A stretch of 64,000 nucleotides of DNA. It comes from Pseudomonas sp. GM79. Lineage in GTDB: Bacteria; Pseudomonadota; Gammaproteobacteria; Pseudomonadales; Pseudomonadaceae. Both the position numbers and the translations under genes were made by a program. Under the pieces are notes generated by a model. The model had not been told where the DNA came from and ran no database searches. It saw nothing but the letters and a program-made list of their open reading frames with translations. The stretch spans positions 62,001 to 126,000 of the forward strand of contig NZ_AKJE01000036.1 of NCBI RefSeq assembly GCF_000282495.1, in the 5' to 3' direction. Below are positions 1 through 64,000 of this stretch, piece after piece; within the stretch, counting starts at the first letter, position 1; the number at the start of each line of letters is the position of its first letter.

Positions 1-1563
<1,563 letters not shown>

Positions 1564-1584
1564 TCTGAGCAATACTGCTGAAAA

Positions 1585-1621
1585 CCCGCAACGCCTCCCT
1601 GTGTGGAGGCGTTGTGGTTTT
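1585..1621. terminator. Bidirectional rho-independent terminator between katG and ydiJ
   Basis: A perfect 10-bp stem (CAACGCCTCC at 1589-1598, GGAGGCGTTG at 1605-1614) with a 6-nt loop. It is flanked by AAAA on the left and a TTTTT run on the right, so it can serve both convergent genes. Confidence 0.85.
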
Positions 1622-1711
1622 TGCTGATCCGTGGACCTGATCGAGTCGACCGTCGACAGCGGTCACTCCTCTCACCTGCCCGTTGGCGATCCACAAGATT
1701 CTCAAGCTAGC

Positions 1712-4700
1712 CTACTCTGCGCGCGCATGCTCCAACACCACTTCCAGTGGGTGGCGCAGTTGCCTGTTGGCGCGACGCTTTACCTGAGTGCGGCAGGAGT
1801 AACCCGTTGCCAGTGCTTCTCCCGTCTTGTCCAGCTTGCCGGCCCATGACTGCTCAAAAATGGTCCGCGAGGTGTCCTGGTTGCGGGCTTCATGGCCGTA
1901 GGTTCCGGACATGCCGCAACAGCCCGTCGCCTCAGTCACCAACTTGAGTCCAAGCCGGGCAAACACTGCTTCCCATTGCGAAGTACTGGCCGGCACATTG
2001 GTCTTCTCGGTGCAGTGCGCCAACAAACGGAATGTCTGAGTAGCGGGTTGCGGGTTTTCAGGCAACACATCGAAGAGCCACTCCTGGGGTAGCAAGACCT
2101 TTGGGCAATCATTGAGCCCCGGCACTTTCTGGTATTCCTGGCGGTAGACCAGCGTCATCGCCGGATCCAGCCCCACCAGCGGTACTTCGCAATCGGCTAG
2201 CGCCTTGAGTTGACTGGCGTTGCGGATCGCCGCTTTGGCGAATGCGCCGAGGAATCCTTGTACATGCAACGGCTTGCCGTTGGCACTATAGGGTGCCAGA
2301 AACACGCGATAGCCCAACTGATGCGCCAACTGGATAAAACTCGCCAGCAACGGTGTTTCGAAGTAACGGGTGAAAGCGTCCTGCACCAACACCACGCTGC
2401 GCTGACGTTGCGCGATGGTGAGCTCGCGCAGGGCTGGCACGCTGGCGACAGCGACTTTGCAGCGGGTCAACGTGGCCTGCAAGTCATAACGGTTGATCAG
2501 CGGGCTGTCGAGCATGCCGACGTGTCGTTCAAGCAAACGGCTCATCCATGTTGAGCCCATTACCGCGTTGTACAGGCCCGGCGCATAGGCCATATAAGGA
2601 ATGGTGAACTCCAGCGAGCCGATCAGGTAATCGCGAAGCGGACGTTGATAGCGACCGTGATAGAGCTCCAGAAAACGCGATCGGAAATCCGGGACATTGA
2701 CCTTGACCGGGCATTGTCCGGCGCAGGATTTACAGGCCAGACAGCCCGCCATCGCGTCGTAGACTTCGTGGGAGAAATCCGCCTCGCCGCGCGAGCGTGC
2801 CAGGTTATTGCGCATCCTCGTTGGCAAGCCGCGCAACCACGACAACTTGCCCCGCGCCGCTTCCAATACATCGATATTGGCCGCGCCTTGCAAACGCAAC
2901 CATTCGCGAATCAATGACGCCCTGCCCTTTGGCGAATGCTGGCGTTCACGGGTGGCTTTCCATGATGGGCACATCGCATCGTCGGGGTCGTAGTTGTAAC
3001 AGGCGCCGTTACCGTTGCAGTGCACAGCGGTGCCGAAACTTTGCCAGACACGCTCGTCGATTTGCCGATCCAGCTCACCGCGCAGCGTCACTTCGTTAAC
3101 CTTGAGCAAGCCTTGGGCGGCATCCGGCGGAGTGCAGATTTTGCCGGGGTTGAGCTGATTGTGTGGATCGAACGCGCCCTTGAGCAATTGCAGCGCCGGG
3201 TACAGCTCGCCAAAAAAATCAGGGACATATTCGGAGCGCAATCCCTTGCCGTGCTCGCCCCACAGCAAACCACCATAGCGCCGGGTCAGCTCGGCCACGG
3301 CATCGGAAATCGGCTTGACCAGCGCGGCCTGGGCCGGGTCTTTCATGTCCAGCGCCGGGCGCACATGCAACACACCCGCGTCGACATGCCCGAACATGCC
3401 ATAGGCCAGGCCATGGCTGTCGAGCAAGGCGCGGAACTGCGCGATGTAGTCGGCCAGTTTCTCCGGCGGCACGGCGGTGTCTTCAACGAAAGGCTGCGGG
3501 CGAATCTCGCCTTCAACGTTGCCCAGTAGCCCGACCGAGCGTTTACGCATGGCGTATACGCGGGTCACTGCTTCGCCACCTTCGGCCAACGTGTGGCCCA
3601 ACCGCTCGATCGTGGTGTCGGCCTGCAGATGCGCCACGAACGACGCCACGCGAGCCTTCACTTGCGTCAGGTCTTCCCCGCTGAACTCCACCAGATTGAT
3701 ACCCAGCGTCGCGCGCTCGGCGTCCGTCGGGAAATACTCGGCGACGCTGTGCCAGACAATGTCTTTCATTGCCAGCATCAATACTTTGGAGTCCACGGTT
3801 TCGATGGACAGCGGCTTGTGCGCCAACAGCGCATTGGCGTCACGCAGCGCATCCATGAAGCTGGCGTAGCGTACGTTCACCAACACCGAGTACTTGGGAA
3901 TCGGCAGCACGTTGAGCTTGGCTTCGACGATGTAGCCCAACGAGCCTTCCGCACCGCACAACACGCTGTTGAGGTTGAAGCGTCCGTGCTCATCACGCAG
4001 ATGCGCCAGGTCGTAACCCGTCAGGCAGCGATTGAGTTTGGGGAACACCGACTCGATCAGGTCGGCCTGGGTTTCCTGAATATGCCGCGCAGTGCGGTAC
4101 ACCTCGCCGATGCGGCCGGATTGCGCGCACACCACTTCCAGCTCCGCGTCGGACAAAGGCTGGCTGTGCAGGCGTTCACCGCCGAGCAGTACGCTGTGCA
4201 GTTCCAGCACATGATCGCGGGTCTTGCCATAGGTGCAGCTGCCCTGGCCGCTGGCGTCGGTGTTGATCATGCCACCCACCGTGGCGCGGTTGGAGGTCGA
4301 CAGCTCCGGGGCGAAGAAAAGCCCATGAGGCTTGAGCGCGGCATTCAGCTGGTCCTTGACCACGCCCGCCTGCACCCGCACCCAACGCTCGGCGACGTTG
4401 ATTTCGAGGACGGTGTTCATGTGCCGCGACAAGTCGACCACGACGCCATCGGTCAATGACTGGCCGTTGGTTCCAGTGCCGCCGCCTCGCGGGGTCAGCT
4501 TGATCTGGCGAAAGCGTGGTTCGGCCATCAATGTCGCGATGCGCACGATGTCGTCCGCGTCCAGGGGGAACACCGCCGCTTGCGGCAGACGCTGGTAAAT
4601 CGAGTTGTCGGTCGCCAGCACGGTCCGAGTGGCATAGTCCGTACTGAGCTGACCGCGGAAACCGCTGGCGCGCAGGGCTTGCAGAAATTCCGGGTACTGT

Positions 4701-4735
4701 GCCGCGGATTCAACGGTCGTCAACTGGGCGATCAT
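1712..4735 (-). CDS. ydiJ: YdiJ-family FAD/4Fe-4S dehydrogenase (probable D-2-hydroxyglutarate dehydrogenase)
   Basis: Large FAD-linked oxidoreductase, 1007 residues from the ATG, close to the 1018 of E. coli YdiJ. The N-terminal PCMH-type FAD domain shows RGGGTGTNGQSL. The middle carries the FAD-oxidase C-terminal domain (LWGEHGKGLRSEYV). After about residue 640 comes a ferredoxin-like cluster motif, CLACKSCAGQCPVKVNVP, and near the C-terminus a CCG-type motif, GCCGMSGTYGHE, as in heterodisulfide-reductase-like domains. YdiJ homologues have been linked to D-2-hydroxyglutarate oxidation, so that substrate is inferred from the family. A GTG start at 4765 is possible, but the ATG at 4735 is preferred because an AAGAGA lies upstream. 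It is divergent from a LysR gene, a likely regulator. Confidence 0.88.
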   Translation of the reverse strand: MIAQLTTVESAAQYPEFLQALRASGFRGQLSTDYATRTVLATDNSIYQRLPQAAVFPLDADDIVRIATLMAEPRFRQIKLTPRGGGTGTNGQSLTDGVVVDLSRHMNTVLEINVAERWVRVQAGVVKDQLNAALKPHGLFFAPELSTSNRATVGGMINTDASGQGSCTYGKTRDHVLELHSVLLGGERLHSQPLSDAELEVVCAQSGRIGEVYRTARHIQETQADLIESVFPKLNRCLTGYDLAHLRDEHGRFNLNSVLCGAEGSLGYIVEAKLNVLPIPKYSVLVNVRYASFMDALRDANALLAHKPLSIETVDSKVLMLAMKDIVWHSVAEYFPTDAERATLGINLVEFSGEDLTQVKARVASFVAHLQADTTIERLGHTLAEGGEAVTRVYAMRKRSVGLLGNVEGEIRPQPFVEDTAVPPEKLADYIAQFRALLDSHGLAYGMFGHVDAGVLHVRPALDMKDPAQAALVKPISDAVAELTRRYGGLLWGEHGKGLRSEYVPDFFGELYPALQLLKGAFDPHNQLNPGKICTPPDAAQGLLKVNEVTLRGELDRQIDERVWQSFGTAVHCNGNGACYNYDPDDAMCPSWKATRERQHSPKGRASLIREWLRLQGAANIDVLEAARGKLSWLRGLPTRMRNNLARSRGEADFSHEVYDAMAGCLACKSCAGQCPVKVNVPDFRSRFLELYHGRYQRPLRDYLIGSLEFTIPYMAYAPGLYNAVMGSTWMSRLLERHVGMLDSPLINRYDLQATLTRCKVAVASVPALRELTIAQRQRSVVLVQDAFTRYFETPLLASFIQLAHQLGYRVFLAPYSANGKPLHVQGFLGAFAKAAIRNASQLKALADCEVPLVGLDPAMTLVYRQEYQKVPGLNDCPKVLLPQEWLFDVLPENPQPATQTFRLLAHCTEKTNVPASTSQWEAVFARLGLKLVTEATGCCGMSGTYGHEARNQDTSRTIFEQSWAGKLDKTGEALATGYSCRTQVKRRANRQLRHPLEVVLEHARAE

Positions 4736-4892
4736 CGCTGGATGGTCTCTTGAAGGTCTAATCACGAAAAATCAAAACACTTGTCGCCTGAGCATTAATA
4801 CGTCAGCCTCAGGTCGTCGGCTGCGCCAATGATCCTGCAGGCTCGGGCACCGGACAAACGGATAATCCTGCCGCTATCGATGACTTTTACGA

Positions 4893-5777
4893 ATGAATTA
4901 CCGTCACCTCACCCCCTCGATGTCGTTGCTGCTGGCCTTCGAAGCCGCCGCCCGACATGAAAGCTACACCCACGCTGCGCTGGAACTCTCGCTGACCCAA
5001 AGCGCAGTCAGCCGCCAGGTCCAGGCGCTGGAGCAGCAACTGGGCCTGACGCTGTTTCGCCGTGAAGGTCGCCAGGTGAAGTTGACCGATGTCGGTCGTC
5101 TTTATCAGCGGGAAATGAGCGAAGCGCTCGGACGCATCCGCAGCGCCACGTTGCAGGCCATGGCTTATCAATCCGGCAGCGGCACATTGCGCCTGGCCAC
5201 ATTGCCGACCTTCGGCTCGAAGTGGTTATTGCCGCGCCTTCATGACTTTTATAAAAGCCATCCTGGCATGCTGGTGCACATCAACTCCCGGATCGACGCC
5301 ATCGACTTTGAAACCAGCGGCATTGATGCCGCGATTGTCGTCGGCAATGCTGATTTACCGGGTCTGATCAGCCATCGGCTGCACACGGAAGAACTGATGG
5401 TGATCATGTCTCCACAAGCGGCCAAGGCCCATGACGCCTGGCCCCCGGAGCTCATTGGCGGGCAGACGCTGCTCAATGTCGCGAGTAATTCCAACGTCTG
5501 GGGCGAGTGGTTCAGCCACCACGGCTTGCCCCATCGGATGATGCGCCTGGGGCCAAGTTTCGAACTCACCTCACACTTGATCCAGGCCGTCAGAGCCGGC
5601 ATCGGAATAGGTCTGGTGCCTCGTATTCTGGTGGCTGATGAATTGGCCAATGCAGAGCTGATCGGCCTGGACCTGCCCTTCGCCAGTCAGCGCAGTTACT
5701 ACCTGACCTACCCGCCGCGCAACGAAATGCTGCCATCACTCATCGCGTTCCGTACCTGGTTGCTGGAACAGATATGA
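4893..5777 (+). CDS. LysR-type regulator, GcvA-like
   Basis: LysR-type transcriptional regulator of 294 residues. The N-terminal winged helix (residues about 8-66) is typical: AALELSLTQSAVSRQVQALE is the recognition helix region, followed by FRREGRQVKLTDVG. The substrate-binding domain contains TLPTFGSKWLLPRLHDF, as in GcvA/AmpR-like members. It lies divergent from ydiJ, whose starts are about 130-160 bp away, so it probably controls ydiJ in response to a hydroxy acid or amino acid. The ligand cannot be read from sequence. Confidence 0.9.
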   Translation: MNYRHLTPSMSLLLAFEAAARHESYTHAALELSLTQSAVSRQVQALEQQLGLTLFRREGRQVKLTDVGRLYQREMSEALGRIRSATLQAMAYQSGSGTLRLATLPTFGSKWLLPRLHDFYKSHPGMLVHINSRIDAIDFETSGIDAAIVVGNADLPGLISHRLHTEELMVIMSPQAAKAHDAWPPELIGGQTLLNVASNSNVWGEWFSHHGLPHRMMRLGPSFELTSHLIQAVRAGIGIGLVPRILVADELANAELIGLDLPFASQRSYYLTYPPRNEMLPSLIAFRTWLLEQI

Positions 5778-5795
5778 GCGCCCTGGATCTCAAGC

Positions 5796-5826
5796 GAGAG
5801 GCGCCCTCTCCCTACACCGGAGAGAT
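5796..5826. terminator. Overlapping hairpins after the GcvA-like gene
   Basis: Two overlapping inverted repeats: GAGAGG/CCTCTC (5796-5810) and CTCTCC/GGAGAG (about 5806-5824). They lie between the stop of the LysR gene and the stop of the small membrane peptide, and could end both convergent transcripts. No strong T-run is present, so confidence is modest. Confidence 0.45.
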
Positions 5827-5895
5827 CGTGGCAAGCGCACCAATCAAAATGGTCAACACCAGAAATCCACCCAGGAATAATGCCATCTTGCCCAT
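5812..5895 (-). CDS. 27-residue single-helix membrane peptide
   Basis: Short gene: ATG at 5895, stop TAG at 5812-5814. A perfect Shine-Dalgarno AGGAGG sits 5 nt upstream of the ATG, which is the main argument that it is translated. The peptide starts MGKMALFLGGFLVLTILIG and ends ATISPV. Residues 4-23 form one hydrophobic segment that could span the inner membrane. There is no charged tail and no known domain. It lies downstream of, and on the same strand as, the fatty acid hydroxylase gene, with a GC-rich hairpin (5924-5943) between them. Function unknown. Confidence 0.65.
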   Translation of the reverse strand: MGKMALFLGGFLVLTILIGALATISPV

Positions 5896-5923
5896 TGGGC
5901 CTCCTACGTTATGAGTTTGCGGT

Positions 5924-5943
5924 GCAGCGGCTACCGCCGCTGC
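5924..5943. repeat. GC-rich hairpin upstream of the 27-residue gene
   Basis: Stem GCAGCGG/CCGCTGC with a 6-nt loop, in the 117-bp gap between the hydroxylase stop and the small gene. No T-run follows, so it may be a processing or attenuation structure rather than a terminator. Confidence 0.4.
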
Positions 5944-6012
5944 TGACCGTGCTGTCATTGTGAGCCGCAGGCTGATCCCATTACAGATGCAGATAGCGAA
6001 GGAAAAACCGTA

Positions 6013-6897
6013 TCAGCCCCGACCTTGACTGATTGATCGCGCCACTTTCCGGTTAGCGTTTACCTTGGGAGCGGTACGGCGGGAACGCACGATGGGCCAG
6101 AACAATTCTTCTTTCCAGCTTATCGGTGACACGTGTTCGATTCCGTAGGCTGGCGGACGTCGACGGGTAATTTTGGCGGTTCCGAACAGCACGTCCCAAA
6201 AAAACAACAGGTTGCCAAAATTGCCTTTGTAATGGGTAACGCCATCCTCGGCCGTCAAACCGTGATGCGCAGAATGAGTGGAGGGTGTGGAGGGTGTGGA
6301 GAAGGTTCGCTCCAAAACCCAGACAAGTGGGCGTAACGCGCGGATGCGATAAAGTTTGTCGTCCCACGCAATGCTGCTGTGTGCAGCGAAGATCACGGTC
6401 ATTTTCAGAATCAGATAACCATAATAAACGGGTGCAAGCCCAAGGTAGATCAACACCCCGGATAACCAGATGCCGGGCATCAGAAGATAGTAGAAACTGT
6501 TGTTGCGATAGACGATGCGCACACTCATATAGGGTGCGGAATGATGTGCACGATGCAATGCATAAAGTGCAGGAACCCGGTGAGTCAGGCGATGCCACCA
6601 GTATTGGGTCATGTCATCGAGCAGTAAGAACAAGACAAATCCTGCAATCCACGGGATTCCAGCCAATGCGTCCTTCATCTCCGGTACAGCCTGACTTGAT
6701 ATTTTGCCACTAAGCCACATGACTAAAGGGAACGTGACCGCCACCAGGATGCCGGAACCGACGACTTCAATGAGTACGTCACGTTTACTGCCTGACGACT
6801 GACGAAACGAGGAGCAGGCAAGCTCTAGCAAAATGAAGGCAAGGAAAATCCCGGCCACTATTACAGCAGGGTTATTGGCGAGCATTGTTATATTCAT
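6013..6897 (-). CDS. Sterol desaturase / fatty acid hydroxylase superfamily membrane protein
   Basis: Integral membrane diiron enzyme of 294 residues. Hydrophobic segments occupy about residues 10-27, 47-64, 84-100 and 145-170. The family's histidine boxes are present: HRLTH, then HRAHH about 12 residues later, a lone His in AAHSSIAWDD, and the last box HSAHHG. These ligate two irons for hydroxylation or desaturation of a lipid. Just before the last box the protein has TPSTPSTHS, produced by a 9-bp DNA repeat that is unusual at this conserved place. A GAGAG 8 nt before the ATG is a fair ribosome site. The neighbouring divergent AraC gene is a likely regulator. Substrate unknown. Confidence 0.85.
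   Translation of the reverse strand: MNITMLANNPAVIVAGIFLAFILLELACSSFRQSSGSKRDVLIEVVGSGILVAVTFPLVMWLSGKISSQAVPEMKDALAGIPWIAGFVLFLLLDDMTQYWWHRLTHRVPALYALHRAHHSAPYMSVRIVYRNNSFYYLLMPGIWLSGVLIYLGLAPVYYGYLILKMTVIFAAHSSIAWDDKLYRIRALRPLVWVLERTFSTPSTPSTHSAHHGLTAEDGVTHYKGNFGNLLFFWDVLFGTAKITRRRPPAYGIEHVSPISWKEELFWPIVRSRRTAPKVNANRKVARSISQGRG
6279..6301. repeat. 9-bp tandem repeat within the hydroxylase gene
   Basis: Two full copies of TGGAGGGTG (6279-6287, 6288-6296) and a partial third. On the coding strand each unit encodes Thr-Pro-Ser, three residues inserted just before the last iron-binding histidine box. Confidence 0.8.
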
Positions 6898-6931
6898 GGC
6901 ACTCTCGATTCAGGCCCTTGCGGGCAATGCC

Positions 6932-7927
6932 ATGTCATTAGAAACCCAGGAATCAGCCCTCCCAATGCGCGAAATGGACAGAATTGAGCTAGAACCGGCC
7001 AATCGCCCACCCCAGCGCTTTCATCGAGGCCGGCTGGGCCAAGTGCTGGAGCGTTTCCTTGACAGCCAGGTTTCCCGAAAAAGCACGGATTACAGCCTGA
7101 TCGAACTGGATCAACTTTGGCGCGAGGCGGCGCGCATTGATTCGGCTATCGGGTTAAAACTGTTCGCGCTGTTCACGCCTCAGGACTGGCACGTCCTGGC
7201 TTATCTTTGCCTCTATAGCCCCGACGTTTTGTCGTCCATGCACCTTTGGGCGCGGTACGCACCGCTTGCATCGGACACCGACAATGTGAGGTTGGTAAAT
7301 GACGAAAACGGCGTCGGGATCGAGCTGTGCGTCGATGCGCCTGGAGAGTTGGCGCGGTATGTCATCGAACACTACGGCGTGATGTCCATCGCGCAATTGC
7401 GACGTGGAACGGGGCAGGATGTGCAGCCGATTCTGGCAAAATTCAGGCATTCACGTCCGTCGTATTACAAGCAATACACCCAGTGGTTTGGAGACCGCAT
7501 CGAGTTTGACTGCCCGGTTAACCGCTTCTATTTCCATACCCAAAGCTTGAGCCTGCCAATGCAAACCCGTCATCACGGGATGTTGGAGTTATTGACTCAG
7601 GAGCTGGATCGACGGATTGCCACGCATCGCAATTTCAGCGGTTGGTCAGCCAAAGTTGCCGAAGGTGCGCGACGATCTCTGGCGAGAGGTGAAACTCCAA
7701 ATCTGGACGATCTGGCAAAGGCGCTACACCAGACGCCCAGGACATTACGCAGACGCCTGGAAGAACAAGGCACAACCTTCAGGCAATTACTCGATCAGGT
7801 TCGTGCGGAACTCGAACTGCATCTTGAATTGCAAGGCGAGTCGTTGACAGAGATTGCAGCTCAATTGGGCTACAGCGATTTGACTGCCTATCTCCATGCC
7901 CGAAGTCGATGGCGTGACAGGAAATAA
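6932..7927 (+). CDS. AraC-family regulator, shortened C-terminus
   Basis: Transcriptional regulator, 331 residues from the chosen ATG. Residues about 30-210 resemble the arabinose-binding-type domain of OruR/ArgR-like AraC proteins (SAIGLKLFALFTPQDW, RLVNDENGVGIEL). The C-terminal third has the AraC DNA-binding helices: DDLAKALHQTPRTLRRRLEE and IAAQLGYSDLTAYLHARSRW. The protein stops soon after that helix, so the usual final TGxSPxxYR stretch is missing. It may be a slightly truncated or frameshifted product. Other in-frame starts are at 6965 and 6974; a start upstream of 6898 would overlap the divergent gene and is unlikely. It probably regulates the hydroxylase. Confidence 0.75.
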   Translation: MSLETQESALPMREMDRIELEPANRPPQRFHRGRLGQVLERFLDSQVSRKSTDYSLIELDQLWREAARIDSAIGLKLFALFTPQDWHVLAYLCLYSPDVLSSMHLWARYAPLASDTDNVRLVNDENGVGIELCVDAPGELARYVIEHYGVMSIAQLRRGTGQDVQPILAKFRHSRPSYYKQYTQWFGDRIEFDCPVNRFYFHTQSLSLPMQTRHHGMLELLTQELDRRIATHRNFSGWSAKVAEGARRSLARGETPNLDDLAKALHQTPRTLRRRLEEQGTTFRQLLDQVRAELELHLELQGESLTEIAAQLGYSDLTAYLHARSRWRDRK

Positions 7928-7987
7928 GGTGGCGGCCTGTTTATTTCGAGTCTGTCTTTTGCTTAGTCAATCCTGCCCCCAAGCCAA

Positions 7988-8149
7988 CTCCTACGCCGAC
8001 CGCATCCCCCCTGAAGTACGCCATCTCCGTAGGAGCTGCCGCAGGCTGCGATCTTTTGATCTTGGCATTTGCGAAACCGCTGAAAATCAAAAGATCGCAG
8101 GCTTCGCCAGCTCCTACGCCGACCGCATGCACCCCTGAGGTACACCATC
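7988..8149. repeat. REP pair flanked by a 38-bp direct repeat
   Basis: Inverted REP arms GTAGGAGCTGCCGCAGGCTG (from 8029) and its partner ending CCAGCTCCTAC (to 8117), each followed inward by GCGATCTTTTGAT-type sequence. A direct repeat flanks this pair: 7988-8025 and 8111-8149 both read CTCCTACGCCGACCGCAT, then a near-identical CCCTGARGTACRCCATC. This suggests duplication of one REP end together with the tail of the neighbouring gene. Confidence 0.85.
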
Positions 8150-8521
8150 ATTACCTCGCCCGCCACCAAACGACCATTTATCTGCCGCGGTAGTGGTAAT
8201 CACCACCATGACGTCTTCAGCGTCGATGCCTGGTGCTCGACTCAGTCTCTCGACCAGGTTGCGATAGAAACGCTGTTTCGTCTCGATGTCTCGAGGGCGG
8301 CCGGCAGTAATCGCGATCAGCACAAAGTCATGGCTGCGCGGGCCGCCCAGGTAGCCGGGATCAAATATCAGTTCGCCCACTTCATGCTGGTGAATGACCT
8401 GGAACCGGTCGGCCATGGGCACTTCGAAGCTTTCTACCAATGCGTCGTGCAGCCCCTGTGAGAGGGCCTGTAAATACTCGGCCGACTTTCCCCGGTGCAA
8501 TGAAATACGTGCAAATGGCAT
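8114..8521 (-). CDS. Tautomerase family protein
   Basis: Member of the 4-oxalocrotonate tautomerase / MSAD superfamily, 135 residues. The mature protein would begin with Pro after Met removal (MPFARISLHRG), giving the catalytic Pro1. An Arg-rich centre (RFQVIHQHEVGELIFDPGY) and ITTTAADKWSFGGG near the end match the longer tautomerase subfamily. The last residues (VPQGCMRSA) and the stop codon come from REP sequence: the TAG is the GTAGGAG end of the repeat, so the original C-terminus may have been changed. It is divergent from a LysR gene, the probable regulator. Substrate unknown. Confidence 0.85.
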   Translation of the reverse strand: MPFARISLHRGKSAEYLQALSQGLHDALVESFEVPMADRFQVIHQHEVGELIFDPGYLGGPRSHDFVLIAITAGRPRDIETKQRFYRNLVERLSRAPGIDAEDVMVVITTTAADKWSFGGGRGNDGVPQGCMRSA

Positions 8522-8629
8522 AACGGTCTACTCCTGAAAAACCCACTGACAGGAGAAAACTATCAAGTCGCGATAATTCCGAATATCCGATTTAATGGCG
8601 ACCATAGTCCTGAATCAGTGGATGATTCG

Positions 8630-9523
8630 ATGCGCCGTCCAACCTTCGATCTTGATGTGCTGCGTACTTTCGTAACCGGTGTGGAATTCAACAGTTTTGC
8701 CAAAGCGGCGGATCGGCTCAATCGCTCGACGTCTGCCGTGAGCGCACAACTCAAGAAGCTTGAGGAACAGATAGGCACGCCAGTGCTGTCCAAATCCGGT
8801 CGAGGGCTGGTGCTGACGCCGGTGGGTGAAACCCTGCTCAGCCATGCTCGCCGACTGCTTGAACTGAACGACAGCATTTTCCAGACGCTGCACGAAAGCC
8901 AGACCGCCGCAACGGTACGCCTGGGGCTTCAGGAAGACTTTGGCGAACACTTTCTCAGCGACATCCTGCGACGCTACGTCAAGATGTACCCGAGGGTGAG
9001 CCTCGAAGTCAGGATCGCGCGTAATACCGAATTGCTTGCATTGATCGACGGCGGAGGCCTGGACCTGGCCCTGTCTTGGGACACAGGGCACATGTCCCCC
9101 TATGCCACACGCCTGGGTGAAACACAGATGTACTGGATCGGATCTCGTGATACGCAACCGCTCAACTGCTCTGTAGATTCCCCCCTGCCATTGATCTTGT
9201 TCGACGCCCCTTGCGTGTTGCGCAGCGCGGCAACCCAGGCACTGGATGAGGCGCGGATTCCCTGGCGAATCGCGCTGACCAGCCCCAGCGTGGGTGGAAT
9301 CTGGGCGGCCGTTGCTGCCGGTTTGGGCCTCACGTTGCGAACCCGCATTGGACTGCCAGGACATCTCGCCGTCATTGCCGGCCTACCCACGCTGCCGACC
9401 CTCGGCTATGTGCTTTATCGTGGCGCAGAACACCTGGCGCCTGCCACCCGACAACTGGCTGCGTTGATACAAACCAGTCTGGAAGAGCAGGCGTTCAGTA
9501 TCACTGCAGGCGCCACCGTTTGA
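8630..9523 (+). CDS. LysR-type regulator
   Basis: LysR regulator of about 297 residues. The DNA-binding winged helix covers residues about 5-62 (AADRLNRSTSAVSAQLKKLE, then GRGLVLTPVGETLL). The effector domain has DFGEHFLSDILRRYVKMYP and LALSWDTGHMSP, a pattern of the subgroup controlling small oxidoreductases or tautomerases. A GTG at 8618 is in frame, but the ATG at 8630 has GGA 7 nt upstream and gives a normal N-terminus. It is divergent from the tautomerase and convergent with the tyrosinase, only 6 bp apart from its stop. Confidence 0.9.
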   Translation: MRRPTFDLDVLRTFVTGVEFNSFAKAADRLNRSTSAVSAQLKKLEEQIGTPVLSKSGRGLVLTPVGETLLSHARRLLELNDSIFQTLHESQTAATVRLGLQEDFGEHFLSDILRRYVKMYPRVSLEVRIARNTELLALIDGGGLDLALSWDTGHMSPYATRLGETQMYWIGSRDTQPLNCSVDSPLPLILFDAPCVLRSAATQALDEARIPWRIALTSPSVGGIWAAVAAGLGLTLRTRIGLPGHLAVIAGLPTLPTLGYVLYRGAEHLAPATRQLAALIQTSLEEQAFSITAGATV

Positions 9524-9529
9524 TGCTGT

Positions 9530-10423
9530 CTAAAGCAAATCGCCCAAGGTGTCGTACTTGTAATACTGGCTGTAATTCAGCACATCCCGGGGCGTCACCT
9601 TTTCCGGGAAAGGGCTGTACATCGGGTCATCAATCCGATGGAACTTGAGGGTGTCCGGGGCATTTCCCGCAGGTACGTATGCGGCGGCGGGATGCTTCGC
9701 TTGCCATGCAGCCCAGAGCCGGTCGACATTGCAATGATGCAGAAAGAACACTGGATCATTCGGCGAGGACGACAATCCCATGTCACCACCGACCCACACA
9801 TGGACGTTGTTATGAATGCGTTCTTCGCCCGCCCATCCCTCGATGCTGTTGCGCGCACCACCGGTGGACTGCGCCGCGTTGTAGGGTGCTTTGTCATACA
9901 CCGTGTTTTCATGGATGACCTTGCGCACATTGGCTCGGCTGGGCAGTGACCCACCTCTTCCCAGATAACGCACCAGGGGGCGGTTTACCCCGTCCAGGTC
10001 CATGGTGCGGCCATTACCTGTCAATCGCACCCGCCACTGACCATTCACGAACTGCCCAAGGTACTCATCCGACCAAATGAGTGAGGTTCTCGGGTCCTGA
10101 AGTTCCGCGTCAGTGTTCCAATCCCAGTACGGGACTCGAAAGTGTGGGTCGTTTATCGCCTTGCGAAGCAAGGTTTCCAGGCGCACGAGGAAGTAGCGAT
10201 GCCACGGCAAGAATGATGGCCCGCCATGCGCAGCGTTCCTGGCCATCTGCCCGGCAGGCGTTGAAATCATCATGGCCCGGTGGTGCCAGGCCACGAAGGA
10301 GTCGTAAATCGAGAGGTTGGCCTGCCCGGGCCAGGGATTCTGCGCGGGGTCCTTGAGTCGCTTTACCCCTTCAACGTATTTCTTAAGCGCCGGGAGATCA
10401 TTGACAGCATTAGACCTGATCAT
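9530..10423 (-). CDS. Tyrosinase (type 3 dicopper monophenol oxidase)
   Basis: Oxidises monophenols and diphenols to quinones, the first step to melanin. 297 residues from the ATG at 10423. CuA ligands: His in FVAWHH (47 or 48), His66 of HGGPS and His75 of FLPWHRYF. CuB ligands: His204 and His208 of IHNNVHVW and a His of VFFLHHCNVDRLW (229 or 230). The start is set by GGAG at 10430-10433; this ATG overlaps the last 14 bases of the upstream helper gene, so the two are translationally coupled. No signal peptide is visible. The size resembles compact bacterial tyrosinases rather than the pyoverdine enzyme PvdP. Confidence 0.93.
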   Translation of the reverse strand: MIRSNAVNDLPALKKYVEGVKRLKDPAQNPWPGQANLSIYDSFVAWHHRAMMISTPAGQMARNAAHGGPSFLPWHRYFLVRLETLLRKAINDPHFRVPYWDWNTDAELQDPRTSLIWSDEYLGQFVNGQWRVRLTGNGRTMDLDGVNRPLVRYLGRGGSLPSRANVRKVIHENTVYDKAPYNAAQSTGGARNSIEGWAGEERIHNNVHVWVGGDMGLSSSPNDPVFFLHHCNVDRLWAAWQAKHPAAAYVPAGNAPDTLKFHRIDDPMYSPFPEKVTPRDVLNYSQYYKYDTLGDLL

Positions 10424-10874
10424 GATGTGCTCCATGGGCATGGTGGACGGGGTGGTCTGGGTGCTCTCCCCCGTCGCCATCGCCCTTGGCGAAGGATTCC
10501 GGATAGGCATCGATCACCGCGGTCATCAAGTCGAGAGCCGATCCGTAAGTGACGAATGGGGTGGCGTGCGTATGGACCTGGCCCGCATCGTCCACAAACA
10601 GATGCGCCTGGACCGGAGCCCCATCAACCTCCACCTGGTAGGTGGTCACGATCCGGACAACATGCCCTTTGTGGTTAATCTCGCGAACCGTCCTGGCTTC
10701 ATGTCCTGCATGCGGGTCCACGTACTCAGGAAACTGCTCCTTGATCCACGCTGGGTGCGTTTTGTCAGGATCGGTGATGGATATCTCCGCGAGAGCACCT
10801 ATGTCAGGCAGGCTCAATAGCGCATTGGGTTTCATGCCCGCTGGTTCGGGGCTGGAGACATTCTTCCGTGTCAT
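10410..10874 (-). CDS. MelC1-like tyrosinase copper helper (caddie), His-rich tail
   Basis: 154 residues; excellent ribosome site AGGAGG 5 nt before the ATG at 10874. Residues about 80-120 (VEVDGAPVQAHLFVDDAGQV, then ATPFVTYGSALDLMTAVIDA) follow the plan of Streptomyces MelC1, the co-factor that loads copper into and escorts tyrosinase. The last 20 residues are histidine-rich (HPDHPVHHAHGAHH), well suited to hold copper. It directly precedes and overlaps the tyrosinase gene, as melC1 does melC2. The family match is by pattern, not by close identity, so the role is inferred mostly from context and the histidine tail. Confidence 0.75.
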   Translation of the reverse strand: MTRKNVSSPEPAGMKPNALLSLPDIGALAEISITDPDKTHPAWIKEQFPEYVDPHAGHEARTVREINHKGHVVRIVTTYQVEVDGAPVQAHLFVDDAGQVHTHATPFVTYGSALDLMTAVIDAYPESFAKGDGDGGEHPDHPVHHAHGAHHDQV

Positions 10875-10988
10875 GATTCCTCCTGGAGTGTGCCCCCCGG
10901 ACGGTTGCCCAGACTGGCTGGAGAAAGTGTAGTTGGTCGCTGGCAGGCATGCCGCTGAACCCATCCGCCGGGCGGACTTACTGTGGAT

Positions 10989-11125
10989 TCACCCTACGGG
11001 CACCCAGCGATGCGGCAGCATGTCGGTAATCTCACTCGCCCGTTGTGTCGGCAGGCGCGTGAGGATGTCCTTTAAGTAAACGTACGGATCATGCCCATTG
11101 AGCTTCACTTATTGGATCAGGCTCA
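10989..11125 (-). mobile_element. IS66-family transposase remnant (C-terminal end)
   Basis: On the minus strand the bases encode KLNGHDPYVYLKDILTRLPT and later MLPHRWVPVG followed by a stop: the conserved end of the IS66 TnpC transposase. An in-frame TAA just before KLNGHD, and loss of homology beyond IMSLIQ, show it is a dead fragment of some 45 codons. No IS66 terminal repeats were found. Confidence 0.85.
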
Positions 11126-11184
11126 TGATTCACTTTTACAGACGCATTCCCATCTCGTGACCATTGAGTGCACCCTAACGATTA

Positions 11185-11242
11185 AGCTAACAGGCGAGCA
11201 AAAGCGTAGCTTTTGCGAGTTCCAGTGAGCGCCTTGTTAGAC
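11185..11242 (-). other. attC: Integron attC recombination site
   Basis: A 58-bp imperfect palindrome with integron core boxes. On the minus strand R'' is GTCTAAC (11242-11236) and R' is GTTAGCT (11191-11185). The inner AAGGCGCTCA and CGCCT segments act as L boxes, and the central stem is GCAAAAGC/GCTTTTGC. It lies just beyond the 3' end of the ydeI-like gene and in the same orientation, exactly as in a gene cassette. No integron integrase gene is present in the window. Confidence 0.8.
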
Positions 11243-11263
11243 GTGTTCAACGGAATGTTCCAT

Positions 11264-11818
11264 TTAAAAATTTTCTGCCTCAGGCGCACGGAAGGCCTTA
11301 CTGTAGTAGCCAGACGGGTCGAAACAGCAAACCTGCTTCTTGCCGGATGCAAGCATATCGCAGGCATCACCAATTCGTTTTGCGCGCGTCTTAAGTTGCT
11401 TGGCTGAAGTAATCCAGTGTATCCAGTCTACTCGTGCGATGGTCGTCGTATTGTTCCAAACTTTACGAGCCTCAGGAGTGGCTGCCAGTGCCTCCTGAAA
11501 ATCTGGTGGGATGTCAGGCTCGGGTTCCTTCTTCACAGGGGTTAGCTCTAGTGTAACGATATCCCCAACGGCCGCGCCTGCGGCTTCGTGTAACTCTCTA
11601 CTTACCTGCAGCCAATGGCTCAGCTGACCATCCGGTTCAAGGGTTGCCTGGAAATGGTGCCCATTGATTGTGCCTTCAACTGTCGTCCTTCCTCGCCTCG
11701 GAAGCTGTTCACTCGCGTCTCTTGGCAGTACTACGAACGCCCACGACGTATCATTACCAGGCTTTGCCGGACGAAGAAGCTTTGCTTCGAATCGGGATTT
11801 CACATCGATTGTTGTCAT
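11264..11818 (-). CDS. YdeI/OmpD-associated family protein (DUF1905), integron cassette gene
   Basis: 184 residues; GGAGGAG 5 nt before the ATG. The N-terminal half matches DUF1905 (SWAFVVLPRDASEQLPRRGR, then VEGTINGHHFQATLEPDG). The C-terminal half matches the YdeI/OmdA bacteriocin-protection type domain (DIPPDFQEALAATPEARKVW, then ITSAKQLKTRAKRI). E. coli YdeI has been linked to peptide resistance, but the molecular role is not known. The gene sits between an attC site at its 3' end and a GTTAGGC core sequence (11846-11840) 22 bp before its start region, so it is a mobile gene cassette of about 655 bp. Confidence 0.85.
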   Translation of the reverse strand: MTTIDVKSRFEAKLLRPAKPGNDTSWAFVVLPRDASEQLPRRGRTTVEGTINGHHFQATLEPDGQLSHWLQVSRELHEAAGAAVGDIVTLELTPVKKEPEPDIPPDFQEALAATPEARKVWNNTTTIARVDWIHWITSAKQLKTRAKRIGDACDMLASGKKQVCCFDPSGYYSKAFRAPEAENF

Positions 11819-11839
11819 TGCAACTCCTCCAACTAATAC

Positions 11840-11894
11840 GCCTAACTACTATTTGGCGACATCACTGTCGCGTTTAAAAGCGACAGTGATGTCG
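11840..11894. repeat. Cassette boundary core site and 15-bp perfect hairpin
   Basis: GCCTAAC at 11840-11846 (GTTAGGC on the minus strand) is the upstream recombination boundary of the cassette. Beside it a perfect inverted repeat, CGACATCACTGTCGC (11857-11871) and GCGACAGTGATGTCG (11880-11894), encloses an 8-nt loop. It may be what is left of the attC of a preceding cassette, but no outer R'' box is recognisable. Confidence 0.6.
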
Positions 11895-12215
11895 TATAAC
11901 GTTCCTTGTCGTCCTGCAAGCCCTTGTCTAGCCTGGAGGAATTGCAGCAACGCGACATAGCCCAGGGAGAAACGAGACATGGATGACGCCAAGCTCAGCT
12001 GCGGTAAAGATTCAGTGCAGAAGGTCGACGCTAACTATTTGCCACTAGTCTGTCCAGCGGCTGGTCGATTAAAAGCCATTGGCTAATCGTTCCGCTTTGC
12101 ACATCACCGCAAACCCGTAGCCGTTGGCAAAACACGCTCTCTAGCGCGAAACGGTGATCCCTTTGTTCATCCGTTATTTAACGGTATGTTGAAGTCCTCA
12201 ACTCAAGGACGACCC
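11895..12215. other. Gene-free stretch upstream of the NYN gene
   Basis: No convincing gene. A 35-codon frame (11979-12086, start MDDAKLSCGKDSVQ) has GGGAG upstream but matches nothing I recognise. The last 100 bases presumably hold the promoter of the NYN-domain gene. Confidence 0.4.
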
Positions 12216-13025
12216 ATGGCCATCCACGCACCCACCCCCACGCAAAAACACTTGGCAGTGTTAATCGACGCCGACAATGCCCCCGCAGCAATTGTTGAAG
12301 GTTTATTCGAAGAAATCGCCAAGTACGGTGTCGCCAACGTCAAGCGGATCTATGGCGACTGGACTGGCCCACAGTTGGGTGGATGGAAAAAGGTGCTACT
12401 CGACCATTCGATTCAACCTATCCAACAGTTCGCGTACACCAAAGGTAAGAACGCAACAGACAGTGCCTTGATCATCGACGCAATGGACTTGCTGTACACC
12501 CGACGCTTCGACGGTTTCTGCCTGGTTTCGAGCGACAGTGATTTCACCCGCCTCGCTTCGCGATTACGAGAAGAGGGTTTGACGGTCTACGGGTTTGGTG
12601 AAGAAAAAACCCCGAGACCGTTCGTGTCGGCCTGCGACAAGTTCATCTATACCGAATTGCTGCGCGGTGAAGTGCTTGTTGCTGCAAGCAATGGACATGG
12701 TCGACCCGAACCTGAGCCACCCGTCGAAATCGAGGCCGTCAAAGTCGCCTGTACACCCGAAGTAAAAAAGCTACCCAAGGCACCAGTAAGTTTCATCGCA
12801 AAGATCTTGGATGACATTGCCGACGAGGACGGCTGGGCTCACTTGGGTGCGCTGGGCACCAACATCAGCAAATTGAGACCTGAGTTCGACCCTCGCACCC
12901 ATGGTTATAAAAAGCTTAGTGAATTGATCAAGGGGTATCCGGATATGTTTGAACTGCAAACTAGAGGAACGTCGGGAGTGGGTGGTTCAATACTCTATGC
13001 CCGGCACCGACAGCCGAGCTCGTAG
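12216..13025 (+). CDS. NYN (PIN-like RNase) domain protein with C-terminal OST-HTH domain
   Basis: 269 residues from the ATG at 12216, which has AAGGA 7 nt upstream. Residues about 10-150 form a LabA/NYN PIN-like nuclease fold with the acidic motifs LIDADN and LVSSDSDFTRLASRLREEG. Residues about 190-268 resemble an OST-HTH/LOTUS domain (SFIAKILDDIADEDGWAHLG, then PDMFELQTRG), thought to bind RNA or other nucleic acids. The pair suggests an RNA-directed nuclease, but no target is known. It stands alone, near the integron cassette and IS remnant, so it may itself be an accessory gene. Confidence 0.88.
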   Translation: MAIHAPTPTQKHLAVLIDADNAPAAIVEGLFEEIAKYGVANVKRIYGDWTGPQLGGWKKVLLDHSIQPIQQFAYTKGKNATDSALIIDAMDLLYTRRFDGFCLVSSDSDFTRLASRLREEGLTVYGFGEEKTPRPFVSACDKFIYTELLRGEVLVAASNGHGRPEPEPPVEIEAVKVACTPEVKKLPKAPVSFIAKILDDIADEDGWAHLGALGTNISKLRPEFDPRTHGYKKLSELIKGYPDMFELQTRGTSGVGGSILYARHRQPSS

Positions 13026-13154
13026 CCCCCGTCGCCAACGACCGCTCTTGGCCGATTGCTGTCGGTTGCCAAACAGTTGGCAGGGGCGATCAATGTAATT
13101 CATGAGCAATAGCCGATCGCAGTCTGAAGCATCCAAGCACTACATTGAAAAGTA

Positions 13155-13203
13155 CGGAATTCCCTACGGTAGCTGGTGACTGTAGGAGCTGTCGAAGGCT
13201 CGG
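13155..13203. repeat. Degenerate REP with GGAATTCCCTAC motif
   Basis: GTAGGAGCTGTCGAAGGCT at 13182 onward is a single REP arm. It is preceded by CGGAATTCCCTAC (13155-13167). The same GGAATTCCCTAC next to another REP relic occurs at 19104-19116, so the two bracket the pump-regulator block. Confidence 0.6.
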
Positions 13204-13215
13204 GCCGGGGCTGTC

Positions 13216-14811
13216 TCACGCAACTGCTCGTGAAGCGCGCACTTTCTCGGATCGCGCGAATCCGATCTTGATGCCGACCAGGATGGGGGCAGCGATTACA
13301 AAAAGCAGGGCCACGGCGACGAACGCTGTGTCGAAGGCAATCACCATGGACTGACTTGTCACCAACCGGCCCAGAAGGCTCGTCGCTGCCCGGCCAGCGG
13401 CCGCTGCATCCATGCCTTTCACGGCCAGCATGGCTGTCGTGTTCGTCATCCGCTCGATGAGTGCGGCTCCCCCCGGGGTGACGTTGGCGCCGAGGACCAC
13501 GGCATTGGTGACGACGTTATGGTCGATCAGTGTCTGGAGCCCTGCGACCCCAATAAGGCCACCCAACTGGCGACCCGTATTGAAAAGGCCTATTCCGCCA
13601 GCGAGGTTTCGGCTGTTGAGGTGGCTGAAAGCGATCAGCGTGATCGATAGAAACAGGAAGCCAAGCCCCAACCCGCGCAACAGGATAGCTGCCATCATGT
13701 CGTCCGCGCCGCTTTCGTTGGTCGAACCGGACAGCATCCACATCGCCACCATGATCATCAGGATTCCAAAGGGCACGGTGGCGAACGGCGCAACGCGGTG
13801 GGCCTGCATGAGATAAGCAGATATGAGAAGCGCGCCAACAAAAAACGCGCCACTGGGCAACAGCAGCTGACCGGCATCGGTAGGAGTGAACCCGAGGACC
13901 GACAGGGCGAACGCCGGAATCAGGAACGCGCTGCCGAACAAGGCGGCGCCGGCGACAAAACTGACGATAAAGGCGAAGGAAAAATCGCTCGTTTTGAACA
14001 GGCTGAAGTCGAGCAAGCCCTGCCCTTTGGCCAACACTTGTTGCCCCAGAAATGCCAGCAGAGCGGCTGCGCCGATCACCGTTAGCCAAAGGATGCGTGG
14101 CTCCTCGAACCAGTCCCATCGGCTGCCCTGGCTGAGAACGTAGGTGAAACACAACAGCGTGGTTGAGATCAGCGAGAAGCCGATCCAGTCAAACGGACGC
14201 TGCCGGACCTTGGCGGGCATTGGGCCGTCTGCGATCAGCACAAGCCCGCTAGCCGCCAAGGCAATCGGGACAACGCTGAAGAAGATCCATGTCCAGGATT
14301 GGCTATCGATCAGCCACCCTTGAAGCGCCGGGGCGAGCGTCGCGGGCGCGACAACGGAGCCCATGGCAAACAGCGCTTGAAGGATTGGCTGAAGGGACCG
14401 CGGATAAGCGCGAAATATGATCGCCTGACCCCCGACCAGCAGAGTGCCACCGGCGAAGCCCTGGATAACTCGAAGTGCAACCAGCAAATCCAGCCGAGCG
14501 GTGATCGCGGCAATGCCACACGCCAGGCCCATGACCAGGGTTGAGCTGATGATCACATGACGCGCAGCGAAACGGTTCATCAGCCAAGGGGCGGTCATGA
14601 ACCCGATCAGCTTGAGCGCGATGTAGCCGATATCCAACCAGGCAAACTCATCAGGCGTCGCATAGGTGTCGCCGATGATGTCGCTGCGTCCGAGCGACAG
14701 AACGGTGCTGGCGATCGCTTCCGTTAGCGTGGCGAGCACGATGCCCGCCATGAGCAGGACACCGGTCGTAGCGCTGGCGTTGCTCCGCGTGGCGCTGGCA
14801 ATCGTGCTCAT
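13216..14811 (-). CDS. DHA2-family (EmrB-like) MFS drug exporter
   Basis: 531-residue inner-membrane proton antiporter with about 14 hydrophobic segments, the DHA2 layout. Visible signatures are ALRVIQGFAGGTLLVGGQAI (motif C/A region) and LAPALQGWLIDSQSWTWIFF. With the HlyD-type adaptor encoded just upstream it should form an EmrAB-type pump that passes substrates to an outer-membrane channel, which is not encoded here. The start overlaps the stop of the adaptor gene (ATGA), so they are co-translated. Substrate unknown. Confidence 0.9.
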   Translation of the reverse strand: MSTIASATRSNASATTGVLLMAGIVLATLTEAIASTVLSLGRSDIIGDTYATPDEFAWLDIGYIALKLIGFMTAPWLMNRFAARHVIISSTLVMGLACGIAAITARLDLLVALRVIQGFAGGTLLVGGQAIIFRAYPRSLQPILQALFAMGSVVAPATLAPALQGWLIDSQSWTWIFFSVVPIALAASGLVLIADGPMPAKVRQRPFDWIGFSLISTTLLCFTYVLSQGSRWDWFEEPRILWLTVIGAAALLAFLGQQVLAKGQGLLDFSLFKTSDFSFAFIVSFVAGAALFGSAFLIPAFALSVLGFTPTDAGQLLLPSGAFFVGALLISAYLMQAHRVAPFATVPFGILMIMVAMWMLSGSTNESGADDMMAAILLRGLGLGFLFLSITLIAFSHLNSRNLAGGIGLFNTGRQLGGLIGVAGLQTLIDHNVVTNAVVLGANVTPGGAALIERMTNTTAMLAVKGMDAAAAGRAATSLLGRLVTSQSMVIAFDTAFVAVALLFVIAAPILVGIKIGFARSEKVRASRAVA

Positions 14812-15905
14812 GAGCCGTCCCCTTGCGCAACCTCGACACGCGCGGACAAGCCAGGGACGATGCGGCCCGGTAACGGGTTGTGGGCAAGCCGGATTTTTAC
14901 CGGAACCCGCTGCACGACACGCACAAAGTTTCCTGTTGCGTTGTCTGTGGGCAGCAAGCTGAACGCCGACCCGCTACCCGGCGCAAAGCTGTCGACCACG
15001 CCTTCAAGTGCCCCGTCGGGATAACCGTCGACCGTAATGCGCACGCGCTGGCCGGGGCGGATATGTTCGAGTTGGGTTTCCTTGAAGTTCGCCACGACCC
15101 ACACATCATTGACCGGCACGATATCGAGCAAGGCCCCTCCCGGCGTAACGAACCGGCCGACCCGGACCTGACGGTTACCGATAACGCCATCAACAGGCGC
15201 GTGTACCACGGTGCTGTCGAGATCGATCTGGGCCAGATCGCGCGCGGCCTGTGCCTGCGCCACAGCAGCAACGGCAGCTTCTCGCTGGGCCACGAGGACG
15301 GTGATGCGTTGCTGTTGAGCCTCGACCGTTGCCGAAGCTGCCGAGACCGTCGCCTCGGCTCTGGAGCGTGCCGTGCCGGTTTCATCGACCAGGGCCTGGC
15401 TGACCGCGTGGCTGACGATAAGTTTTTGGCTGCGATCATGGGTCTTGGTCGCCAGATTCATCTCGGCGGCGGCCGAGCGTCGCTGGGCTTCGGCCTGTCG
15501 AATCAGGGCACGCTGAAGCTGGGTTTCGGCATCGACATGGGTCAGGCGAGCCTCGGCAGCGCTGACATTGGCCACTGCCTGTGCAAGCCGTGCGCGATAG
15601 TCCCGATCGTCAATCCGAAACAGGACGTCACCCGCCCGGACGGTCTGGTTGTCCTCGACCTCTACCGCCGTGACATAGCCAGCAACCTTGGCCGCGAGCG
15701 AGGTGAGGTCGCCGCGCACATAAGCGTTATCGGTGGAGGTCGAACCGCTCGAAAACGCCATGGCCCATCCGCCGGCCACGACCACCACGGCGCCGATGCA
15801 CAGCAGGATGCCAATCATCTTTCTCTTGCTTTGCCGCGCCACCACGACAGGGATCTCGGCGCTTGCGCCGGTGGCAATGGCGGCCTTGTCCTGAAGCGAA
15901 TTCAT
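14808..15905 (-). CDS. HlyD/EmrA-type membrane fusion protein
   Basis: 365-residue periplasmic adaptor. One membrane anchor at about residues 31-50 (GILLCIGAVVVVAGGWAMAF), then a biotinyl-lipoyl-like half (NAYVRGDLTSLAAKVAGYV), a long alpha-hairpin rich in Ala and Glu/Gln (about 95-210), and the second half (VHAPVDGVIGNRQVRVG) with the beta-barrel (LEHIRPGQRVRITVDGYPDG). It is the partner of the DHA2 exporter downstream. Confidence 0.92.
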   Translation of the reverse strand: MNSLQDKAAIATGASAEIPVVVARQSKRKMIGILLCIGAVVVVAGGWAMAFSSGSTSTDNAYVRGDLTSLAAKVAGYVTAVEVEDNQTVRAGDVLFRIDDRDYRARLAQAVANVSAAEARLTHVDAETQLQRALIRQAEAQRRSAAAEMNLATKTHDRSQKLIVSHAVSQALVDETGTARSRAEATVSAASATVEAQQQRITVLVAQREAAVAAVAQAQAARDLAQIDLDSTVVHAPVDGVIGNRQVRVGRFVTPGGALLDIVPVNDVWVVANFKETQLEHIRPGQRVRITVDGYPDGALEGVVDSFAPGSGSAFSLLPTDNATGNFVRVVQRVPVKIRLAHNPLPGRIVPGLSARVEVAQGDGS

Positions 15906-16003
15906 GTTCTTGTTTCCTGTTCAATGCCAAGGATCCACAGCAGCCACAGGACGGCAGTGACCTGCCGCCCGGCTGTCGAGCGTCGATGAGCGCGTTGATC
16001 GGC

Positions 16004-16417
16004 TCACTTTTTGATGGGGGTGACGAGCTCCTTTTCGTTGCTGTCGAGGACGAACACGGCCAGCAGGCGAGCTGGCTTCGTGTCGCTGGCGTTGGCGCTG
16101 ACTTCGTGCACAGAGCCCGGCTCCTCTACGAAGTTTTCGCCGACGTTGTAGATCTTTTCTGGCTCGCCTTTGACTTTGATGCGAAACGAGCCCTCCAGGA
16201 CCGTGGCATAAATGAACGCCGTTTTCGGATGGGTGTGGGACGGCGACGCGGCGCCCGGCCCATACTCGACCAGCACGCCCTTCATGCTCTTGCCTGGGAG
16301 GTTGGGAATGGGCCGATCGAATACGACCGACACCTTGCCTGCGGGCGGCTCGGCGGCCGACGCTGCGCTGATCGACAGCGCTGCGAAGGCAGCGGCCAAG
16401 AGAAATCGGGTAACCAT
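16004..16417 (-). CDS. Exported cupin-domain protein
   Basis: 137 residues from the ATG at 16417, with AAGGAG 7 nt upstream. A Sec signal peptide (about residues 1-22, ending AASA) is followed by a single cupin barrel. Motif 1 is HTHPKTAFIYATVLEGSFRI and motif 2 is PGSVHEVSANASDTKP, with His residues able to bind a metal. Upstream-start readings lack a signal peptide and ribosome site. It lies between the pump genes and the NAD(P)-binding protein on the same strand, with short gaps. Role unknown; single cupins of this type often bind or modify small molecules. Confidence 0.85.
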   Translation of the reverse strand: MVTRFLLAAAFAALSISAASAAEPPAGKVSVVFDRPIPNLPGKSMKGVLVEYGPGAASPSHTHPKTAFIYATVLEGSFRIKVKGEPEKIYNVGENFVEEPGSVHEVSANASDTKPARLLAVFVLDSNEKELVTPIKK

Positions 16418-16460
16418 GGCAATGCTCCTTGGTGCGTAGGTGGTGTGAGCGCGCGGCCCG

Positions 16461-17213
16461 TTACCGAGCCGTCGACTGACCGAGCCAGTCCTCGAAGCGG
16501 ATTGCGCCAAGGCGTGGGTTCTTGCCGGGCGTCAGCGATTGATCGTCGAGCACCGAACCGAAGTAGCGCGCGTGCACGTCCGGCACGACCTTGCGCGTGT
16601 CCTGAGTGGCACGCAGGAAGCGCCTGACCAGTTCGTCGAGTGGCATGGCCTCGGGACCGGCGACTTCGACCGTGCCATTGACCGGTGTTGCCAGCGTGAC
16701 CTCGGTGAGCGCCGCCACCACGTCGTCGGACGCCATCGGCTGGATCAGCGCCGGAGACAGGCAAATCTCCTCGCCGACGGTGGCCGCTTGCGCGATGCCG
16801 CCGACAAACTCGAAGAACTGTGTGGCCCGCAGGATGGTGTAAGGAATGCTGGATGCCTTGATCAGGTTTTCCTGCGCGACCTTGGCCCGGAAATAGCCAT
16901 TCTCGGGAAGCCGTTCACTGCCGACGATCGACAGGGCCACGTGATGGCGAACGCCAGCGGCCGCCTCGGCAGCCAGCAGGTTACGGCTCGACGTTTCGAA
17001 GAAATCGAGAACGGCCTGGTCTTCCCACGAAGGCGCGTTCGCCACGTCGACGACAATATCGGCGCCATCCATCGCCTGGGCCAGGCCCTCGCGGGTAATG
17101 CTATTCACGCCCGTGCTGGGGGCGGCTGCGAGCACGTCATGGCCGCGCTCGCGGAGGTTCTGCACAAGTTTCGATCCGATGAGGCCGGTGCCTCCAATGA
17201 CGACGATCTTCAT
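16461..17213 (-). CDS. NmrA-like NAD(P)-binding atypical SDR
   Basis: 250 residues; GGAGAG precedes the ATG at 17213. The N-terminal Rossmann motif is VVIGGTGLIGSKLVQNLRERG. The YFRAKVAQENLIKASSIPYT stretch is typical of NmrA/atypical SDR proteins, in which the classical catalytic Tyr is often lost. It may be a redox sensor or a reductase of an unidentified substrate. It is the first gene of the minus-strand operon with the cupin and the pump, and its start faces the large regulator gene 258 bp away. Confidence 0.87.
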   Translation of the reverse strand: MKIVVIGGTGLIGSKLVQNLRERGHDVLAAAPSTGVNSITREGLAQAMDGADIVVDVANAPSWEDQAVLDFFETSSRNLLAAEAAAGVRHHVALSIVGSERLPENGYFRAKVAQENLIKASSIPYTILRATQFFEFVGGIAQAATVGEEICLSPALIQPMASDDVVAALTEVTLATPVNGTVEVAGPEAMPLDELVRRFLRATQDTRKVVPDVHARYFGSVLDDQSLTPGKNPRLGAIRFEDWLGQSTAR

Positions 17214-17471
17214 GGTTTCTCTCCGCTTCTCGACTGCAACCATTGCTGTCGATGTAGATCGAGAGTGCCAGCGCGCGTCAGGGACGTCCTTGTACCGGCC
17301 TTGAGTTTGCCTTCAGGGAAGCTTGATTTTTCGTCCAGAAAAACAGTTATTCGACGGGTCTCCCTTGCCGCAAACGGTGCAGCGGGTCAGGCGCTGCCGT
17401 ATTATCGATACCACTTACCCACCGCCAGCTCAGACACGGAGTCGAGGGCGCTCGACCAGGGGATCCTCACC

Positions 17472-19061
17472 TTGCAATTCGTGTTTGAAGACTACGTGCT
17501 CGATCAGCAGCGCCGGGAACTGACCTTGCGCGGGCAAGTCGTGTCTGTCGGGCCGCAGGTCTTCGATCTACTGCTGCAACTCGTCAGCAACCGCGATCGC
17601 GTCATGAGCAAGGACGACCTGCTCAAGGCCGTGTGGAGCGGTCGGATCGTCTCTGAGTCGACCATCACCAGCCACATCAATGCGGTGCGCAAGGCCATCG
17701 GCGATACCGGCGAAGAGCAGCGCCTGGTGCGTACGGTCGCCCGTAAGGGATACCGCTTCGTCGGCGAGATCAAGGTGGATGAGGTCGGGGAAACGCGACA
17801 GCCTGACATCGAAGAACCCACGCCCGTGGACCTGAAGCAAACGCCTGCGCCCACGCTCGTCCTGCCGGACAAACCCTCCATTACTGTCCTGCCCTTCCAT
17901 AACCTGAGCGGCGATCCGGAGCAGGAGTATTTCGCCGACGGCATGGTAGAGGACATCATCACCGCCCTGTCGCGTATCCGCTGGCTGTTCGTCATCGCAC
18001 ACAATTCAAGCTTCACCTACAAGGGCCGGGCCGTGGACGTCCAGGGCGTCGGCCAGACGCTCGGCGTGCGCTACGTGCTGGAAGGTAGCGTGCGCAAGTC
18101 CGGGAACAAGGTACGCATCACCGGGCAGCTCATCGACGCGACGACCGGGATGCATATCTGGGCAGAGCGCTTCGAAGGCATGCTCCACGACATTTTCGAG
18201 CTGCAGGATCAAATCGCCGAAAGCGTCGTCGGCGCCATAGCACCGCAGCTGGAACGGGCGGAAATCGAGCGCGCCAAGCGCAAACCGACGGAAAACCTGG
18301 ACGCCTACGACTATTACCTGCGCGGAATGCCGAAACTGCACAACGGCACCCGCGAAGCCATCGAGCAAGCGCTGCCGTTGTTCTACAAGGCCATCGAGCT
18401 CGATCCGGAATTTGCATCGGCCTATGGCATGGCAGCCTGGTGTCACTTCTGGCGTAAGTTGAATGGCTGGATGACCGATCGGACTCAAGAGATCGCCGAG
18501 GGCGCACGACTTGCGCGTTTGGCGGTGGAACTCGGCCGGGACGATGCGGTGGCGCTGACGCGAGGCGGACATGCACTTGGCCATCTCGCCGGCGATATTG
18601 ATGGCGGCATTGCCCTGCTCGACAGGGCACGCCTGCTCAACCCCAACCTCGCCCCCGCCTGGTACCTGGGCGGAATCCTGCGCGCACTGCGCGGTGAAGC
18701 AGACGCCGCCATTGCGGATTTAACCCATGCCGTTCGCTTGAGCCCGCTGGATCCGGAAATGTTCAGGATGCAGGTTGGAATGGCACTCGCACACTTCTTC
18801 GCCGGGCGCTTCGATCCCGCTTCTGCCTGGGCGGAAAAGGCGCTGGGTAACCTGCCCTGCCTCCTGGTGTCGGTTGCCCTTATGGCGGCCAGTCATGCGC
18901 TCAGCGGACGCATGGACAAAGCGAAGCAGGCGATGCAGCGTTTGCACGAGCTGGATCCATCCTTGCGCGTCTCCAACCTGAAGGACTGGCTGCCAATCCA
19001 GCGTCCTGAGGATTTTGCACGGTTTGCTGATGGGTTGCGGCTAGCTGGGTTGCCTGAGTGA
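17472..19061 (+). CDS. CadC-type winged-helix regulator with TolB-like and TPR domains
   Basis: 529 residues. Residues about 1-95 form an OmpR/CadC-type winged helix (LTLRGQVVSVGPQVFDLLLQ, then TVARKGYRFVGEI). Residues about 135-260 resemble the TolB/FlgO-like domain found in many regulators of this design (ITVLPFHNLSGDPEQEYFAD). The rest is TPR-like repeats (YKAIELDPEFASAYGMAAWC and later YLGGILRALRGEADAAIADL). No membrane helix is visible. The start is uncertain: TTG at 17472 has AGGGGA upstream, and GTG at 17481 is the alternative. It faces the SDR-cupin-pump operon and very likely controls it. This architecture is more familiar from alphaproteobacteria and Burkholderiales, hinting at transfer. 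Confidence 0.85.
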   Translation: MQFVFEDYVLDQQRRELTLRGQVVSVGPQVFDLLLQLVSNRDRVMSKDDLLKAVWSGRIVSESTITSHINAVRKAIGDTGEEQRLVRTVARKGYRFVGEIKVDEVGETRQPDIEEPTPVDLKQTPAPTLVLPDKPSITVLPFHNLSGDPEQEYFADGMVEDIITALSRIRWLFVIAHNSSFTYKGRAVDVQGVGQTLGVRYVLEGSVRKSGNKVRITGQLIDATTGMHIWAERFEGMLHDIFELQDQIAESVVGAIAPQLERAEIERAKRKPTENLDAYDYYLRGMPKLHNGTREAIEQALPLFYKAIELDPEFASAYGMAAWCHFWRKLNGWMTDRTQEIAEGARLARLAVELGRDDAVALTRGGHALGHLAGDIDGGIALLDRARLLNPNLAPAWYLGGILRALRGEADAAIADLTHAVRLSPLDPEMFRMQVGMALAHFFAGRFDPASAWAEKALGNLPCLLVSVALMAASHALSGRMDKAKQAMQRLHELDPSLRVSNLKDWLPIQRPEDFARFADGLRLAGLPE

Positions 19062-19516
19062 CTGCGGCCCGGTGAACTGCGAATGGCTTGCTAAAGCCAA
19101 CGCGGGAATTCCCTACCGGAGCTGCCGAAGGCTGCTAATGCGAACTGCGATCTGTAGCTGGCTTCGCCAACTGCTCCAAGGAATGCGCAGGTTCGCAGAT
19201 TGCAATATACGAATGGAAGCTACACTGAAGTTGCTTGAATCTTGCATCCCCTCTTTCGGGAGAGCCAAGTGGATCTAACGATCGAGTCAGGTTCAAAGCA
19301 GCAGAAGCCAGTTTTGGCTGGTACGAAACTGCGACTTGAATGCGTTTTAGTTGTTTGTGCCCAGCTGCGGGGGCGGTGACATCAATCCATTCCTGCAGCG
19401 AAAAAGCAGTCTGTTCGGTGGCATGCGTCACTCGAAGGGGTCATGCAGTGCATTAGCGACCATCTCTTGTCAGCCCGTCACCTCTTGAACGATTCCGTTT
19501 CGGTAAGGAGATTCAG
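19062..19516. other. Gene-free stretch with REP relic, upstream of arcD
   Basis: Contains GGGAATTCCCTAC (19104-19116) and a decayed REP pair (about 19117-19178: GAGCTGCCGAAGGCTG to CTTCGCCAACTGCTCC). The remainder should hold the arcD promoter. I saw no convincing FNR/Anr box. A 98-codon minus-strand frame here was judged unsupported. Confidence 0.5.
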
Positions 19517-20983
19517 ATGGTCGACTCCGTCAGCAACATCGACAAAGATACCCAGATTTCTGCCTCCAGCGATAAGTTGAAGTTCGGAGCATTGATCGCT
19601 CTGGTCGTCGGCTCCATGGTGGGCGGCGGGATTTTTTCGCTACCGCAGAACATTGCTAAAAGTGCCAGTGCTGGCGCCACGTTGATTGGCTGGCTGATCA
19701 CTGGCGTCGGCATGCTGATGCTGGCATTCGTCTTCCAGACACTGGCCAACCGCAAGCCCAAGCTCGATGGCGGGGTTTACGCCTATGCCAAGGCCGGGTT
19801 TGGCGACTACATGGGTTTCTCATCGGCTTGGGGTTACTGGATCAGTGCCTGGATCGGCAACGTCAGCTACATGGTGTTGCTGTTCAGTACCCTCGGGTTC
19901 TTCTTCCCGATGTTTGGAGAAGGCAACACACTACCGGCAATCATTTGCGCCTCCGTGCTGCTCTGGCTCCTGCATTTTCTGGTTCTGCGCGGAATCAAGG
20001 AAGCCGCCTTCATTAACGTGATCACTACCATCGCCAAGATGGTGCCGCTGGCGCTGTTCATTGTCATTGCCGGCGTGGCCTTCAAGATGGATGTTTTTAC
20101 CAGCGACTTCTGGGGCGCTGGCAACAGTGACCTGGGCACGGTGATGAATCAGGTTCGCAACATGATGCTGGTCACCGTCTGGGTGTTTATTGGCATTGAA
20201 GGGGCCAGCATCTTTTCCGCCCGTGCTGAAAAGCGCAGCGACGTCGGCAAGGCGACCGTGGTTGGCTTCGTCGGGGTGCTGCTTTTACTGGTTCTGGTTA
20301 ACGTGTTTTCTCAGGGGATCATGGCCCAGGCACAACTGGCCGGCCTGAAAAATCCTTCCATGGCGGGCGTACTGGAACATGTGGTGGGTCACTGGGGGGC
20401 AGTACTGATCAGCGCAGGGCTGATCGTCTCGCTGGTCGGTGCGCTATTGTCCTGGACACTCCTCTGCGCGGAAATCCTCTTTGCCAGTGCCCGCGACCAC
20501 ACCATGCCGGCGTTCTTGCGCAAGGAGAACGCTAACCAGGTTCCCGCCAATGCGCTATGGCTATCCAACGGGCTTATCCAGCTGTTCCTGATTATCACGT
20601 TGTTCAACAGTTCCACCTATTTAAGCCTGTTGTACCTGGCAACCTCGATGATCCTGGTGCCGTACTTCTGGTCCGCCGCCTACGCTTTACTATTGGCCTG
20701 GCGTAACGAAACCTATGAGGAGGCTCAAGGCGAGCGGACCAAGGATCTGGTAATCGGGGTGATCGCTGTGCTCTATGCCGTATGGCTGGTGTACGCGGCC
20801 GGGGCGCAGTACCTGCTGCTGTCTGCACTGCTTTATGCTCCCGGCGCAATCCTGTTCGCCAAGGCCAAGCGCGAACTGGGCCAACCGGTGTTCACCTCCA
20901 TTGAAAAAGTCATCTTCGTTGTCGTGATGATAGGTGCGCTGCTCGCGGGTTACGGCCTCTACAGCGGTTTCCTCAGCCTCTGA
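19517..20983 (+). CDS. arcD: Arginine/ornithine antiporter ArcD-like permease
   Basis: 488-residue APC-superfamily transporter with about 13 membrane segments. The opening VVGSMVGGGIFSLPQN, the block GGVYAYAKAGFGDYMGFSSA, the segment VWVFIGIEGASIFSARAEKR and the end of the protein follow Pseudomonas ArcD closely as I recall it. ArcD exchanges external arginine for ornithine and feeds the arginine deiminase pathway in low oxygen. Here arcA, arcB and arcC are not adjacent, so this may be a second or relocated copy. AAGGAG lies 7 nt before the ATG. A hairpin follows the stop. Confidence 0.85.
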   Translation: MVDSVSNIDKDTQISASSDKLKFGALIALVVGSMVGGGIFSLPQNIAKSASAGATLIGWLITGVGMLMLAFVFQTLANRKPKLDGGVYAYAKAGFGDYMGFSSAWGYWISAWIGNVSYMVLLFSTLGFFFPMFGEGNTLPAIICASVLLWLLHFLVLRGIKEAAFINVITTIAKMVPLALFIVIAGVAFKMDVFTSDFWGAGNSDLGTVMNQVRNMMLVTVWVFIGIEGASIFSARAEKRSDVGKATVVGFVGVLLLLVLVNVFSQGIMAQAQLAGLKNPSMAGVLEHVVGHWGAVLISAGLIVSLVGALLSWTLLCAEILFASARDHTMPAFLRKENANQVPANALWLSNGLIQLFLIITLFNSSTYLSLLYLATSMILVPYFWSAAYALLLAWRNETYEEAQGERTKDLVIGVIAVLYAVWLVYAAGAQYLLLSALLYAPGAILFAKAKRELGQPVFTSIEKVIFVVVMIGALLAGYGLYSGFLSL

Positions 20984-20994
20984 AACAAGGGTTT

Positions 20995-21026
20995 GCATGG
21001 CGGATGGAGCGCTCCGTCTGCCATGC
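20995..21026. terminator. Hairpin after arcD
   Basis: A 14-bp stem, GCATGGCGGATGGA paired with TCCGTCTGCCATGC (two G-U pairs), and a 4-nt loop GCGC. No T-run follows, so it is a weak or rho-assisted terminator. Confidence 0.5.
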
Positions 21027-21089
21027 GGCTTCAATGAAAACCGAGGCGGATTTTTTCAATGGCATGGGCCATCAGCAATCGGTCGTCCA

Positions 21090-21788
21090 TCACTTAGCCT
21101 GATTCGATGGATAAAGACCGGCAAACCGAGCGATCACAACCCCAACGTAAAAGACGCCTGAAAACTCTTCGACCATTACCAGTGAGCGGGCGTGATTGGT
21201 CAACGGAATAACATCTCCGTAACCGGTGGTTGTGAGCGTCGTGAGGCTGAAATAGATTAATTTGAAGAACGTGCCAGGCTGTGCGAAGTCGAGGGGCAGA
21301 GGACCGAATGAGCCAGCGCTGGATATCTCCACCATGGCATAAACGAAGGACCAAACGAAAGCCAGCATGATGTAACCCGCCAGCGCGCCATGCAGCTTGC
21401 CGGCTGTAATTGGCCCGCGCTTGAGAATGTAGAGAAGCACTCCGCTAAACGAGACGGCAAGAGACGCCGTATACGCTATCCCGGCAAGGCTAAGAATCGC
21501 GATACTCTCAGTCCATAACGCCGTCCATTGAAGGCCAACCCCAAGCAACGCCAGGCCCAGTTTGAGAATGAACCCCCGCCGAGTCTGCCTGGTGGCGAAA
21601 GCCCCCACGAGCAGCACGATCGAAAAAAGAATGCCGAGCAAGGTACGAGCAAATATACCTTCCTCAAGAAAGGGAAAGAGAAGGATCAACCCTAGCAAGA
21701 GCAGCAATAGATAGGTGTAGGGACCTTTCCCCATAATCAACCGGGCTAAATCCTCGTCGGGTTCGGCTTTATTTTGAGGATTTGTCAT
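21090..21788 (-). CDS. Potassium-channel-like membrane protein (Ion_trans_2)
   Basis: 232 residues. The hydrophobic N-terminal part has several helices (about 24-41, 47-63, 70-85, 93-120). The C-terminal part is the two-helix pore unit: a helix (AGYIMLAFVWSFVYAMVEI), the selectivity filter TTLTTTGYGDVIP, and a final helix (FYVGVVIARFAGLY). TTGYGD is the K+ filter signature. There is no cytosolic RCK domain. It converges on arcD. The ribosome site is weak (GGGAAA). Confidence 0.88.
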   Translation of the reverse strand: MTNPQNKAEPDEDLARLIMGKGPYTYLLLLLLGLILLFPFLEEGIFARTLLGILFSIVLLVGAFATRQTRRGFILKLGLALLGVGLQWTALWTESIAILSLAGIAYTASLAVSFSGVLLYILKRGPITAGKLHGALAGYIMLAFVWSFVYAMVEISSAGSFGPLPLDFAQPGTFFKLIYFSLTTLTTTGYGDVIPLTNHARSLVMVEEFSGVFYVGVVIARFAGLYPSNQAK

Positions 21789-22075
21789 ATCGGTTTCCCA
21801 GAGGCTGAAGTAACACTCGATATCTGACCGTGCACCGTTGAAATCTGGCTTGGCTTTAGAATAGTCGGGGGTGAAATCCTTGAGTGGCGGATATGGGTCG
21901 AATTCTGCCTGTAAGGAAGGGTAGCAGTCGGTCAGAAGCGGCCATTTTCGGTCAGTTGTGACAGGCCAAACTCGTCAGCGTGCTTCGCTGCGACTCCAGA
22001 TTTTTGTCCTGAGCGGGAACCGAGCGTATCGGATTTACCTCCCTTCTTTCTCAATGCCACATCTGTGCATCTCAT

Positions 22076-22148
22076 GTCGCAGATAACTGAGTACGTGCGA
22101 CAGTTTCACGCCAGAATTAGTCGTCGCATAACTCAGAAGTTATGCGAC
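22076..22148. repeat. Two related 26-bp palindromic elements in a 447-bp gene-free stretch
   Basis: Elements at 22076-22101 and 22123-22148 both begin GTCGCA and end TGCGAC, with starts 47 bp apart. The second is an almost perfect palindrome (GTCGCATAACT then AGTTATGCGAC); the first is a looser relative. The rest of 21789-22235 shows no gene. Such paired palindromes can be sites for a recombinase or regulator; neither is proven here. Confidence 0.7.
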
Positions 22149-22235
22149 GGCATTTTCAAATCCGCTGCACCAGTATCAAAGCGCAAGGCCCATCGTAAAA
22201 AGTTAACTCACTCATCTTAAACGCTGCCGCTTACC

Positions 22236-22589
22236 TCACGTAAACTCCCGAGACGGCTCCCCATTAATATGTATGGTTTGAGTGAGGCAGTAGCCACGAT
22301 TTCTGACTGCGCGAAAGAGATGCCCACCTCCAGCGCCTTTCTTGAACTTTACTTGCAGCCTACTCAAACTCATCTCCAGGCCACGATAGAGACCAGGCTC
22401 TCTCCCAATACTACTAATTAGCTCTGCTCTACTGATTACGCGCTCCTCCTTGAGGAGCATGTTCTTTACAATTATGCTCTCAATATTTGTCAAGTGTATT
22501 TGATTGGCACCGTCAAACAGGATTCGATTACTTATATCGAGCTTCCAGCATTGAGGGTATTGAAGTGATATTTTTGCAAGGCTTGTCAT
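22236..22589 (-). CDS. Orphan OmpR/ToxR-type winged-helix protein
   Basis: 117 residues consisting of a single winged-helix DNA-binding domain: ILFDGANQIHLTNIESIIVK (strands and first helix), RVISRAELISSIGR, the recognition helix LEMSLSRLQVKFKK, and the wing HLFRAVRNRGYCL. It has no receiver domain and no membrane segment. Base composition is more AT-rich than the surroundings, with several rare codons, consistent with foreign origin. The closest relatives in design are ToxR/CadC N-terminal domains and short regulators of phage or island origin. Targets unknown. Confidence 0.7.
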   Translation of the reverse strand: MTSLAKISLQYPQCWKLDISNRILFDGANQIHLTNIESIIVKNMLLKEERVISRAELISSIGREPGLYRGLEMSLSRLQVKFKKGAGGGHLFRAVRNRGYCLTQTIHINGEPSREFT

Positions 22590-23604
22590 GGTTTTTGATT
22601 GTACAATTTATGAATATAACAAAAAACAAATCGCAAAAACTATTACTTATTTTTATCTTCAGCAATGTGATTTAGGAACGCATTTTTAAACGTAATCTTT
22701 ATTAGGGTGACTGCGCAGCCACGCTGTTAACTTATAGCAATATATTTGTAAGCTAGATATTAAGCACTTATAGTGTTGTTAGTTTGTTAAAATTCTTAAT
22801 TATCCAGATTCAAAGTTGATGAATAATTTTTAAATATACCAAGCACACTAATAGATAGCCAGCGTATGATTTGTAACAGTCTACTGCTGTTTTGGTAACA
22901 ATGTGCCGTCCAACCGACAGCGCACTAGTCGGGGAGGACGCAGAAAACGGAGACTTTTACCATCTGCTCGCGCTGCCCCCAAGACTGCCGCAGCATGCAA
23001 AGCGGGGCCCCTAGGGCGGAAAAGCACTGCGTTATCGACCGCTCACTCATTGTCTCTGCTCCATTCGTAGGAAATGCCCGCGTCCGTGAGCACCAACAGC
23101 CAAATAGCTGGCTTGCTGCGCAAGCTTGAGGAGAAGTTTATAGACGTGGCGTGCGCCAGCCTTTCATTTGGCGACAGCTTTTTTTCATTTCATGACAACC
23201 CATAACCTTCGATCTTACATTGCACATAGCGTTGTTTGAGTCAGGTTTTGCGTGGTGGTCATGCCCCTCTCCAGACCTACCAATATGTCGTCAGTGGTTT
23301 GCAAATTCGCGGATGAGGTTTGAGAGTACGAAATCCTGAGGGTCAGCTATATTGCGTCGATTCTGTTGCCCTTCGCGACCGGCAAGAAACCACACAGCGG
23401 TCATTGGTTGCCTGGAGGACAGTAGTTAGTCGGCGTTACTCAAGTGGACGGCGACCGGCAACTACCATAAAGAGGAAGACGATCGGCTATAGGGAGAGCG
23501 ATTCTCCGAAAACCAGCCTTGTTTTACAGTCTATTTCGGGATGTGTTTGGACAGGGTCGCCTTAAGCGCTTCGGTTACAAGAGCAATCAAATGGACGGTC
23601 AAAA
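22590..23604. other. AT-rich, gene-poor 1-kb stretch
   Basis: Bases 22590-22900 are strikingly AT-rich for this genome, and no ORF with a ribosome site was found. After about 22,910 the composition returns to normal. An 81-codon frame (23320-23565) lacks any recognisable feature. The stretch looks like decayed island DNA between the orphan winged-helix gene and galD. Confidence 0.6.
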
Positions 23605-24693
23605 CTAACGAGTTGGCTTATCACTCCAAAGACCTGACGGAACGAATACGACGCCGCTGACTAAAAGTCTGGCGGTGCGCATCAACCCGCAGCCGGCTAT
23701 TTGCCCATCCTGTACCCGTATTTCCACAGTGAACTCGCCCGTCGGGTGTTCGATCGACAAGCGCTTCACATCACCCTCCTCCACAAATGCCATGCCCTCC
23801 GCCACACTGCCGTTAATCAGGCTGGCGGCAGCTACGCTGACGGCGCCAAAAACCCCAATGCTGGTGTGGCATCGATGGGGAATGAAGCTGCGTGTGCTGA
23901 TGGCCCCACCTACCTGTGGCGGTGCAATCAGGCACATCTTCGGCACGTTGCGCAGGCGTACATCCCCCAGGTTCATACGCGGACCCGCTTGCAGTCGGAT
24001 GGACTCCAGACGCTGTTTCAGTGAAGCATCGGCGTCGAGTTGCGCGGGACTCTCATACCCACTACAACCGAGCTCTTGCGCGCGGATCAGCACCACGGGC
24101 ATACCGTTATCGACGCAGGTCACTTCGATGCCGTCGATCAGGTCCCTCGCATTGCCGGTCGGCAGTAAGGCACCGCAACTGGCGCCGGCGACGTCCTCGA
24201 ATTCGACGATCAACGGCGCAGCCTGTCCCGGCACTCCGTCAATACGGGCGTCACCGTGATAGCGCACCTCACCATCAGACGTCGGTACATGGGCGATGGC
24301 AATCTGTCCGGTGTTTTCCATGTAGATCCGCACTGGGGTGACGTCCGCTGTCACCGCCACCAACCCACGCTCGATGGCGAACGGCCCAACACCGGCGAGG
24401 ATGTTCCCGCAGTTCTGTCCGTAATCGACGCGAGGTTCCTCCACCAGCACCTGGGCGAAAAGGTAATCGACATCGGCATCGGCGCGGCTCGACGGTTTGA
24501 TGATCGCCACTTTGCTGGTCAGCGAATCAGCGCCGCCAATGCCATCGATCTGCCGCGCATCCGGCGAGCCCATCACCGCCAGTAATACGCGATCTCGCAG
24601 CGAGGGCTCTTGCGGTAGATCATCGGCCAGAAAGTAAGCGCCTTTGGACGTACCGCCGCGCATCAACAGACAGGGAATGCGGGTCTGCGCCAT
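23605..24693 (-). CDS. galD: 4-oxalomesaconate tautomerase
   Basis: Isomerises 4-oxalomesaconate keto/enol forms in gallate degradation. 362 residues, PrpF/diaminopimelate-epimerase-like fold. Signature MRGGTSKGAYF at the N-terminus, GIGGADSLTSKVAII, and VDYGQNCGNILAGVGPFAIE, where the Cys is the likely acid/base residue. The start is 3 bp from the galC stop, so it is the last gene of the galBCD operon. Confidence 0.93.
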   Translation of the reverse strand: MAQTRIPCLLMRGGTSKGAYFLADDLPQEPSLRDRVLLAVMGSPDARQIDGIGGADSLTSKVAIIKPSSRADADVDYLFAQVLVEEPRVDYGQNCGNILAGVGPFAIERGLVAVTADVTPVRIYMENTGQIAIAHVPTSDGEVRYHGDARIDGVPGQAAPLIVEFEDVAGASCGALLPTGNARDLIDGIEVTCVDNGMPVVLIRAQELGCSGYESPAQLDADASLKQRLESIRLQAGPRMNLGDVRLRNVPKMCLIAPPQVGGAISTRSFIPHRCHTSIGVFGAVSVAAASLINGSVAEGMAFVEEGDVKRLSIEHPTGEFTVEIRVQDGQIAGCGLMRTARLLVSGVVFVPSGLWSDKPTR

Positions 24694-24695
24694 GC

Positions 24696-25412
24696 TCAGT
24701 CTCCCAGTTCTTCAAGGCTGTCGACGTAACGCAAACCCTTTTCCGCCAGGCGCGCGCGCATGTTGTAGATGTCCAGACCCAGTTCACCCTTGGCCAGGCG
24801 CAGAGCCTTCTGTTCCTCCAGGTCGGCCCGGGCGCGACTGGCTTCGACGACTTGCAACAGCTCAGTGCGTCGCACGACCACCACACCATCGTCATCAGCG
24901 ACGACCACATCCCCCGGGTGCACCAGTTGCCCGCCGCACACCAGCGGCAGGTTGACCGAGCCAAGGGTTTCTTTAATCGTGCCTTGAGCGCTGATGGCGC
25001 GGGACCAGACCGGGAAGCCCATTTCGCGCAGGGTGTGGGTGTCGCGCACGCCCGCATCAATCACCAGCGCCCGGACGCCGCGAGCCTTGAGCGAGGTGGC
25101 CAAGAGGTCACCGAAGTAGCCGTCGATGCACGGTGAACTCGGCGCGACCACCAGAATATCGCCGGGCCGGCATTGTTCGACGGCCACATGGAACATCCAG
25201 TTGTCACCCGGCGCAACCAGCACTGTGACGGCTGATCCGCTGATCACCGTGCCTTGCTGAATCGGTCTGATCGAAGTCGCGAACAGGCCTTTGCGACCCT
25301 GCGCTTCATGAATGGTCGCCACCCCGAAGCGTTTCAACTCATCGACCAGCGCCGCTTCGGCCCGCTGAATATTGCGCACCACAACGCCGGTCTTGCCGAT
25401 AAGTTCGTTCAT
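24696..25412 (-). CDS. galC: 4-carboxy-4-hydroxy-2-oxoadipate aldolase
   Basis: Cleaves 4-carboxy-4-hydroxy-2-oxoadipate to pyruvate and oxaloacetate, the last gallate step. 238 residues; RraA-like class II aldolase with metal and substrate motifs [20 protein letters not shown] and [20 protein letters not shown]. The start overlaps the galB stop (ATGA), so it is coupled to galB. Confidence 0.93.
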
Positions 25413-26143
25413 GCCAGATTCTCCGTGACACGCGGAAAAATACTCTGGTAACCCTCGCCATAGACGATGTTGCGGGTCGAGGTGATCCCGACATTACGCT
25501 TGGCTTGCACACCGCGTTGCAGGGCGACCCGCGTGTAGTACTCCCACAAGTGCTCCTGACCGGCCATGCACTGGATGGCCGCGTACTTCTTGTCCCAGAC
25601 ATCGGTGATGTCGAGCAGCACATCGGGGCGCCATTCACACTGCTCAGGCTGGTGCGGCTCGAAGCTGTAGACCGGCGGTGCGCCGACTATTTTCTCACCC
25701 GGTTTATAGCCTTCGGCCTGGGCGATGATGCGCGCCTCCTGCGTGAGATTCATGGCCAGCGGGTGATCGAAGTTGTACGGGTCCTTGAGCGAGTGACTGA
25801 GGACGAACTCCGGTTGCACCCGGCGGAACACGTCGGCCAGACGGAACAGGGTTTCCTTGTCGGCGCGCATCGGATAATCGCCAATGTCGAAGAACTCGAC
25901 ACTGGCTCCGAGGATATCGGCGGCAGCCTGGGCCTCTTCGCGGCGTGCCGCTTTGACCTTGTCTTCGCTCATCTCGCCCTTGCGCCACAGCTTGGCGGAT
26001 TCGCCGCGCTCGCCGAACGACAGGCAAACGATGTGAACGTTGTAACCCTGCTGCGCATGCAGGGCGATCGCGCCGCCGGCACGCCAGACAAAATCGGCGG
26101 AGTGGGCGCTGACGACCAGCGCGTTTTTGGTTGATTCGATCAT
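25409..26143 (-). CDS. galB: 4-oxalomesaconate hydratase
   Basis: Adds water to 4-oxalomesaconate. 244 residues from the ATG at 26143, which has GAGGAG 8 nt upstream; an upstream in-frame start at 26176 lacks such a site. Zinc-dependent PIG-L/LmbE-like fold: the first motif is [16 protein letters not shown] (variant of AHPDD...GG), and [17 protein letters not shown] carries the later His/Asp ligands. First gene of the galBCD operon, divergent from galR. Confidence 0.93.
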
Positions 26144-26200
26144 TGCGGATACTCCTCTTGCGTTGCGAAAGAGCATCGCATCGCACCCCGCCGACGGAGT

Positions 26201-26248
26201 AATGCGTTCGAGTGTTCGAGGTATGCGTTTTTTTTATTGCCACTCGAA
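26201..26248. promoter_or_regulatory. Candidate GalR operator between galB and galR
   Basis: In the 155-bp divergent region: TTCGAGTG (26207-26214) directly followed by TTCGAG (26215-26220), and the inverted copy CACTCGAA at 26241-26248. ATGCGTT also occurs twice (26202 and 26223). Repeats like these suit a LysR-type activator controlling both promoters. Confidence 0.5.
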
Positions 26249-26298
26249 AATAGCGGCGGCATAGTCGACTGAATCGCCGACCCGCAGAGTCCTTTCCC

Positions 26299-27534
26299 AT
26301 GAAAACCCTTGAACTGCCGAGCCTGATGCACGTGCGCGCCTTCGTCCGCGTGGCTGATCACGGCAGCGTCTCCAAGGCGTCAGTCGCACTGTACCGGGCG
26401 CAATCGGTGGTTACCCGCTCCATCTCCGAATTCGAAGAACGCCTGGGCGTGATGCTGTTCGAGCGCCACGCCAACGGTATGCGCCTGACCAATTTCGGTG
26501 AGCGCTTGCTGCCCCGAGCGCGACGGGTGCTGGCGGAGCTTCAGAGCGTGCCGACATTGCTCGGCCAAGGTGAAAAAGCTGCGATTGAACCGCTTTATCT
26601 GTTCCAGGCGCGACGCCTGCAAGTGTTCGTCAAACTCTGTGAAACCCAGCACATGCAGACAGTGGCCAACCTGCTGGGGCTGAGTCAGCCTGCGGTCAGT
26701 TCGACGCTGAAAGTCCTCGAAAACGGCTGCGGTCGGTCGTTGTTCGAGCGCACCCCGCGCGGCTTGCAACCGACCCGCGCCAGTCACGACATCCTGTTTG
26801 CCATCCGCCGTGCGCTAAACGAACTGCGCCATATCGACACCGACATCACCTCCCTTCGCGGCGCCCTGCACGGTGTCGTGCACGTCGGGGCCCTGCCCCT
26901 TGGCCGCACGCGCATCCTGCCCGAGGCCATCGTGCGGCTGATGGCCGAGCACCCAGGTATTCAAGTGATCACCAACGAGAGTCCCTTCGACCTGCTGGCG
27001 ACTGAATTGCGCGCCGGTGATGTGGATTTCATTTTCGGTGCGCTGCGTTCGTCGACCTACGCTAGCGACTTGGTCGGTGAGTCACTGCTGACCGAGGAAA
27101 TGGTCGTGCTTGGGCGGCGTGATCACCCGCTCTACGGCAAAACCGGCCTGCAAGATCATCTGGCAAACGCGCAGTGGGTATTGCCGCGCGCCGGTTCGCC
27201 GGCCCGCAAAATGCTCGACGATTGCTTCGCCGGCTTCGGTATCGCGGCGCCTTCCCCGGTGGTGGAAAGCGCCGACATGGCGATCATTCGCGGACTGTTG
27301 TTGCGCTCGGACATGCTCGCGGCCGTTTCAGCGCATCAACTGGAACAGGAAATCGCGTCCGGCGAGTTGTGCATTTTACCGCTGGAATTGAAACAGACCG
27401 CCAGGGCCATCGGCCTGACGTACCGCAGCGGCTGCCTGCACTCACCGGTGGCGCAGGCACTGATGGAGAAGATCCGCCAGGTTATCCGAACGCAGGCCAA
27501 TGACGCGGTTAAAGCAGGCTCAACGGATAGCTGA
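26299..27534 (+). CDS. galR: LysR-type gallate regulator with two tandem HTH domains
   Basis: 411 residues, some 100 more than a normal LysR protein. Two LysR-type winged helices follow each other: residues about 10-70 (ASVALYRAQSVVTRSISEFE, then FERHANGMRLTNFGERLL) and about 103-165 (VANLLGLSQPAVSSTLKVLE, then FERTPRGLQPTRASHDIL). The substrate-binding domain begins near residue 190 (VHVGALPLGRTRILPEAIVR). By position it is GalR, the activator of gallate genes. Its 3' end overlaps the convergent galP stop by 26 bp. Confidence 0.9.
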   Translation: MKTLELPSLMHVRAFVRVADHGSVSKASVALYRAQSVVTRSISEFEERLGVMLFERHANGMRLTNFGERLLPRARRVLAELQSVPTLLGQGEKAAIEPLYLFQARRLQVFVKLCETQHMQTVANLLGLSQPAVSSTLKVLENGCGRSLFERTPRGLQPTRASHDILFAIRRALNELRHIDTDITSLRGALHGVVHVGALPLGRTRILPEAIVRLMAEHPGIQVITNESPFDLLATELRAGDVDFIFGALRSSTYASDLVGESLLTEEMVVLGRRDHPLYGKTGLQDHLANAQWVLPRAGSPARKMLDDCFAGFGIAAPSPVVESADMAIIRGLLLRSDMLAAVSAHQLEQEIASGELCILPLELKQTARAIGLTYRSGCLHSPVAQALMEKIRQVIRTQANDAVKAGSTDS

Positions 27535-28756
27535 CGATCAAGCGATTCTCGTCGAACTCATTGCTGCTGTAATCGCGGCGAATGCTCGAGTTGCGCCAGC
27601 GCAGGTTGAGGTTCTTGAACGCACCGCTTTGCAGCGTGTAGCCCAACTCGGATTCGCGCCCCCATTCCTTACCGTCGGAGACGGCCCCGCTGTGCACGTT
27701 ATCGCCGCTGATGTAACGGTTCATCAAGGTCAAACCGGGCATGCCGAGGACGACGAAGTTGTAGTCGTGGCGCAGCTGCCAGGATTTCTCCCGCGCATTG
27801 TCGTAGCTGTTGTTGTAGCTATCGTTGGCCAGGGTTCCGCCGCTGGTGCCGTTGACGCGCATCCAGGCATCGTCACCGCTGAGCTTTTGCAGGCCGACGT
27901 AAAACGTATTGCCGCCGTAGCGTGCGGACAGCAATGCCGAGAAAGTCCGGTTGTCCAGATCGCCAGCGCGGGCGCTGCCATCCTCGCGGCCCCAGAAGTA
28001 GCCAAGGTTGGCGCCCAGCGTCCAGTCACCCAGTGGTTGGCTGTGAATCAGTTGCAGATATTGTTGCTGGTAGATGTCCTTAAGCTGAGCATTCCACACG
28101 CCGATCATCGTTCGTTTTTCGTTGAACGCGTACTCGCCGCCGACGAAGTTGAAGCGGTCAGAGGTGAACGCGATTTTGCCCTGCATGAACATGTCTTCCA
28201 TGCTTGAATCGTTGCGCGGACTGTTCTGCCGGAACTGGCCGCCATACAGGGTCAACCCGGCGATGTCTTGCGACGTGATCTGGCCGCCACGAAAGGTTTG
28301 TGGCAACGAGCGACCATCGTCGGAACGTAATATCGGCAGCACCGGCATCCACTCGCCGAGCTTGATTTCGGTCTTGCCGACTTTCATTTTCCCGGCGACG
28401 GCCAAGCGACTAAATTCATCGGCAGGTTGGCCATCACTGTCCAGCGGCAGCAATTGAGTGCCACCCGTGCCTTGACCACCGTCGAGCTTCAGCGAATACA
28501 GCCCCAGCACATCAACACCAAATCCGACGGTGCCCTGGGTGAATCCGGAGCGGGCATCGAGAATGAAACTCTGTGTCCACTCTTCGGCTTTGCCCTGCGC
28601 ATTGGCCGGGTTGGTGAAATTGCGATTTATGTAGAAGTTGCGCAGGTTGAGATTGGCGCTGGCGTCTTCCATAAAGCCGGCGGCAAAAACCTGCGCAGGA
28701 AGTGCACAAACGACGGACAGCGTGAAGACTACGCGGGTATTGGCGGTGATTTTCAT
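27509..28756 (-). CDS. galP: OprD-family outer-membrane porin for gallate
   Basis: 415 residues. Signal peptide of about 25 residues ending VFA. The OprD plan is clear: FMEDASANLNLRNFYINR at the mature N-terminus, a run of amphipathic strands, and a C-terminal strand ending in hydrophobic residues (LIVSYPLSLL). By position it is GalP, thought to admit gallate or similar aromatic acids. It is not essential for the pathway in all strains. It is transcribed in the galT-galA-galP direction, with 126 bp to galA. Confidence 0.88.
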   Translation of the reverse strand: MKITANTRVVFTLSVVCALPAQVFAAGFMEDASANLNLRNFYINRNFTNPANAQGKAEEWTQSFILDARSGFTQGTVGFGVDVLGLYSLKLDGGQGTGGTQLLPLDSDGQPADEFSRLAVAGKMKVGKTEIKLGEWMPVLPILRSDDGRSLPQTFRGGQITSQDIAGLTLYGGQFRQNSPRNDSSMEDMFMQGKIAFTSDRFNFVGGEYAFNEKRTMIGVWNAQLKDIYQQQYLQLIHSQPLGDWTLGANLGYFWGREDGSARAGDLDNRTFSALLSARYGGNTFYVGLQKLSGDDAWMRVNGTSGGTLANDSYNNSYDNAREKSWQLRHDYNFVVLGMPGLTLMNRYISGDNVHSGAVSDGKEWGRESELGYTLQSGAFKNLNLRWRNSSIRRDYSSNEFDENRLIVSYPLSLL

Positions 28757-28882
28757 TGTTATTGTTATCCGTTTTTTTAGGGATGAAGCAGGCCGCTACG
28801 CCCGCGTGAACCAGGCGCAGTGAAGTCATTCAAGGGTGTTGCGAAAGCGGCCCTGGGCGAGCCGCAGATGATGCTGAAAACG

Positions 28883-30145
28883 TTAGCGCGGTGTTTTGCC
28901 AGCCACCGAATAGAGCACCTGCTGATTACGGGTTTTCATGAACTCGTCCAGGCTTTGCCCGCGCATTGCCGCGTAAATCTGCAGATTGGGCACCCCGAGC
29001 ACGGCAGCGAGTTTTTCCAGCACGAAGAAAATCGCACCATAGTGGATCAACCCGCGCCAGTCACGGCGTCGCAGCAGATCGCGTTCTTCATCGCTCAGCC
29101 CGGCTTCGTCAAACAGCGCCTCAGGTTGCTCAAGGAAACGCTGACGCCAGTGCGGCTCGATCATGCGATGCAGAAACTTGTTCAACCGATAGCCCTTGGC
29201 GCTGCGCTCCAGCGTGAACGGATAGGTGCCTTCGAGCGTCTTGATACCCGCCAACTGGTGTTGCATGTGCTGCAAGTGCCGCGCGATGACGTCGACGGGA
29301 ACTGGCCGGTCCTGATTTTCCAGCAACAGCGTTGCAATCCCGGTCATCGACGGCAGGTAGTAATCCTGATGCAGGTTTTTCACCGTCGCCGACAACGCGC
29401 CGCGCATGATCAGCCAGGTGATCACTTCCGAACCTTCCATGCCCCCCAGCGCGGCGTACTCGGCGTGGGTCATTTCGGTAAGGCGCTCGGGATCATTCAC
29501 CAGCAGATCGATGAACTGCTGGTCCCACTCCGGGTTGTTGAACCCGCAGCGCTCGCCATGGACCTGATGGGACACGCCGCCGGTCGCGACGATGGCCACT
29601 TTCAAATCCTCGGGGTAGCTTTCAATCGCCCGGCGCAACGCCTGGCCCAACTTGTAGCAACGCCGCGCACTTGGCACCGGGAACTGCAACACACCAACTT
29701 GTAGCGGAACGATTTCCACCGGCCAATCCGGCTCGCACGGCAACAGCGCCGACATCGGCGAGAAGAAGCCATGATCGAGCGGTTTGTCACGGAAGAAACT
29801 CATGTCGAATTCGTCCGCCACCAGGCTTTCGCCGATGTGCCGGGACAATGCCGCATGTCCACCGATCCCCGGCAGTTCGCGCGGGTTGCCGCCCTCGTCG
29901 GCGACTTCGTAACGCTCATCGACACCGAGGGAAAACGCACCATAGTGATCAAAGAAAAACGAGGTCACATGGTCATTGAAGATGTAGAACAGCACATCCG
30001 GTTTCTGCTCCTTCAGCCACACCTTGATCGGTTCGAAGCCGCGGAAGATCGGCGCCCAGGCGGCCTCATGCTGTTTATCGTGATCGACCGCGAAGCCAAT
30101 GGTCGGTGTGTGGGATACAGCGAGGCCACCAATGATGCGTGCCAT
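28883..30145 (-). CDS. galA: Gallate dioxygenase
   Basis: Fe(II) class III extradiol dioxygenase that opens the gallate ring to 4-oxalomesaconate. 420 residues: an N-terminal LigB-like catalytic domain with iron ligands in GLAVSHTPTIG and YIFNDHVTSFF, and GGVSHQVHGERCGF; then a C-terminal LigA-like domain (LHRMIEPHWRQRFLEQPEAL, then LLRRRDWRGLIHYGAIFFVL). Large and small subunits are fused, as in Pseudomonas GalA. AAGGA lies 8 nt before the ATG. Confidence 0.95.
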   Translation of the reverse strand: MARIIGGLAVSHTPTIGFAVDHDKQHEAAWAPIFRGFEPIKVWLKEQKPDVLFYIFNDHVTSFFFDHYGAFSLGVDERYEVADEGGNPRELPGIGGHAALSRHIGESLVADEFDMSFFRDKPLDHGFFSPMSALLPCEPDWPVEIVPLQVGVLQFPVPSARRCYKLGQALRRAIESYPEDLKVAIVATGGVSHQVHGERCGFNNPEWDQQFIDLLVNDPERLTEMTHAEYAALGGMEGSEVITWLIMRGALSATVKNLHQDYYLPSMTGIATLLLENQDRPVPVDVIARHLQHMQHQLAGIKTLEGTYPFTLERSAKGYRLNKFLHRMIEPHWRQRFLEQPEALFDEAGLSDEERDLLRRRDWRGLIHYGAIFFVLEKLAAVLGVPNLQIYAAMRGQSLDEFMKTRNQQVLYSVAGKTPR

Positions 30146-30169
30146 AACGAGTTCCTTTGTCGAAAAAGA

Positions 30170-31507
30170 TTAATGCGCCAGCAAGGCCCGACTGACCCGG
30201 CGCCGTGCATGACCGTTGGCCATAATCGCCAGCGCGGCGATAAAGGCAGGCACGCTCAACAGGGCGAACAGCAGCGGCAACCCCAGCCCGAGGCTGAGCA
30301 CCGCACCACCGATGAGTGAACCAAAGATAGCCCCGAAGCGGCCGATACCCAGCATCCAGCTGACGCCCGTGGCGCGGCAGTCCGTCGGGTAGTACCCCGG
30401 CGCGAAAGCATTGAGGCCGGTTTGCGCCCCGCTCATGCAGAAACCTGCCGCCACCACGCCGAACGCCAGCAGACTCGATTCAAGGCTGAAGGCGCCCAGC
30501 AGCAGAATGAAAGCGCCACCCAGTGCGTAGGACGTGGCAATGACAGCGTTCGGATTACGCCGGTCCATCGCCCAGCCGACCACGATGGCGCCGACGGTAC
30601 CGCCAATCTGGAACAGGCCGGTGATGGTCGCTGCCCGTTCAATGGACAGCCCACCTTCACGCAGCAGGGTCGGCATCCAGCCCATAGTCAGGTAAATCAC
30701 CAGCAACCCCATGAAATAAGTCGCCCACAAGGCGAGCGTGCCGAAACGATAGTGCTCGGTGAACAACAAGCGTAACGGGGCCTTCTGTTGCGCTTCAGGC
30801 TCGGCGATGACGAATTTTGTCGCTGCGCTGAACGTGCCGCCCAGCTTGTTTAGCACCTTAGCGATCTGGCTGGCAGGCGCATTGCGAGCGGCAAGAAAAC
30901 GAGCGGACTCAGGCAACAGCAGCCACATCAACGGCAACAGAAGCAACGGCAGAATCCCGCCGGCGAGCAACACCGACTGCCAGCCGTGATGGGGAATCAA
31001 CCACGCGGCGAGAAATCCTCCCAACCCCGACCCCATATTGAACCCGGTGAACATGATCGTGATGAACAGTGACCGATTGCGTTCCGGCAAATACTCGGAA
31101 AGCAGTGTGGTGGTGTTGGGCAACGCTGCGCCCAGCGCCACACCAGTAAGCAGACGCAGAGCTGCCAATTCATAAGGGTTCCGAGCGAACGCACAGGCTA
31201 GGCTCAACACGCTGAAGCCGGTCACCGCCGTCAGCAGTACCTTTTTGCGGCCGATTCGGTCGGCGTAAGGGCCGGCGGTCAGGGCGCCGATCGCCAGCCC
31301 AACCATGCCAGCGCTCATCACCGGGCCAAACACTGCTTTCGATAGCCCCCACTCCTGGATCAAGGAAGGCGCGATAAACCCCATCACGGCCACGTCGAAG
31401 CCATCGAAAAGCACTATGAAAAAACATAAGCCCATAATCAGCCACTGGTATGGCGCCACTTTTCGGTTGTCGATCCACGCTTTGATATCGACCGTTTCAC
31501 TAGTCAT
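30170..31507 (-). CDS. galT: MFS aromatic acid transporter (gallate)
   Basis: 445-residue aromatic acid:H+ symporter of the PcaK/GalT type with 12 membrane helices. Motifs: VLFDGFDVAVMGFIAPSL with the conserved acidic pair in helix 1, GPYADRIGRKKVLL (loop 2-3) and LPERNRSLFITIMFTGFN. A strong ribosome site AAGGTGAG precedes the ATG. Gap to galA is 24 bp, so galT-galA form one unit, perhaps with galP. Confidence 0.92.
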   Translation of the reverse strand: MTSETVDIKAWIDNRKVAPYQWLIMGLCFFIVLFDGFDVAVMGFIAPSLIQEWGLSKAVFGPVMSAGMVGLAIGALTAGPYADRIGRKKVLLTAVTGFSVLSLACAFARNPYELAALRLLTGVALGAALPNTTTLLSEYLPERNRSLFITIMFTGFNMGSGLGGFLAAWLIPHHGWQSVLLAGGILPLLLLPLMWLLLPESARFLAARNAPASQIAKVLNKLGGTFSAATKFVIAEPEAQQKAPLRLLFTEHYRFGTLALWATYFMGLLVIYLTMGWMPTLLREGGLSIERAATITGLFQIGGTVGAIVVGWAMDRRNPNAVIATSYALGGAFILLLGAFSLESSLLAFGVVAAGFCMSGAQTGLNAFAPGYYPTDCRATGVSWMLGIGRFGAIFGSLIGGAVLSLGLGLPLLFALLSVPAFIAALAIMANGHARRRVSRALLAH

Positions 31508-31743
31508 GCTCTCACCTTCTTATTTTTGTAGAAGTCCCGATGGACAAGGCCTGGAGGTTTCCCATCCACGCTGAACGATGGAGGTGACTGTAAAGCCGCA
31601 GGTATCCCGCCCGCCTCTGGGAAATCTTTAAGCGGGTATCGGTTTTTCTTATCGGGGAATCAAAAGAGATAAACAGAGCGTGGTAGAGCGAGAGGTTGAT
31701 GATCGCGGCACGAGCGGCCGCTAGTGGATGATGACACGCCAAT

Positions 31744-31774
31744 AACTGCTCCGTAATCGGTATACGGAGCAGTT
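31744..31774. terminator. Hairpin after the gtsA remnant
   Basis: An 11-bp stem, AACTGCTCCGT (31744-31754) and ACGGAGCAGTT (31764-31774). It lies between the remnant's stop and galT's upstream region (31508-31789), in which I saw nothing else but presumably the galT promoter. Confidence 0.55.
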
Positions 31775-31789
31775 CAAACCAAAGGCAAT

Positions 31790-32014
31790 TTATTGTGCGG
31801 CCTTGATCGCGGCCAGCAATTGCCTGCCAGCCTTGCCAGCATCGGCGGACTTGTCATTCATGAAGTGGGTGACGACATCAAACACCGCGCCCTGCACCGC
31901 TTGGGAAGTCGACATGTTGAATGCCATGCTCGGAGCGAGTGAACCAGTCTTCTCGGCATCGGCGAAATCCTTTGCAGAGGCTTGCGCACAGCTATCGAAT
32001 CGACTCATGTCCAA
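31790..32014 (-). pseudogene. 3' fragment of a sugar ABC transporter binding protein (GtsA-like)
   Basis: 74 codons that match the C-terminus of Pseudomonas glucose/mannose-binding proteins: MSRFDSCAQASAKDFADAEK and VQGAVFDVVTHFMNDKSADA, ending AAIKAAQ. There is no true start codon or signal peptide; a stop lies just upstream, and the tetR gene ends 25 bp away. The other gts transporter genes are absent. This is the scar of a deletion or rearrangement. Confidence 0.8.
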
Positions 32015-32038
32015 ACCAGTAGCGCTGGAACCGTCGTT

Positions 32039-32611
32039 TCAATACGTTTTCAATGATGCGGTCATTTGCGCGTGACACACCGCCAGAATTTCATCGGCCA
32101 GCGCCGAGTCGTCAGGACAGGCGCGCGATAGCATGATCGCGCCGACCGCGCGCGCCAGCAGGTCGATCATTTTCACCCTCGCCTCACCCGGCGCCGCATC
32201 CGGCCCGGTCGGGTATTTTTCGCCGAGCGTTTGCAACGTGCGCTCGATGCCTTCAGCGAATGCCGACTTCAAATCGCCTGACTGACGCGCCGCGTCACCG
32301 CACAACGCCGCCATGGTGCAACCCGTGGCGCGCCCGTCGCGATGATCCCTGGACACATACACATCGATGAAATCCTTCACGCTCAATGCTTCGGCGCTGG
32401 CCAGTGACTGCGCAAGACTGTTGGCCGAGGCTTCGGCCATCAGGTCAGCCTTCGAACCGAAATGTTTATAGAAACCGCCATGGGTGAAACCGGCGGCGGC
32501 CATCAGGTCGGCCACGCCGACACCGTCAAAACCGCGCTCGCGAAACACGACTGAGGCCGTTTCGACGATGTGCTCCCGATTTGCCTGGGCCTGGGCCTTG
32601 GACACTCGCAT
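32039..32611 (-). CDS. TetR-family repressor
   Basis: 190 residues. The N-terminal HTH is typical: ETASVVFRERGFDGVGVADL then AAGFTHGGFYKHFGSKADLM. The rest is a helical ligand-binding domain of the TetR_C type seen in AcrR/NemR-like proteins (RATGCTMAALCGDAARQS), with one Cys in GCTM that could sense electrophiles. It is divergent from the Old Yellow Enzyme gene, so it probably represses that gene and the redox genes that follow. Confidence 0.92.
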   Translation of the reverse strand: MRVSKAQAQANREHIVETASVVFRERGFDGVGVADLMAAAGFTHGGFYKHFGSKADLMAEASANSLAQSLASAEALSVKDFIDVYVSRDHRDGRATGCTMAALCGDAARQSGDLKSAFAEGIERTLQTLGEKYPTGPDAAPGEARVKMIDLLARAVGAIMLSRACPDDSALADEILAVCHAQMTASLKTY

Positions 32612-32660
32612 GTTCGATACCTCGCTACCGCTGGAAATTCATCGGCTGATGATACATAGA

Positions 32661-32686
32661 TGTTGACCATAATCAAAATTGTTGAC
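32661..32686. promoter_or_regulatory. Direct repeat TGTTGAC in the tetR/OYE promoter region
   Basis: TGTTGAC occurs at 32661-32667 and 32680-32686, within an AT-rich 146-bp divergent region. TTGACA at 32682-32687 could be a -35 element of the OYE promoter. Operator use is an inference. Confidence 0.4.
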
Positions 32687-32757
32687 AGTTTAGATTTCGA
32701 TCATCATCCTAAATGCCAGCCATATGAAATTCATCAACGGGCACGGAACACACACCC

Positions 32758-33879
32758 ATGAGCGACCTGAATCTGTTTACTCCCTACACGCTTGGCGCCC
32801 TGACGCTGTCGAACCGCGTGGTTCTCGCTCCACTGACGCGCAATCGTGCAGGCAAAGGCTTTGTGCCGAGTGAGTTTGCTGCTGCCTATTACAGCCAGCG
32901 GGCCAGCGCGGGCTTGCTGATTTCCGAAGCCTCGCAGATCTCGCAGCAGGGACAGGGTTATCAGGACACCCCGGGCATTTACACGCAGTCGCAGATAGAG
33001 GGATGGCGCAAGGTGACCGATGCCGTACACGCCAAGGGCGGGAGAATTTTCCTGCAGCTGTGGCATGTGGGTCGTGTTTCCCACGTGGATCTGCAACAGC
33101 AAGGCGCGGCGCCGGTAGCCCCTTCCGCGCTTCGTCCCGCGACCAAGGTATTCGTCAACAATCGCTTCGAGGACGTTTCCGAGCCGCGAGCGCTGGAGAC
33201 TGACGAGCTGCCGGGCATCGTCAACGATTTCCGCCAAGCAGCAGCAAACGCCATTGCGGCAGGCTTCGACGGCGTGGAAATCCACGGTGCAAACGGCTAT
33301 TTGCTGGATCAGTTCATCAAGGACGGCGCCAACCTGCGTACTGATGCCTACGGCGGCTCGATCGCAAACCGTGCGCGCCTGCTGCTGGAAGTGACGGCTG
33401 CGGTGGCCGCCGAGATTGGTGCTGATCGCACAGGCATTCGCCTTTCGCCTGTCTCGCCGGCCAATGGTGTATCGAGCAGTGATCCACAGGCTCAGTTCGA
33501 TTACATCGTCGACCAACTCAATGCTCTGGACATCGTTTATCTGCACGTCGTCGAAGGCGCGACCGGTGGGCCACGCGACGTGGCGCCCTTTGATTTCGAC
33601 GCCTTGCGCCAGCGCTTCAAGAACACCTACATCGCCAACAACGGCTATGACCTGGACCTGGCCACGGCACGCCTTACGCATGACAAGGCCGACCTGATCG
33701 CCTTTGGCCGCCCTTTTATCGGCAACCCTGATCTGGTGGAGCGGCTCAAGAACGGTGCGCCACTGTCCGCCTTCGACCCCTCCACGCTCTACGGCGGCGG
33801 TGCGGCGGGATACATCGACTACCCGACGCTTGCCGAATCAAGCGCTGCCGCGAACCAGGCACAAGCTGATCGGGCCTGA
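32758..33879 (+). CDS. Old Yellow Enzyme family alkene reductase (NemA/XenB-like)
   Basis: 373-residue FMN enzyme that uses NAD(P)H to reduce activated C=C bonds, N-ethylmaleimide or nitro compounds. TIM barrel start RVVLAPLTRNRAGKGFVPSE; FMN and substrate residues in FLQLWHVGRVSH and EIHGANGYLLDQF (the His/Asn pair that binds the substrate's electron-withdrawing group); DLIAFGRPFIGNPDL at the phosphate site. First gene of a plus-strand group with SDR, hydrolase and MDR genes, divergent from TetR, as in nemRA-type systems. Confidence 0.93.
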   Translation: MSDLNLFTPYTLGALTLSNRVVLAPLTRNRAGKGFVPSEFAAAYYSQRASAGLLISEASQISQQGQGYQDTPGIYTQSQIEGWRKVTDAVHAKGGRIFLQLWHVGRVSHVDLQQQGAAPVAPSALRPATKVFVNNRFEDVSEPRALETDELPGIVNDFRQAAANAIAAGFDGVEIHGANGYLLDQFIKDGANLRTDAYGGSIANRARLLLEVTAAVAAEIGADRTGIRLSPVSPANGVSSSDPQAQFDYIVDQLNALDIVYLHVVEGATGGPRDVAPFDFDALRQRFKNTYIANNGYDLDLATARLTHDKADLIAFGRPFIGNPDLVERLKNGAPLSAFDPSTLYGGGAAGYIDYPTLAESSAAANQAQADRA

Positions 33880-33931
33880 TTTTGATCGTGCATCCATCCC
33901 CATTCATGTTCCCGAAAAAAGAGCTGACATC

Positions 33932-34720
33932 ATGACTACTCACCCTACCGTTCTCATCACTGGCGCTTCCACCGGTATCGGCGCGGTTTACGCCGAGCGT
34001 TTCGCCCAACGCGGGCATGATCTGGTGTTGGTCGCCCGCGACCACTCGCGCCTGGAAACGCTCGCCGCAAAGTTGCGTGGCGAACACAACGTCGCCATTG
34101 AAGTGCTTCAGGCCGACCTGACTCAACTCAGTGACCTGCACACCATCGAAGCGCGCCTGCGGGATGACGGGCGCATCGGCATCCTCGTCAACAATGCCGG
34201 CGCCGCACAGTCAGGCACCTTCATCGAGCAAAGCACCGACAGCGTTGCGCAACTGGTGGCCCTCAACACCACCGCGCTGGTGCGGCTCGCCAGCGCCATC
34301 GCGCCACGCCTGGCCAAAGCAGGTGAAGGCGCGATCATCAACATCGGTTCGGTGGTGGGTCTGGCGCCTGAGTTCGGTATGTCGGTCTATGGGGCGACCA
34401 AGGCGTTTGTGCTGTTCCTGTCCCAAGGCCTGAGCCTGGAACTTTCGCCTCAGGGTGTTTATGTGCAAGCCGTACTGCCCGCAGCCACCCGCACGGAGAT
34501 TTGGGACCGCGCCGGTATCGACATCAACACCTTGAGCGAAATCATGGAAGTGGGTGATCTGGTCGATGCCGCACTGGTTGGCTTCGACCGTCGCGAACCG
34601 GTGACCATTCCTCCGCTGCATGAAGGCGAGCGCTGGGATGCCTTGCAAACCGCGCGTCAGGGTCTTTTGTCGCAGATCAGGCAGTCCGCCGTGGCGCAAC
34701 GCTATTTGACTCAAGCCTGA
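33932..34720 (+). CDS. Short-chain dehydrogenase/reductase
   Basis: 262 residues from the ATG at 33932. Classical SDR features: LITGASTGIGAVYAERFAQR for the cofactor, NNAGAAQSG, the active-site Ser in NIGSVVGLAPE and the YGATK catalytic Tyr-Lys pair. An Arg after the first strand (VARDHSRLE) suggests NADP. It lies 52 bp after the OYE gene on the same strand. Substrate unknown. Confidence 0.92.
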   Translation: MTTHPTVLITGASTGIGAVYAERFAQRGHDLVLVARDHSRLETLAAKLRGEHNVAIEVLQADLTQLSDLHTIEARLRDDGRIGILVNNAGAAQSGTFIEQSTDSVAQLVALNTTALVRLASAIAPRLAKAGEGAIINIGSVVGLAPEFGMSVYGATKAFVLFLSQGLSLELSPQGVYVQAVLPAATRTEIWDRAGIDINTLSEIMEVGDLVDAALVGFDRREPVTIPPLHEGERWDALQTARQGLLSQIRQSAVAQRYLTQA

Positions 34721-34767
34721 CCCCTGTCGAGCAGGTCGGCCTCGCCCCGCAATCGGACGGAGTAAAC

Positions 34768-35637
34768 ATGACCCTTATGGCTACAAGCAATCACCCGGGT
34801 TCGCAGTCGTCATTTATCAACGCGGCGAACCAGTCGGTTCTGATTGGCGGGATCCCCTTCGCCTATCGTGACCTGGGACCCAGGTCGGAGGTCCCGCTGG
34901 TCATGTTCAACCATTGGGGGGCAGTGCTGGATAACTTTGACCCCAGGATCATCGACGGTCTGGCAAAAAACCGGCGTGTCATCACTACTGATTACCGCGG
35001 TATCGGTGGCTCGGGAGGCGCCGCGCCATTGACCGTCGGTGAAATGGCTGACGATGGCATCGGCTTTATTCGTGCGTTGGGTTTGGACAAGGTTGACCTG
35101 CTCGGCTTTTCACTCGGCGGCTTCGTCGCTCAAGACATCGCCCTGAAAGCACCCGAACGAGTGCGCAGATTGATCCTCACCGGAACCGGACCGGCCGGCG
35201 GCACAGGCATCGACAACGTCGGCTCGGTGACCTGGCCGCTAATGATCAAGGGTCTGCTGACGCTACGAGACCCCAAGTTCTACCTGTTCTTTACCACCAC
35301 GGCCAACGGCCAACGTGCCGCGTTCGAGTATTTGCAACGTTTGAAAGAACGCCAGCAAGACCGGGACAAAGGCCCGACACCCCGCGCGTTTTTACGGCAA
35401 TTGAAAGCCATTACTGCGTGGGGCAAGCAGGCGCCGCAAGAACTCGGTCGCCTGCGTATGCCGACTCTGATAGCCAACGGGGACAACGACATCATGGTGC
35501 CCACCGTGAACTCGATTGAGCTGGCGAAGCGAATCCCCAACGCGCAACTGATCATTTACCAGGACGCCGGGCACGGCAGCATTTTCCAGCACGCTACCGA
35601 TTTCGTGGCCAAGGCTTCGACGTTCCTCGACGCCTGA
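34768..35637 (+). CDS. Alpha/beta hydrolase
   Basis: 289 residues with the full fold: oxyanion region FNHWGAVLDNFDPRIID, TDYRGIGGSGG, nucleophile elbow GFSLGGF (Ser), acid in NGDNDIMVPT and catalytic His in DAGHGSIFQH. The segments resemble C-C hydrolases, esterases or haloperoxidase-like proteins; the reaction cannot be fixed. It belongs to the TetR-linked group, 47 bp after the SDR. Confidence 0.9.
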   Translation: MTLMATSNHPGSQSSFINAANQSVLIGGIPFAYRDLGPRSEVPLVMFNHWGAVLDNFDPRIIDGLAKNRRVITTDYRGIGGSGGAAPLTVGEMADDGIGFIRALGLDKVDLLGFSLGGFVAQDIALKAPERVRRLILTGTGPAGGTGIDNVGSVTWPLMIKGLLTLRDPKFYLFFTTTANGQRAAFEYLQRLKERQQDRDKGPTPRAFLRQLKAITAWGKQAPQELGRLRMPTLIANGDNDIMVPTVNSIELAKRIPNAQLIIYQDAGHGSIFQHATDFVAKASTFLDA

Positions 35638-35714
35638 CAGCCTGCACGTCTCATCGCATCAACGTTGTCGGGGCCGCGCCCCATTCTCATTCCACCGACA
35701 AGAGCAGCTGCAAC

Positions 35715-36713
35715 ATGAAGGCATTTTTTATCGACCGCTACGGCAAGCAGAACGGAATGATTGGCGAAGTGCCCGACCCTGCGGTCGGTGTGCATGACGT
35801 TCTGATCCAGGTGCATGCAACGAGCGTGAACCCGTTGGACTCGAAGATCAGAACGGGGGAATTCAAACTGATCCTGCCCTATACATTCCCATTGGTATTG
35901 GGCAATGACCTGGCCGGAGTGGTCGTTCACACGGGTTCGGCGGTGAAGCGATTCAAGCCAGGAGATGAAGTCTATGCACGCCCTCCCGAGGATCGGATCG
36001 GGACGTTTGCCGAATTGATCGCCGTGAACGAAAACGAGCTCGCGCTGAAACCCTCGAATCTCGATATGGCCGAAGCGGCGTCCGTCCCCTTGGCCCTCTT
36101 GACGGCCTGGCAGGCGCTGGTTGAGACCGCCCAGGTGAAAAAAGGCCAGAAGGTGTTGATTCATGCCGGATCCGGCGGTGTAGGCACGTTTGCCATCCAG
36201 CTCGCCAAACACCTCGGCGCCTTCGTTGCGACCACCACCAGCACGGCGAATGTCGAATGGGTGAAAGCACTCGGGGCGGATGTGGTCATCGATTACAAAC
36301 AGCAGGATTTTGCAAACGAGTTGCGCGATTTCGACGTGGTGTTGAACAGCCTCGGTGCCGATGTACTGGAGAAATCGATCAAGGTTCTCAAGCCTGGCGG
36401 ACAGCTCATTTCCCTTTCGGGGCCGCCGACCGCGCAATTTGCCCAAGAACAAGGCTTGTCCTGGGTGCTGGGGCAAGTCATGCGCCTGCTGAGCAGCGGT
36501 ATTCGCAGAAAAGCCCGCAAGCACGGGGTGAGCTATGCATTTTTGTTTATGCGTGCCAACGGGGTACAACTGCAAAAAATCACCTCGCTTATCGAGGCTG
36601 GCGTCATCAAACCGGTCATCGATCGTTCCTTCCCTTTTGAATCGACTGCAGAGGCGTTGCGGTACGTCGAGCAGGGCAGATCAAAAGGCAAAGTCACCAT
36701 AACAATCAAATAA
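35715..36713 (+). CDS. NADP-dependent MDR (quinone oxidoreductase-like)
   Basis: 332-residue medium-chain reductase without zinc ligands. N-terminal HATSVNPLDSKIRTGEF and LPYTFPLVLGNDLAGVV, then the nucleotide motif IHAGSGGVGTFAIQLAKHLG, and the C-terminal GKVTITIK. Similar enzymes reduce quinones or enones. It is the last of the redox genes after OYE and ends shortly before a small Pro/Glu-rich ORF. Confidence 0.92.
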   Translation: MKAFFIDRYGKQNGMIGEVPDPAVGVHDVLIQVHATSVNPLDSKIRTGEFKLILPYTFPLVLGNDLAGVVVHTGSAVKRFKPGDEVYARPPEDRIGTFAELIAVNENELALKPSNLDMAEAASVPLALLTAWQALVETAQVKKGQKVLIHAGSGGVGTFAIQLAKHLGAFVATTTSTANVEWVKALGADVVIDYKQQDFANELRDFDVVLNSLGADVLEKSIKVLKPGGQLISLSGPPTAQFAQEQGLSWVLGQVMRLLSSGIRRKARKHGVSYAFLFMRANGVQLQKITSLIEAGVIKPVIDRSFPFESTAEALRYVEQGRSKGKVTITIK

Positions 36714-36727
36714 GCGGACTACACAAA

Positions 36728-36889
36728 ATGTCAGTAGATAACGTGCATGCCGCCAATTATCAGACTCCAGCGCCTGAACCAGAGGAGCAACCACCGCACA
36801 ACAGGCCCACACAGGAGCAGTTGCAACCGGAAGTCGCGCCTGTAGAAAAGCCGATGATCATTTGGCGCAGCTTGATGCTCGAGCAGTAA
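36728..36889 (+). CDS. 53-residue Pro/Glu-rich small protein, uncharacterised
   Basis: Begins 14 bp after the MDR stop; ATG at 36728 and TAA at 36887-36889. Starts MSVDNVHAANYQTPAPEPEE and ends WRSLMLEQ. The middle is rich in Pro, Glu and Gln and likely disordered. No good ribosome site and no known family; it may depend on read-through translation from the MDR gene. Confidence 0.4.
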   Translation: MSVDNVHAANYQTPAPEPEEQPPHNRPTQEQLQPEVAPVEKPMIIWRSLMLEQ

Positions 36890-36927
36890 CGAGAAATGGT
36901 CATGCCACCCTTAATTGAAACAACCGA

Positions 36928-37497
36928 TTACCCGTGTTCCGCTGCCAACAATGACCTGAACTGCGAAACGCTCTCTGAAGATAGTCCGGCAGCTTCGAAC
37001 ACTGCGCAGGTAAAGCTAACGGGCGCAGGGCCTGGAGCAGTTATGATGCGGTCGGCAACTACAGCTACTTGACTGCTTCGATAAAGCGCGGCGCCTTCAT
37101 AACCGGCGGCATTCTGTTGTAAGAAGTCAGCGCTGTTCGAGGTATGAGAAACCGAGTCGAGAAGCCCGGCTCTCGCAAGTGCCAGCGTTCCCCCACAGAT
37201 ACCGGCAATTGTCGCTCCACTTGAACGACTCGCCAGCAGAAAGTCCCGAATATCCGGTGCATCCGCACATTCCCAGATCATTCCACCGATGACGGCAACA
37301 ACGTCCGGCTTCCAGTCCAGGCATTGTTGCAAGCTGCTATCCACAGTAACAGCCAGCCCCCCCTGCGAGCGGAACTGCCCCGTAGCAGAGGCAAAAAACC
37401 TGACGTCGATCCCGTAAAACGGGGACGCGGTTCCTGCAATGAAAGCGTATTCCCAGTCCGCAAAACCGGGTGTCAGTATCAAGCCCACGCGTGCCAT
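36928..37497 (-). CDS. DJ-1/PfpI family protein
   Basis: 189 residues. DJ-1/PfpI fold with the acidic residue in PGFADWEYAF and the nucleophile elbow Cys in IAGICGGTLALARAG, the usual Glu-Cys pair. Members act as glyoxalases, proteases, hydratases or amidases, and the function here is open. It is transcribed toward the MDR gene. The ribosome site is poor. Confidence 0.88.
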   Translation of the reverse strand: MARVGLILTPGFADWEYAFIAGTASPFYGIDVRFFASATGQFRSQGGLAVTVDSSLQQCLDWKPDVVAVIGGMIWECADAPDIRDFLLASRSSGATIAGICGGTLALARAGLLDSVSHTSNSADFLQQNAAGYEGAALYRSSQVAVVADRIITAPGPAPVSFTCAVFEAAGLSSESVSQFRSLLAAEHG

Positions 37498-37686
37498 AAG
37501 TCAGAATCATCCATGAAAACGAGTAACATAAAGCGACAACAAATAGATCTCAACTGATATCAGCTCAACATCAGTCGCGTCGTCAGCGGCATCAACCCAT
37601 AGACCATACTGAATGGGATGCGAGTGAGTCCGCTGGTTTGACAGGAGCCACCGGCGAAATCTGCGACACGCGAACACCACGAACAC

Positions 37687-37763
37687 GTAGGAGCTGCCGA
37701 AGGCTGCGATCTTTTGATCTTAAAATCACAAAAGCCCCGTCCCACCTAAATGGGACGGGGCTT
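37687..37763. terminator. REP arm next to a strong bidirectional terminator hairpin
   Basis: 37687-37721 is a single REP arm (GTAGGAGCTGCCGAAGGCTG and the GCGATCTTTTGATCTT tail). Next to it a perfect 13-bp stem, AAGCCCCGTCCCA (37732-37744) and TGGGACGGGGCTT (37751-37763), has A- and T-rich flanks. Both interrupt what remains of a LysR gene. Confidence 0.8.
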
Positions 37764-37765
37764 CT

Positions 37766-38002
37766 TATTGCGCTCTCCACCATTCGGTCCCCCACGCTGA
37801 ATGGCCAGCGCAGCACTTGGCCCGAACTCTGGTAGCGAAAATTCACGCAGTCATGGTCGGCCAGATCGCTGAGTTCCAGCGGCGTGCCGCGTTTGGCCAA
37901 ATAGGCTGGCGAGGCAAAAGCGCAAATACGATGCGGTCCCAGCGTACGAGAGATAAGTCGCGAGTCGGCCAGGTTGCCCACGCGCACGGCCACATCGATG
38001 CA
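37766..38002 (-). pseudogene. LysR regulator fragment (effector domain)
   Basis: Minus-strand codons give IDVAVRVGNLADSRLISRTL and SPAYLAKRGTPLELSDLADH, the middle of a LysR substrate-binding domain. The HTH is missing: the homology begins abruptly at about 38002. The C-terminal end is cut by the terminator/REP block. No function expected. Confidence 0.8.
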
Positions 38003-38010
38003 GTGCCACG

Positions 38011-38123
38011 ACGAGCAACAAGGCGCTGGATCGGTTGTGGCGTAATGCGCGCACGTTGGCGAACCACAATCCGCGGGTGTACAAGTCGCGGATTGTGGGC
38101 AATTACCTGATCAATGGCGCGTG
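38011..38123 (+). pseudogene. 3' fragment of an acyl-CoA dehydrogenase-like monooxygenase (SfnC/DszC type)
   Basis: Plus-strand codons read NKALDRLWRNARTLANHNPR then YKSRIVGNYLINGA, the typical C-terminal end of SfnC/DszC-like flavin-dependent acyl-CoA dehydrogenase homologues. Only some 38 codons remain, abutting the LysR fragment in the opposite orientation. A relic only. Confidence 0.75.
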
Positions 38124-38200
38124 GGTGTGGCCAAGGGGATCGCCTGATAAAACAGTTGAATACCCGGTCACCACCCGATCACGCAATGGCCGGGCCAGAC

Positions 38201-39466
38201 TCAGCGATAGACCGGAAAACGACGGCACAGCGCGACAACCTGTTCGCGCACGTGGTGCCCGACCTTGTCGCTGTTACCGTTTTCCAGGGCGTCCAGTACG
38301 TCGCATAACCAGCCGGCCACTTGCTCGCAAGCCTCCACACCAAACCCGCGTGTGGTCACCGCCGGGGTGCCGATACGAAGGCCGGATGTCACAAACGGTG
38401 AGCGCGGGTCATTCGGCACCGAGTTTTTGTTGGCGGTGATATAGGCACTGCTCAGGGCCGCGTCGGCCTCCTTGCCGGTGTAGGGCTTGTCGGACAGGTC
38501 GATCAGCATCATGTGGTTGTCGGTGCCACCCGAGACGATCTTGTACCCGCGCTTTTGCAACACCCCGGCCATGGCCCGGGCGTTGATGACCACTTGGGTC
38601 TGGTAGATGCTGAACTCCGGCGCAAGCGCTTCCTTGAACGCCACGGCCTTGGCCGCGATCTGGTGCATCAGCGGCCCGCCCTGCACGCCGGGAAACACAG
38701 CGGAGTCGAGCTTTTTGTAGAAGGCTTCATCCTGTCCCTTGGACAAAATCAAACCGCCGCGTGGCCCGCGCAGGGTTTTGTGCGTGGTGCTGGTGACCAC
38801 ATGCGCATGGGGAAGCGGGTCCGGGTATTCGCCCGCGGCGACCAGTCCGGCGACGTGGGCCATATCGACCCAGAAGATAGCCCCTACCTTGTCGGCAATG
38901 CTGCGCATGCGTGCCCAGTCCTTGTACCGCGAATACGCGGAAAAACCACCGATCAACATTTTGGGGCGTGTCTGCAGTGCGATGCGCTCCATCTCGTCAT
39001 AGTCAAGAAAGCCGGTTTTCGGGTCCAGTCCGTAAGGCACGATGGTGTAGTGACGCCCCGAAAAGTTGGCCGGGTTGCCGTGGGTCAGGTGACCGCCCTG
39101 GGCCAGGTTCATGCCCATCACCGTGTCACCGGGGTTGATCAGTGCCAGGAAGACCGCCGCGTTGGCCTGGGCGCCCGCATGGGGTTGCACGTTGGCGTAG
39201 TCGCAGTCGAACAGGGCCTTGACCCGCTTGATGGCCAGCCGCTCGGCCACATCGACGTATTCGCAGCCGCTGTAATAGCGCTTGCCGGGGTAGCCTTCGG
39301 CGTACTTGTTGGTGAGCACCGTGCTCTGGGTTTTCATCACCAGCGGGCTGGCATAGTTTTCCGAGGCGATCAGCTCGATATGGTCTTCCTGGCGATGCTC
39401 TTCGTTGTGAATCGATTCATACAGCTCAGGGTCGAAAGCGTTGAGGGTCAGCGTCGAGTCGTACAT
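38201..39466 (-). CDS. glyA: Serine hydroxymethyltransferase (canonical copy)
   Basis: Converts serine and tetrahydrofolate to glycine and methylene-THF. 421 residues from the ATG at 39466 (AAGGA upstream). All SHMT landmarks are intact: [29 protein letters not shown] with the PLP Asp, the Schiff-base Lys230 in [14 protein letters not shown], and [15 protein letters not shown] with the carboxylate Arg. It is the last gene of benE-yggS-argD-glyA (25 bp after argD) in the putative cluster, so it is probably a dedicated paralogue supplying glycine or C1 units rather than the housekeeping glyA. Confidence 0.93.
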
Positions 39467-39491
39467 GTGCAAAGTGTCCTTGGTCAAGAAT

Positions 39492-40673
39492 TCAAGCGGC
39501 AGGTGACAGCAGGCGCGTGATGCGCGCGGCGATGTCGTCGATCTGTGCGTCATCGCAGATCAGCGGCGGCAACAGGCGCACGGTGGTGCCCCGTGTGACG
39601 GTGATCAGCAGACGTTGTTCTTCACGGGCCCGGCCGACCAGTTCGGCGCACGGGCCATTGAGTTCAATGCCGATCATCAAGCCGATGCCGCGAACGGACA
39701 CCACCTCAGGATGGTTGCCCAGCGCCAGCTTCAAGGCCGCCAACAAGCGGCGGCCCGAGGCGGCAGCGCGTTGCGGGATGTCATCGCGCTGCATGATGTC
39801 GAGCACTGTGCAGCCCACGCGGCACGCCAGCGGGTTACCGCCGAACGTGGACGCATGGTGGCCGGGGGAAAACAGCTCGGCGGCCTTGCCACGCGCCAGG
39901 CACGCGCCGATGGGGAAACCGTTGCCCAGCGCTTTGGCCAGGGTAATGACGTCCGGCTCGATGCCCGCATGCTCAAAGCCAAACCAGGTACCGGTGCGGC
40001 CCAGCCCGGTCTGCACTTCATCGATCATCATCAGCCAGTCGTGTTCATCACACAGTTGGCGCAGGGCCTGCAGGTAGCCGGCAGAGGCGACGTGCACGCC
40101 CCCCTCACCCTGCACCGGCTCGACGAGCACCGCGACGATATCGGGTGACTGCGCCGCGACCTGGCGAATCGCTTCGATGTTGTCGAAAGGCACTCGCACA
40201 AAGCCCGGCATCAGGGGCTCGAAGCCGCGATGCACGGCGGGGTTGCCGGTGGCGGCGAGGGTGGCCAGGGTGCGCCCGTGAAAACTGTTGTCCATCACCA
40301 ACACTTGCGGCTGGGTCACCTGCCGGACGTTGGCGTGCAGGCGGGCCAGTTTGAGCGCCGCTTCGTTGGCCTCCGCTCCGGAGTTGCAGAAAAACGCCCG
40401 TTGCATGCCCGAGAGCAGGCACAGTCGTTCGCCCAATTGCTCCTGCCATGGGATGCGAAACAGGTTGGTCGTGTGCAGTAACACCGTGGCCTGTTCGGCG
40501 ATGGCCGCGGCAATTTCGGGGTTGGCATGCCCCAGGCTCGTCACCGCCACACCGGCGATGGCATCCAGGTATTCAACACCCTCGGTGTCCCACAACGAGG
40601 CGCCCTGGCCTCGGCTGAACGAAACCGGTTGTCGGGCTGAGGTGTGCATGAGGTAAGCGGGTGCAGCGGACAT
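39492..40673 (-). CDS. Class III aminotransferase, ArgD-like
   Basis: 393-residue PLP enzyme of the acetylornithine/ornithine aminotransferase family. Landmarks: [49 protein letters not shown] (PLP Asp), and [18 protein letters not shown] with the Schiff-base Lys. AGGAAGG precedes the ATG. In arginine synthesis ArgD uses N-acetylglutamate semialdehyde, but inside this operon a pathway-specific amine or semialdehyde substrate is more likely. Confidence 0.88.
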
Positions 40674-40697
40674 TGCGGGCCTTCCTGTAGAGGGGGA

Positions 40698-41543
40698 TCA
40701 ACGGCTGGGAGTGATCGACAACAACGTGCCTTCACTGAGGGGGTGGGCATCGGCGGTCGGCCAGTAGTACGCATCCGGCATGGCTCGGGCACCGAAGATC
40801 GCCTGTCCGACGCGCACCACGGTCGCGCCCTCTTCAATGGCGATTTCGAAGTCACCCGACATGCCCATCGACAGCTCTTGCAGCGACACCCCATCAGGGG
40901 CGCAATGACGCAAGCGGTCGCGCAATTCACGCAGCCGGACGAAGCATGGGCGCACCCGCACCGCGTCGGCCGAGAACAGCGCCAGCGTCATCAACCCGCG
41001 AACCCGCAGTGTCGGGAACGCTGGCATAGTCTCCAGGAAAGCCGCCACGTCATCGGGAGCCAGCCCGTACTTGCTGGCTTCGCCGGAGGTATTGACCTGG
41101 ACGAACACGTCCATCTGCCGACCTTCAATGCGCAGGCGACGGTCCAGCGCCTCGGCCACCCGCAGGCTGTCCAGGGCCTGGAACTCGCTGGCGAAGCGTG
41201 CGACCTGCTTGGCCTTGTTGGTCTGCAAGTGGCCGATCACCGACCATTGCAGGTCTTGCAGGTCGGTCATGGCTTCCCACTTGCGCTGTGCTTCCTGCAC
41301 CTTGTTCTCGCCCAACAGGCGGCAACCGGCGGCATAGGCCAGACGCAGATGAGCTTCATCAAAGGTTTTGCTGACCGGCAGCAAGCGCACACCGGCCGGG
41401 TCCCGCCCTACCCGACGGCACGCCTCGACAATGCGTTGCTGCACGGCGGCCAGGTTGCGGTGAAAGTCTTCGACACTGTCGGCCTGTGGGTAACGACCAT
41501 GGCGCGCATGCAGGATGTTGAGGTCTTCGGTTTGATCAGGCAT
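40698..41543 (-). CDS. YggS/PROSC-like PLP-binding protein
   Basis: 281 residues, longer than the usual 230 of YggS, with extra N- and C-terminal stretches. Fold type III PLP barrel without a second domain: PLP lysine in RLLPVSKTFDEAHLRLA, then LLGENKVQEAQRKWE, WSVIGHLQTNKAKQVAR and LSMGMSGDFEIAIEEG. YggS manages free PLP and PLP-enzyme balance; here it may serve the many PLP enzymes of the cluster. Its ATG shares a base with the benE stop (TGATG), so translation is coupled. Confidence 0.88.
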   Translation of the reverse strand: MPDQTEDLNILHARHGRYPQADSVEDFHRNLAAVQQRIVEACRRVGRDPAGVRLLPVSKTFDEAHLRLAYAAGCRLLGENKVQEAQRKWEAMTDLQDLQWSVIGHLQTNKAKQVARFASEFQALDSLRVAEALDRRLRIEGRQMDVFVQVNTSGEASKYGLAPDDVAAFLETMPAFPTLRVRGLMTLALFSADAVRVRPCFVRLRELRDRLRHCAPDGVSLQELSMGMSGDFEIAIEEGATVVRVGQAIFGARAMPDAYYWPTADAHPLSEGTLLSITPSR

Positions 41544-42796
41544 CAGTTGGCCGCTCCTTTGGTGGGCACTGCAACAAGTTCGGCCTGTGGGACAGCAGTC
41601 TTTTCACGACGCGGCAACTGCCCATTGAGCACGGCGTAGGCCGCCAGGCCGATGACCAGCCCCCAGAACGCGCCGCCGATGCCCAGCAGGGTGATATTGG
41701 CCGCGCAGGCTAGGAAGGTGATCAGCGACGCTTCCCGCGATTTCACGTCCGCCATGGCATTGGCCAGGCTCGCGCCGAGGGTGCCCAACAGGGCCAGCCC
41801 GGCCAGGGTGGTGATGAAGGTCGCCGGGAAGGCCATGAACACCGCCGCCAGGGTCACGCCGAAAATCCCCACCAAGATGTAGAAGATGCCCGCGGCCACA
41901 CCTGCGATCCAGCGCTTGGACGGATCTTCAGACGCTTCCTTGCCAGTGCAGATGGCGGCCGTGATGGCCGCGATGTTGAAGGCATGGGAACCGAACGGCG
42001 CCATCAGCAAAGAACCCAGCCCGGTCACGCTGAGGATCGGGTTGGCACTGGTGTTGAACCCGTCATTGCGCAGCACCAGCATGCCCGGCATGTACTGCCC
42101 CGTGAGGGTGATCAGAAACAGCGGCAACGCCACGCTCAACAACGCATTGACCGAGAACTCAGGGCGTGTGAACACCGGTGTCGCAAACTCCAGCGCCAGC
42201 CCCATGAAATCCACGCGCCCCTGCATCAGCAGAAAGCCAAGCCCCAGCACCAGAATGCCGACCACCGCATAGCGCGCACTCAAGCGCTTGAACACGATGT
42301 AGGCGCCGATCAACACCCCGACCAATAACGGGTCGACGCTCATGCTGGCGAACGCACCGATGCCGAATTGCAACAGGATGCCGCCCAACAAGCCCGCTGC
42401 CACACCGGGCGGGATCAGGCGAACGGCTTTTTCAAAGTAGCCGGACACGCCCAGCAGCACGAACGCTGCAGCCGAAATCATGTACGCCCCGATGGCCTCG
42501 GCGTAGGGTGTGGTCGCCAAGGCGACGATCAAAAAAGCCGCCGCCGGGGTCGACCAGGCGGTGATGATCGGCTCGCGGCTCACCCAACTGAGGAACAGCC
42601 CGGTCACCCCTACCCCGATCGACACTGACCAAACCCACGACGCCGTCAACTCAGGGCTGAGCCCTGCGACCTTGGCGGCCTGAAACACCAGGATGAAGGT
42701 GCCGCCGTAATTGACGATCACCGAAATCAGCCCGGCAACCACCGGGTGCAGCAGGTCCCGCAGACGCAGGGACGAAAGGAATTGAGTAGATGACAT
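41543..42796 (-). CDS. BenE-family transporter
   Basis: 417-residue membrane protein of the benzoate:H+ symporter family, with about 12 hydrophobic segments. Landmarks: GLSPELTASWVWSVSIGVGV, STPAAAFLIVAL, and FGSHAFNIAAITAAICTGKE. BenE proteins carry aromatic acids, but paralogues with other cargo exist. First gene of the benE-yggS-argD-glyA operon; 124 bp separate it from serC and contain the shared CAGACCACTTTG motif. Confidence 0.88.
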   Translation of the reverse strand: MSSTQFLSSLRLRDLLHPVVAGLISVIVNYGGTFILVFQAAKVAGLSPELTASWVWSVSIGVGVTGLFLSWVSREPIITAWSTPAAAFLIVALATTPYAEAIGAYMISAAAFVLLGVSGYFEKAVRLIPPGVAAGLLGGILLQFGIGAFASMSVDPLLVGVLIGAYIVFKRLSARYAVVGILVLGLGFLLMQGRVDFMGLALEFATPVFTRPEFSVNALLSVALPLFLITLTGQYMPGMLVLRNDGFNTSANPILSVTGLGSLLMAPFGSHAFNIAAITAAICTGKEASEDPSKRWIAGVAAGIFYILVGIFGVTLAAVFMAFPATFITTLAGLALLGTLGASLANAMADVKSREASLITFLACAANITLLGIGGAFWGLVIGLAAYAVLNGQLPRREKTAVPQAELVAVPTKGAAN

Positions 42797-42893
42797 AGGT
42801 CTTGGCTCCTTGCTGGACGATGTAATCCGGCCGCTGGTAAGCGGTCATTTATAGCCGTTGAATGGCAGGTTTTACCCCTACGCTTTACCGCAG

Positions 42894-42910
42894 CAGACCA
42901 GACCACTTTG
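42894..42910 (+). promoter_or_regulatory. Candidate MocR operator upstream of benE
   Basis: CAGACCAGACCACTTTG: the AGACC unit is repeated back to back, and its last 12 bases recur inverted at 47296-47307. A CTTTACC motif lies just before it (42883-42889). It is about 100 bp upstream of the benE start. Confidence 0.55.
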
Positions 42911-42920
42911 CGCGGTCGGC

Positions 42921-44003
42921 TCAGCCATGCTCGCGCGCAAACGCGTTCATGAAATCGCACAACGCCTCGACCGCCGGCACTGAAACGGCGTTGTAGAGGC
43001 TGGCGCGCAGGCCGCCGACGCTGGCGTGACCTTTGAGGCCATTGAGGCCGGCCTGCTCGGCGCTCCGCAAAAAGGCCTTTTCCAGAGCCGCCTCGGCCAA
43101 CCGGAAGGGCACGTTGTTGATGGAGCGATACGGTAACTGCACAGGGTTGCGATAAAACCCGTCACTCCCATCGATGGCGCGGTACAGCATTCCCGCCTTA
43201 GCCTGGTTGCGCTGATGCAGGGCCTGCAGACCGCCGCTGTACTTGATCCACTTGAGCGTCAAGCCGGTGAGGTACCAGGGGAAGGTCGCCGGGGTATTGA
43301 GCATCGACTGCGCGTCGCTGATGCGCGCGTAGTTGAGAATGTCCGGGGTAAAGGCATGGGAACGCTCCAGCAACGCCGGGTCCACGATGACCACCGTCAA
43401 CCCCGCCACGCCCATGTTTTTCTGCGCGGCGGCATACACCAGCCCATGCCTGGCGATGTCGATCGGCTTGGACAGCAGGCTTGAACAAGCATCGCACACC
43501 AGCGGCGCGTCGCTCGCGGGCGTGTCGATGAACTGCACGCCGTGCACCGTCTCATTCTCGGTGTAGTGCAAGTAGGCGGCGTCGGCGTTAAGGCGCCAGT
43601 CCGAGGCGTGGGGGACGCGGTCGAAACCGGACGCGTGGGTACTGGCAACCACGCGCACATCGCAGTAGCGCCGTGCAGCCTCGATCGCCTTGCCCGACCA
43701 GAGGCCGGTGTGCAGGTAATCCGCCGTGCCTTTATCGCCTATCAGGTTCATCGGCACTTGAGCGAACTGCAACGAGGCGCCCCCTTGCAGGAACAGCACT
43801 TTGTAGGCGGGCGGCACCCCGAGGATATCGCGCAGGTCCCGTTCGGCCTCGCGGGCCACCGTCATGAACACCTGCGAACGATGGCTGATTTCCATCACGG
43901 ACATGCCGGTGCCGGCAAAATCGAAAAACTCCTCGTGCGCCTGAGTGAGGACGTCCAACGGCACCGCGGTGGGGCCTGCGCTGAAGTTGTGTGACCGAGC
44001 CAT
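42921..44003 (-). CDS. serC: Phosphoserine aminotransferase paralogue
   Basis: 360 residues from the ATG at 44003 (AGGAG 11 nt upstream). SerC features: NFSAGPTAVPLDVLTQAHEE, VMEISHRS, FLQGGASLQFAQVPMN, the Schiff-base Lys in AAAQKNMGVAGLTVVIV, and GGLRASLYNAV. It would form O-phosphoserine from 3-phosphohydroxypyruvate and glutamate. The segment before the lysine (CDACSSLLSKPID) differs a little from the common ADxSSxxLSRPID form. Divergent from the MocR regulator, so likely under its control and devoted to the cluster. Confidence 0.92.
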   Translation of the reverse strand: MARSHNFSAGPTAVPLDVLTQAHEEFFDFAGTGMSVMEISHRSQVFMTVAREAERDLRDILGVPPAYKVLFLQGGASLQFAQVPMNLIGDKGTADYLHTGLWSGKAIEAARRYCDVRVVASTHASGFDRVPHASDWRLNADAAYLHYTENETVHGVQFIDTPASDAPLVCDACSSLLSKPIDIARHGLVYAAAQKNMGVAGLTVVIVDPALLERSHAFTPDILNYARISDAQSMLNTPATFPWYLTGLTLKWIKYSGGLQALHQRNQAKAGMLYRAIDGSDGFYRNPVQLPYRSINNVPFRLAEAALEKAFLRSAEQAGLNGLKGHASVGGLRASLYNAVSVPAVEALCDFMNAFAREHG

Positions 44004-44130
44004 GGTTGAGTAACTCCTGTTCAAGAACGCTTGCCCTGTGCGTAATCACCGAGGTAAAGCCTTGGGTGGCGAGGGCCAGAGTCTACGGATAAACTGGCCT
44101 GCCTTTACCTGCCAATTCATGGAAAGAGAG

Positions 44131-44138
44131 CAGACCAC
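44131..44138 (+). promoter_or_regulatory. Candidate MocR operator at the regulator's own start
   Basis: CAGACCAC directly abuts the ATG of the MocR gene. TTTACC also occurs twice in the same divergent region, at 44104-44109 and inverted at 44053-44058, as it does before benE. Confidence 0.5.
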
Positions 44139-45635
44139 ATGGCAAAGACCTTCGAGCTGGAAACCCTGAAGATGCGCCTCAACGACGCTGAGTTTCAGCT
44201 GCTGGATTTGCACCAGCGGATCCAGCGTGCGTTGCGTGCGCTGATACTCGACGGCGCCCTCGGCCCCGGCTTGAAACTGCCCGCCACGCGGGTGCTGTCC
44301 AAGTCACTGGGCTGCGCCCGCGACACCGTTGAGAACGCCTATGTGCAGTTGCATCGGGACGGGTTTATCGTGCGCCGCGAAGGCGCCGGCAGTTACGTCT
44401 GCGACACGGTGGGCGTCGAATTGCGCGGTGCCGGCCGCCGACGCCTCAAGGCTCAGGAAGTCAGGAGCAGCGTCGCCGCACCGGGCGCCGAACTCAGCCA
44501 ACGCGGGCGGATGATCTTCGACACCGGCGGCGTGCGCGATCAGCAAGTCATCAAGGCATTCGCCACCGGCCTGCCGGAAACCCGCAGCTTCCCGACGGAT
44601 GTCTGGGAGCGTTTGCAGCGCCAGGTCATGAAGGACTATCGCGCGAACGTGCTGCTGCATGGCGATCCACAAGGGGCCGAGCCCCTGCGCAAAGCGATTG
44701 CCACCTACCTGAACCTCGAACGCGGCGCCAAATGCTCCCCCGACCAGGTGCTGGTATTGAGCAGTACGCGTCAGGCGTTGTATCTGTGCGCGCAGTTGCT
44801 GGTGGACGCCGGCAAGCCGATTCTGCTGGAAAACCCCGGCTATTACGGCGCCCGCAAGGCCTTCGAAATCGCCGAAACCAAGGTGCTGCCCATTGATGTC
44901 GATGAACGGGGCATCCGCACCGACCTGCTGTACGCCGACCGCAGCGGCGCCAATTGCGTGTATGTCACGCCTTCGCACCAATACCCCACCGGCGCGACGT
45001 TGCCGCTGGAGCGGCGTCTTGAGTTGATCAATTGGGCGGCGCAAAAACGCAAGTGGATCATCGAGGATGACTACGACAGCGAGTTCCATTACGACGGGCA
45101 ACCCACGGCGTGCGTGCAGGGCCTGGACAAGTATCAGCGCACGCTCTACATCGGCACGTTCAGCAAGACCCTCTACCCCGGCCTGCGCATGGGGTATATG
45201 GTGCTGCCCTCCGAGCTGGTCAAGCCCTTTGCCTATGCGCGCAGCATGATGGACGGCCACACTCCGCAAATGCTGCAACTGACGCTGGCGCGCTTTATGG
45301 AAGACGGCCATTACAACGCGCATGTCCGGGCCATGCGCAAGCTGTATGCCGGACGCCGGTCGATCATGCACGATGCCATCGGCAAGTACTTGAGCACGGT
45401 GGTCACCGCCGAACTGCCGCCGGGCGGGCTGCAAATCCCCTGCTTGCTGAAAGCCGGATGGTCCGAGGAAAAAACCATCCGCCAAGCCGCCACTGCCGGC
45501 GTGCAACTGTCCGGCCTCAGCGGCTTGTACGCGGGCGACCCGAAGCAACAGGGCTGGCTGCTGGGCTACTCCTCCCTGACCGCGTATGAAATCGAAGCCG
45601 CCATGTTGCGCCTGGCCAACGCCCTGAAAATCTAA
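44139..45635 (+). CDS. MocR-family regulator (GntR HTH plus aminotransferase domain)
   Basis: 498 residues. N-terminal GntR winged helix, residues about 22-90 (QRALRALILDGALGPGLKLP, then LSKSLGCARDTVENAYVQLH). Residues about 140-498 form a fold type I aminotransferase domain that senses PLP adducts: LLENPGYYGARKAFEIA, IIEDDYDSEFHYDG, and YIGTFSKTLYPGLRMGY with the PLP Lys. PdxR, GabR and TauR are such proteins. It lies between the two halves of the cluster, and direct-repeat-like CAGACCAC sites surround it. It probably activates the cluster in response to an amino acid or pathway intermediate. Confidence 0.92.
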   Translation: MAKTFELETLKMRLNDAEFQLLDLHQRIQRALRALILDGALGPGLKLPATRVLSKSLGCARDTVENAYVQLHRDGFIVRREGAGSYVCDTVGVELRGAGRRRLKAQEVRSSVAAPGAELSQRGRMIFDTGGVRDQQVIKAFATGLPETRSFPTDVWERLQRQVMKDYRANVLLHGDPQGAEPLRKAIATYLNLERGAKCSPDQVLVLSSTRQALYLCAQLLVDAGKPILLENPGYYGARKAFEIAETKVLPIDVDERGIRTDLLYADRSGANCVYVTPSHQYPTGATLPLERRLELINWAAQKRKWIIEDDYDSEFHYDGQPTACVQGLDKYQRTLYIGTFSKTLYPGLRMGYMVLPSELVKPFAYARSMMDGHTPQMLQLTLARFMEDGHYNAHVRAMRKLYAGRRSIMHDAIGKYLSTVVTAELPPGGLQIPCLLKAGWSEEKTIRQAATAGVQLSGLSGLYAGDPKQQGWLLGYSSLTAYEIEAAMLRLANALKI

Positions 45636-45808
45636 TGGCCCAGCGCATAGTTCATCAGCAGCTGCTGGGCCTGGGTGGCCATCCGCGCACGCCTGGGCAG
45701 CTTGGGGCATTCAACCGCGGTGACGGGTTGAGGCTTGGCGGTGGCGAACAGTCTGAACCGTGACGTGCGGGTGGCCGCCAGACGGCCGGTGGGGATGATG
45801 CCGGGCAT
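45632..45808 (-). CDS. 58-residue small protein downstream of the variant SHMT gene
   Basis: ATG at 45808 with AAGGA 6 nt upstream; TAG at 45632-45634 overlaps the convergent MocR stop. Begins MPGIIPTGRLAATRTSRFRL and ends LLMNYALGH; one Cys in AVECPKLPRRAR. It is Arg-rich, without membrane segment or signal peptide. It is 30 bp after the variant SHMT gene, so they are likely one transcript. No family recognised. Possibilities are a small accessory subunit, a scaffold or precursor peptide, or a poorly expressed frame. Confidence 0.6.
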   Translation of the reverse strand: MPGIIPTGRLAATRTSRFRLFATAKPQPVTAVECPKLPRRARMATQAQQLLMNYALGH

Positions 45809-45838
45809 TGGAATTCCTTTTCAAAAAAGCGCAGGCGG

Positions 45839-47137
45839 TTAATACGGCAACCTGAAACGCTTGGTCAGGTCGCTGATGCCTTCACGAATCGAGCGTTCAG
45901 TGCGGCCGTCGAGGGCACCGCTGCGCAAACCACCGAGCATGGCCAGAATCATGTCGCCGATCTCCCTGAATTCATCGACCCCCATGCCACGCGAAGTGCA
46001 CGCCGCACTGCCGAGACGAATGCCGGACGTCACGGTGGGCTTGACCTCATCGCCGGGCACGACATTTTTGTTCACGGTAATGCCGATTGCCTCCAACACA
46101 CGCTCGGCGACATTCCCCACCAGGCCCCAGGGCCGCAGGTCAATCACCCCCAAGTGACAGTCGGTGCCGCCCGACACAACCAACAGCCCACCTTCAGCCA
46201 ATCGGCCGCACAAGGCCTGGGCATTGGCGACCACGGCGTGGGCATAAGCGCCGAAGGCCGGTTGCAATGCCTCGCCCAGCGCCACGGCCTTGGCCGCTAT
46301 GGTGTGCATCAGTGCCGCGCCCTGCAGGCCGGGGAATACAGCCGCATTGATCTTCTGCGCAATGGCCTGCTCATTGCACAGGATCATCCCGCCACGCGGA
46401 CCGCGCAACGTGGCGTGGGTGCTGAGGGTGGTGACGTGGGCGAACGGCACTGGAGACGGATACGCACCACCCGCGACCAGCCCGGCGACGTGGGCGATGT
46501 CGGCCATCAGGAACGCACCCACCTCGTCGGCAATCGCACGAAACCGGACGAAATCCAGCGCCCGTGAATACGCCGAGGCCCCTGCGATGATCAGGCGTGG
46601 GCGTTCTTGTCGGGCGATCTGCTCGACCTGATCCATGTCGACCCGATGGGTCACCGGGTGCACCCCATAGCTGAGGGCCTGAAACCAGCGCCCGGACAAG
46701 TTGAACGCAGCACCATGGGACAGGTGCCCACCGGACTTGAGGTCCAGGCCCAGGATCTTGTCCCCCGGCGCCAGCAGAGCCAGAAACACAGCCTGGTTGG
46801 CTTGGCTGCCCGAATGGGGTTGCAGGTTGGCATAGGCACAGCTGAACAGTTGCCTGGCCCGCTCGATGGCGAGTTCTTCAATTGCATCGACATTGCAGCA
46901 ACCGGCGTAATAGCGACGCCCTGGGTAGCCCTCGGCATATTTGTTGGTCAGCACCGACCCTTGGGCCTCGAGCACCGCACGACTGACCACGTTTTCGGCG
47001 GCGATCAGCTCGATTGACTGCACCTGGCGCTGACGCTCGGCGTCGATGGCGCGCCACACCTCCGCGTCCACCTGGGGCAGCGCAACGCCACTGACCCCTG
47101 GCAGCGCGTGGCCCTCCCGATAAGCGAAATGCGGCAT
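45839..47137 (-). CDS. SHMT homologue lacking the catalytic PLP lysine
   Basis: 432 residues from the ATG at 47137 (GGGAG upstream); an in-frame GTG sits 6 bases earlier. Clearly SHMT-fold: [49 protein letters not shown] with the PLP Asp and His, and [15 protein letters not shown] with the Arg. At the Schiff-base position, however, the motif is [13 protein letters not shown]: Ala (codon GCC, 46412-46414; residue 242) replaces the invariant Lys. Conversion from a Lys codon needs three base changes. It cannot form the internal aldimine in the usual way, so it may bind PLP or substrate without turnover, use other chemistry, or need a partner. Confidence 0.9.
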
Positions 47138-47226
47138 GGTCACTCCCTGTGTAAACGTCCGATAACACGCCGCACTACCCTAGCCGCCCACGGACCGACC
47201 AGCCATACCAGTTCGTGCCGACGTTG

Positions 47227-47307
47227 CAGACCACTGCGCTCAATGCCGCTGCCACGCGTCTACGCAGGGGCAGGCGTCGCGAAATCGCAGCCATTCAAAG
47301 TGGTCTG
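47227..47307. promoter_or_regulatory. Two candidate MocR sites between the SHMT-like and MFS genes
   Basis: CAGACCAC on the plus strand (47227-47234) and CAGACCACTTTG on the minus strand (47307-47296), in the 260-bp divergent region. The 12-mer is identical to that before benE. Confidence 0.55.
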
Positions 47308-47397
47308 ATGGACTCATCGGTAATGGACTATCGCGCAAGACCATCGCCTCATTAAGCTCTGCGCCGGTTTTGCCATGCTCATCACACAGGTTTCGCC

Positions 47398-48612
47398 ATG
47401 ACGATTCGTATCGGGTTGTTGCCTCAGGTCGCCGCAGCGCACTTTGTCAGTCATTTGCACATCATGGTGCTGGCGGCGCTGTTCCCCCTGCTTCCGGCTT
47501 TTTTCAACGTGGATTATGTCGAGCTGGGCCTGGCTTTCAGCCTGTTCAATATCGTCACGGCGCTGGTACAGGCGCCCATGGGGTTTGCCGTGGACCGCCA
47601 CGGTGCCAGGCGCTTGCTGTTGGTCGCGCTGGCACTGGGCAGCAGCAGTTTCCTGCTGATTGCACTCCTGCCCGGCTACACCTGTTTGTTGATCGGCATG
47701 GCGCTGGCCGGCGTCGCCAACGCCATTTATCACCCGGCCGACTACGCCTTGCTGTCCCGACACATTGACCCCGCCCACATCGGCAAGGCGTTCTCCGTGC
47801 ATACCTTTGCCGGTTTCCTTGGCGCGGCCGTGGCCCCTGTGTTTTTGCTGGGTATCGCGGTGGCGAGCAACCCGGCCATGGCCTTCGCGGCGGCGGCACT
47901 GGTGGGGTTTGTCGCGCTGGCGCTGTTGTTGATCCCTGGCTCCGCACTGACCCGGGTCAGTCGCGTGCATCCCGCCGCCGACCCGACACCCCTCGGCGCC
48001 CGTCGCCTGTCACTGCTCTCGCCTATGGTGCTAAGCCTGACCCTGTTGTTCGTGCTGCTGAACCTGAGCACCGGCGCGATTGAGAAGTTCTCGGTCGCCG
48101 CCCTGATGCAAGGCCAGGGCGTGGCCTTGACCTGGGCCAACTCGGCGTTGACCGCCTTCCTCTTTGCCAGCGCCTTCGGCGTGCTGGCAGGGGGAGCCTT
48201 GGCCGACCGGACCCGCCGCCATGGCGTAGTGGCAGCCAGCGCGTTTGCCTTGGCCACCGTGCTGATGCTGCTGGTCTCCACGGCACGCTTGAGCGAGCCG
48301 GCGCTGCTGGTCGTGCTGGGGACTGCGGGTTTCCTGACCGGGGTGATCGCACCGTCCCGCGACATGCTGGTACGTGCGGCCGCCCCGAAGGATGCCGAAG
48401 GCAAAACCTTCGGCATCGTCTCTACAGGTTTCAATATCGGTGGCGCCATCGGTCCCGTCGGGTTCGGCTGGCTGCTCGACCAAGGCCACCCCGACGCAAT
48501 TTTCTGGGCCAGCGCCGCCTTCATGGGCCTGACCGTTGTACTGACCCTGATGCAGGAGCGGTCCTTGGCCAGGACCCGAAAAATGATGGCACTGCAAGTG
48601 GCATTCAAGTGA
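47398..48612 (+). CDS. MFS exporter, fosmidomycin-resistance (Fsr)-like
   Basis: 404-residue transporter with 12 membrane segments. Fsr/YfnB-like features: HFVSHLHIMVLAALFPLLPA in helix 1, GVANAIYHPADYALLSRHID, and KAFSVHTFAGFLGAAVAP. Such proteins expel phosphonate-like antibiotics and other small molecules. Standing inside the cluster, it is the best candidate for product export or self-resistance. Its promoter region carries two CAGACCAC motifs shared with the other transcripts. Confidence 0.88.
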   Translation: MTIRIGLLPQVAAAHFVSHLHIMVLAALFPLLPAFFNVDYVELGLAFSLFNIVTALVQAPMGFAVDRHGARRLLLVALALGSSSFLLIALLPGYTCLLIGMALAGVANAIYHPADYALLSRHIDPAHIGKAFSVHTFAGFLGAAVAPVFLLGIAVASNPAMAFAAAALVGFVALALLLIPGSALTRVSRVHPAADPTPLGARRLSLLSPMVLSLTLLFVLLNLSTGAIEKFSVAALMQGQGVALTWANSALTAFLFASAFGVLAGGALADRTRRHGVVAASAFALATVLMLLVSTARLSEPALLVVLGTAGFLTGVIAPSRDMLVRAAAPKDAEGKTFGIVSTGFNIGGAIGPVGFGWLLDQGHPDAIFWASAAFMGLTVVLTLMQERSLARTRKMMALQVAFK

Positions 48613-48770
48613 CCTGGGTCAATAGCCCCAGCGTGTTTTTGCCGCAGACTTGTAGGGCACCGTCCCGCATTGATTGCGCTGCCCCTCCCCCGCTTGTGCG
48701 GACCCGTTATTTTTGCAAGGACTGCACGGTAAACCCGAACACCAATAGTCGATTTCCTTGGAGTTAAAAC

Positions 48771-49733
48771 ATGGAACGTTTGAATTGTGGTACCGATGAC
48801 GTGGTAAAAAACATGCTGGCCAAACTATCCACGCTCTGGAAAACCCGCGCCGCCGTCAACAACCCGCAACCGAACTACTGGGGCCTCGCCTTTGATGCCG
48901 ACAAGCACGACTTCAGTCTGTCGCTGCTGCCGTTTCGTCATCACCAGGCCTGGCTCGAAGCCCCCCAGGACTTGCAATCCAAATGCCTGTCCTACGCGTG
49001 GGGCATCTACAACCTCAAGACCATCTACATCGAATGCAATGTGGTCGTCCCTGCCTGCGAGGACACTATCAAGACCCCGCCGCCGAGCAACAACCGCGCC
49101 CTGCTGCAGGACGTGATGTCTCAGGCACTGCTCGACGAAGCCCTGCACACGCGCATGTCCATCATGGCCTGCAACTATATCTATGACATGCGCAAACTCA
49201 CCCCGCTGGATTTCAGCGCCTTCAACCTGGTGACCTGGCGCGAGACCCTTCTGGCCAACTGCACCGCCGAATGGGAGCGACGCCTGACCCGCTTCGGCGT
49301 CGCGTGCGCCAGCGAAACGCTGATCACCGACTACCTCAAGACCATGGCCGAAGACGCCAGCATTCAGGCGGTGTGCCATGAGGTCACGCGCACCCATGCC
49401 ATGGACGAGTGGAGCCATTCCAGCGTCTTCAGCTTCGTCGCTTCCGACATCGTCAATGGCCTTAGCCGCAAGGAACGCGAGTACCTGCGCTCGATCATCC
49501 TGCGCACGGTGCAGATGTTCGCCAATAACGAAATGGGCGCATGGTCCACCGTGTTTTCTATGCTGGATTTCCCCCATGCCGGCGAGATCCTGCATGACGT
49601 GGGCGACAACAACGAAATCAGCGTCTACACCGACTCGCTCGAAGCCCTGATAGACCGGATCGGCTTGACCGGCAACGGCCTCAGCAGTGCCGAGCATGCC
49701 ATTGAAACCTTAGGCGAGAAGGCCCGCGCATGA
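48771..49733 (+). CDS. AurF-like diiron amine N-oxygenase
   Basis: 320 residues; GGAG before the ATG. Matches the p-aminobenzoate N-oxygenase AurF family. All seven iron ligands align by spacing: Glu89 (IYIECN), Glu123 and His126 (LDEALHTRMS), Glu182 (ASETLITDY), His209, Glu213 and His216 (THAMDEWSHSS). These enzymes oxidise an amine in two-electron steps to hydroxylamine, nitroso, oxime or nitro. The next gene starts within its stop (ATGA) and encodes the likely electron donor. There is no p-aminobenzoate pathway nearby, so the substrate is probably an aliphatic amino acid; this is inference. Confidence 0.9.
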   Translation: MERLNCGTDDVVKNMLAKLSTLWKTRAAVNNPQPNYWGLAFDADKHDFSLSLLPFRHHQAWLEAPQDLQSKCLSYAWGIYNLKTIYIECNVVVPACEDTIKTPPPSNNRALLQDVMSQALLDEALHTRMSIMACNYIYDMRKLTPLDFSAFNLVTWRETLLANCTAEWERRLTRFGVACASETLITDYLKTMAEDASIQAVCHEVTRTHAMDEWSHSSVFSFVASDIVNGLSRKEREYLRSIILRTVQMFANNEMGAWSTVFSMLDFPHAGEILHDVGDNNEISVYTDSLEALIDRIGLTGNGLSSAEHAIETLGEKARA

Positions 49734-50791
49734 ACTCCATGACGTCCCTCCAGGCCCTGTGCGAACACGTGAGCATTGAAACGGCCAATGTAAAAGTCTT
49801 CACTCTGCGCGCGTTGGACGCATCCGCCGAATTCCTCGACAGCCTGGAGGCAGGCAAACACGTGGCCCTGCATACCGCTGACATGGCGGGCACCCATCAC
49901 CAGCGGCTGTATTCGATCACGCGCAAGCGCGGCGCCGACCGGTTCGACATTGCGGTCAAGCGCGAAGGCCATGGCGGGGTTTCGGACCAGTTGCACGCTA
50001 TGCTGCAAGCCGGCTCGACCACCTCGGTGCGGTTTGTGGCGGGTGATATTTCGCTGGAGTCGGTTCTGGGTTGCCGACAGGTCGGCATGCTCGCCGGCGG
50101 CATCGGCATCACCTTGCCGATTGCGTTGCTGCGCGGCCTGGTCGAGCGCGCGCGACGCGGACTGGAGGTGCCCGATGTGAGCCTGCTGCTGTCTGTGCCG
50201 ACCGTCGCCGAGATTCCGTTTCTACATGAGTTGCTGGAGCTTGAGCTGACCACATCGTGGTTCTCCTTGCAGGTGTTCGTCACCCGCGAAGCGGTCAACA
50301 ACAACGGGCACTTCAGCGCCGGTCGTCCCCAAGCCCAGGACCTGAGCCGGCTGGGTAACCCCGAGAGCGTGGTGATCTGCGGCAGCCATGGCTTCGCCCA
50401 GGGCATGCGCGAACACACGCTGGCCATGTTCCCCGCCAGCCGCTTGCTGATCGAGTCATTCACGCCACCGGCCGCGCCGGTCACCGCCGCACAGACCGAG
50501 GCTCAGACCGACACGACGCTGCGCCTGTACTTGAACCACAACGATCAGGTGCTGGAGCCACCCGCCGGCAAGAATTTGCTGGAGATGCTCGAAACCAGCG
50601 GTATTGCGGTGCGCAGCCTTTGCCGCGCCGGCATCTGCGGTCACTGCCGGCTGAAGGTGTCGGAGGGTCACTACACCCTTGAGCCCGACTTTTGCCTGAC
50701 GGACAAGGACAAGGATGAAGGCTACGCCCTCGCCTGCTGCACCTTCCCGCAATCCGGGACGATCAAGGTCGAACTCACCACCACGGCATGA
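49730..50791 (+). CDS. Flavin/[2Fe-2S] oxygenase reductase (VanB-like)
   Basis: 353 residues. N-terminal flavin-binding barrel (HQRLYSITRKRG), NAD(P)-binding part (LAGGIGITLPIALLRGLVE), and a C-terminal plant-type [2Fe-2S] ferredoxin domain: Cys cluster LCRAGICGHCRL and the fourth Cys in LACCTF. This is the phthalate-dioxygenase-reductase order. It overlaps the AurF gene by 4 bp, so it is almost surely the dedicated reductase that recharges the diiron centre. Confidence 0.92.
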   Translation: MNSMTSLQALCEHVSIETANVKVFTLRALDASAEFLDSLEAGKHVALHTADMAGTHHQRLYSITRKRGADRFDIAVKREGHGGVSDQLHAMLQAGSTTSVRFVAGDISLESVLGCRQVGMLAGGIGITLPIALLRGLVERARRGLEVPDVSLLLSVPTVAEIPFLHELLELELTTSWFSLQVFVTREAVNNNGHFSAGRPQAQDLSRLGNPESVVICGSHGFAQGMREHTLAMFPASRLLIESFTPPAAPVTAAQTEAQTDTTLRLYLNHNDQVLEPPAGKNLLEMLETSGIAVRSLCRAGICGHCRLKVSEGHYTLEPDFCLTDKDKDEGYALACCTFPQSGTIKVELTTTA

Positions 50792-50828
50792 ACCGTTACC
50801 GTCCTTACTTCAACAACTGGGTTTTTCC

Positions 50829-51539
50829 ATGAAAACTGCCATTGCATTGCGCCACATTCACTTCGAAAACGTTGGCACCCTGGATGCCGTTCTGGCCGAA
50901 GAAGGCTATACGCTGATTTACCTGGACCCTACGGTCGACGCCATCTACAGCGAGCAGGTGTTGCAGGCCGACTTGCTGATCATACTCGGCGGCCCTATCG
51001 GGGCCCATGACGAGCAGCTGTATCCGTTTTTGCACGACGAATTGAAGCTGGTGCGCCAGCGCGTTGCGTCCGGTAATCCCCTGCTGGGCATCTGCCTCGG
51101 TGCGCAATTGATCGCCCGGGCCATGCACGCCAACGTCTACCCGATGGGGGTCAAGGAGATCGGTTTTTCACCGCTGACCCTGACCGCGGCCGGCCGGGAC
51201 TCGCCGCTCGCCGCGCTGATGGACACCCCCGTGCTGCACTGGCACGGCGACCAGTTCGATGTGCCGGAAGGCGCTGTGCTGCTGGCCAGTACCCAGGTGG
51301 GTGCTCATCAGGCGTTCGCCGTGGGCAACACGATTCTCGGCCTGCAATTTCACCTCGAAGCCGATACCGCCAACATCGAGCAATGGCTGGTTGGCCATGC
51401 CAGCGAACTGGCACAAACCGGCATCGATCCTGTTGCGTTGCGGAGCGAGGCCATTAACCTCGGCGACCGCCTGACCCGCGCTGCGGGCCACGTCATGCGG
51501 GCCTGGCTGAACAACCTGGGCACCCCGATAAAACACTAA
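50829..51539 (+). CDS. Class I glutamine amidotransferase-like protein
   Basis: 236 residues with the GATase-1 fold: ILGGPIGAHDE, nucleophile Cys89 in LLGICLGAQLIARAMHA, and catalytic His in LGLQFHLEADTANIE. There is no synthetase domain. Homologues include GuaA-like stand-alone hydrolases and gamma-glutamyl peptide hydrolases (YfeJ/PuuD-like). In the cluster it could supply ammonia for amide formation or remove a gamma-glutamyl protecting group. The ATG at 50829 has no clear ribosome site; it is 38 bp after the reductase stop. Confidence 0.85.
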   Translation: MKTAIALRHIHFENVGTLDAVLAEEGYTLIYLDPTVDAIYSEQVLQADLLIILGGPIGAHDEQLYPFLHDELKLVRQRVASGNPLLGICLGAQLIARAMHANVYPMGVKEIGFSPLTLTAAGRDSPLAALMDTPVLHWHGDQFDVPEGAVLLASTQVGAHQAFAVGNTILGLQFHLEADTANIEQWLVGHASELAQTGIDPVALRSEAINLGDRLTRAAGHVMRAWLNNLGTPIKH

Positions 51540-51617
51540 AGGCGGTCGGGCAACCTCCCCCGCATTTGCACCGTGTAAAACCACCTGAAAAATACCGTCA
51601 AGGATGAGGAGTCAAAA

Positions 51618-51986
51618 ATGATCGTAGTTTTGTTTGAGTTGCAGGCACTGCCAGGCCAGGGCGAGACCTATGTTGACCTGGTCAACAAGCTGACCCCGCT
51701 GCTTGAACCCATGAGCGGGTTTATCTCCGTCGAGTGCTTTCAAAGCACGCTGAACCCCAAGAAGGTGATGTCGGTCACCACCTGGCGCGATGAGGAAGCC
51801 GTGGTGCAGTGGCGCAACGTGACAGCCCACCTGTCGGCCCAGCGCGCCGGGCGCGACAAAATCTTCGATGACTATCGCGTGCGCGTGACATCGGTGATTC
51901 GTGATTACGGCCTGCGTGATCGCGAACAGGCACCGTACAACGTAGTGGTCGACGGTGAACCCGCCACGGCTGCCGCGGTGGTATAA
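51618..51986 (+). CDS. Antibiotic biosynthesis monooxygenase (ABM) domain protein
   Basis: 122 residues; GGAG 6 nt before the ATG. A single ferredoxin-like ABM domain (FELQALPGQGETYVDLVNKL, then SVECFQSTLNPKKVMSVTTW, then EEAVVQWRN). Such dimeric proteins include cofactor-free quinol monooxygenases and heme-degrading enzymes, and they are common in biosynthetic clusters. Last gene of the aurF-reductase-GATase-ABM set. Confidence 0.88.
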   Translation: MIVVLFELQALPGQGETYVDLVNKLTPLLEPMSGFISVECFQSTLNPKKVMSVTTWRDEEAVVQWRNVTAHLSAQRAGRDKIFDDYRVRVTSVIRDYGLRDREQAPYNVVVDGEPATAAAVV

Positions 51987-52435
51987 CGCCGTATTCTCGT
52001 CAGCTGCACAGGGGCGAGAGATTTATTGTCGGTGGTTGTGGTGAGCCGGCTCACCACAACCCGCTCATCACCCGAGGTTTCGGCGTGTTCGAATGCATCG
52101 GTGAAGGTGGGACGGACTATCTATAATGGGTCGATGGTGTAAAGACGTTTATGAGTGCGACAGGTACTCAAAACTGGACTGGAAATCGCGCGTCTACGCG
52201 AAATCCACATCTGCTGACGTGCTGATGAATTTCAGATTTAACGTAGACGCGCACACTTCAATTTTGGGCGAAGCGTTTTTACACACTCTGGGCCAAAAGC
52301 AGCCTTTATGGTCCTCGCTACACATTGCGCCGATCTCAAAGGTGCCAATCATCTAAGGTGTGGGGCAGCGTCTGGTCGAATCACTGTTCACTTACCACTT
52401 TGCAGGAAAGCAGTTTTTTCAAAACGTTCTGTGGA
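51987..52435. other. Gene-free stretch with long-arm inverted repeat
   Basis: Perfect 11-bp inverted repeat GCGCGTCTACG (52188-52198) and CGTAGACGCGC (52242-52252) separated by 43 nt. A TATAAT (52122-52127) could be a -10 element. A 76-codon frame (52126-52356) crosses the repeat without a ribosome site or recognisable domain. Composition is more AT-rich than the preceding cluster, marking a boundary. Confidence 0.5.
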
Positions 52436-52483
52436 TTGACAACGCCAGTCTTACGTCTAGATACTGTATAGGTAAAGTACCTA
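52436..52483 (+). promoter_or_regulatory. Sigma-70 promoter with palindromic operator
   Basis: TTGACA (52436-52441), 18-bp spacer, GATACT (52460-52465). The palindrome TAGGTA-AAG-TACCTA (52469-52483) covers the expected transcription start. The downstream operon encodes a MarR protein that may bind it. Confidence 0.6.
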
Positions 52484-52498
52484 GAAACAAGGTGACAG

Positions 52499-52987
52499 AT
52501 GAACGCCGTACACATCATTTTCGGCCCTCTCGGGGCCGGTAAGTCGACACTAGCTCGGCAGATAACGGCCCAGCTAAACGCTGTCAGCTTCTCGATTGAT
52601 GAATGGATGCAGCGTCTATACGGCCCAGATCTGCCTCAGCCCCTTAGCCTGGAATGGGTGCTTCCCCGTGTTAGACGTTGCGAGGCGCAAATATGGGAAA
52701 CGTGCGTGCAGGTTCTAGCGTCGGGCAAGGACGTGGTGCTGGATCAAGGCTTTATGACGAAAGCAGACCGCACTCAAATCCGACTACAGGCCCACAACGC
52801 GGGCTATGAGGTGCTTAGCCACTTCGTAAATGCCGATAAGCCGCTACGCCTTGAGCGCGTACTGCAACGAAACCTGGAAAAAGGCGCGGGCTATTCGTTC
52901 GAAATAACGGCCCAAATGTTCGAGGCCATGGACGCACGCTTTGAATACCCATCCCCATCCGAACTGAAGGAGTGTTGCAATGTATGA
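52499..52987 (+). CDS. P-loop kinase-like ATPase (AAA_33/zeta-toxin-like)
   Basis: 162 residues; AAGGTG before the ATG. Walker A is IIFGPLGAGKSTLARQI; an acidic residue follows in SFSIDEWMQRL, and the DVVLDQGFMTKADR segment resembles Walker B. The C-terminal ERVLQRNLEKG is like the LID/Arg region of small-molecule kinases. Relatives phosphorylate antibiotics, nucleosides, sugars or UDP-sugars; the target is unknown. Its stop overlaps the MarR start by 8 bp. Confidence 0.85.
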   Translation: MNAVHIIFGPLGAGKSTLARQITAQLNAVSFSIDEWMQRLYGPDLPQPLSLEWVLPRVRRCEAQIWETCVQVLASGKDVVLDQGFMTKADRTQIRLQAHNAGYEVLSHFVNADKPLRLERVLQRNLEKGAGYSFEITAQMFEAMDARFEYPSPSELKECCNV

Positions 52988-53426
52988 CTACACACCGGGT
53001 GCGGAAGGCACTTCGCCCTCAACACTTGAACGCTATATCCGCATATCCCGGGCATACACTGCCGCCACTCGGCGTATCGACGCCAAACTCTCCGCCGTGC
53101 ATGGGTTGAGCTTTAGCGACTTCATGATTCTGCATCATCTTAAGCAAGCCCACGGCGGTAGGCTTCGTCGTGCAGATTTGGCAGAGTGCATGGGCTTAAC
53201 CGCATCAGCCGTAACCAAGTCCCTTCTGCCCTTGGAAAAAATAGGTTGGGTATCTCGCCAAAGCGATCCCCGCGATGCGCGCGTTGGTTATGCGTGCTTA
53301 ACCCCCGCGGGCGCGCAGCTCGTTGATGACGCGGTGCTGACTGCAGAGAGTTCGTGCCAGGAAGCTTACCAAGCCATCTTCGGCGAGATGACCGTCACCC
53401 TTGAGCCAACCGCCGCGAGAGAGTGA
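52980..53426 (+). CDS. MarR-family regulator
   Basis: 148 residues. Winged-helix MarR core: LSFSDFMILHHLKQAHGGRL, then LAECMGLTASAVTKSLLPLE, then the wing RQSDPRDARVGYACLTPAG. It is co-translated with the kinase. It probably controls its own operon through the TAGGTAAAGTACCTA palindrome at the promoter. Confidence 0.9.
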   Translation: MYDYTPGAEGTSPSTLERYIRISRAYTAATRRIDAKLSAVHGLSFSDFMILHHLKQAHGGRLRRADLAECMGLTASAVTKSLLPLEKIGWVSRQSDPRDARVGYACLTPAGAQLVDDAVLTAESSCQEAYQAIFGEMTVTLEPTAARE

Positions 53427-53595
53427 TAGGTCGCTAAGACAAGTTACGCATATGCACTCGGGTAACCGAGAAGCATCCGACGGCATATAGGCGGTTTGAG
53501 CACCGTATTTTTCCCGCTTCAAGGTCCGCTTCTGGCCCGAAAGCTGAGACGTCGGCCGAAATGAATCTACCCCTTGAAAACCACTCCCCCACAAA

Positions 53596-53630
53596 AAAGC
53601 CCACTGACCGTCACCGATCCAGTGGGCTTT
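53596..53630 (-). terminator. Rho-independent terminator of mqo
   Basis: Stem AAAGCCCACTG (53596-53606) and CAGTGGGCTTT (53620-53630) with a 13-nt loop; on the minus strand the stem is followed by a T-run. It can also stop the converging MarR transcript. Confidence 0.85.
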
Positions 53631-53646
53631 GCGATTACGCTTCTAC

Positions 53647-55293
53647 TTACAAAGCCATATCCGTCGCAGCATTAGCCTTCGGCGCCTTGGCAGGAGCGGC
53701 CGGAGCAGCAGCCGGAGCCGCCACCTGACCAATCGCCGGCGGCGGAGTCAGCTCCAGCACCTTAGAGGTGTAAGCCCACTCTTCAGCCACTTTCGCAGGG
53801 TTGCTGTTCAGCTGAGTGCCATAGCTAGGCACGATCTGGTGCAGCTTTTCCTGCCAGGCTGGCGAGGCGACCTTGTCCTTGAACACTTTCTGCAGCACGG
53901 TCAGCATGATCGGTGCGGCAGTCGATGCACCTGGCGATGCGCCCAGCAGGCCGGCGATGGTGCCGTCAGCGGAAGCAACGATCTCGGTACCCAACTTCAG
54001 CACGCCACCAGCGGCTTCATCACGCTTGATGATTTGCACGCGTTGGCCGGCTTGCCACAGGCGCCAGTCTTCGGCTTTGGCGTTCGGGAAGTATTCTTTC
54101 AGGGCGTTGAGGCGGTCTTCGTCAGACAGCATCAGTTGGCCTGCAAGGTACTCGACCAGCGGGTATTCCTTGATGCCGACCTTGGTCATTGGCCACACGT
54201 TGTGCGTGGTCGTGGTGGTCAGCAGGTCCAGGTACGAGCCTTCCTTGAGGAACTTGGTGCTGAAGGTCGCGAATGGGCCAAACAGGATGACGCGCTTGCC
54301 GTCCAGGACACGGGTGTCCAGGTGCGGAACCGACATTGGCGGTGCGCCAACGGAGGCTTTGCCGTAGGCCTTGGCCAGGTGTTGTTCGGCCAGGGTCGGG
54401 TTTTCGGTCACGAGGAACGAGCCGCCAACCGGGAAGCCTGCGTATTCCTTGGCTTCAGGAATGCCGGACTTCTGCAGCAGGTGCAGTGCACCGCCGCCCG
54501 CGCCGATGAAGACGAACTTGGCGTCGGTTTCGGTTTTGGTGCCGTCTTTCAGGTTTTTGTAGCTGACGCGCCAGCTGCCGTCTTCGTTCTTGGTGATGTC
54601 TTGCACTTCGCTAGACAGTTTCAAGTCGAATTTCGGCGTGGTTTGCAGGTGCGCGACGAACTGGCGGGTGATCTCGCCGAAGTTGACGTCGGTACCGATC
54701 GGGCTCCAGGTGGCCGCGACTTTCTGGTTCGGGTCACGCCCTTCCATCATCAGCGGAACCCACTTCTTGATGACAGCCGGGTCTTCGGAGTACTGCATGC
54801 CGGCGAACAGCGGGCTCGCTTGCAGGGCTTCGTAGCGCTTCTTCAGGAACTTGATGTTGTCATCGCCCCACACAAAGCTCATGTGCGGAGTGGAGTTGAT
54901 GAACGAACGCGGGTTCTTCAGCACGCCTTGCTGAACTTGCCAGGCCCAGAACTGACGGGAGATCTGGAAGGCTTCGTTGATTTCAACGGCTTTCGGGATC
55001 TGGACGTTGCCTTTGTCGTCTTCCGGTGTGTAGTTCAACTCGGCCAGGGCGGAGTGACCGGTACCGGCGTTGTTCCAGCCGTTGGAGCTTTCCTGGGCGA
55101 CGCCGTCGAGGCGCTCGACCATTTCCATCGACAGACCAGGTTCCAGCTCATTGAGCCAGACACCCAGCGTTGCACTCATGATGCCGCCGCCAATGAGCAG
55201 CACATCGACTTTCTTTGCCTCTTCCGCGTAGGCGGACGTGATCCCCATCGACAAAGCCAGCCCCAGCAGGGCCGTGTTCAGTTTCTTAAACAT
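53647..55293 (-). CDS. mqo: Malate:quinone oxidoreductase with signal peptide and Ala/Pro tail
   Basis: FAD enzyme that oxidises malate to oxaloacetate and passes electrons to quinone. 548 residues from the ATG at 55293 (AGGTG upstream). After a signal-like stretch (residues 1-24, [20 protein letters not shown] then AYA) comes the FAD motif [19 protein letters not shown], then [20 protein letters not shown] and the C-terminal [20 protein letters not shown]. The last 35 residues are Ala/Pro/Lys rich and probably disordered. The signal peptide implies a periplasmic or membrane-outer-face form, as in some Pseudomonas Mqo paralogues. Confidence 0.93.
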
Positions 55294-55610
55294 CTGTAGC
55301 ACCTATGATAAACGCCATCCGCCCTCAATCCTCAACATGAGCAACCCAAGAGTACGGGTACGCAGGCAGCGTGCCGTGGGTTCCTGCATCTACAAGGATT
55401 TGAAGGTGGGCACACAAGGCCGACGTGTCTCCATCGACCTCAGTTATATGTCCCTCGTGCACTGACTTTTTATCATTATTGGCTCAGTTACTTGAGCGAC
55501 ATTGATTCTGTCGGACGTCTGTGGACGTACGAACCGAATAAGTCAAACCAAGTTAATGCGACAGAATATCACGCCTCGGCCAGCCTGCGCGCCCGAAAGG
55601 ACTCAACAGT
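55294..55610. other. mqo upstream region, no gene seen
   Basis: 317 bases between mqo and the acetyltransferase stop. A 42-codon plus-strand frame (55337-55465) has no ribosome site and is not called. The mqo promoter must lie here; no clear element stands out. Confidence 0.4.
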
Positions 55611-56321
55611 CTAGTCGGGACGAGACCCGCGCCCGGCGTCTTTGCTCAAACGATCCAGCACAAACGCCTTGGCGTTGCGCGTCATTTGGTCAAGATGCCG
55701 GTCGCGTTGCTTCTCCGCATCGATCATCGCCCGCTTGCCGTGTTTCTGCAGCAGGTACGTATGTATCTGCCGCACCTCCAGAGAACTGTAGATAGACGTG
55801 ACATCCAGTAAGCCCATCAAGCCTTCGGTGCCGTGATCACGGGTGTTCATCAGCACCTGAGTGCCGCGCACGCCCAGCACCTGGAAGCCCATCGATTCGA
55901 ACCAGGGCACCTTGGCGACGGTGCAGGTGAGTTCGGCATGCGGGTAGCGATCGAGCATGTCTTGCAGCATCGCCCGGGCAACGCCCCGCCGCCGCTGGCT
56001 GGCCTGCACCGCCATGTACGCCATGCCGCACGCCTCGGGGTCGTCCTTGACCGGCAGGTACAGCAGAAAGCCGATGACCTGCTCAGGGTCTTCATCATCC
56101 GTGGCGACGATCAGTTCGACCGCAATGCCTTTGGCGCCACTGAGCGCTTCGAGGTAGAGATGAACCTCATAGCCCACCGCGTATTGATAGACGTTGTACA
56201 ACGGGTTGCTCGGCGCGATGCCCACCATGCTGATGTCGGTCAGGTTGTCGACGACCATCTGCAGAATCTGGCTGTTGATGGGCTCTGGGCATGGGGTGGC
56301 AAAGTGGGTGAGCTGGGGCAT
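55611..56321 (-). CDS. GNAT-family N-acetyltransferase
   Basis: 236 residues. GNAT core with the acetyl-CoA loop QASQRRRGVARAML and the strand before it (ACGMAYMAVQ), followed by VPWFESMGFQVLGVRGTQVL. A C-terminal extension of about 70 residues is helical and charged (KHGKRAMIDAEKQRDRHLDQ). Substrate unknown. Confidence 0.85.
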   Translation of the reverse strand: MPQLTHFATPCPEPINSQILQMVVDNLTDISMVGIAPSNPLYNVYQYAVGYEVHLYLEALSGAKGIAVELIVATDDEDPEQVIGFLLYLPVKDDPEACGMAYMAVQASQRRRGVARAMLQDMLDRYPHAELTCTVAKVPWFESMGFQVLGVRGTQVLMNTRDHGTEGLMGLLDVTSIYSSLEVRQIHTYLLQKHGKRAMIDAEKQRDRHLDQMTRNAKAFVLDRLSKDAGRGSRPD

Positions 56322-56380
56322 TGCGTTTTAGACTCCGGGTTAAGCCCACTATTGTCACAGATCGAGCCCTCGCAGGAAAA

Positions 56381-56950
56381 TCAACGCTCGGGCGCGACGA
56401 TGCGGAAGCGGATGTTGATGTCGTTGGAGACAACATTGTCCGCCCACTCCCCTTCGCCGATCTTGAAGTCCCTGCGTTTCACGATGATGTCGCCATCGAA
56501 GAGGCCGATGCCCTTCTCCGGCTTCAGCAATACCTTGACCTGCAACTCGCGCGTCATGCCCCTGATCGTGAGGTTGCCGGTGATCAGGTAGCGGTGATTG
56601 CCCAGTGCTTTCACCCCGGTCGATTCAAAGGTCGCCACCGGATACTCCGCCGTGTTGAACCAGGCAGGCTTTTGCAGCTCGCTGTTGGCGTCGCTACCCC
56701 CGGCGTCGATGCTGGCAAGGTCGATGGTCATCTTGGCGTGGGCCGCGGTGGGGTTCGCCGTGTCGAAATCGATTGTGGCGTCGAACTTGCCGAAGGTGCC
56801 ATACGCCCTGGAGCCGAACTGGTTATAGGTGAAAGAGATCTTGCTGGCGGTGGTATTCACCTGGGTGTATTCGACGGCGTGGGCGCAGGGCAAGGTGCCG
56901 ACCAGGAGGATGGCGAGCAATGCGGCGAAACGCGGGAATCGAGGGGGCAT
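56381..56950 (-). CDS. YceI-family periplasmic protein
   Basis: 189 residues from the ATG at 56950 (GGAG 6 nt upstream). Signal peptide of about 24 residues ending AHA, then the lipocalin-like YceI barrel: ASKISFTYNQFGSRAYGTF, AGGSDANSELQKPAWFNTAE, and MTRELQVKVLLKPEKGIG. YceI proteins bind polyisoprenoid or amphiphilic lipids in the periplasm. Confidence 0.92.
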   Translation of the reverse strand: MPPRFPRFAALLAILLVGTLPCAHAVEYTQVNTTASKISFTYNQFGSRAYGTFGKFDATIDFDTANPTAAHAKMTIDLASIDAGGSDANSELQKPAWFNTAEYPVATFESTGVKALGNHRYLITGNLTIRGMTRELQVKVLLKPEKGIGLFDGDIIVKRRDFKIGEGEWADNVVSNDINIRFRIVAPER

Positions 56951-57072
56951 GGGATTCTCCGGTTGGAACGCCTTGGGATTCAATCACCGCACAGGTGTGT
57001 CAGTGGACTTAAGCAAATATTCGTTGAATACGCTAGGTCCGGGGATAAATGCGATCTGTAGCAGCTGTCGAT

Positions 57073-57100
57073 GGGAAGTCCTCGATGTCGAGGACTTCCC
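57073..57100. terminator. 13-bp perfect hairpin after the NTF2-like gene
   Basis: GGGAAGTCCTCGA (57073-57085), 2-nt loop, TCGAGGACTTCCC (57088-57100). It lies between the NTF2-like stop and the YceI start, adjacent to a decayed REP-like GATCTGTAGCAGCTGTCG. Confidence 0.55.
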
Positions 57101-57137
57101 TGCTTTCTTCAAATGGCAACGCCACCAAACCGAAGGA

Positions 57138-57518
57138 TCAGGCGTCCGGATGGGTGTGGTAGATCTTGCTGACGATGGTCCACTTGCCTTCTACCTTCAG
57201 CAGGTTGAAGAAGTCGGTGAAGCGGAACCCCGAGACGTTGTCGGTATCGACCCGCGCACTGGCCGCCGTGCCGACGATGTCGATGCGCACGATGGCGGCT
57301 TTGGCTTCCGGGGATGGACGGAACGCTGTGTCGATGACGTCGTAGAGATTCTGGATCGCGCCGCCGACGAGCTTGCCGCCATCGACGCCGAACATCGTGG
57401 CCTGCTCGTTGAAGGCGGGCTTCATCAGTGCGCTGTCGGCCTTGGCGCCACCTTCGTTGTACTGGTTAAGCACATCGACAATCGCGTTGTATTCCTGAAC
57501 GTAAGTAAGACTGCTCAT
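57138..57518 (-). CDS. NTF2-like (nuclear transport factor 2 fold) protein
   Basis: 126 residues of the lumazine-binding/NTF2-like type: NAIVDVLNQYNEGGAKADSA in the first helix, FNEQATMFGVDGGKLVG, and NLLKVEGKWTIVSKIYHTHP at the end. Such proteins are cone-shaped binders or weak enzymes; the ligand is unknown. It stands alone, with a REP pair upstream. Confidence 0.85.
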   Translation of the reverse strand: MSSLTYVQEYNAIVDVLNQYNEGGAKADSALMKPAFNEQATMFGVDGGKLVGGAIQNLYDVIDTAFRPSPEAKAAIVRIDIVGTAASARVDTDNVSGFRFTDFFNLLKVEGKWTIVSKIYHTHPDA

Positions 57519-57551
57519 TGCATGACTCCTGATAAGTAACGGGATGTGGAA

Positions 57552-57646
57552 CCTGTGGGAGCGGGCTTGCTCGCGAAAGCGGACTGACAGTCGACATGGA
57601 TGTTGAATGTCATGACGCCTTCGCGAGCAAGCCCGCTCCCACAGGG
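57552..57646. repeat. REP pair, GTGGGAGCGGGCTTGCTCGC class
   Basis: CCTGTGGGAGCGGGCTTGCT at 57552 onward and the inverted copy AGCAAGCCCGCTCCCACAGG ending 57646, with CGCGAA inner ends. It lies between the NTF2-like gene and the symporter gene. This is a second REP class, distinct from the GTAGGAGC type elsewhere in the window. Confidence 0.9.
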
Positions 57647-57671
57647 ATTGCGTTTGACTGGAGGATGGTGA

Positions 57672-58931
57672 TCAGGTTTTCTGCACCACCCGGGCTACAC
57701 CTGAAGGCTCAATGCTGACCTTTTCCCATTTGGCGATGACCAAGGGTGCAATCGCATTACCCAGCACGTTCAGGGTGGTGGTACCGCTGTCGATAATCCG
57801 GAAGATGCCGGCAATCAGTGCGACCCCTTCCAGTGGAAGACCGGCCGATGCCAAGGTGGCGGACAGGATGATGATGGCGAAGCCGGGCACGCCGGCAGCC
57901 CCTTTGGAGGTCAGCACCATCGTCACCACCAGCAGTATCTGCTGGGACAGCGACAGGTCGATCCCATAGAGTTGCGCGACAAAAATCGTCGCCACGCCGA
58001 GGAAGATCGACGCGCCATCCAGGTTGAATGCATACCCCACCGGCACCACGAAACTGACGATACGGCGCGGCACGCCATAGTGTTCCAGCTTGCTCATCAG
58101 CTGCGGCATGACCGACGCCGAGGCGGCGCTGGAGAACGCCAGAATCAGCTCATTACGGAAGTACTTGATCAGTTTGAAAATATTCTCGCCAATCAGGTAG
58201 CAAATGCCGCCCAGCACCACCAGCGCAAAGACAATCAGTGCCAGGTAAACCACGCCGATCAACTTGAGCAAAGGCAAGAGTGAGGCAAAACCGAAGGTCG
58301 CCACGGTAGCGCCGATCATGCCGAATACCCCGATCGGCGCATAAGCCATGACAATACTGACGACCTTGAACATGGCATCAGAGATGCCTTGAACCACCGC
58401 CACTACCGGTGCGCTTTTTTCTCTGGGGAGTGAGTTTAATGCCAGGCCAAACAACACGGCGAAGAACAGTACCGAGAGCAACTTCGCTTCCGACATCGCG
58501 ACGAAAACGTTATCGGGAACGATGTTCTGCAGGATGACGAGAGCGCCCTTCGAAGGCTCCATATTGACCGAAGCAGTGCTGCGGGAAATGCCCGAAATAT
58601 CAGTGCCCGTGCCGGGCTCGAAGATATTGGCGAAACACAATCCCATCACAATGGCCAGGCCGGTAATCGCGAAGAAATACCCCAGCGACTTGACGCCCAT
58701 GCGCCCAAACGACTTGTTATCACCGCCGCCGGCAATCCCCAGGATCATGCAGCAGAACACAATGGGAACCACGACCATCTTCATCATCTTGATGAAGATA
58801 TCGCCAAGGGGTTTGAGGATTTCAGAACTGATCCAGCCTTGATACTGCGGGTGTGTATTGAAGTACCAACCGACGAGCACGCCAAGCAACAGCCCGGCAA
58901 CTATTTGCCAAACCAAAGGGATACGTTTCAT
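57672..58931 (-). CDS. Dicarboxylate/amino acid:cation symporter (DAACS; GltP/DctA type)
   Basis: 419-residue inner-membrane sodium or proton symporter for glutamate, aspartate or C4-dicarboxylates. Signatures: FSSAASASVMPQLMSKLEH (the serine-rich re-entrant loop, here SSAASAS), PVGYAFNLDGASIFLGVATI, VLTSKGAAGVPGFAIIILSA and IIDSGTTTLNVLGNAIAP. Both GltP- and DctA-like features occur, so the substrate is not fixed. Confidence 0.93.
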   Translation of the reverse strand: MKRIPLVWQIVAGLLLGVLVGWYFNTHPQYQGWISSEILKPLGDIFIKMMKMVVVPIVFCCMILGIAGGGDNKSFGRMGVKSLGYFFAITGLAIVMGLCFANIFEPGTGTDISGISRSTASVNMEPSKGALVILQNIVPDNVFVAMSEAKLLSVLFFAVLFGLALNSLPREKSAPVVAVVQGISDAMFKVVSIVMAYAPIGVFGMIGATVATFGFASLLPLLKLIGVVYLALIVFALVVLGGICYLIGENIFKLIKYFRNELILAFSSAASASVMPQLMSKLEHYGVPRRIVSFVVPVGYAFNLDGASIFLGVATIFVAQLYGIDLSLSQQILLVVTMVLTSKGAAGVPGFAIIILSATLASAGLPLEGVALIAGIFRIIDSGTTTLNVLGNAIAPLVIAKWEKVSIEPSGVARVVQKT

Positions 58932-59044
58932 GTCTAGCCTTCTTGTTGGAATGAAAGGACTGCGTTAAGTAGCAGTTGCTAGAGTCATGAGCTTCCAGCT
59001 CATTTGAAATCGAATGGCACAACAAGGTTGTGCCATTACTTCTA

Positions 59045-59470
59045 TTACTTGGCGAAGAGCTGGCTCATATCCTTGAACGCCTTGAACTCAAGTGCGTTGC
59101 CACACGGGTCGAACAGGAACATCGTGGCTTGTTCGCCGACCTGCCCCTTGAATCGAATGTAGGGTTCAATCACAAACTCGGTACCAAAGGACTTCAGGCG
59201 CTCGGCCAGGGCTTCCCACTGCTGCCACTCCAGGATGATGCCGAAGTGCGGAACGGGGACGTCGTGCCCGTCTACCGGATTGCTGTGGACGCTCTCTTGG
59301 GAAGCGGTCTTTGGGTGCTCATGAATAACCAGTTGGTGACCGTAGAAATCAAAGTCGACCCACTGCGTACTGGAGCGACCCTCTTGCAGCCCGAACACTT
59401 CACCGTAAAAGGTGCGTGCCGCCGCGAGGTCATAAACAGGGATCGCCAAGTGAAAAGGAGAAAGGCTCAT
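59045..59470 (-). CDS. VOC-family protein (glyoxalase/dioxygenase fold)
   Basis: 141 residues from the ATG at 59470 (GGAG 6 nt upstream). Two beta-alpha-beta-beta-beta modules; likely metal residues are His in [11 protein letters not shown], His in [10 protein letters not shown] and Glu in [10 protein letters not shown]. It resembles small VOC proteins of the glyoxalase/bleomycin-resistance group. Divergent from a LysR gene. Confidence 0.88.
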
Positions 59471-59590
59471 CGGAACTCCAATCAAGGTTTTTTTATCGGT
59501 TTTGTTTTTGAGAACGGAGCCAATCGTAGAGCTGCAGAACAAACAAAAAAATCAATATATATTTCTTAGAAACACAATTAATATTTGTGA

Positions 59591-60466
59591 ATGATCAAAG
59601 AACTGAAAACACTTATCGCCGTTGCACGGGAAGGTACCTTTGCCGCTGCGGGCAACAGGATCGGGCTGACGCAGGCCGCCGTGAGCGCCCAGATGCAGCG
59701 TCTGGAGGCCGAGCTGGGTTTCCAGATTTTCGACCGCAAGGGCCGCTCGGCCCACCTGAACAGAATGGGGCACCAGATACTTCTGCAGGCGCAGGAGCTG
59801 CTTCGCCTTTATGACAATCTGGGGTCCACCACGGTTGGGTTGCCAGCCAGCGTTCTGGTGAACATCGGCGCCATCGCTTCCGTGCAGCGCTCGTTCTTGC
59901 CGGATGCGCTCGCCAGATTTCACCAACAATGTCCGCAATGCCGAACCCGTGTGATCCCGGGTCTGTCGATGGAGTTGGTCAACCTGGTGGATGCCGGCGA
60001 GATCGACATGGCGGTGATCATTCGCCCGCCCTTCTCGCTGCAAAGCGATCTGCGCTGGACGACTCTGGCACTTGAGCCCTACCGGCTGATCGTTCCGCGC
60101 GATGTGCCCGGAGACGACTGGTTGGCACTGCTTTCCAGCCAACCCTTCATTCGCTACGACCGGTCATCGTTTGGCGGCAGGCAGGTCGATCGTTTCTTGC
60201 GGCAGATGCATTTCACCTTGCGTGAAGTGTGCGAGCTGGATGAACTGGAGGCGATTATCAAGCTGGTCGAAAATGGCGTCGGTGTAGCGCTGGTGCCGCA
60301 GACGGCGACCCATCAGGATTGGCCGGACGGGGTGCGTGCGCTCGACCTGGGGCAACACACCTTCCATCGTGATATCGGCCTCGTCCATCGGGCTCGGCAA
60401 AGTTTTACCGAGCCGGTACGGGTACTGGCCCAACTGATCGTTGAGCAGGTTCAGAGCAGCGCTTGA
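59591..60466 (+). CDS. LysR-type regulator
   Basis: 291 residues. Winged helix at residues about 3-60 (AAAGNRIGLTQAAVSAQMQR, then FDRKGRSAHLNRMG). The effector domain has VNIGAIASVQRSFLPDALAR and LIKLVEN-type features (EAIIKLVENGVGVALVPQ). It faces the VOC gene across an AT-rich 120-bp region with no strong ribosome site, and probably regulates it. Confidence 0.9.
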   Translation: MIKELKTLIAVAREGTFAAAGNRIGLTQAAVSAQMQRLEAELGFQIFDRKGRSAHLNRMGHQILLQAQELLRLYDNLGSTTVGLPASVLVNIGAIASVQRSFLPDALARFHQQCPQCRTRVIPGLSMELVNLVDAGEIDMAVIIRPPFSLQSDLRWTTLALEPYRLIVPRDVPGDDWLALLSSQPFIRYDRSSFGGRQVDRFLRQMHFTLREVCELDELEAIIKLVENGVGVALVPQTATHQDWPDGVRALDLGQHTFHRDIGLVHRARQSFTEPVRVLAQLIVEQVQSSA

Positions 60467-60492
60467 ATCAACTCTGCACGGCCCTCTTCCGA

Positions 60493-61824
60493 TTACGAAT
60501 AAGCCCCAATCATCCACTTCACTTTTTCCAGCGCCTCGCGCAATGCGCCCATCTCCACGGAGCCCAGCGCCAGACGAAACGCATGCGGGACGTTGACTGA
60601 GGTGGCGAACGGTTCGGCGGTGGAAACCGAGATGTTTTCGCGCATCAACGCCATGGCGATCTGGTCGGCTCTAGCGTCTTCCGACAACGGCAGCCAAAGA
60701 AAATACGACGAGGGATGGCGAATGCAGCGCAGCCCCGCCAGTACCTCGCCGGCCACGACTTGCCTCGCTTGCGCGTCCTGGCGCTTCTCGGCTTCCAGTT
60801 GCATGACGGTGCCGTCGTCAAGCCATGCAGTGGCGATTGCCGTCATCACGCCTGGGGTATTCCAGGTGGTCGCTTTGATCGTGCGCTCCAGCGCGGGCAC
60901 GTGTTGAAGGGGGGCGACGACGAAGCCGACGCGCAGTCCGGTGGCCACGCTCTTGGAGAGGCCTGATACGTACACCGTTCTCTCAGGGGCGAGGTCCGCC
61001 AGCGGTGCGGGGGGATTCTCTGCCAGGAAGGCGTAAGCGGCGTCCTCGATGATCAATAGCCCATGCCGACGCGCAATCGTCACCAGGGACTCGCGCTGAT
61101 CGGCACTCATCACCCACCCCAGCGGATTGTGCAGGGTCGGCATCGTGTACACGGCCCGCACGCGTCTATGCCGACACAGGCTTTCCAGCGCCTCCAGATC
61201 AGGGCCATGATCGAGCACCGGAATGGGCACGATTTCAAGGTGCAGTGAGTCGGCCAGGGCCTTAAATCCTGAATAGGTCAAGGCATCCGCCGCAATCACG
61301 TCACCGGGTTGCAACAGCGCCATCATCGTCACGGCCAGCCCCTGCTGGGCACCGGTGACGATCAGCACCTGCTCCGCCTCAACCGCCAGGCCTCGGACGC
61401 GCAGATGTCGCGCCACAGAGGCACGTTCATGCGGGCGCCCCGCGTGTGGCTGGTAGCGCAGCAGCGATTCCAGATCGCCGGCCGATGCGAGCTGGCGCAG
61501 GGCATTTCGTAGCAGTTCTGCCTGCCCGGGAAGCGCTGGATAGTTGAAATTCAGGTCCGTCATGCCGGCGGCAACGCTATGCTGGTCAATACTCTGGCCC
61601 GGCGACCACGAGGTTTCCCTGACAAAAGTCCCCCGCCCCATCTCCCCGCTGACCAGGCCCATGGCTTCCAGCTCCGCGTAAACCCGGCTAGCCGTCACCA
61701 GCGCCAGACCTTCCGTTGCCGCCAACTGGCGGTGGGTCGGTAGGCGCGTGCCTGGCAACAGTCGTCCTGAGCGGATATCCGCGGCAAATTCATCCACCAG
61801 TGATTTGTAGCGTGAACGAGGCAT
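60493..61824 (-). CDS. MocR-family regulator (GntR HTH plus aminotransferase domain)
   Basis: 443 residues from the ATG at 61824; the frame is open further upstream, but those codons are antisense to the next gene. GntR HTH at about 5-70 (RLLPGTRLPTHRQLAATEGL, then GRGTFVRET). The aminotransferase-like domain has VTGAQQGLAVTMMALLQPGD, LLIIEDAAYAFLAE, and YVSGLSKSVATGLRVGFVVA with the PLP Lys. Divergent from the EamA transporter, which it should control, as PLP-sensing regulators often do for amino-acid exporters. Confidence 0.9.
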   Translation of the reverse strand: MPRSRYKSLVDEFAADIRSGRLLPGTRLPTHRQLAATEGLALVTASRVYAELEAMGLVSGEMGRGTFVRETSWSPGQSIDQHSVAAGMTDLNFNYPALPGQAELLRNALRQLASAGDLESLLRYQPHAGRPHERASVARHLRVRGLAVEAEQVLIVTGAQQGLAVTMMALLQPGDVIAADALTYSGFKALADSLHLEIVPIPVLDHGPDLEALESLCRHRRVRAVYTMPTLHNPLGWVMSADQRESLVTIARRHGLLIIEDAAYAFLAENPPAPLADLAPERTVYVSGLSKSVATGLRVGFVVAPLQHVPALERTIKATTWNTPGVMTAIATAWLDDGTVMQLEAEKRQDAQARQVVAGEVLAGLRCIRHPSSYFLWLPLSEDARADQIAMALMRENISVSTAEPFATSVNVPHAFRLALGSVEMGALREALEKVKWMIGAYS

Positions 61825-61912
61825 GCGGAAGTGTATCCATGACAATATTTTGATTGTATTGAGTTTCGTCCATAGGATGCCTCCCATGCAACCCGCATGA
61901 AGGGGAACCTCA

Positions 61913-62809
61913 ATGGAACGCACATCGCACCTGCAACACCACACCACGGAAAAGACCGCGAGCGGATGGCTCAACGGGTTCATCGGTGTGCTCATTTTCA
62001 GCGGCTCGCTGCCCGCGACACGGGTGGCCGTTCTGGAGTTTGACCCGGTCTTTTTGACGGTTGCCCGAGCCAGTATCGCTGCCCTTCTGGCGCTGTGCAT
62101 GCTGCTGCTTTTCAATGAAAAACGGCCGGCCAAAAGTGAGCTTCTCTCCCTGGCAATCGTGGCTCTGGGCGTTGTATTCGGGTTTCCGCTGCTGACGGCG
62201 CTGGCACTGCAATATGTGACGTCTGCGCATTCCATCGTCTTCGTTGGCCTGTTGCCCCTCGCCACGGCAGCCTTCGGGGTCTGGCGCGGTGGTGAGCGTC
62301 CGCGGCCGGTCTTCTGGTTTTTCTCAGTACTGGGAAGCCTGCTGGTGGTGGGGTTTGCCGTCTCCCAAGGCCTGACCGCCTCTCCTGCGGGGGACATTCT
62401 GATGTTGCTGGCCATCCTCGCCTGCGGATTGGGCTATGCAGAAGGCGCGAAGCTTTCAAGAACACTGGGCGGCTGGCAGGTGATTTCCTGGGCCCTGGTA
62501 CTGTCGCTTCCCGTCATGGTCCCGCTGACCTGGTTCCTGGCCCCGCCTTCGCTCTCGGGAATCACCCCGACCGCATGGTTCAGCCTGGCTTATGTTTCGC
62601 TGTTCAGCATGTTTCTCGGCTTCGTGTTCTGGTATCGCGGGCTGGCCCAGGGCGGGATTGCCGCCGTCGGTCAACTTCAGCTGCTACAGCCGTTTTTTGG
62701 CCTGGCGCTGGCGGCCACGCTGCTGCATGAGCAGGTCAGCCTTGGCATGTTGGGTGTGACTGTTGCGGTGATCCTTTGCGTGACCGGTGCGCGCAAGTTC
62801 TCGAGATAG
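61913..62809 (+). CDS. EamA/DMT-family transporter
   Basis: 298 residues with 10 hydrophobic segments in two EamA repeats (FIGVLIFSGSLPATRVAVLE in the first; LAYVSLFSMFLGFVFWYRGL in the second). Members such as RhtA or YdcZ-like proteins export amino acids and other metabolites. The ribosome site GGGGA precedes the ATG. Partner of the divergent MocR regulator. Confidence 0.9.
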   Translation: MERTSHLQHHTTEKTASGWLNGFIGVLIFSGSLPATRVAVLEFDPVFLTVARASIAALLALCMLLLFNEKRPAKSELLSLAIVALGVVFGFPLLTALALQYVTSAHSIVFVGLLPLATAAFGVWRGGERPRPVFWFFSVLGSLLVVGFAVSQGLTASPAGDILMLLAILACGLGYAEGAKLSRTLGGWQVISWALVLSLPVMVPLTWFLAPPSLSGITPTAWFSLAYVSLFSMFLGFVFWYRGLAQGGIAAVGQLQLLQPFFGLALAATLLHEQVSLGMLGVTVAVILCVTGARKFSR

Positions 62810-62864
62810 ACGGCTCGCCGCCACAAACCGACTGTTGGTTGGCCTGGCGGTCGCAGGAATACTA

Positions 62865-62876
62865 ACCTTTTAAGGT
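62865..62876. promoter_or_regulatory. 12-bp palindrome upstream of hsp20
   Basis: ACCTTTTAAGGT, 79 bp before the hsp20 start. It is a possible operator or part of a promoter; no convincing sigma-32 pair was identified. Confidence 0.35.
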
Positions 62877-62954
62877 AAGGCCTGAATCTGTCGTGGTGGA
62901 CCGGCCTCCGAGACGTTCCCGGCCCACCGCAGTGCTCGATAGGAGGAATGAAAA

Positions 62955-63500
62955 ATGGCCAATTTCGAGAAGAAAATGCCGGTGCAGACCGACGGCGAAA
63001 AAACCGATCAGCAACCGACGGTGGCAGACCCTTGGCGGCCCCTGGAAAGACTGCGCCAGCAGGTCGATCACCTGTTCGAAGACTTCAATCGTGGCTCGGG
63101 GTTGACCCCTTTCCGGCGTGGGCTGTTCGATGTCGAACCGTTCTGGAGTCGGGAGTTTATCGGCCGTAGCCTGCCTGCGGTGGACATTACCGAGAAGGAC
63201 GAAAGCTTCGAAATCACCGCCGAACTGCCGGGCATGGATCAGGAAAATATCGACATCAAATTGTCCAATGGCAACCTGATCATCAAGGGTGAAAAGAAAG
63301 AGGACAAGGAAGAAAAAAGAAAGGGCTATCACCTGTCAGAGCGTCACTATGGCTCCTTCCAGCGGGCGTTCAGCCTGCCTAAAGGCGTCGATGCCGACAA
63401 GATCGAAGCGAACTTCAGTAAAGGTGTGCTGAGTATTTCGCTGCCGAAGAAGCCCGAAGCCATGAACGCGGACAAAAAGGTGCAAATCAAATCAAGCTGA
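62955..63500 (+). CDS. Hsp20/alpha-crystallin small heat-shock protein
   Basis: ATP-independent chaperone, 181 residues. AGGAGG 9 nt before the ATG. The N-terminal arm is charged and has PWRPLERLRQQVDHLFEDF. The alpha-crystallin domain covers about residues 73-165 (PAVDITEKDESFEITAELPG, then SKGVLSISLPKK, where the GVLSI motif is the signature). The C-terminal tail is short. Followed by a strong terminator. Confidence 0.95.
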   Translation: MANFEKKMPVQTDGEKTDQQPTVADPWRPLERLRQQVDHLFEDFNRGSGLTPFRRGLFDVEPFWSREFIGRSLPAVDITEKDESFEITAELPGMDQENIDIKLSNGNLIIKGEKKEDKEEKRKGYHLSERHYGSFQRAFSLPKGVDADKIEANFSKGVLSISLPKKPEAMNADKKVQIKSS

Positions 63501-63519
63501 ATCGCCCTTCGCGCGACAG

Positions 63520-63557
63520 AAAGCCCCTTGCCGGGAAACCGGCCAGGGGCTTTTTTT
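63520..63557. terminator. Bidirectional terminator between hsp20 and the stress protein gene
   Basis: Stem AAAGCCCCTTGCCGG (63520-63534) and CCGGCCAGGGGCTTT (63539-63553) with one mismatch, a GAAA tetraloop and a following T-run. Confidence 0.9.
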
Positions 63558-63586
63558 GTGGTCGCGAGGGCGCCAGGCAGAACCTG

Positions 63587-64000
63587 TCAGTCGACCCGGG
63601 GCAATGGCTTGACGATCGTCAGACTGGAGGGCGACCGGTTCAACACACTTTCGGCCGTACTGCCGATGAAAATATCGATCCCGCGATGGTAGGTTGTCCC
63701 CAGTACTACCATGTCGAAGACATGTTGTTGTGCAAAATGTGCGATCACCTCAGGGGGAATCCCAGGCAGTAGATGTTGCTGTTGTTTCTCGATTCCGTAG
63801 CGCTCGGCAAGCACCTCGAAGGCCTCCAGCTGAGCATCGATGACCGCGTCTCTCAAACTGCCATCCAGTGTCGCTGTCGGCACGTTCACCTCAGACTCCC
63901 CCAACTCCGACCAGCCGTCGACATTGAGCAGGTGCAAGGTGGCGCCGCAGGATTCAGCCAGCGTCGAGGCCAGGTCGAGAATCCGGTCATTAAGCCCTTG
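63587..64000 (-). CDS. Universal stress protein, truncated by the right window edge
   Basis: The frame is open to base 64000, so the N-terminal part is missing. The visible 137 codons cover one Usp domain: GATLHLLNVDGWSEL, then VVLGTTYHRGIDIFIGSTAE, and the ATP-binding-type tail SVLNRSPSSLTIVKP. The design suggests a tandem (UspE-like) protein, but the first domain is outside the window. It converges on hsp20. Confidence 0.9.
   Translation of the reverse strand, partial: QGLNDRILDLASTLAESCGATLHLLNVDGWSELGESEVNVPTATLDGSLRDAVIDAQLEAFEVLAERYGIEKQQQHLLPGIPPEVIAHFAQQHVFDMVVLGTTYHRGIDIFIGSTAESVLNRSPSSLTIVKPLPRVD

Follow-up and report, generated by a model that had tools for sequence, protein, structure and literature searches.

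A probable Dirammox (dnf) gene cluster in Pseudomonas with a conserved SHMT-like protein that has lost its PLP lysine

Two overlapping genes of Pseudomonas sp. GM79 encode an oxygenase and a reductase within the window, by which we mean the whole stretch of 64,000 nucleotides that was analysed. The product of the first gene (48771..49733, forward strand; 320 aa) is an AurF-family diiron oxygenase, assigned by Pfam, ligands and a fold match to CmlI and AurF, and its Pfam AurF match has an E-value of 7.4e-51 (173 bits against a cut-off of 29.6). The second gene (49730..50791, forward strand; 353 aa) encodes an NAD(P)H reductase with an FAD domain and a C-terminal 2Fe-2S domain, which is matched by Pfam Fer2 (4.1e-15) and FAD_binding_6 (6.9e-8), with NAD-binding matches lying just under their cut-offs. 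An earlier, sequence-only reading of this DNA had reported an AurF-like oxygenase followed by a reductase in open reading frames overlapping by ATGA, and both genes are present where it placed them; the same overlap is seen in nine of nine Pseudomonas loci (L003-L011). These genes are referred to here as dnfA and dnfB, after the published genes of which they are the probable orthologues.

The diiron ligands of the window DnfA are E88, E123, H126, E182, H209, E213 and H216, and they align with AurF (3chh) and CmlI (5hyg). That all seven AurF ligands are present had been proposed from the sequence, and this part of the proposal stands, but the first of them is Glu88 and not Glu89, since residue 89 is a Cys. 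A proper alignment, suggested as a check for ligand loss, retained all seven: they are identical in 14 of 14 aligned sequences and, once the set is widened to take in AurF and CmlI, in 26 of 26 rows. The predicted fold, taken from a structure model with a pLDDT of 79.5 that was used for fold only, finds its best matches in CmlI (5hyg) and AurF. The description of the reductase as dedicated agrees with the genome comparison, in which 17 of 21 genome loci have a reductase 44-96% identical to that of the window next to the gene for AurF. At L018-L020 a distinct reductase (30% identity) occupies the place of dnfB, and at L022, where DnfA is truncated, no reductase was found next to the AurF gene. 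A fused dnfA-dnfB in genome G287, suspected from a long open frame, was rejected, the ORFs being separate.

The pair lies in a cluster of 12 genes (38201-51986). Behind dnfB follow a class I glutamine amidotransferase (GATase), the putative dnfC orthologue, identified by domain match and alignment (50829..51539, forward strand; this start was picked from the alignment with relatives, and the ORF could begin at 50715), and an ABM-domain protein identified by domain match (51618..51986, forward strand). The ABM gene is found 3' of dnfC in Pseudomonas and Delftia and 3' of PdxK in genome G1634. On the other side of the pair, an MFS transporter gene assigned by domain match (47398..48612, forward strand) stands between dnfA and the dnfT2 orthologue, and in the locus comparison it was not found in L003, L008, the Delftia loci or G1634. 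The dnfT2 orthologue (45839..47143, reverse strand) encodes an SHMT-like protein, here called SHMT1, in which the PLP lysine is missing (THK to THA, residue 244). Next come the dnfR orthologue, a MocR regulator with a GntR and an aminotransferase domain and with K343 kept (44139..45635, forward strand), the dnfT1 orthologue, an extra copy of the phosphoserine transaminase SerC with K202 kept (42921..44024, reverse strand), and a BenE-family membrane transporter (41543..42796, reverse strand). The cluster is completed by three further extra copies on the reverse strand: a YggS-family PLP-binding protein with K59 kept (40698..41543), an ArgD-like class III transaminase with K247 kept (39492..40673) and a second SHMT, SHMT2, with its lysine kept (38201..39553). 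PLP-binding families account for six of the 12 genes, namely SHMT twice, MocR, SerC, YggS and ArgD. The scan of these 12 genes by domain annotation found no aromatic-amine or NRPS genes, as the sequence-only reading had said of the partners, and no ligase or carrier-protein genes.

In a tree of 26 rows (23 of 88 loci picked for spread, together with the window, AurF and CmlI), 20 DnfA-like proteins group at 98/98; several outer branches of this tree are long and their branching order is unsure. Outside the clade are AurF, CmlI and a Rhodococcus homologue, a homologue from Burkholderia glumae that sits beside aminodeoxychorismate synthase genes, a Tistrella homologue and the second AurF-like protein of the window's genome. 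The latter (G000:C21) had been tried as a candidate and was set aside as too distant at 27% identity. The closest named loci to the window are from Pseudomonas, with 98-99% identity. DnfA matches at E 1e-60 or better were obtained in 14 of 298 Pseudomonas genomes, and a DnfA of at least 83% identity is present in nine of the 298, the window's own genome included. In the class sample the only match among 369 genomes is the window's own, and in the phylum sample three of 398 genomes match, again including it. For a Delftia-like genome, matches were found in two of 399 genomes in its family and three of 379 in its order, that genome included.

These results bear on a rival reading, in line with the new substrate proposed by the sequence-only reading, in which the oxygenase would be an AurF acting on some new amine or an aromatic one, with a function unrelated to Dirammox. 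In its favour, the Pfam and fold matches of the protein are AurF and CmlI, which are arylamine oxygenases, and the fold and the seven ligands are shared with the arylamine N-oxygenases AurF and CmlI. However, the DnfA-like rows are 24-31% identical to AurF and CmlI, belong to a separate clade and have other gene partners; the phylogeny of AurF homologues, which had been recommended as a check, did not place them with any AurF whose aromatic substrate is known. Moreover, the NCBIfam model for 4-aminobenzoate N-oxygenase reaches 95 of the required 620 bits with the window protein, and the cluster is without aromatic-amine genes and has dnfC and dnfR linked. A separate amine-oxidising function of this kind is therefore considered very improbable.

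Identification of the cluster comes from its gene order. In the window this is dnfT1, R, T2, A, B, C, with the MFS gene inserted between T2 and A, and the published order of the Alcaligenes dnf cluster is dnfT1-R-T2-A-B-C (PMC9136411). The diiron ligands published for Alcaligenes DnfA, namely Glu88, Glu123, His126, Glu182, His209, Glu213 and His216 (PMC9478400), have the same numbers as those of the window protein at all seven positions. DnfR is described as a MocR regulator (PMC12575085), and Alcaligenes dnfT1RT2ABCD is reported to be under the control of dnfR (PMC9355588). With the dnfT1RT2ABCD cluster of Alcaligenes ammonioxydans HO-1 and A. faecalis, the window shares the order of SerC, MocR, SHMT, diiron oxygenase, 2Fe-2S reductase and GATase genes as well as the ligand numbers. 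It differs in that no dnfD (PdxK) was found in it and in having YggS, the ArgD-like gene, the second SHMT, BenE, MFS and ABM as extras; the window dnfT2 is also without its lysine, and the comparison with Alcaligenes dnfT2 covers gene type and order. Searched with PdxK from L015, the window gave no match at E 1e-10; PdxK is present in L015, L016 and L081. Here dnfD is treated as accessory because dnfABC is reported to suffice in E. coli (PMC9136411). Locus L081, in genome G1634, has the order ArgD, YggS, BenE, SerC, MocR, SHMT, DnfA, DnfB, DnfC, PdxK, ABM, with 82% (DnfA), 60% (DnfB) and 70% (DnfC) identity to the window; it carries all seven dnf functions in the published order together with YggS, ArgD and BenE, and so joins both versions of the cluster.

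A 2024 paper lists dnfABC in Pseudomonas cedrina, Delftia lacustris, Pokkaliibacter, Verminephrobacter, 'Microvigula' and others, and names Pokkaliibacter L1E11 and Verminephrobacter At4 as carriers (PMC11440038). Several of these organisms are among the loci compared here: L016 is Pokkaliibacter L1E11, L023 is Verminephrobacter At4, L008 is P. cedrina and L012-L014 are Delftia. As listed strains are among our loci, the window would represent a further carrier of a described system, whose occurrence in Pseudomonas is already in print. In the accessible part of its text, that list covers dnfABC and is without PLP genes or lysine loss (PMC11440038). No Alcaligenes dnf sequence was recognised in the order sample of the Delftia-like genome (three of 379 matched) or among relatives of G1634 (two of 140 matched), and two published Alcaligenes dnfA primers matched none of 80 loci. 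The probable orthology with Alcaligenes DnfA, whose HO-1 form is published as WP_003803202.1 (PMC9136411), is drawn from annotation, gene order and ligand numbers. Taken as a whole, the best explanation is that the pair represents dnfA-dnfB of a Pseudomonas Dirammox cluster with chemistry of the Alcaligenes type, a reading from homology that we regard as very probable. The suggestion that the substrate is new did not survive this comparison: the GATase, MocR, SerC and SHMT partners are those of the published dnf cluster, and the substrate of the window oxygenase is probably not a new one.

Gene identity, order, ligands and clade were established in the window and its relatives; the reactions come from the Alcaligenes papers, where they are partly disputed, and the Pseudomonas proteins would have the same function. 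The Alcaligenes cluster is reported to convert ammonia, via glutamine, to hydroxylamine and N2, the reported substrates being hydroxylamine and glutamine-derived nitrogen (PMC9478400, PMC11440038, PMC11160463), and E. coli with dnfABC makes both products (PMC9136411). Glutamine synthetase is required and glutamine is an intermediate (PMC11440038), and DnfC hydrolyses glutamine and glutamyl hydroxamate (PMC11440038). Knockouts of dnfAB are cited as giving zero hydroxylamine and deletion of dnfC nearly zero (as cited in PMC11160463). Purified DnfA was found to bind hydroxylamine, not ammonia, and to convert it to N2 with O2, NADH and FAD, and addition of DnfB in vitro is reported to give no significant gain over DnfA, FAD and NADH (PMC9478400). 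DnfA bound hydroxylamine but not glutamine in a further study, according to which direct glutamine oxidation remains undemonstrated (PMC11440038), and N2 formation has been argued to be abiotic, from hydroxylamine decay (PMC11160463). Some Alcaligenes strains bearing dnfABC are reported to yield no hydroxylamine (PMC11440038). Of the test substrates proposed by the sequence-only reading, glycine in growing cells and serine in whole-cell assays gave some hydroxylamine in Alcaligenes, which was ascribed to conversion via glutamine and not to their direct oxidation (PMC11440038). Hydroxylamine from Alcaligenes HO-1 suppresses Bacillus (PMC9355588).

From these published data, the window genes can be read by homology as a putative glutamine-amide N-hydroxylase, its reductase and a hydroxamate hydrolase, which together would yield mainly hydroxylamine. 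DnfB would pass electrons from NAD(P)H via FAD and the 2Fe-2S centre to the diiron site of DnfA, and the two proteins together would N-hydroxylate the amide nitrogen of glutamine or of a closely related glutamine-derived amide. DnfC would then hydrolyse the hydroxamate, freeing hydroxylamine, which DnfA could oxidise further to N2.

Parallel systems have been described in secondary metabolism. As the papers present them, TsnB6/7/9 of trichostatin A and SaAmOx/SaHAT of benzohydroxamic acid resemble this scheme in that glutamine is oxidised to glutamyl hydroxamate and an amidotransferase-like enzyme acts next, and TsnB7 has been called an AurF homologue (PMC11160463). In these systems, which are likened by description and not by sequence, the hydroxamate group differs in going to a carboxylic acid. 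The Pseudomonas cluster might itself make a secondary metabolite, in which SHMT, SerC and the transaminase would build hydroxylamine or glutamyl hydroxamate into an amino acid and free hydroxylamine would be a leak. Co-regulated amino- and hydroxymethyltransferases have been taken as a hint of a biosynthetic pathway (PMC11160463), TsnB6/7/9 provide a known glutamine-derived hydroxamate transfer (PMC13418202), and the cluster includes MFS and BenE transporters. Nevertheless, we think such a product unlikely: dnfABC alone leads to hydroxylamine in E. coli (PMC9136411), the 12 annotated genes include no ligase or carrier-protein gene, the SHMT beside dnfABC is without its catalytic lysine in most Pseudomonas rows, and the PLP gene set varies across taxa while dnfABC stays.

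This variation is seen in the locus comparison, where the PLP gene set differs between taxa and dnfABC is constant. There are 27 loci with dnfA, dnfB and dnfC after removal of apparent duplicates (L051/L010, L082/L015 and L083/L012 each counted once), and YggS is also present in 21 of them within the stretch compared. It is missing in L021 and L055-L058, and L014 is cut by a contig end. The minimal dnf loci L021 and L055-L058 are without SerC and SHMT as well as YggS; in L055 and L056 an ArgD-like gene with 58-59% identity, perhaps the housekeeping one, lies about 6 kb from dnfA. The window's genome has five SHMT copies, two in the cluster and three elsewhere at 55%, together with two copies each of SerC (51%) and YggS (40%), and the nearest other copy of the ArgD-like cluster gene is at 58%. 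The conserved lysine is kept in 8 of 8 rows for SHMT2, 15 of 15 for SerC, 26 of 26 for ArgD, 22 of 22 for YggS and 22 of 22 for MocR; all of these counts except that for SHMT2 take in housekeeping or other paralogues passing the cut-off. From family motifs, we take the conserved lysine columns of SerC, ArgD, YggS and MocR to be the PLP lysines. A yggS of A. faecalis that lies at a different locus from dnfA (AFA2_00794, against AFA2_03346 for dnfA) is reported to go up with dnfABC in nitrifying cells, with a logFC of 3.30 (PMC8629993). No description of the YggS, ArgD-like and second SHMT additions of the Pseudomonas cluster was found in the literature searched.

SHMT1 departs from this pattern of retained lysines. 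In a tree of 40 distinct rows, obtained from 50 matches by merging identical ones and leaving out those with 330 or fewer aligned residues, SHMT1 of Pseudomonas, Delftia and G1634 falls in a clade of its own (100/100), separate from all other SHMTs. Of the 18 SHMT1 rows, 12 have lost the TTHK lysine, with Ala in nine and Thr in three, and all 12 come from Pseudomonas, which contributes 13 rows. The rows that retain it are L053, the one other from Pseudomonas, G1634 and the four of Delftia type. In the window, the codon at the PLP Schiff-base lysine after TTH is GCC (Ala). Because the SHMT1 rows are related, the tree and the codons may reflect a single loss, from Lys to Thr and then to Ala. With the lysine lost, SHMT1 would hardly be able to run the normal SHMT reaction. 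SHMT lysine mutants can still hold PLP or an aldimine. The flanking TLRGPRGG motif is kept in SHMT1, and D215, H243 and R376, which are presumably PLP-site residues, are invariant. Across eight target loci, dN/dS between the window SHMT1 and seven other lysine-less copies is 0.06-0.17, with zero stop codons, and is similar to that of DnfA against the same loci (0.035-0.124). As judged from these sequences, SHMT1 is under purifying selection, its anchor lysine lost and the protein still kept. A structure model of SHMT1 had a mean pLDDT of 57.1 and was too poor for use.

Under another account, the PLP genes would be plain duplicates that were carried along with dnfABC and serve serine/glycine metabolism or C/N balance, with the lysine-less SHMT a drifting relic. 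The existence of dnf loci without these PLP genes is consistent with this, as is the departure of SHMT1 from housekeeping SHMTs at many conserved positions. On the other hand, a drifting relic is difficult to reconcile with the low dN/dS of SHMT1, its freedom from stop codons and its three invariant residues, and the remaining cluster PLP genes retain their lysine. Ordinary duplication is a reasonable possibility to which we give somewhat less than even chances.

A candidate operator is shared by the gaps of the cluster. The motif GTGGTCTG emerged from a spaced 4+4 search of 12 loci, scoring 8, whereas three mononucleotide shuffles, which as a control take no account of how related the loci are, scored 1-2; near-identical L004, L005, L007, L012, L014 and L052 and duplicates had been left out of the set. 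Five copies occur in the window, four of them in cluster gaps: one in the serC-benE gap (42899..42906, reverse strand), a candidate DnfR operator; one in the serC/mocR gap directly before mocR (44131..44138, reverse strand); and an inverted pair in the divergent gap between dnfT2 and MFS (47227..47234, reverse strand; 47300..47307, forward strand). The window count of five compares with a shuffle mean of 2.14, and four of 100 shuffles reach five; as the count is weak, weight is placed on position and conservation. Both the mocR-proximal site and the inverted pair, which lies between dnfT2 and either MFS or dnfA, are found in 12 of 12 loci with one mismatch allowed each. In loci that have no MFS gene, a single gap separates dnfT2 from dnfA, and the pair is located there. 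Where MFS intervenes, no exact copy was found directly before dnfA in the MFS-dnfA gap. A search for 13-mers shared between cluster gaps gave none that were good. Multiple DnfR binding sites in Alcaligenes have been reported in a 2023 paper (cited in PMC12575085).

The extra PLP enzyme copies, the PLP carrier and supplier, the shared sites and an SHMT that is hardly an ordinary enzyme speak for a possible role in hydroxylamine tolerance. The dnfR control of the whole Alcaligenes cluster and the rise of yggS in nitrifying A. faecalis count in its favour as well. Hydroxylamine derivatives, O-substituted in the case described, trap PLP as oximes (PMC11557217). We tentatively propose as a candidate role that the cluster PLP genes, switched with dnfABC by DnfR, keep PLP metabolism running during hydroxylamine production. 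In such an immunity layer, which is conceivable and still short of probable, SerC, ArgD and SHMT2 could act as spare PLP enzymes, YggS and PdxK as PLP carriers or suppliers, and the lysine-less SHMT of Pseudomonas could bind PLP or PLP oxime non-enzymatically as a sponge, a carrier or an oxime-clearing protein. The PLP-binding DnfR would control all of these along with dnfABC and could itself detect hydroxylamine in the form of PLP oxime. We regard a tolerance role as at least as likely as a biosynthetic pathway. Counted against tolerance are the minimal loci L021 and L055-L058, and the lack of GTGGTCTG right before dnfA behind MFS. Of the papers listed in literature searches, which left out most subscription papers, none dealt with hydroxylamine immunity by PLP genes or with a lysine-less SHMT.

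To summarize, homology ties the window pair to heterotrophic ammonia oxidation and settles the question of its substrate as far as homology allows, and the nine carriers among 298 genomes show how often the Dirammox trait occurs in the Pseudomonas sample. An SHMT that is conserved yet has no catalytic lysine, standing next to a hydroxylamine source, is an unusual object. The candidate tolerance role bears on a question left by the Dirammox papers, namely why SerC, SHMT, pyridoxal kinase and YggS accompany a pathway to hydroxylamine.

Minimal dnf loci occur in Pseudomonas (L055-L058), in which the gene order is dnfC, for the class I glutamine amidotransferase, then the genes for the AurF-family diiron oxygenase DnfA (57-61% identity) and the reductase DnfB (34-38%). 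YggS, SerC and SHMT genes are all absent from these four loci, and dnfC is adjoined by a divergent ORF of 435-436 aa that, as a guess, could be a MocR-like candidate. At another Pseudomonas locus (L054), a 258 aa ORF separates DnfA from the DnfB-like reductase.

DnfA is seemingly truncated in Proteus columbae (L022; ORF of 216 aa) and seemingly divided between two ORFs in Verminephrobacter At4 (L023). Furthermore, the aligned stretch of the cluster YggS contains a stop codon at locus L050 of genome G219, yet an ORF of 84% identity exists there. In the window, the cluster is closely followed by genes for an AAA_33/zeta-toxin-like kinase and a MarR-family regulator (52499-53426), which overlap by 8 bases.

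Among other AurF homologues, that on a Burkholderia glumae plasmid (L087) adjoins aminodeoxychorismate synthase and NRPS/PKS genes and is probably a PABA-type AurF. The window's own genome encodes a distant second AurF-like protein (27%; C21, 67630-68322), with all seven diiron ligands present.

A second DnfA cluster type is found in the Enterobacterales Pectobacterium, Rouxiella and Pantoea (L018:7275-13208, L019, L020, L060 and the Pantoea plasmid locus L085). It has genes for an arylamine N-acetyltransferase, a serine hydrolase, an MFS protein, DnfA (67%), a reductase that is distinct from the window's and shares 30% identity with it, and an ATP-grasp protein, and it lacks dnfC. In this Enterobacterales cluster, glutamyl hydroxamate may be handed on to a product rather than hydroxylamine being released.
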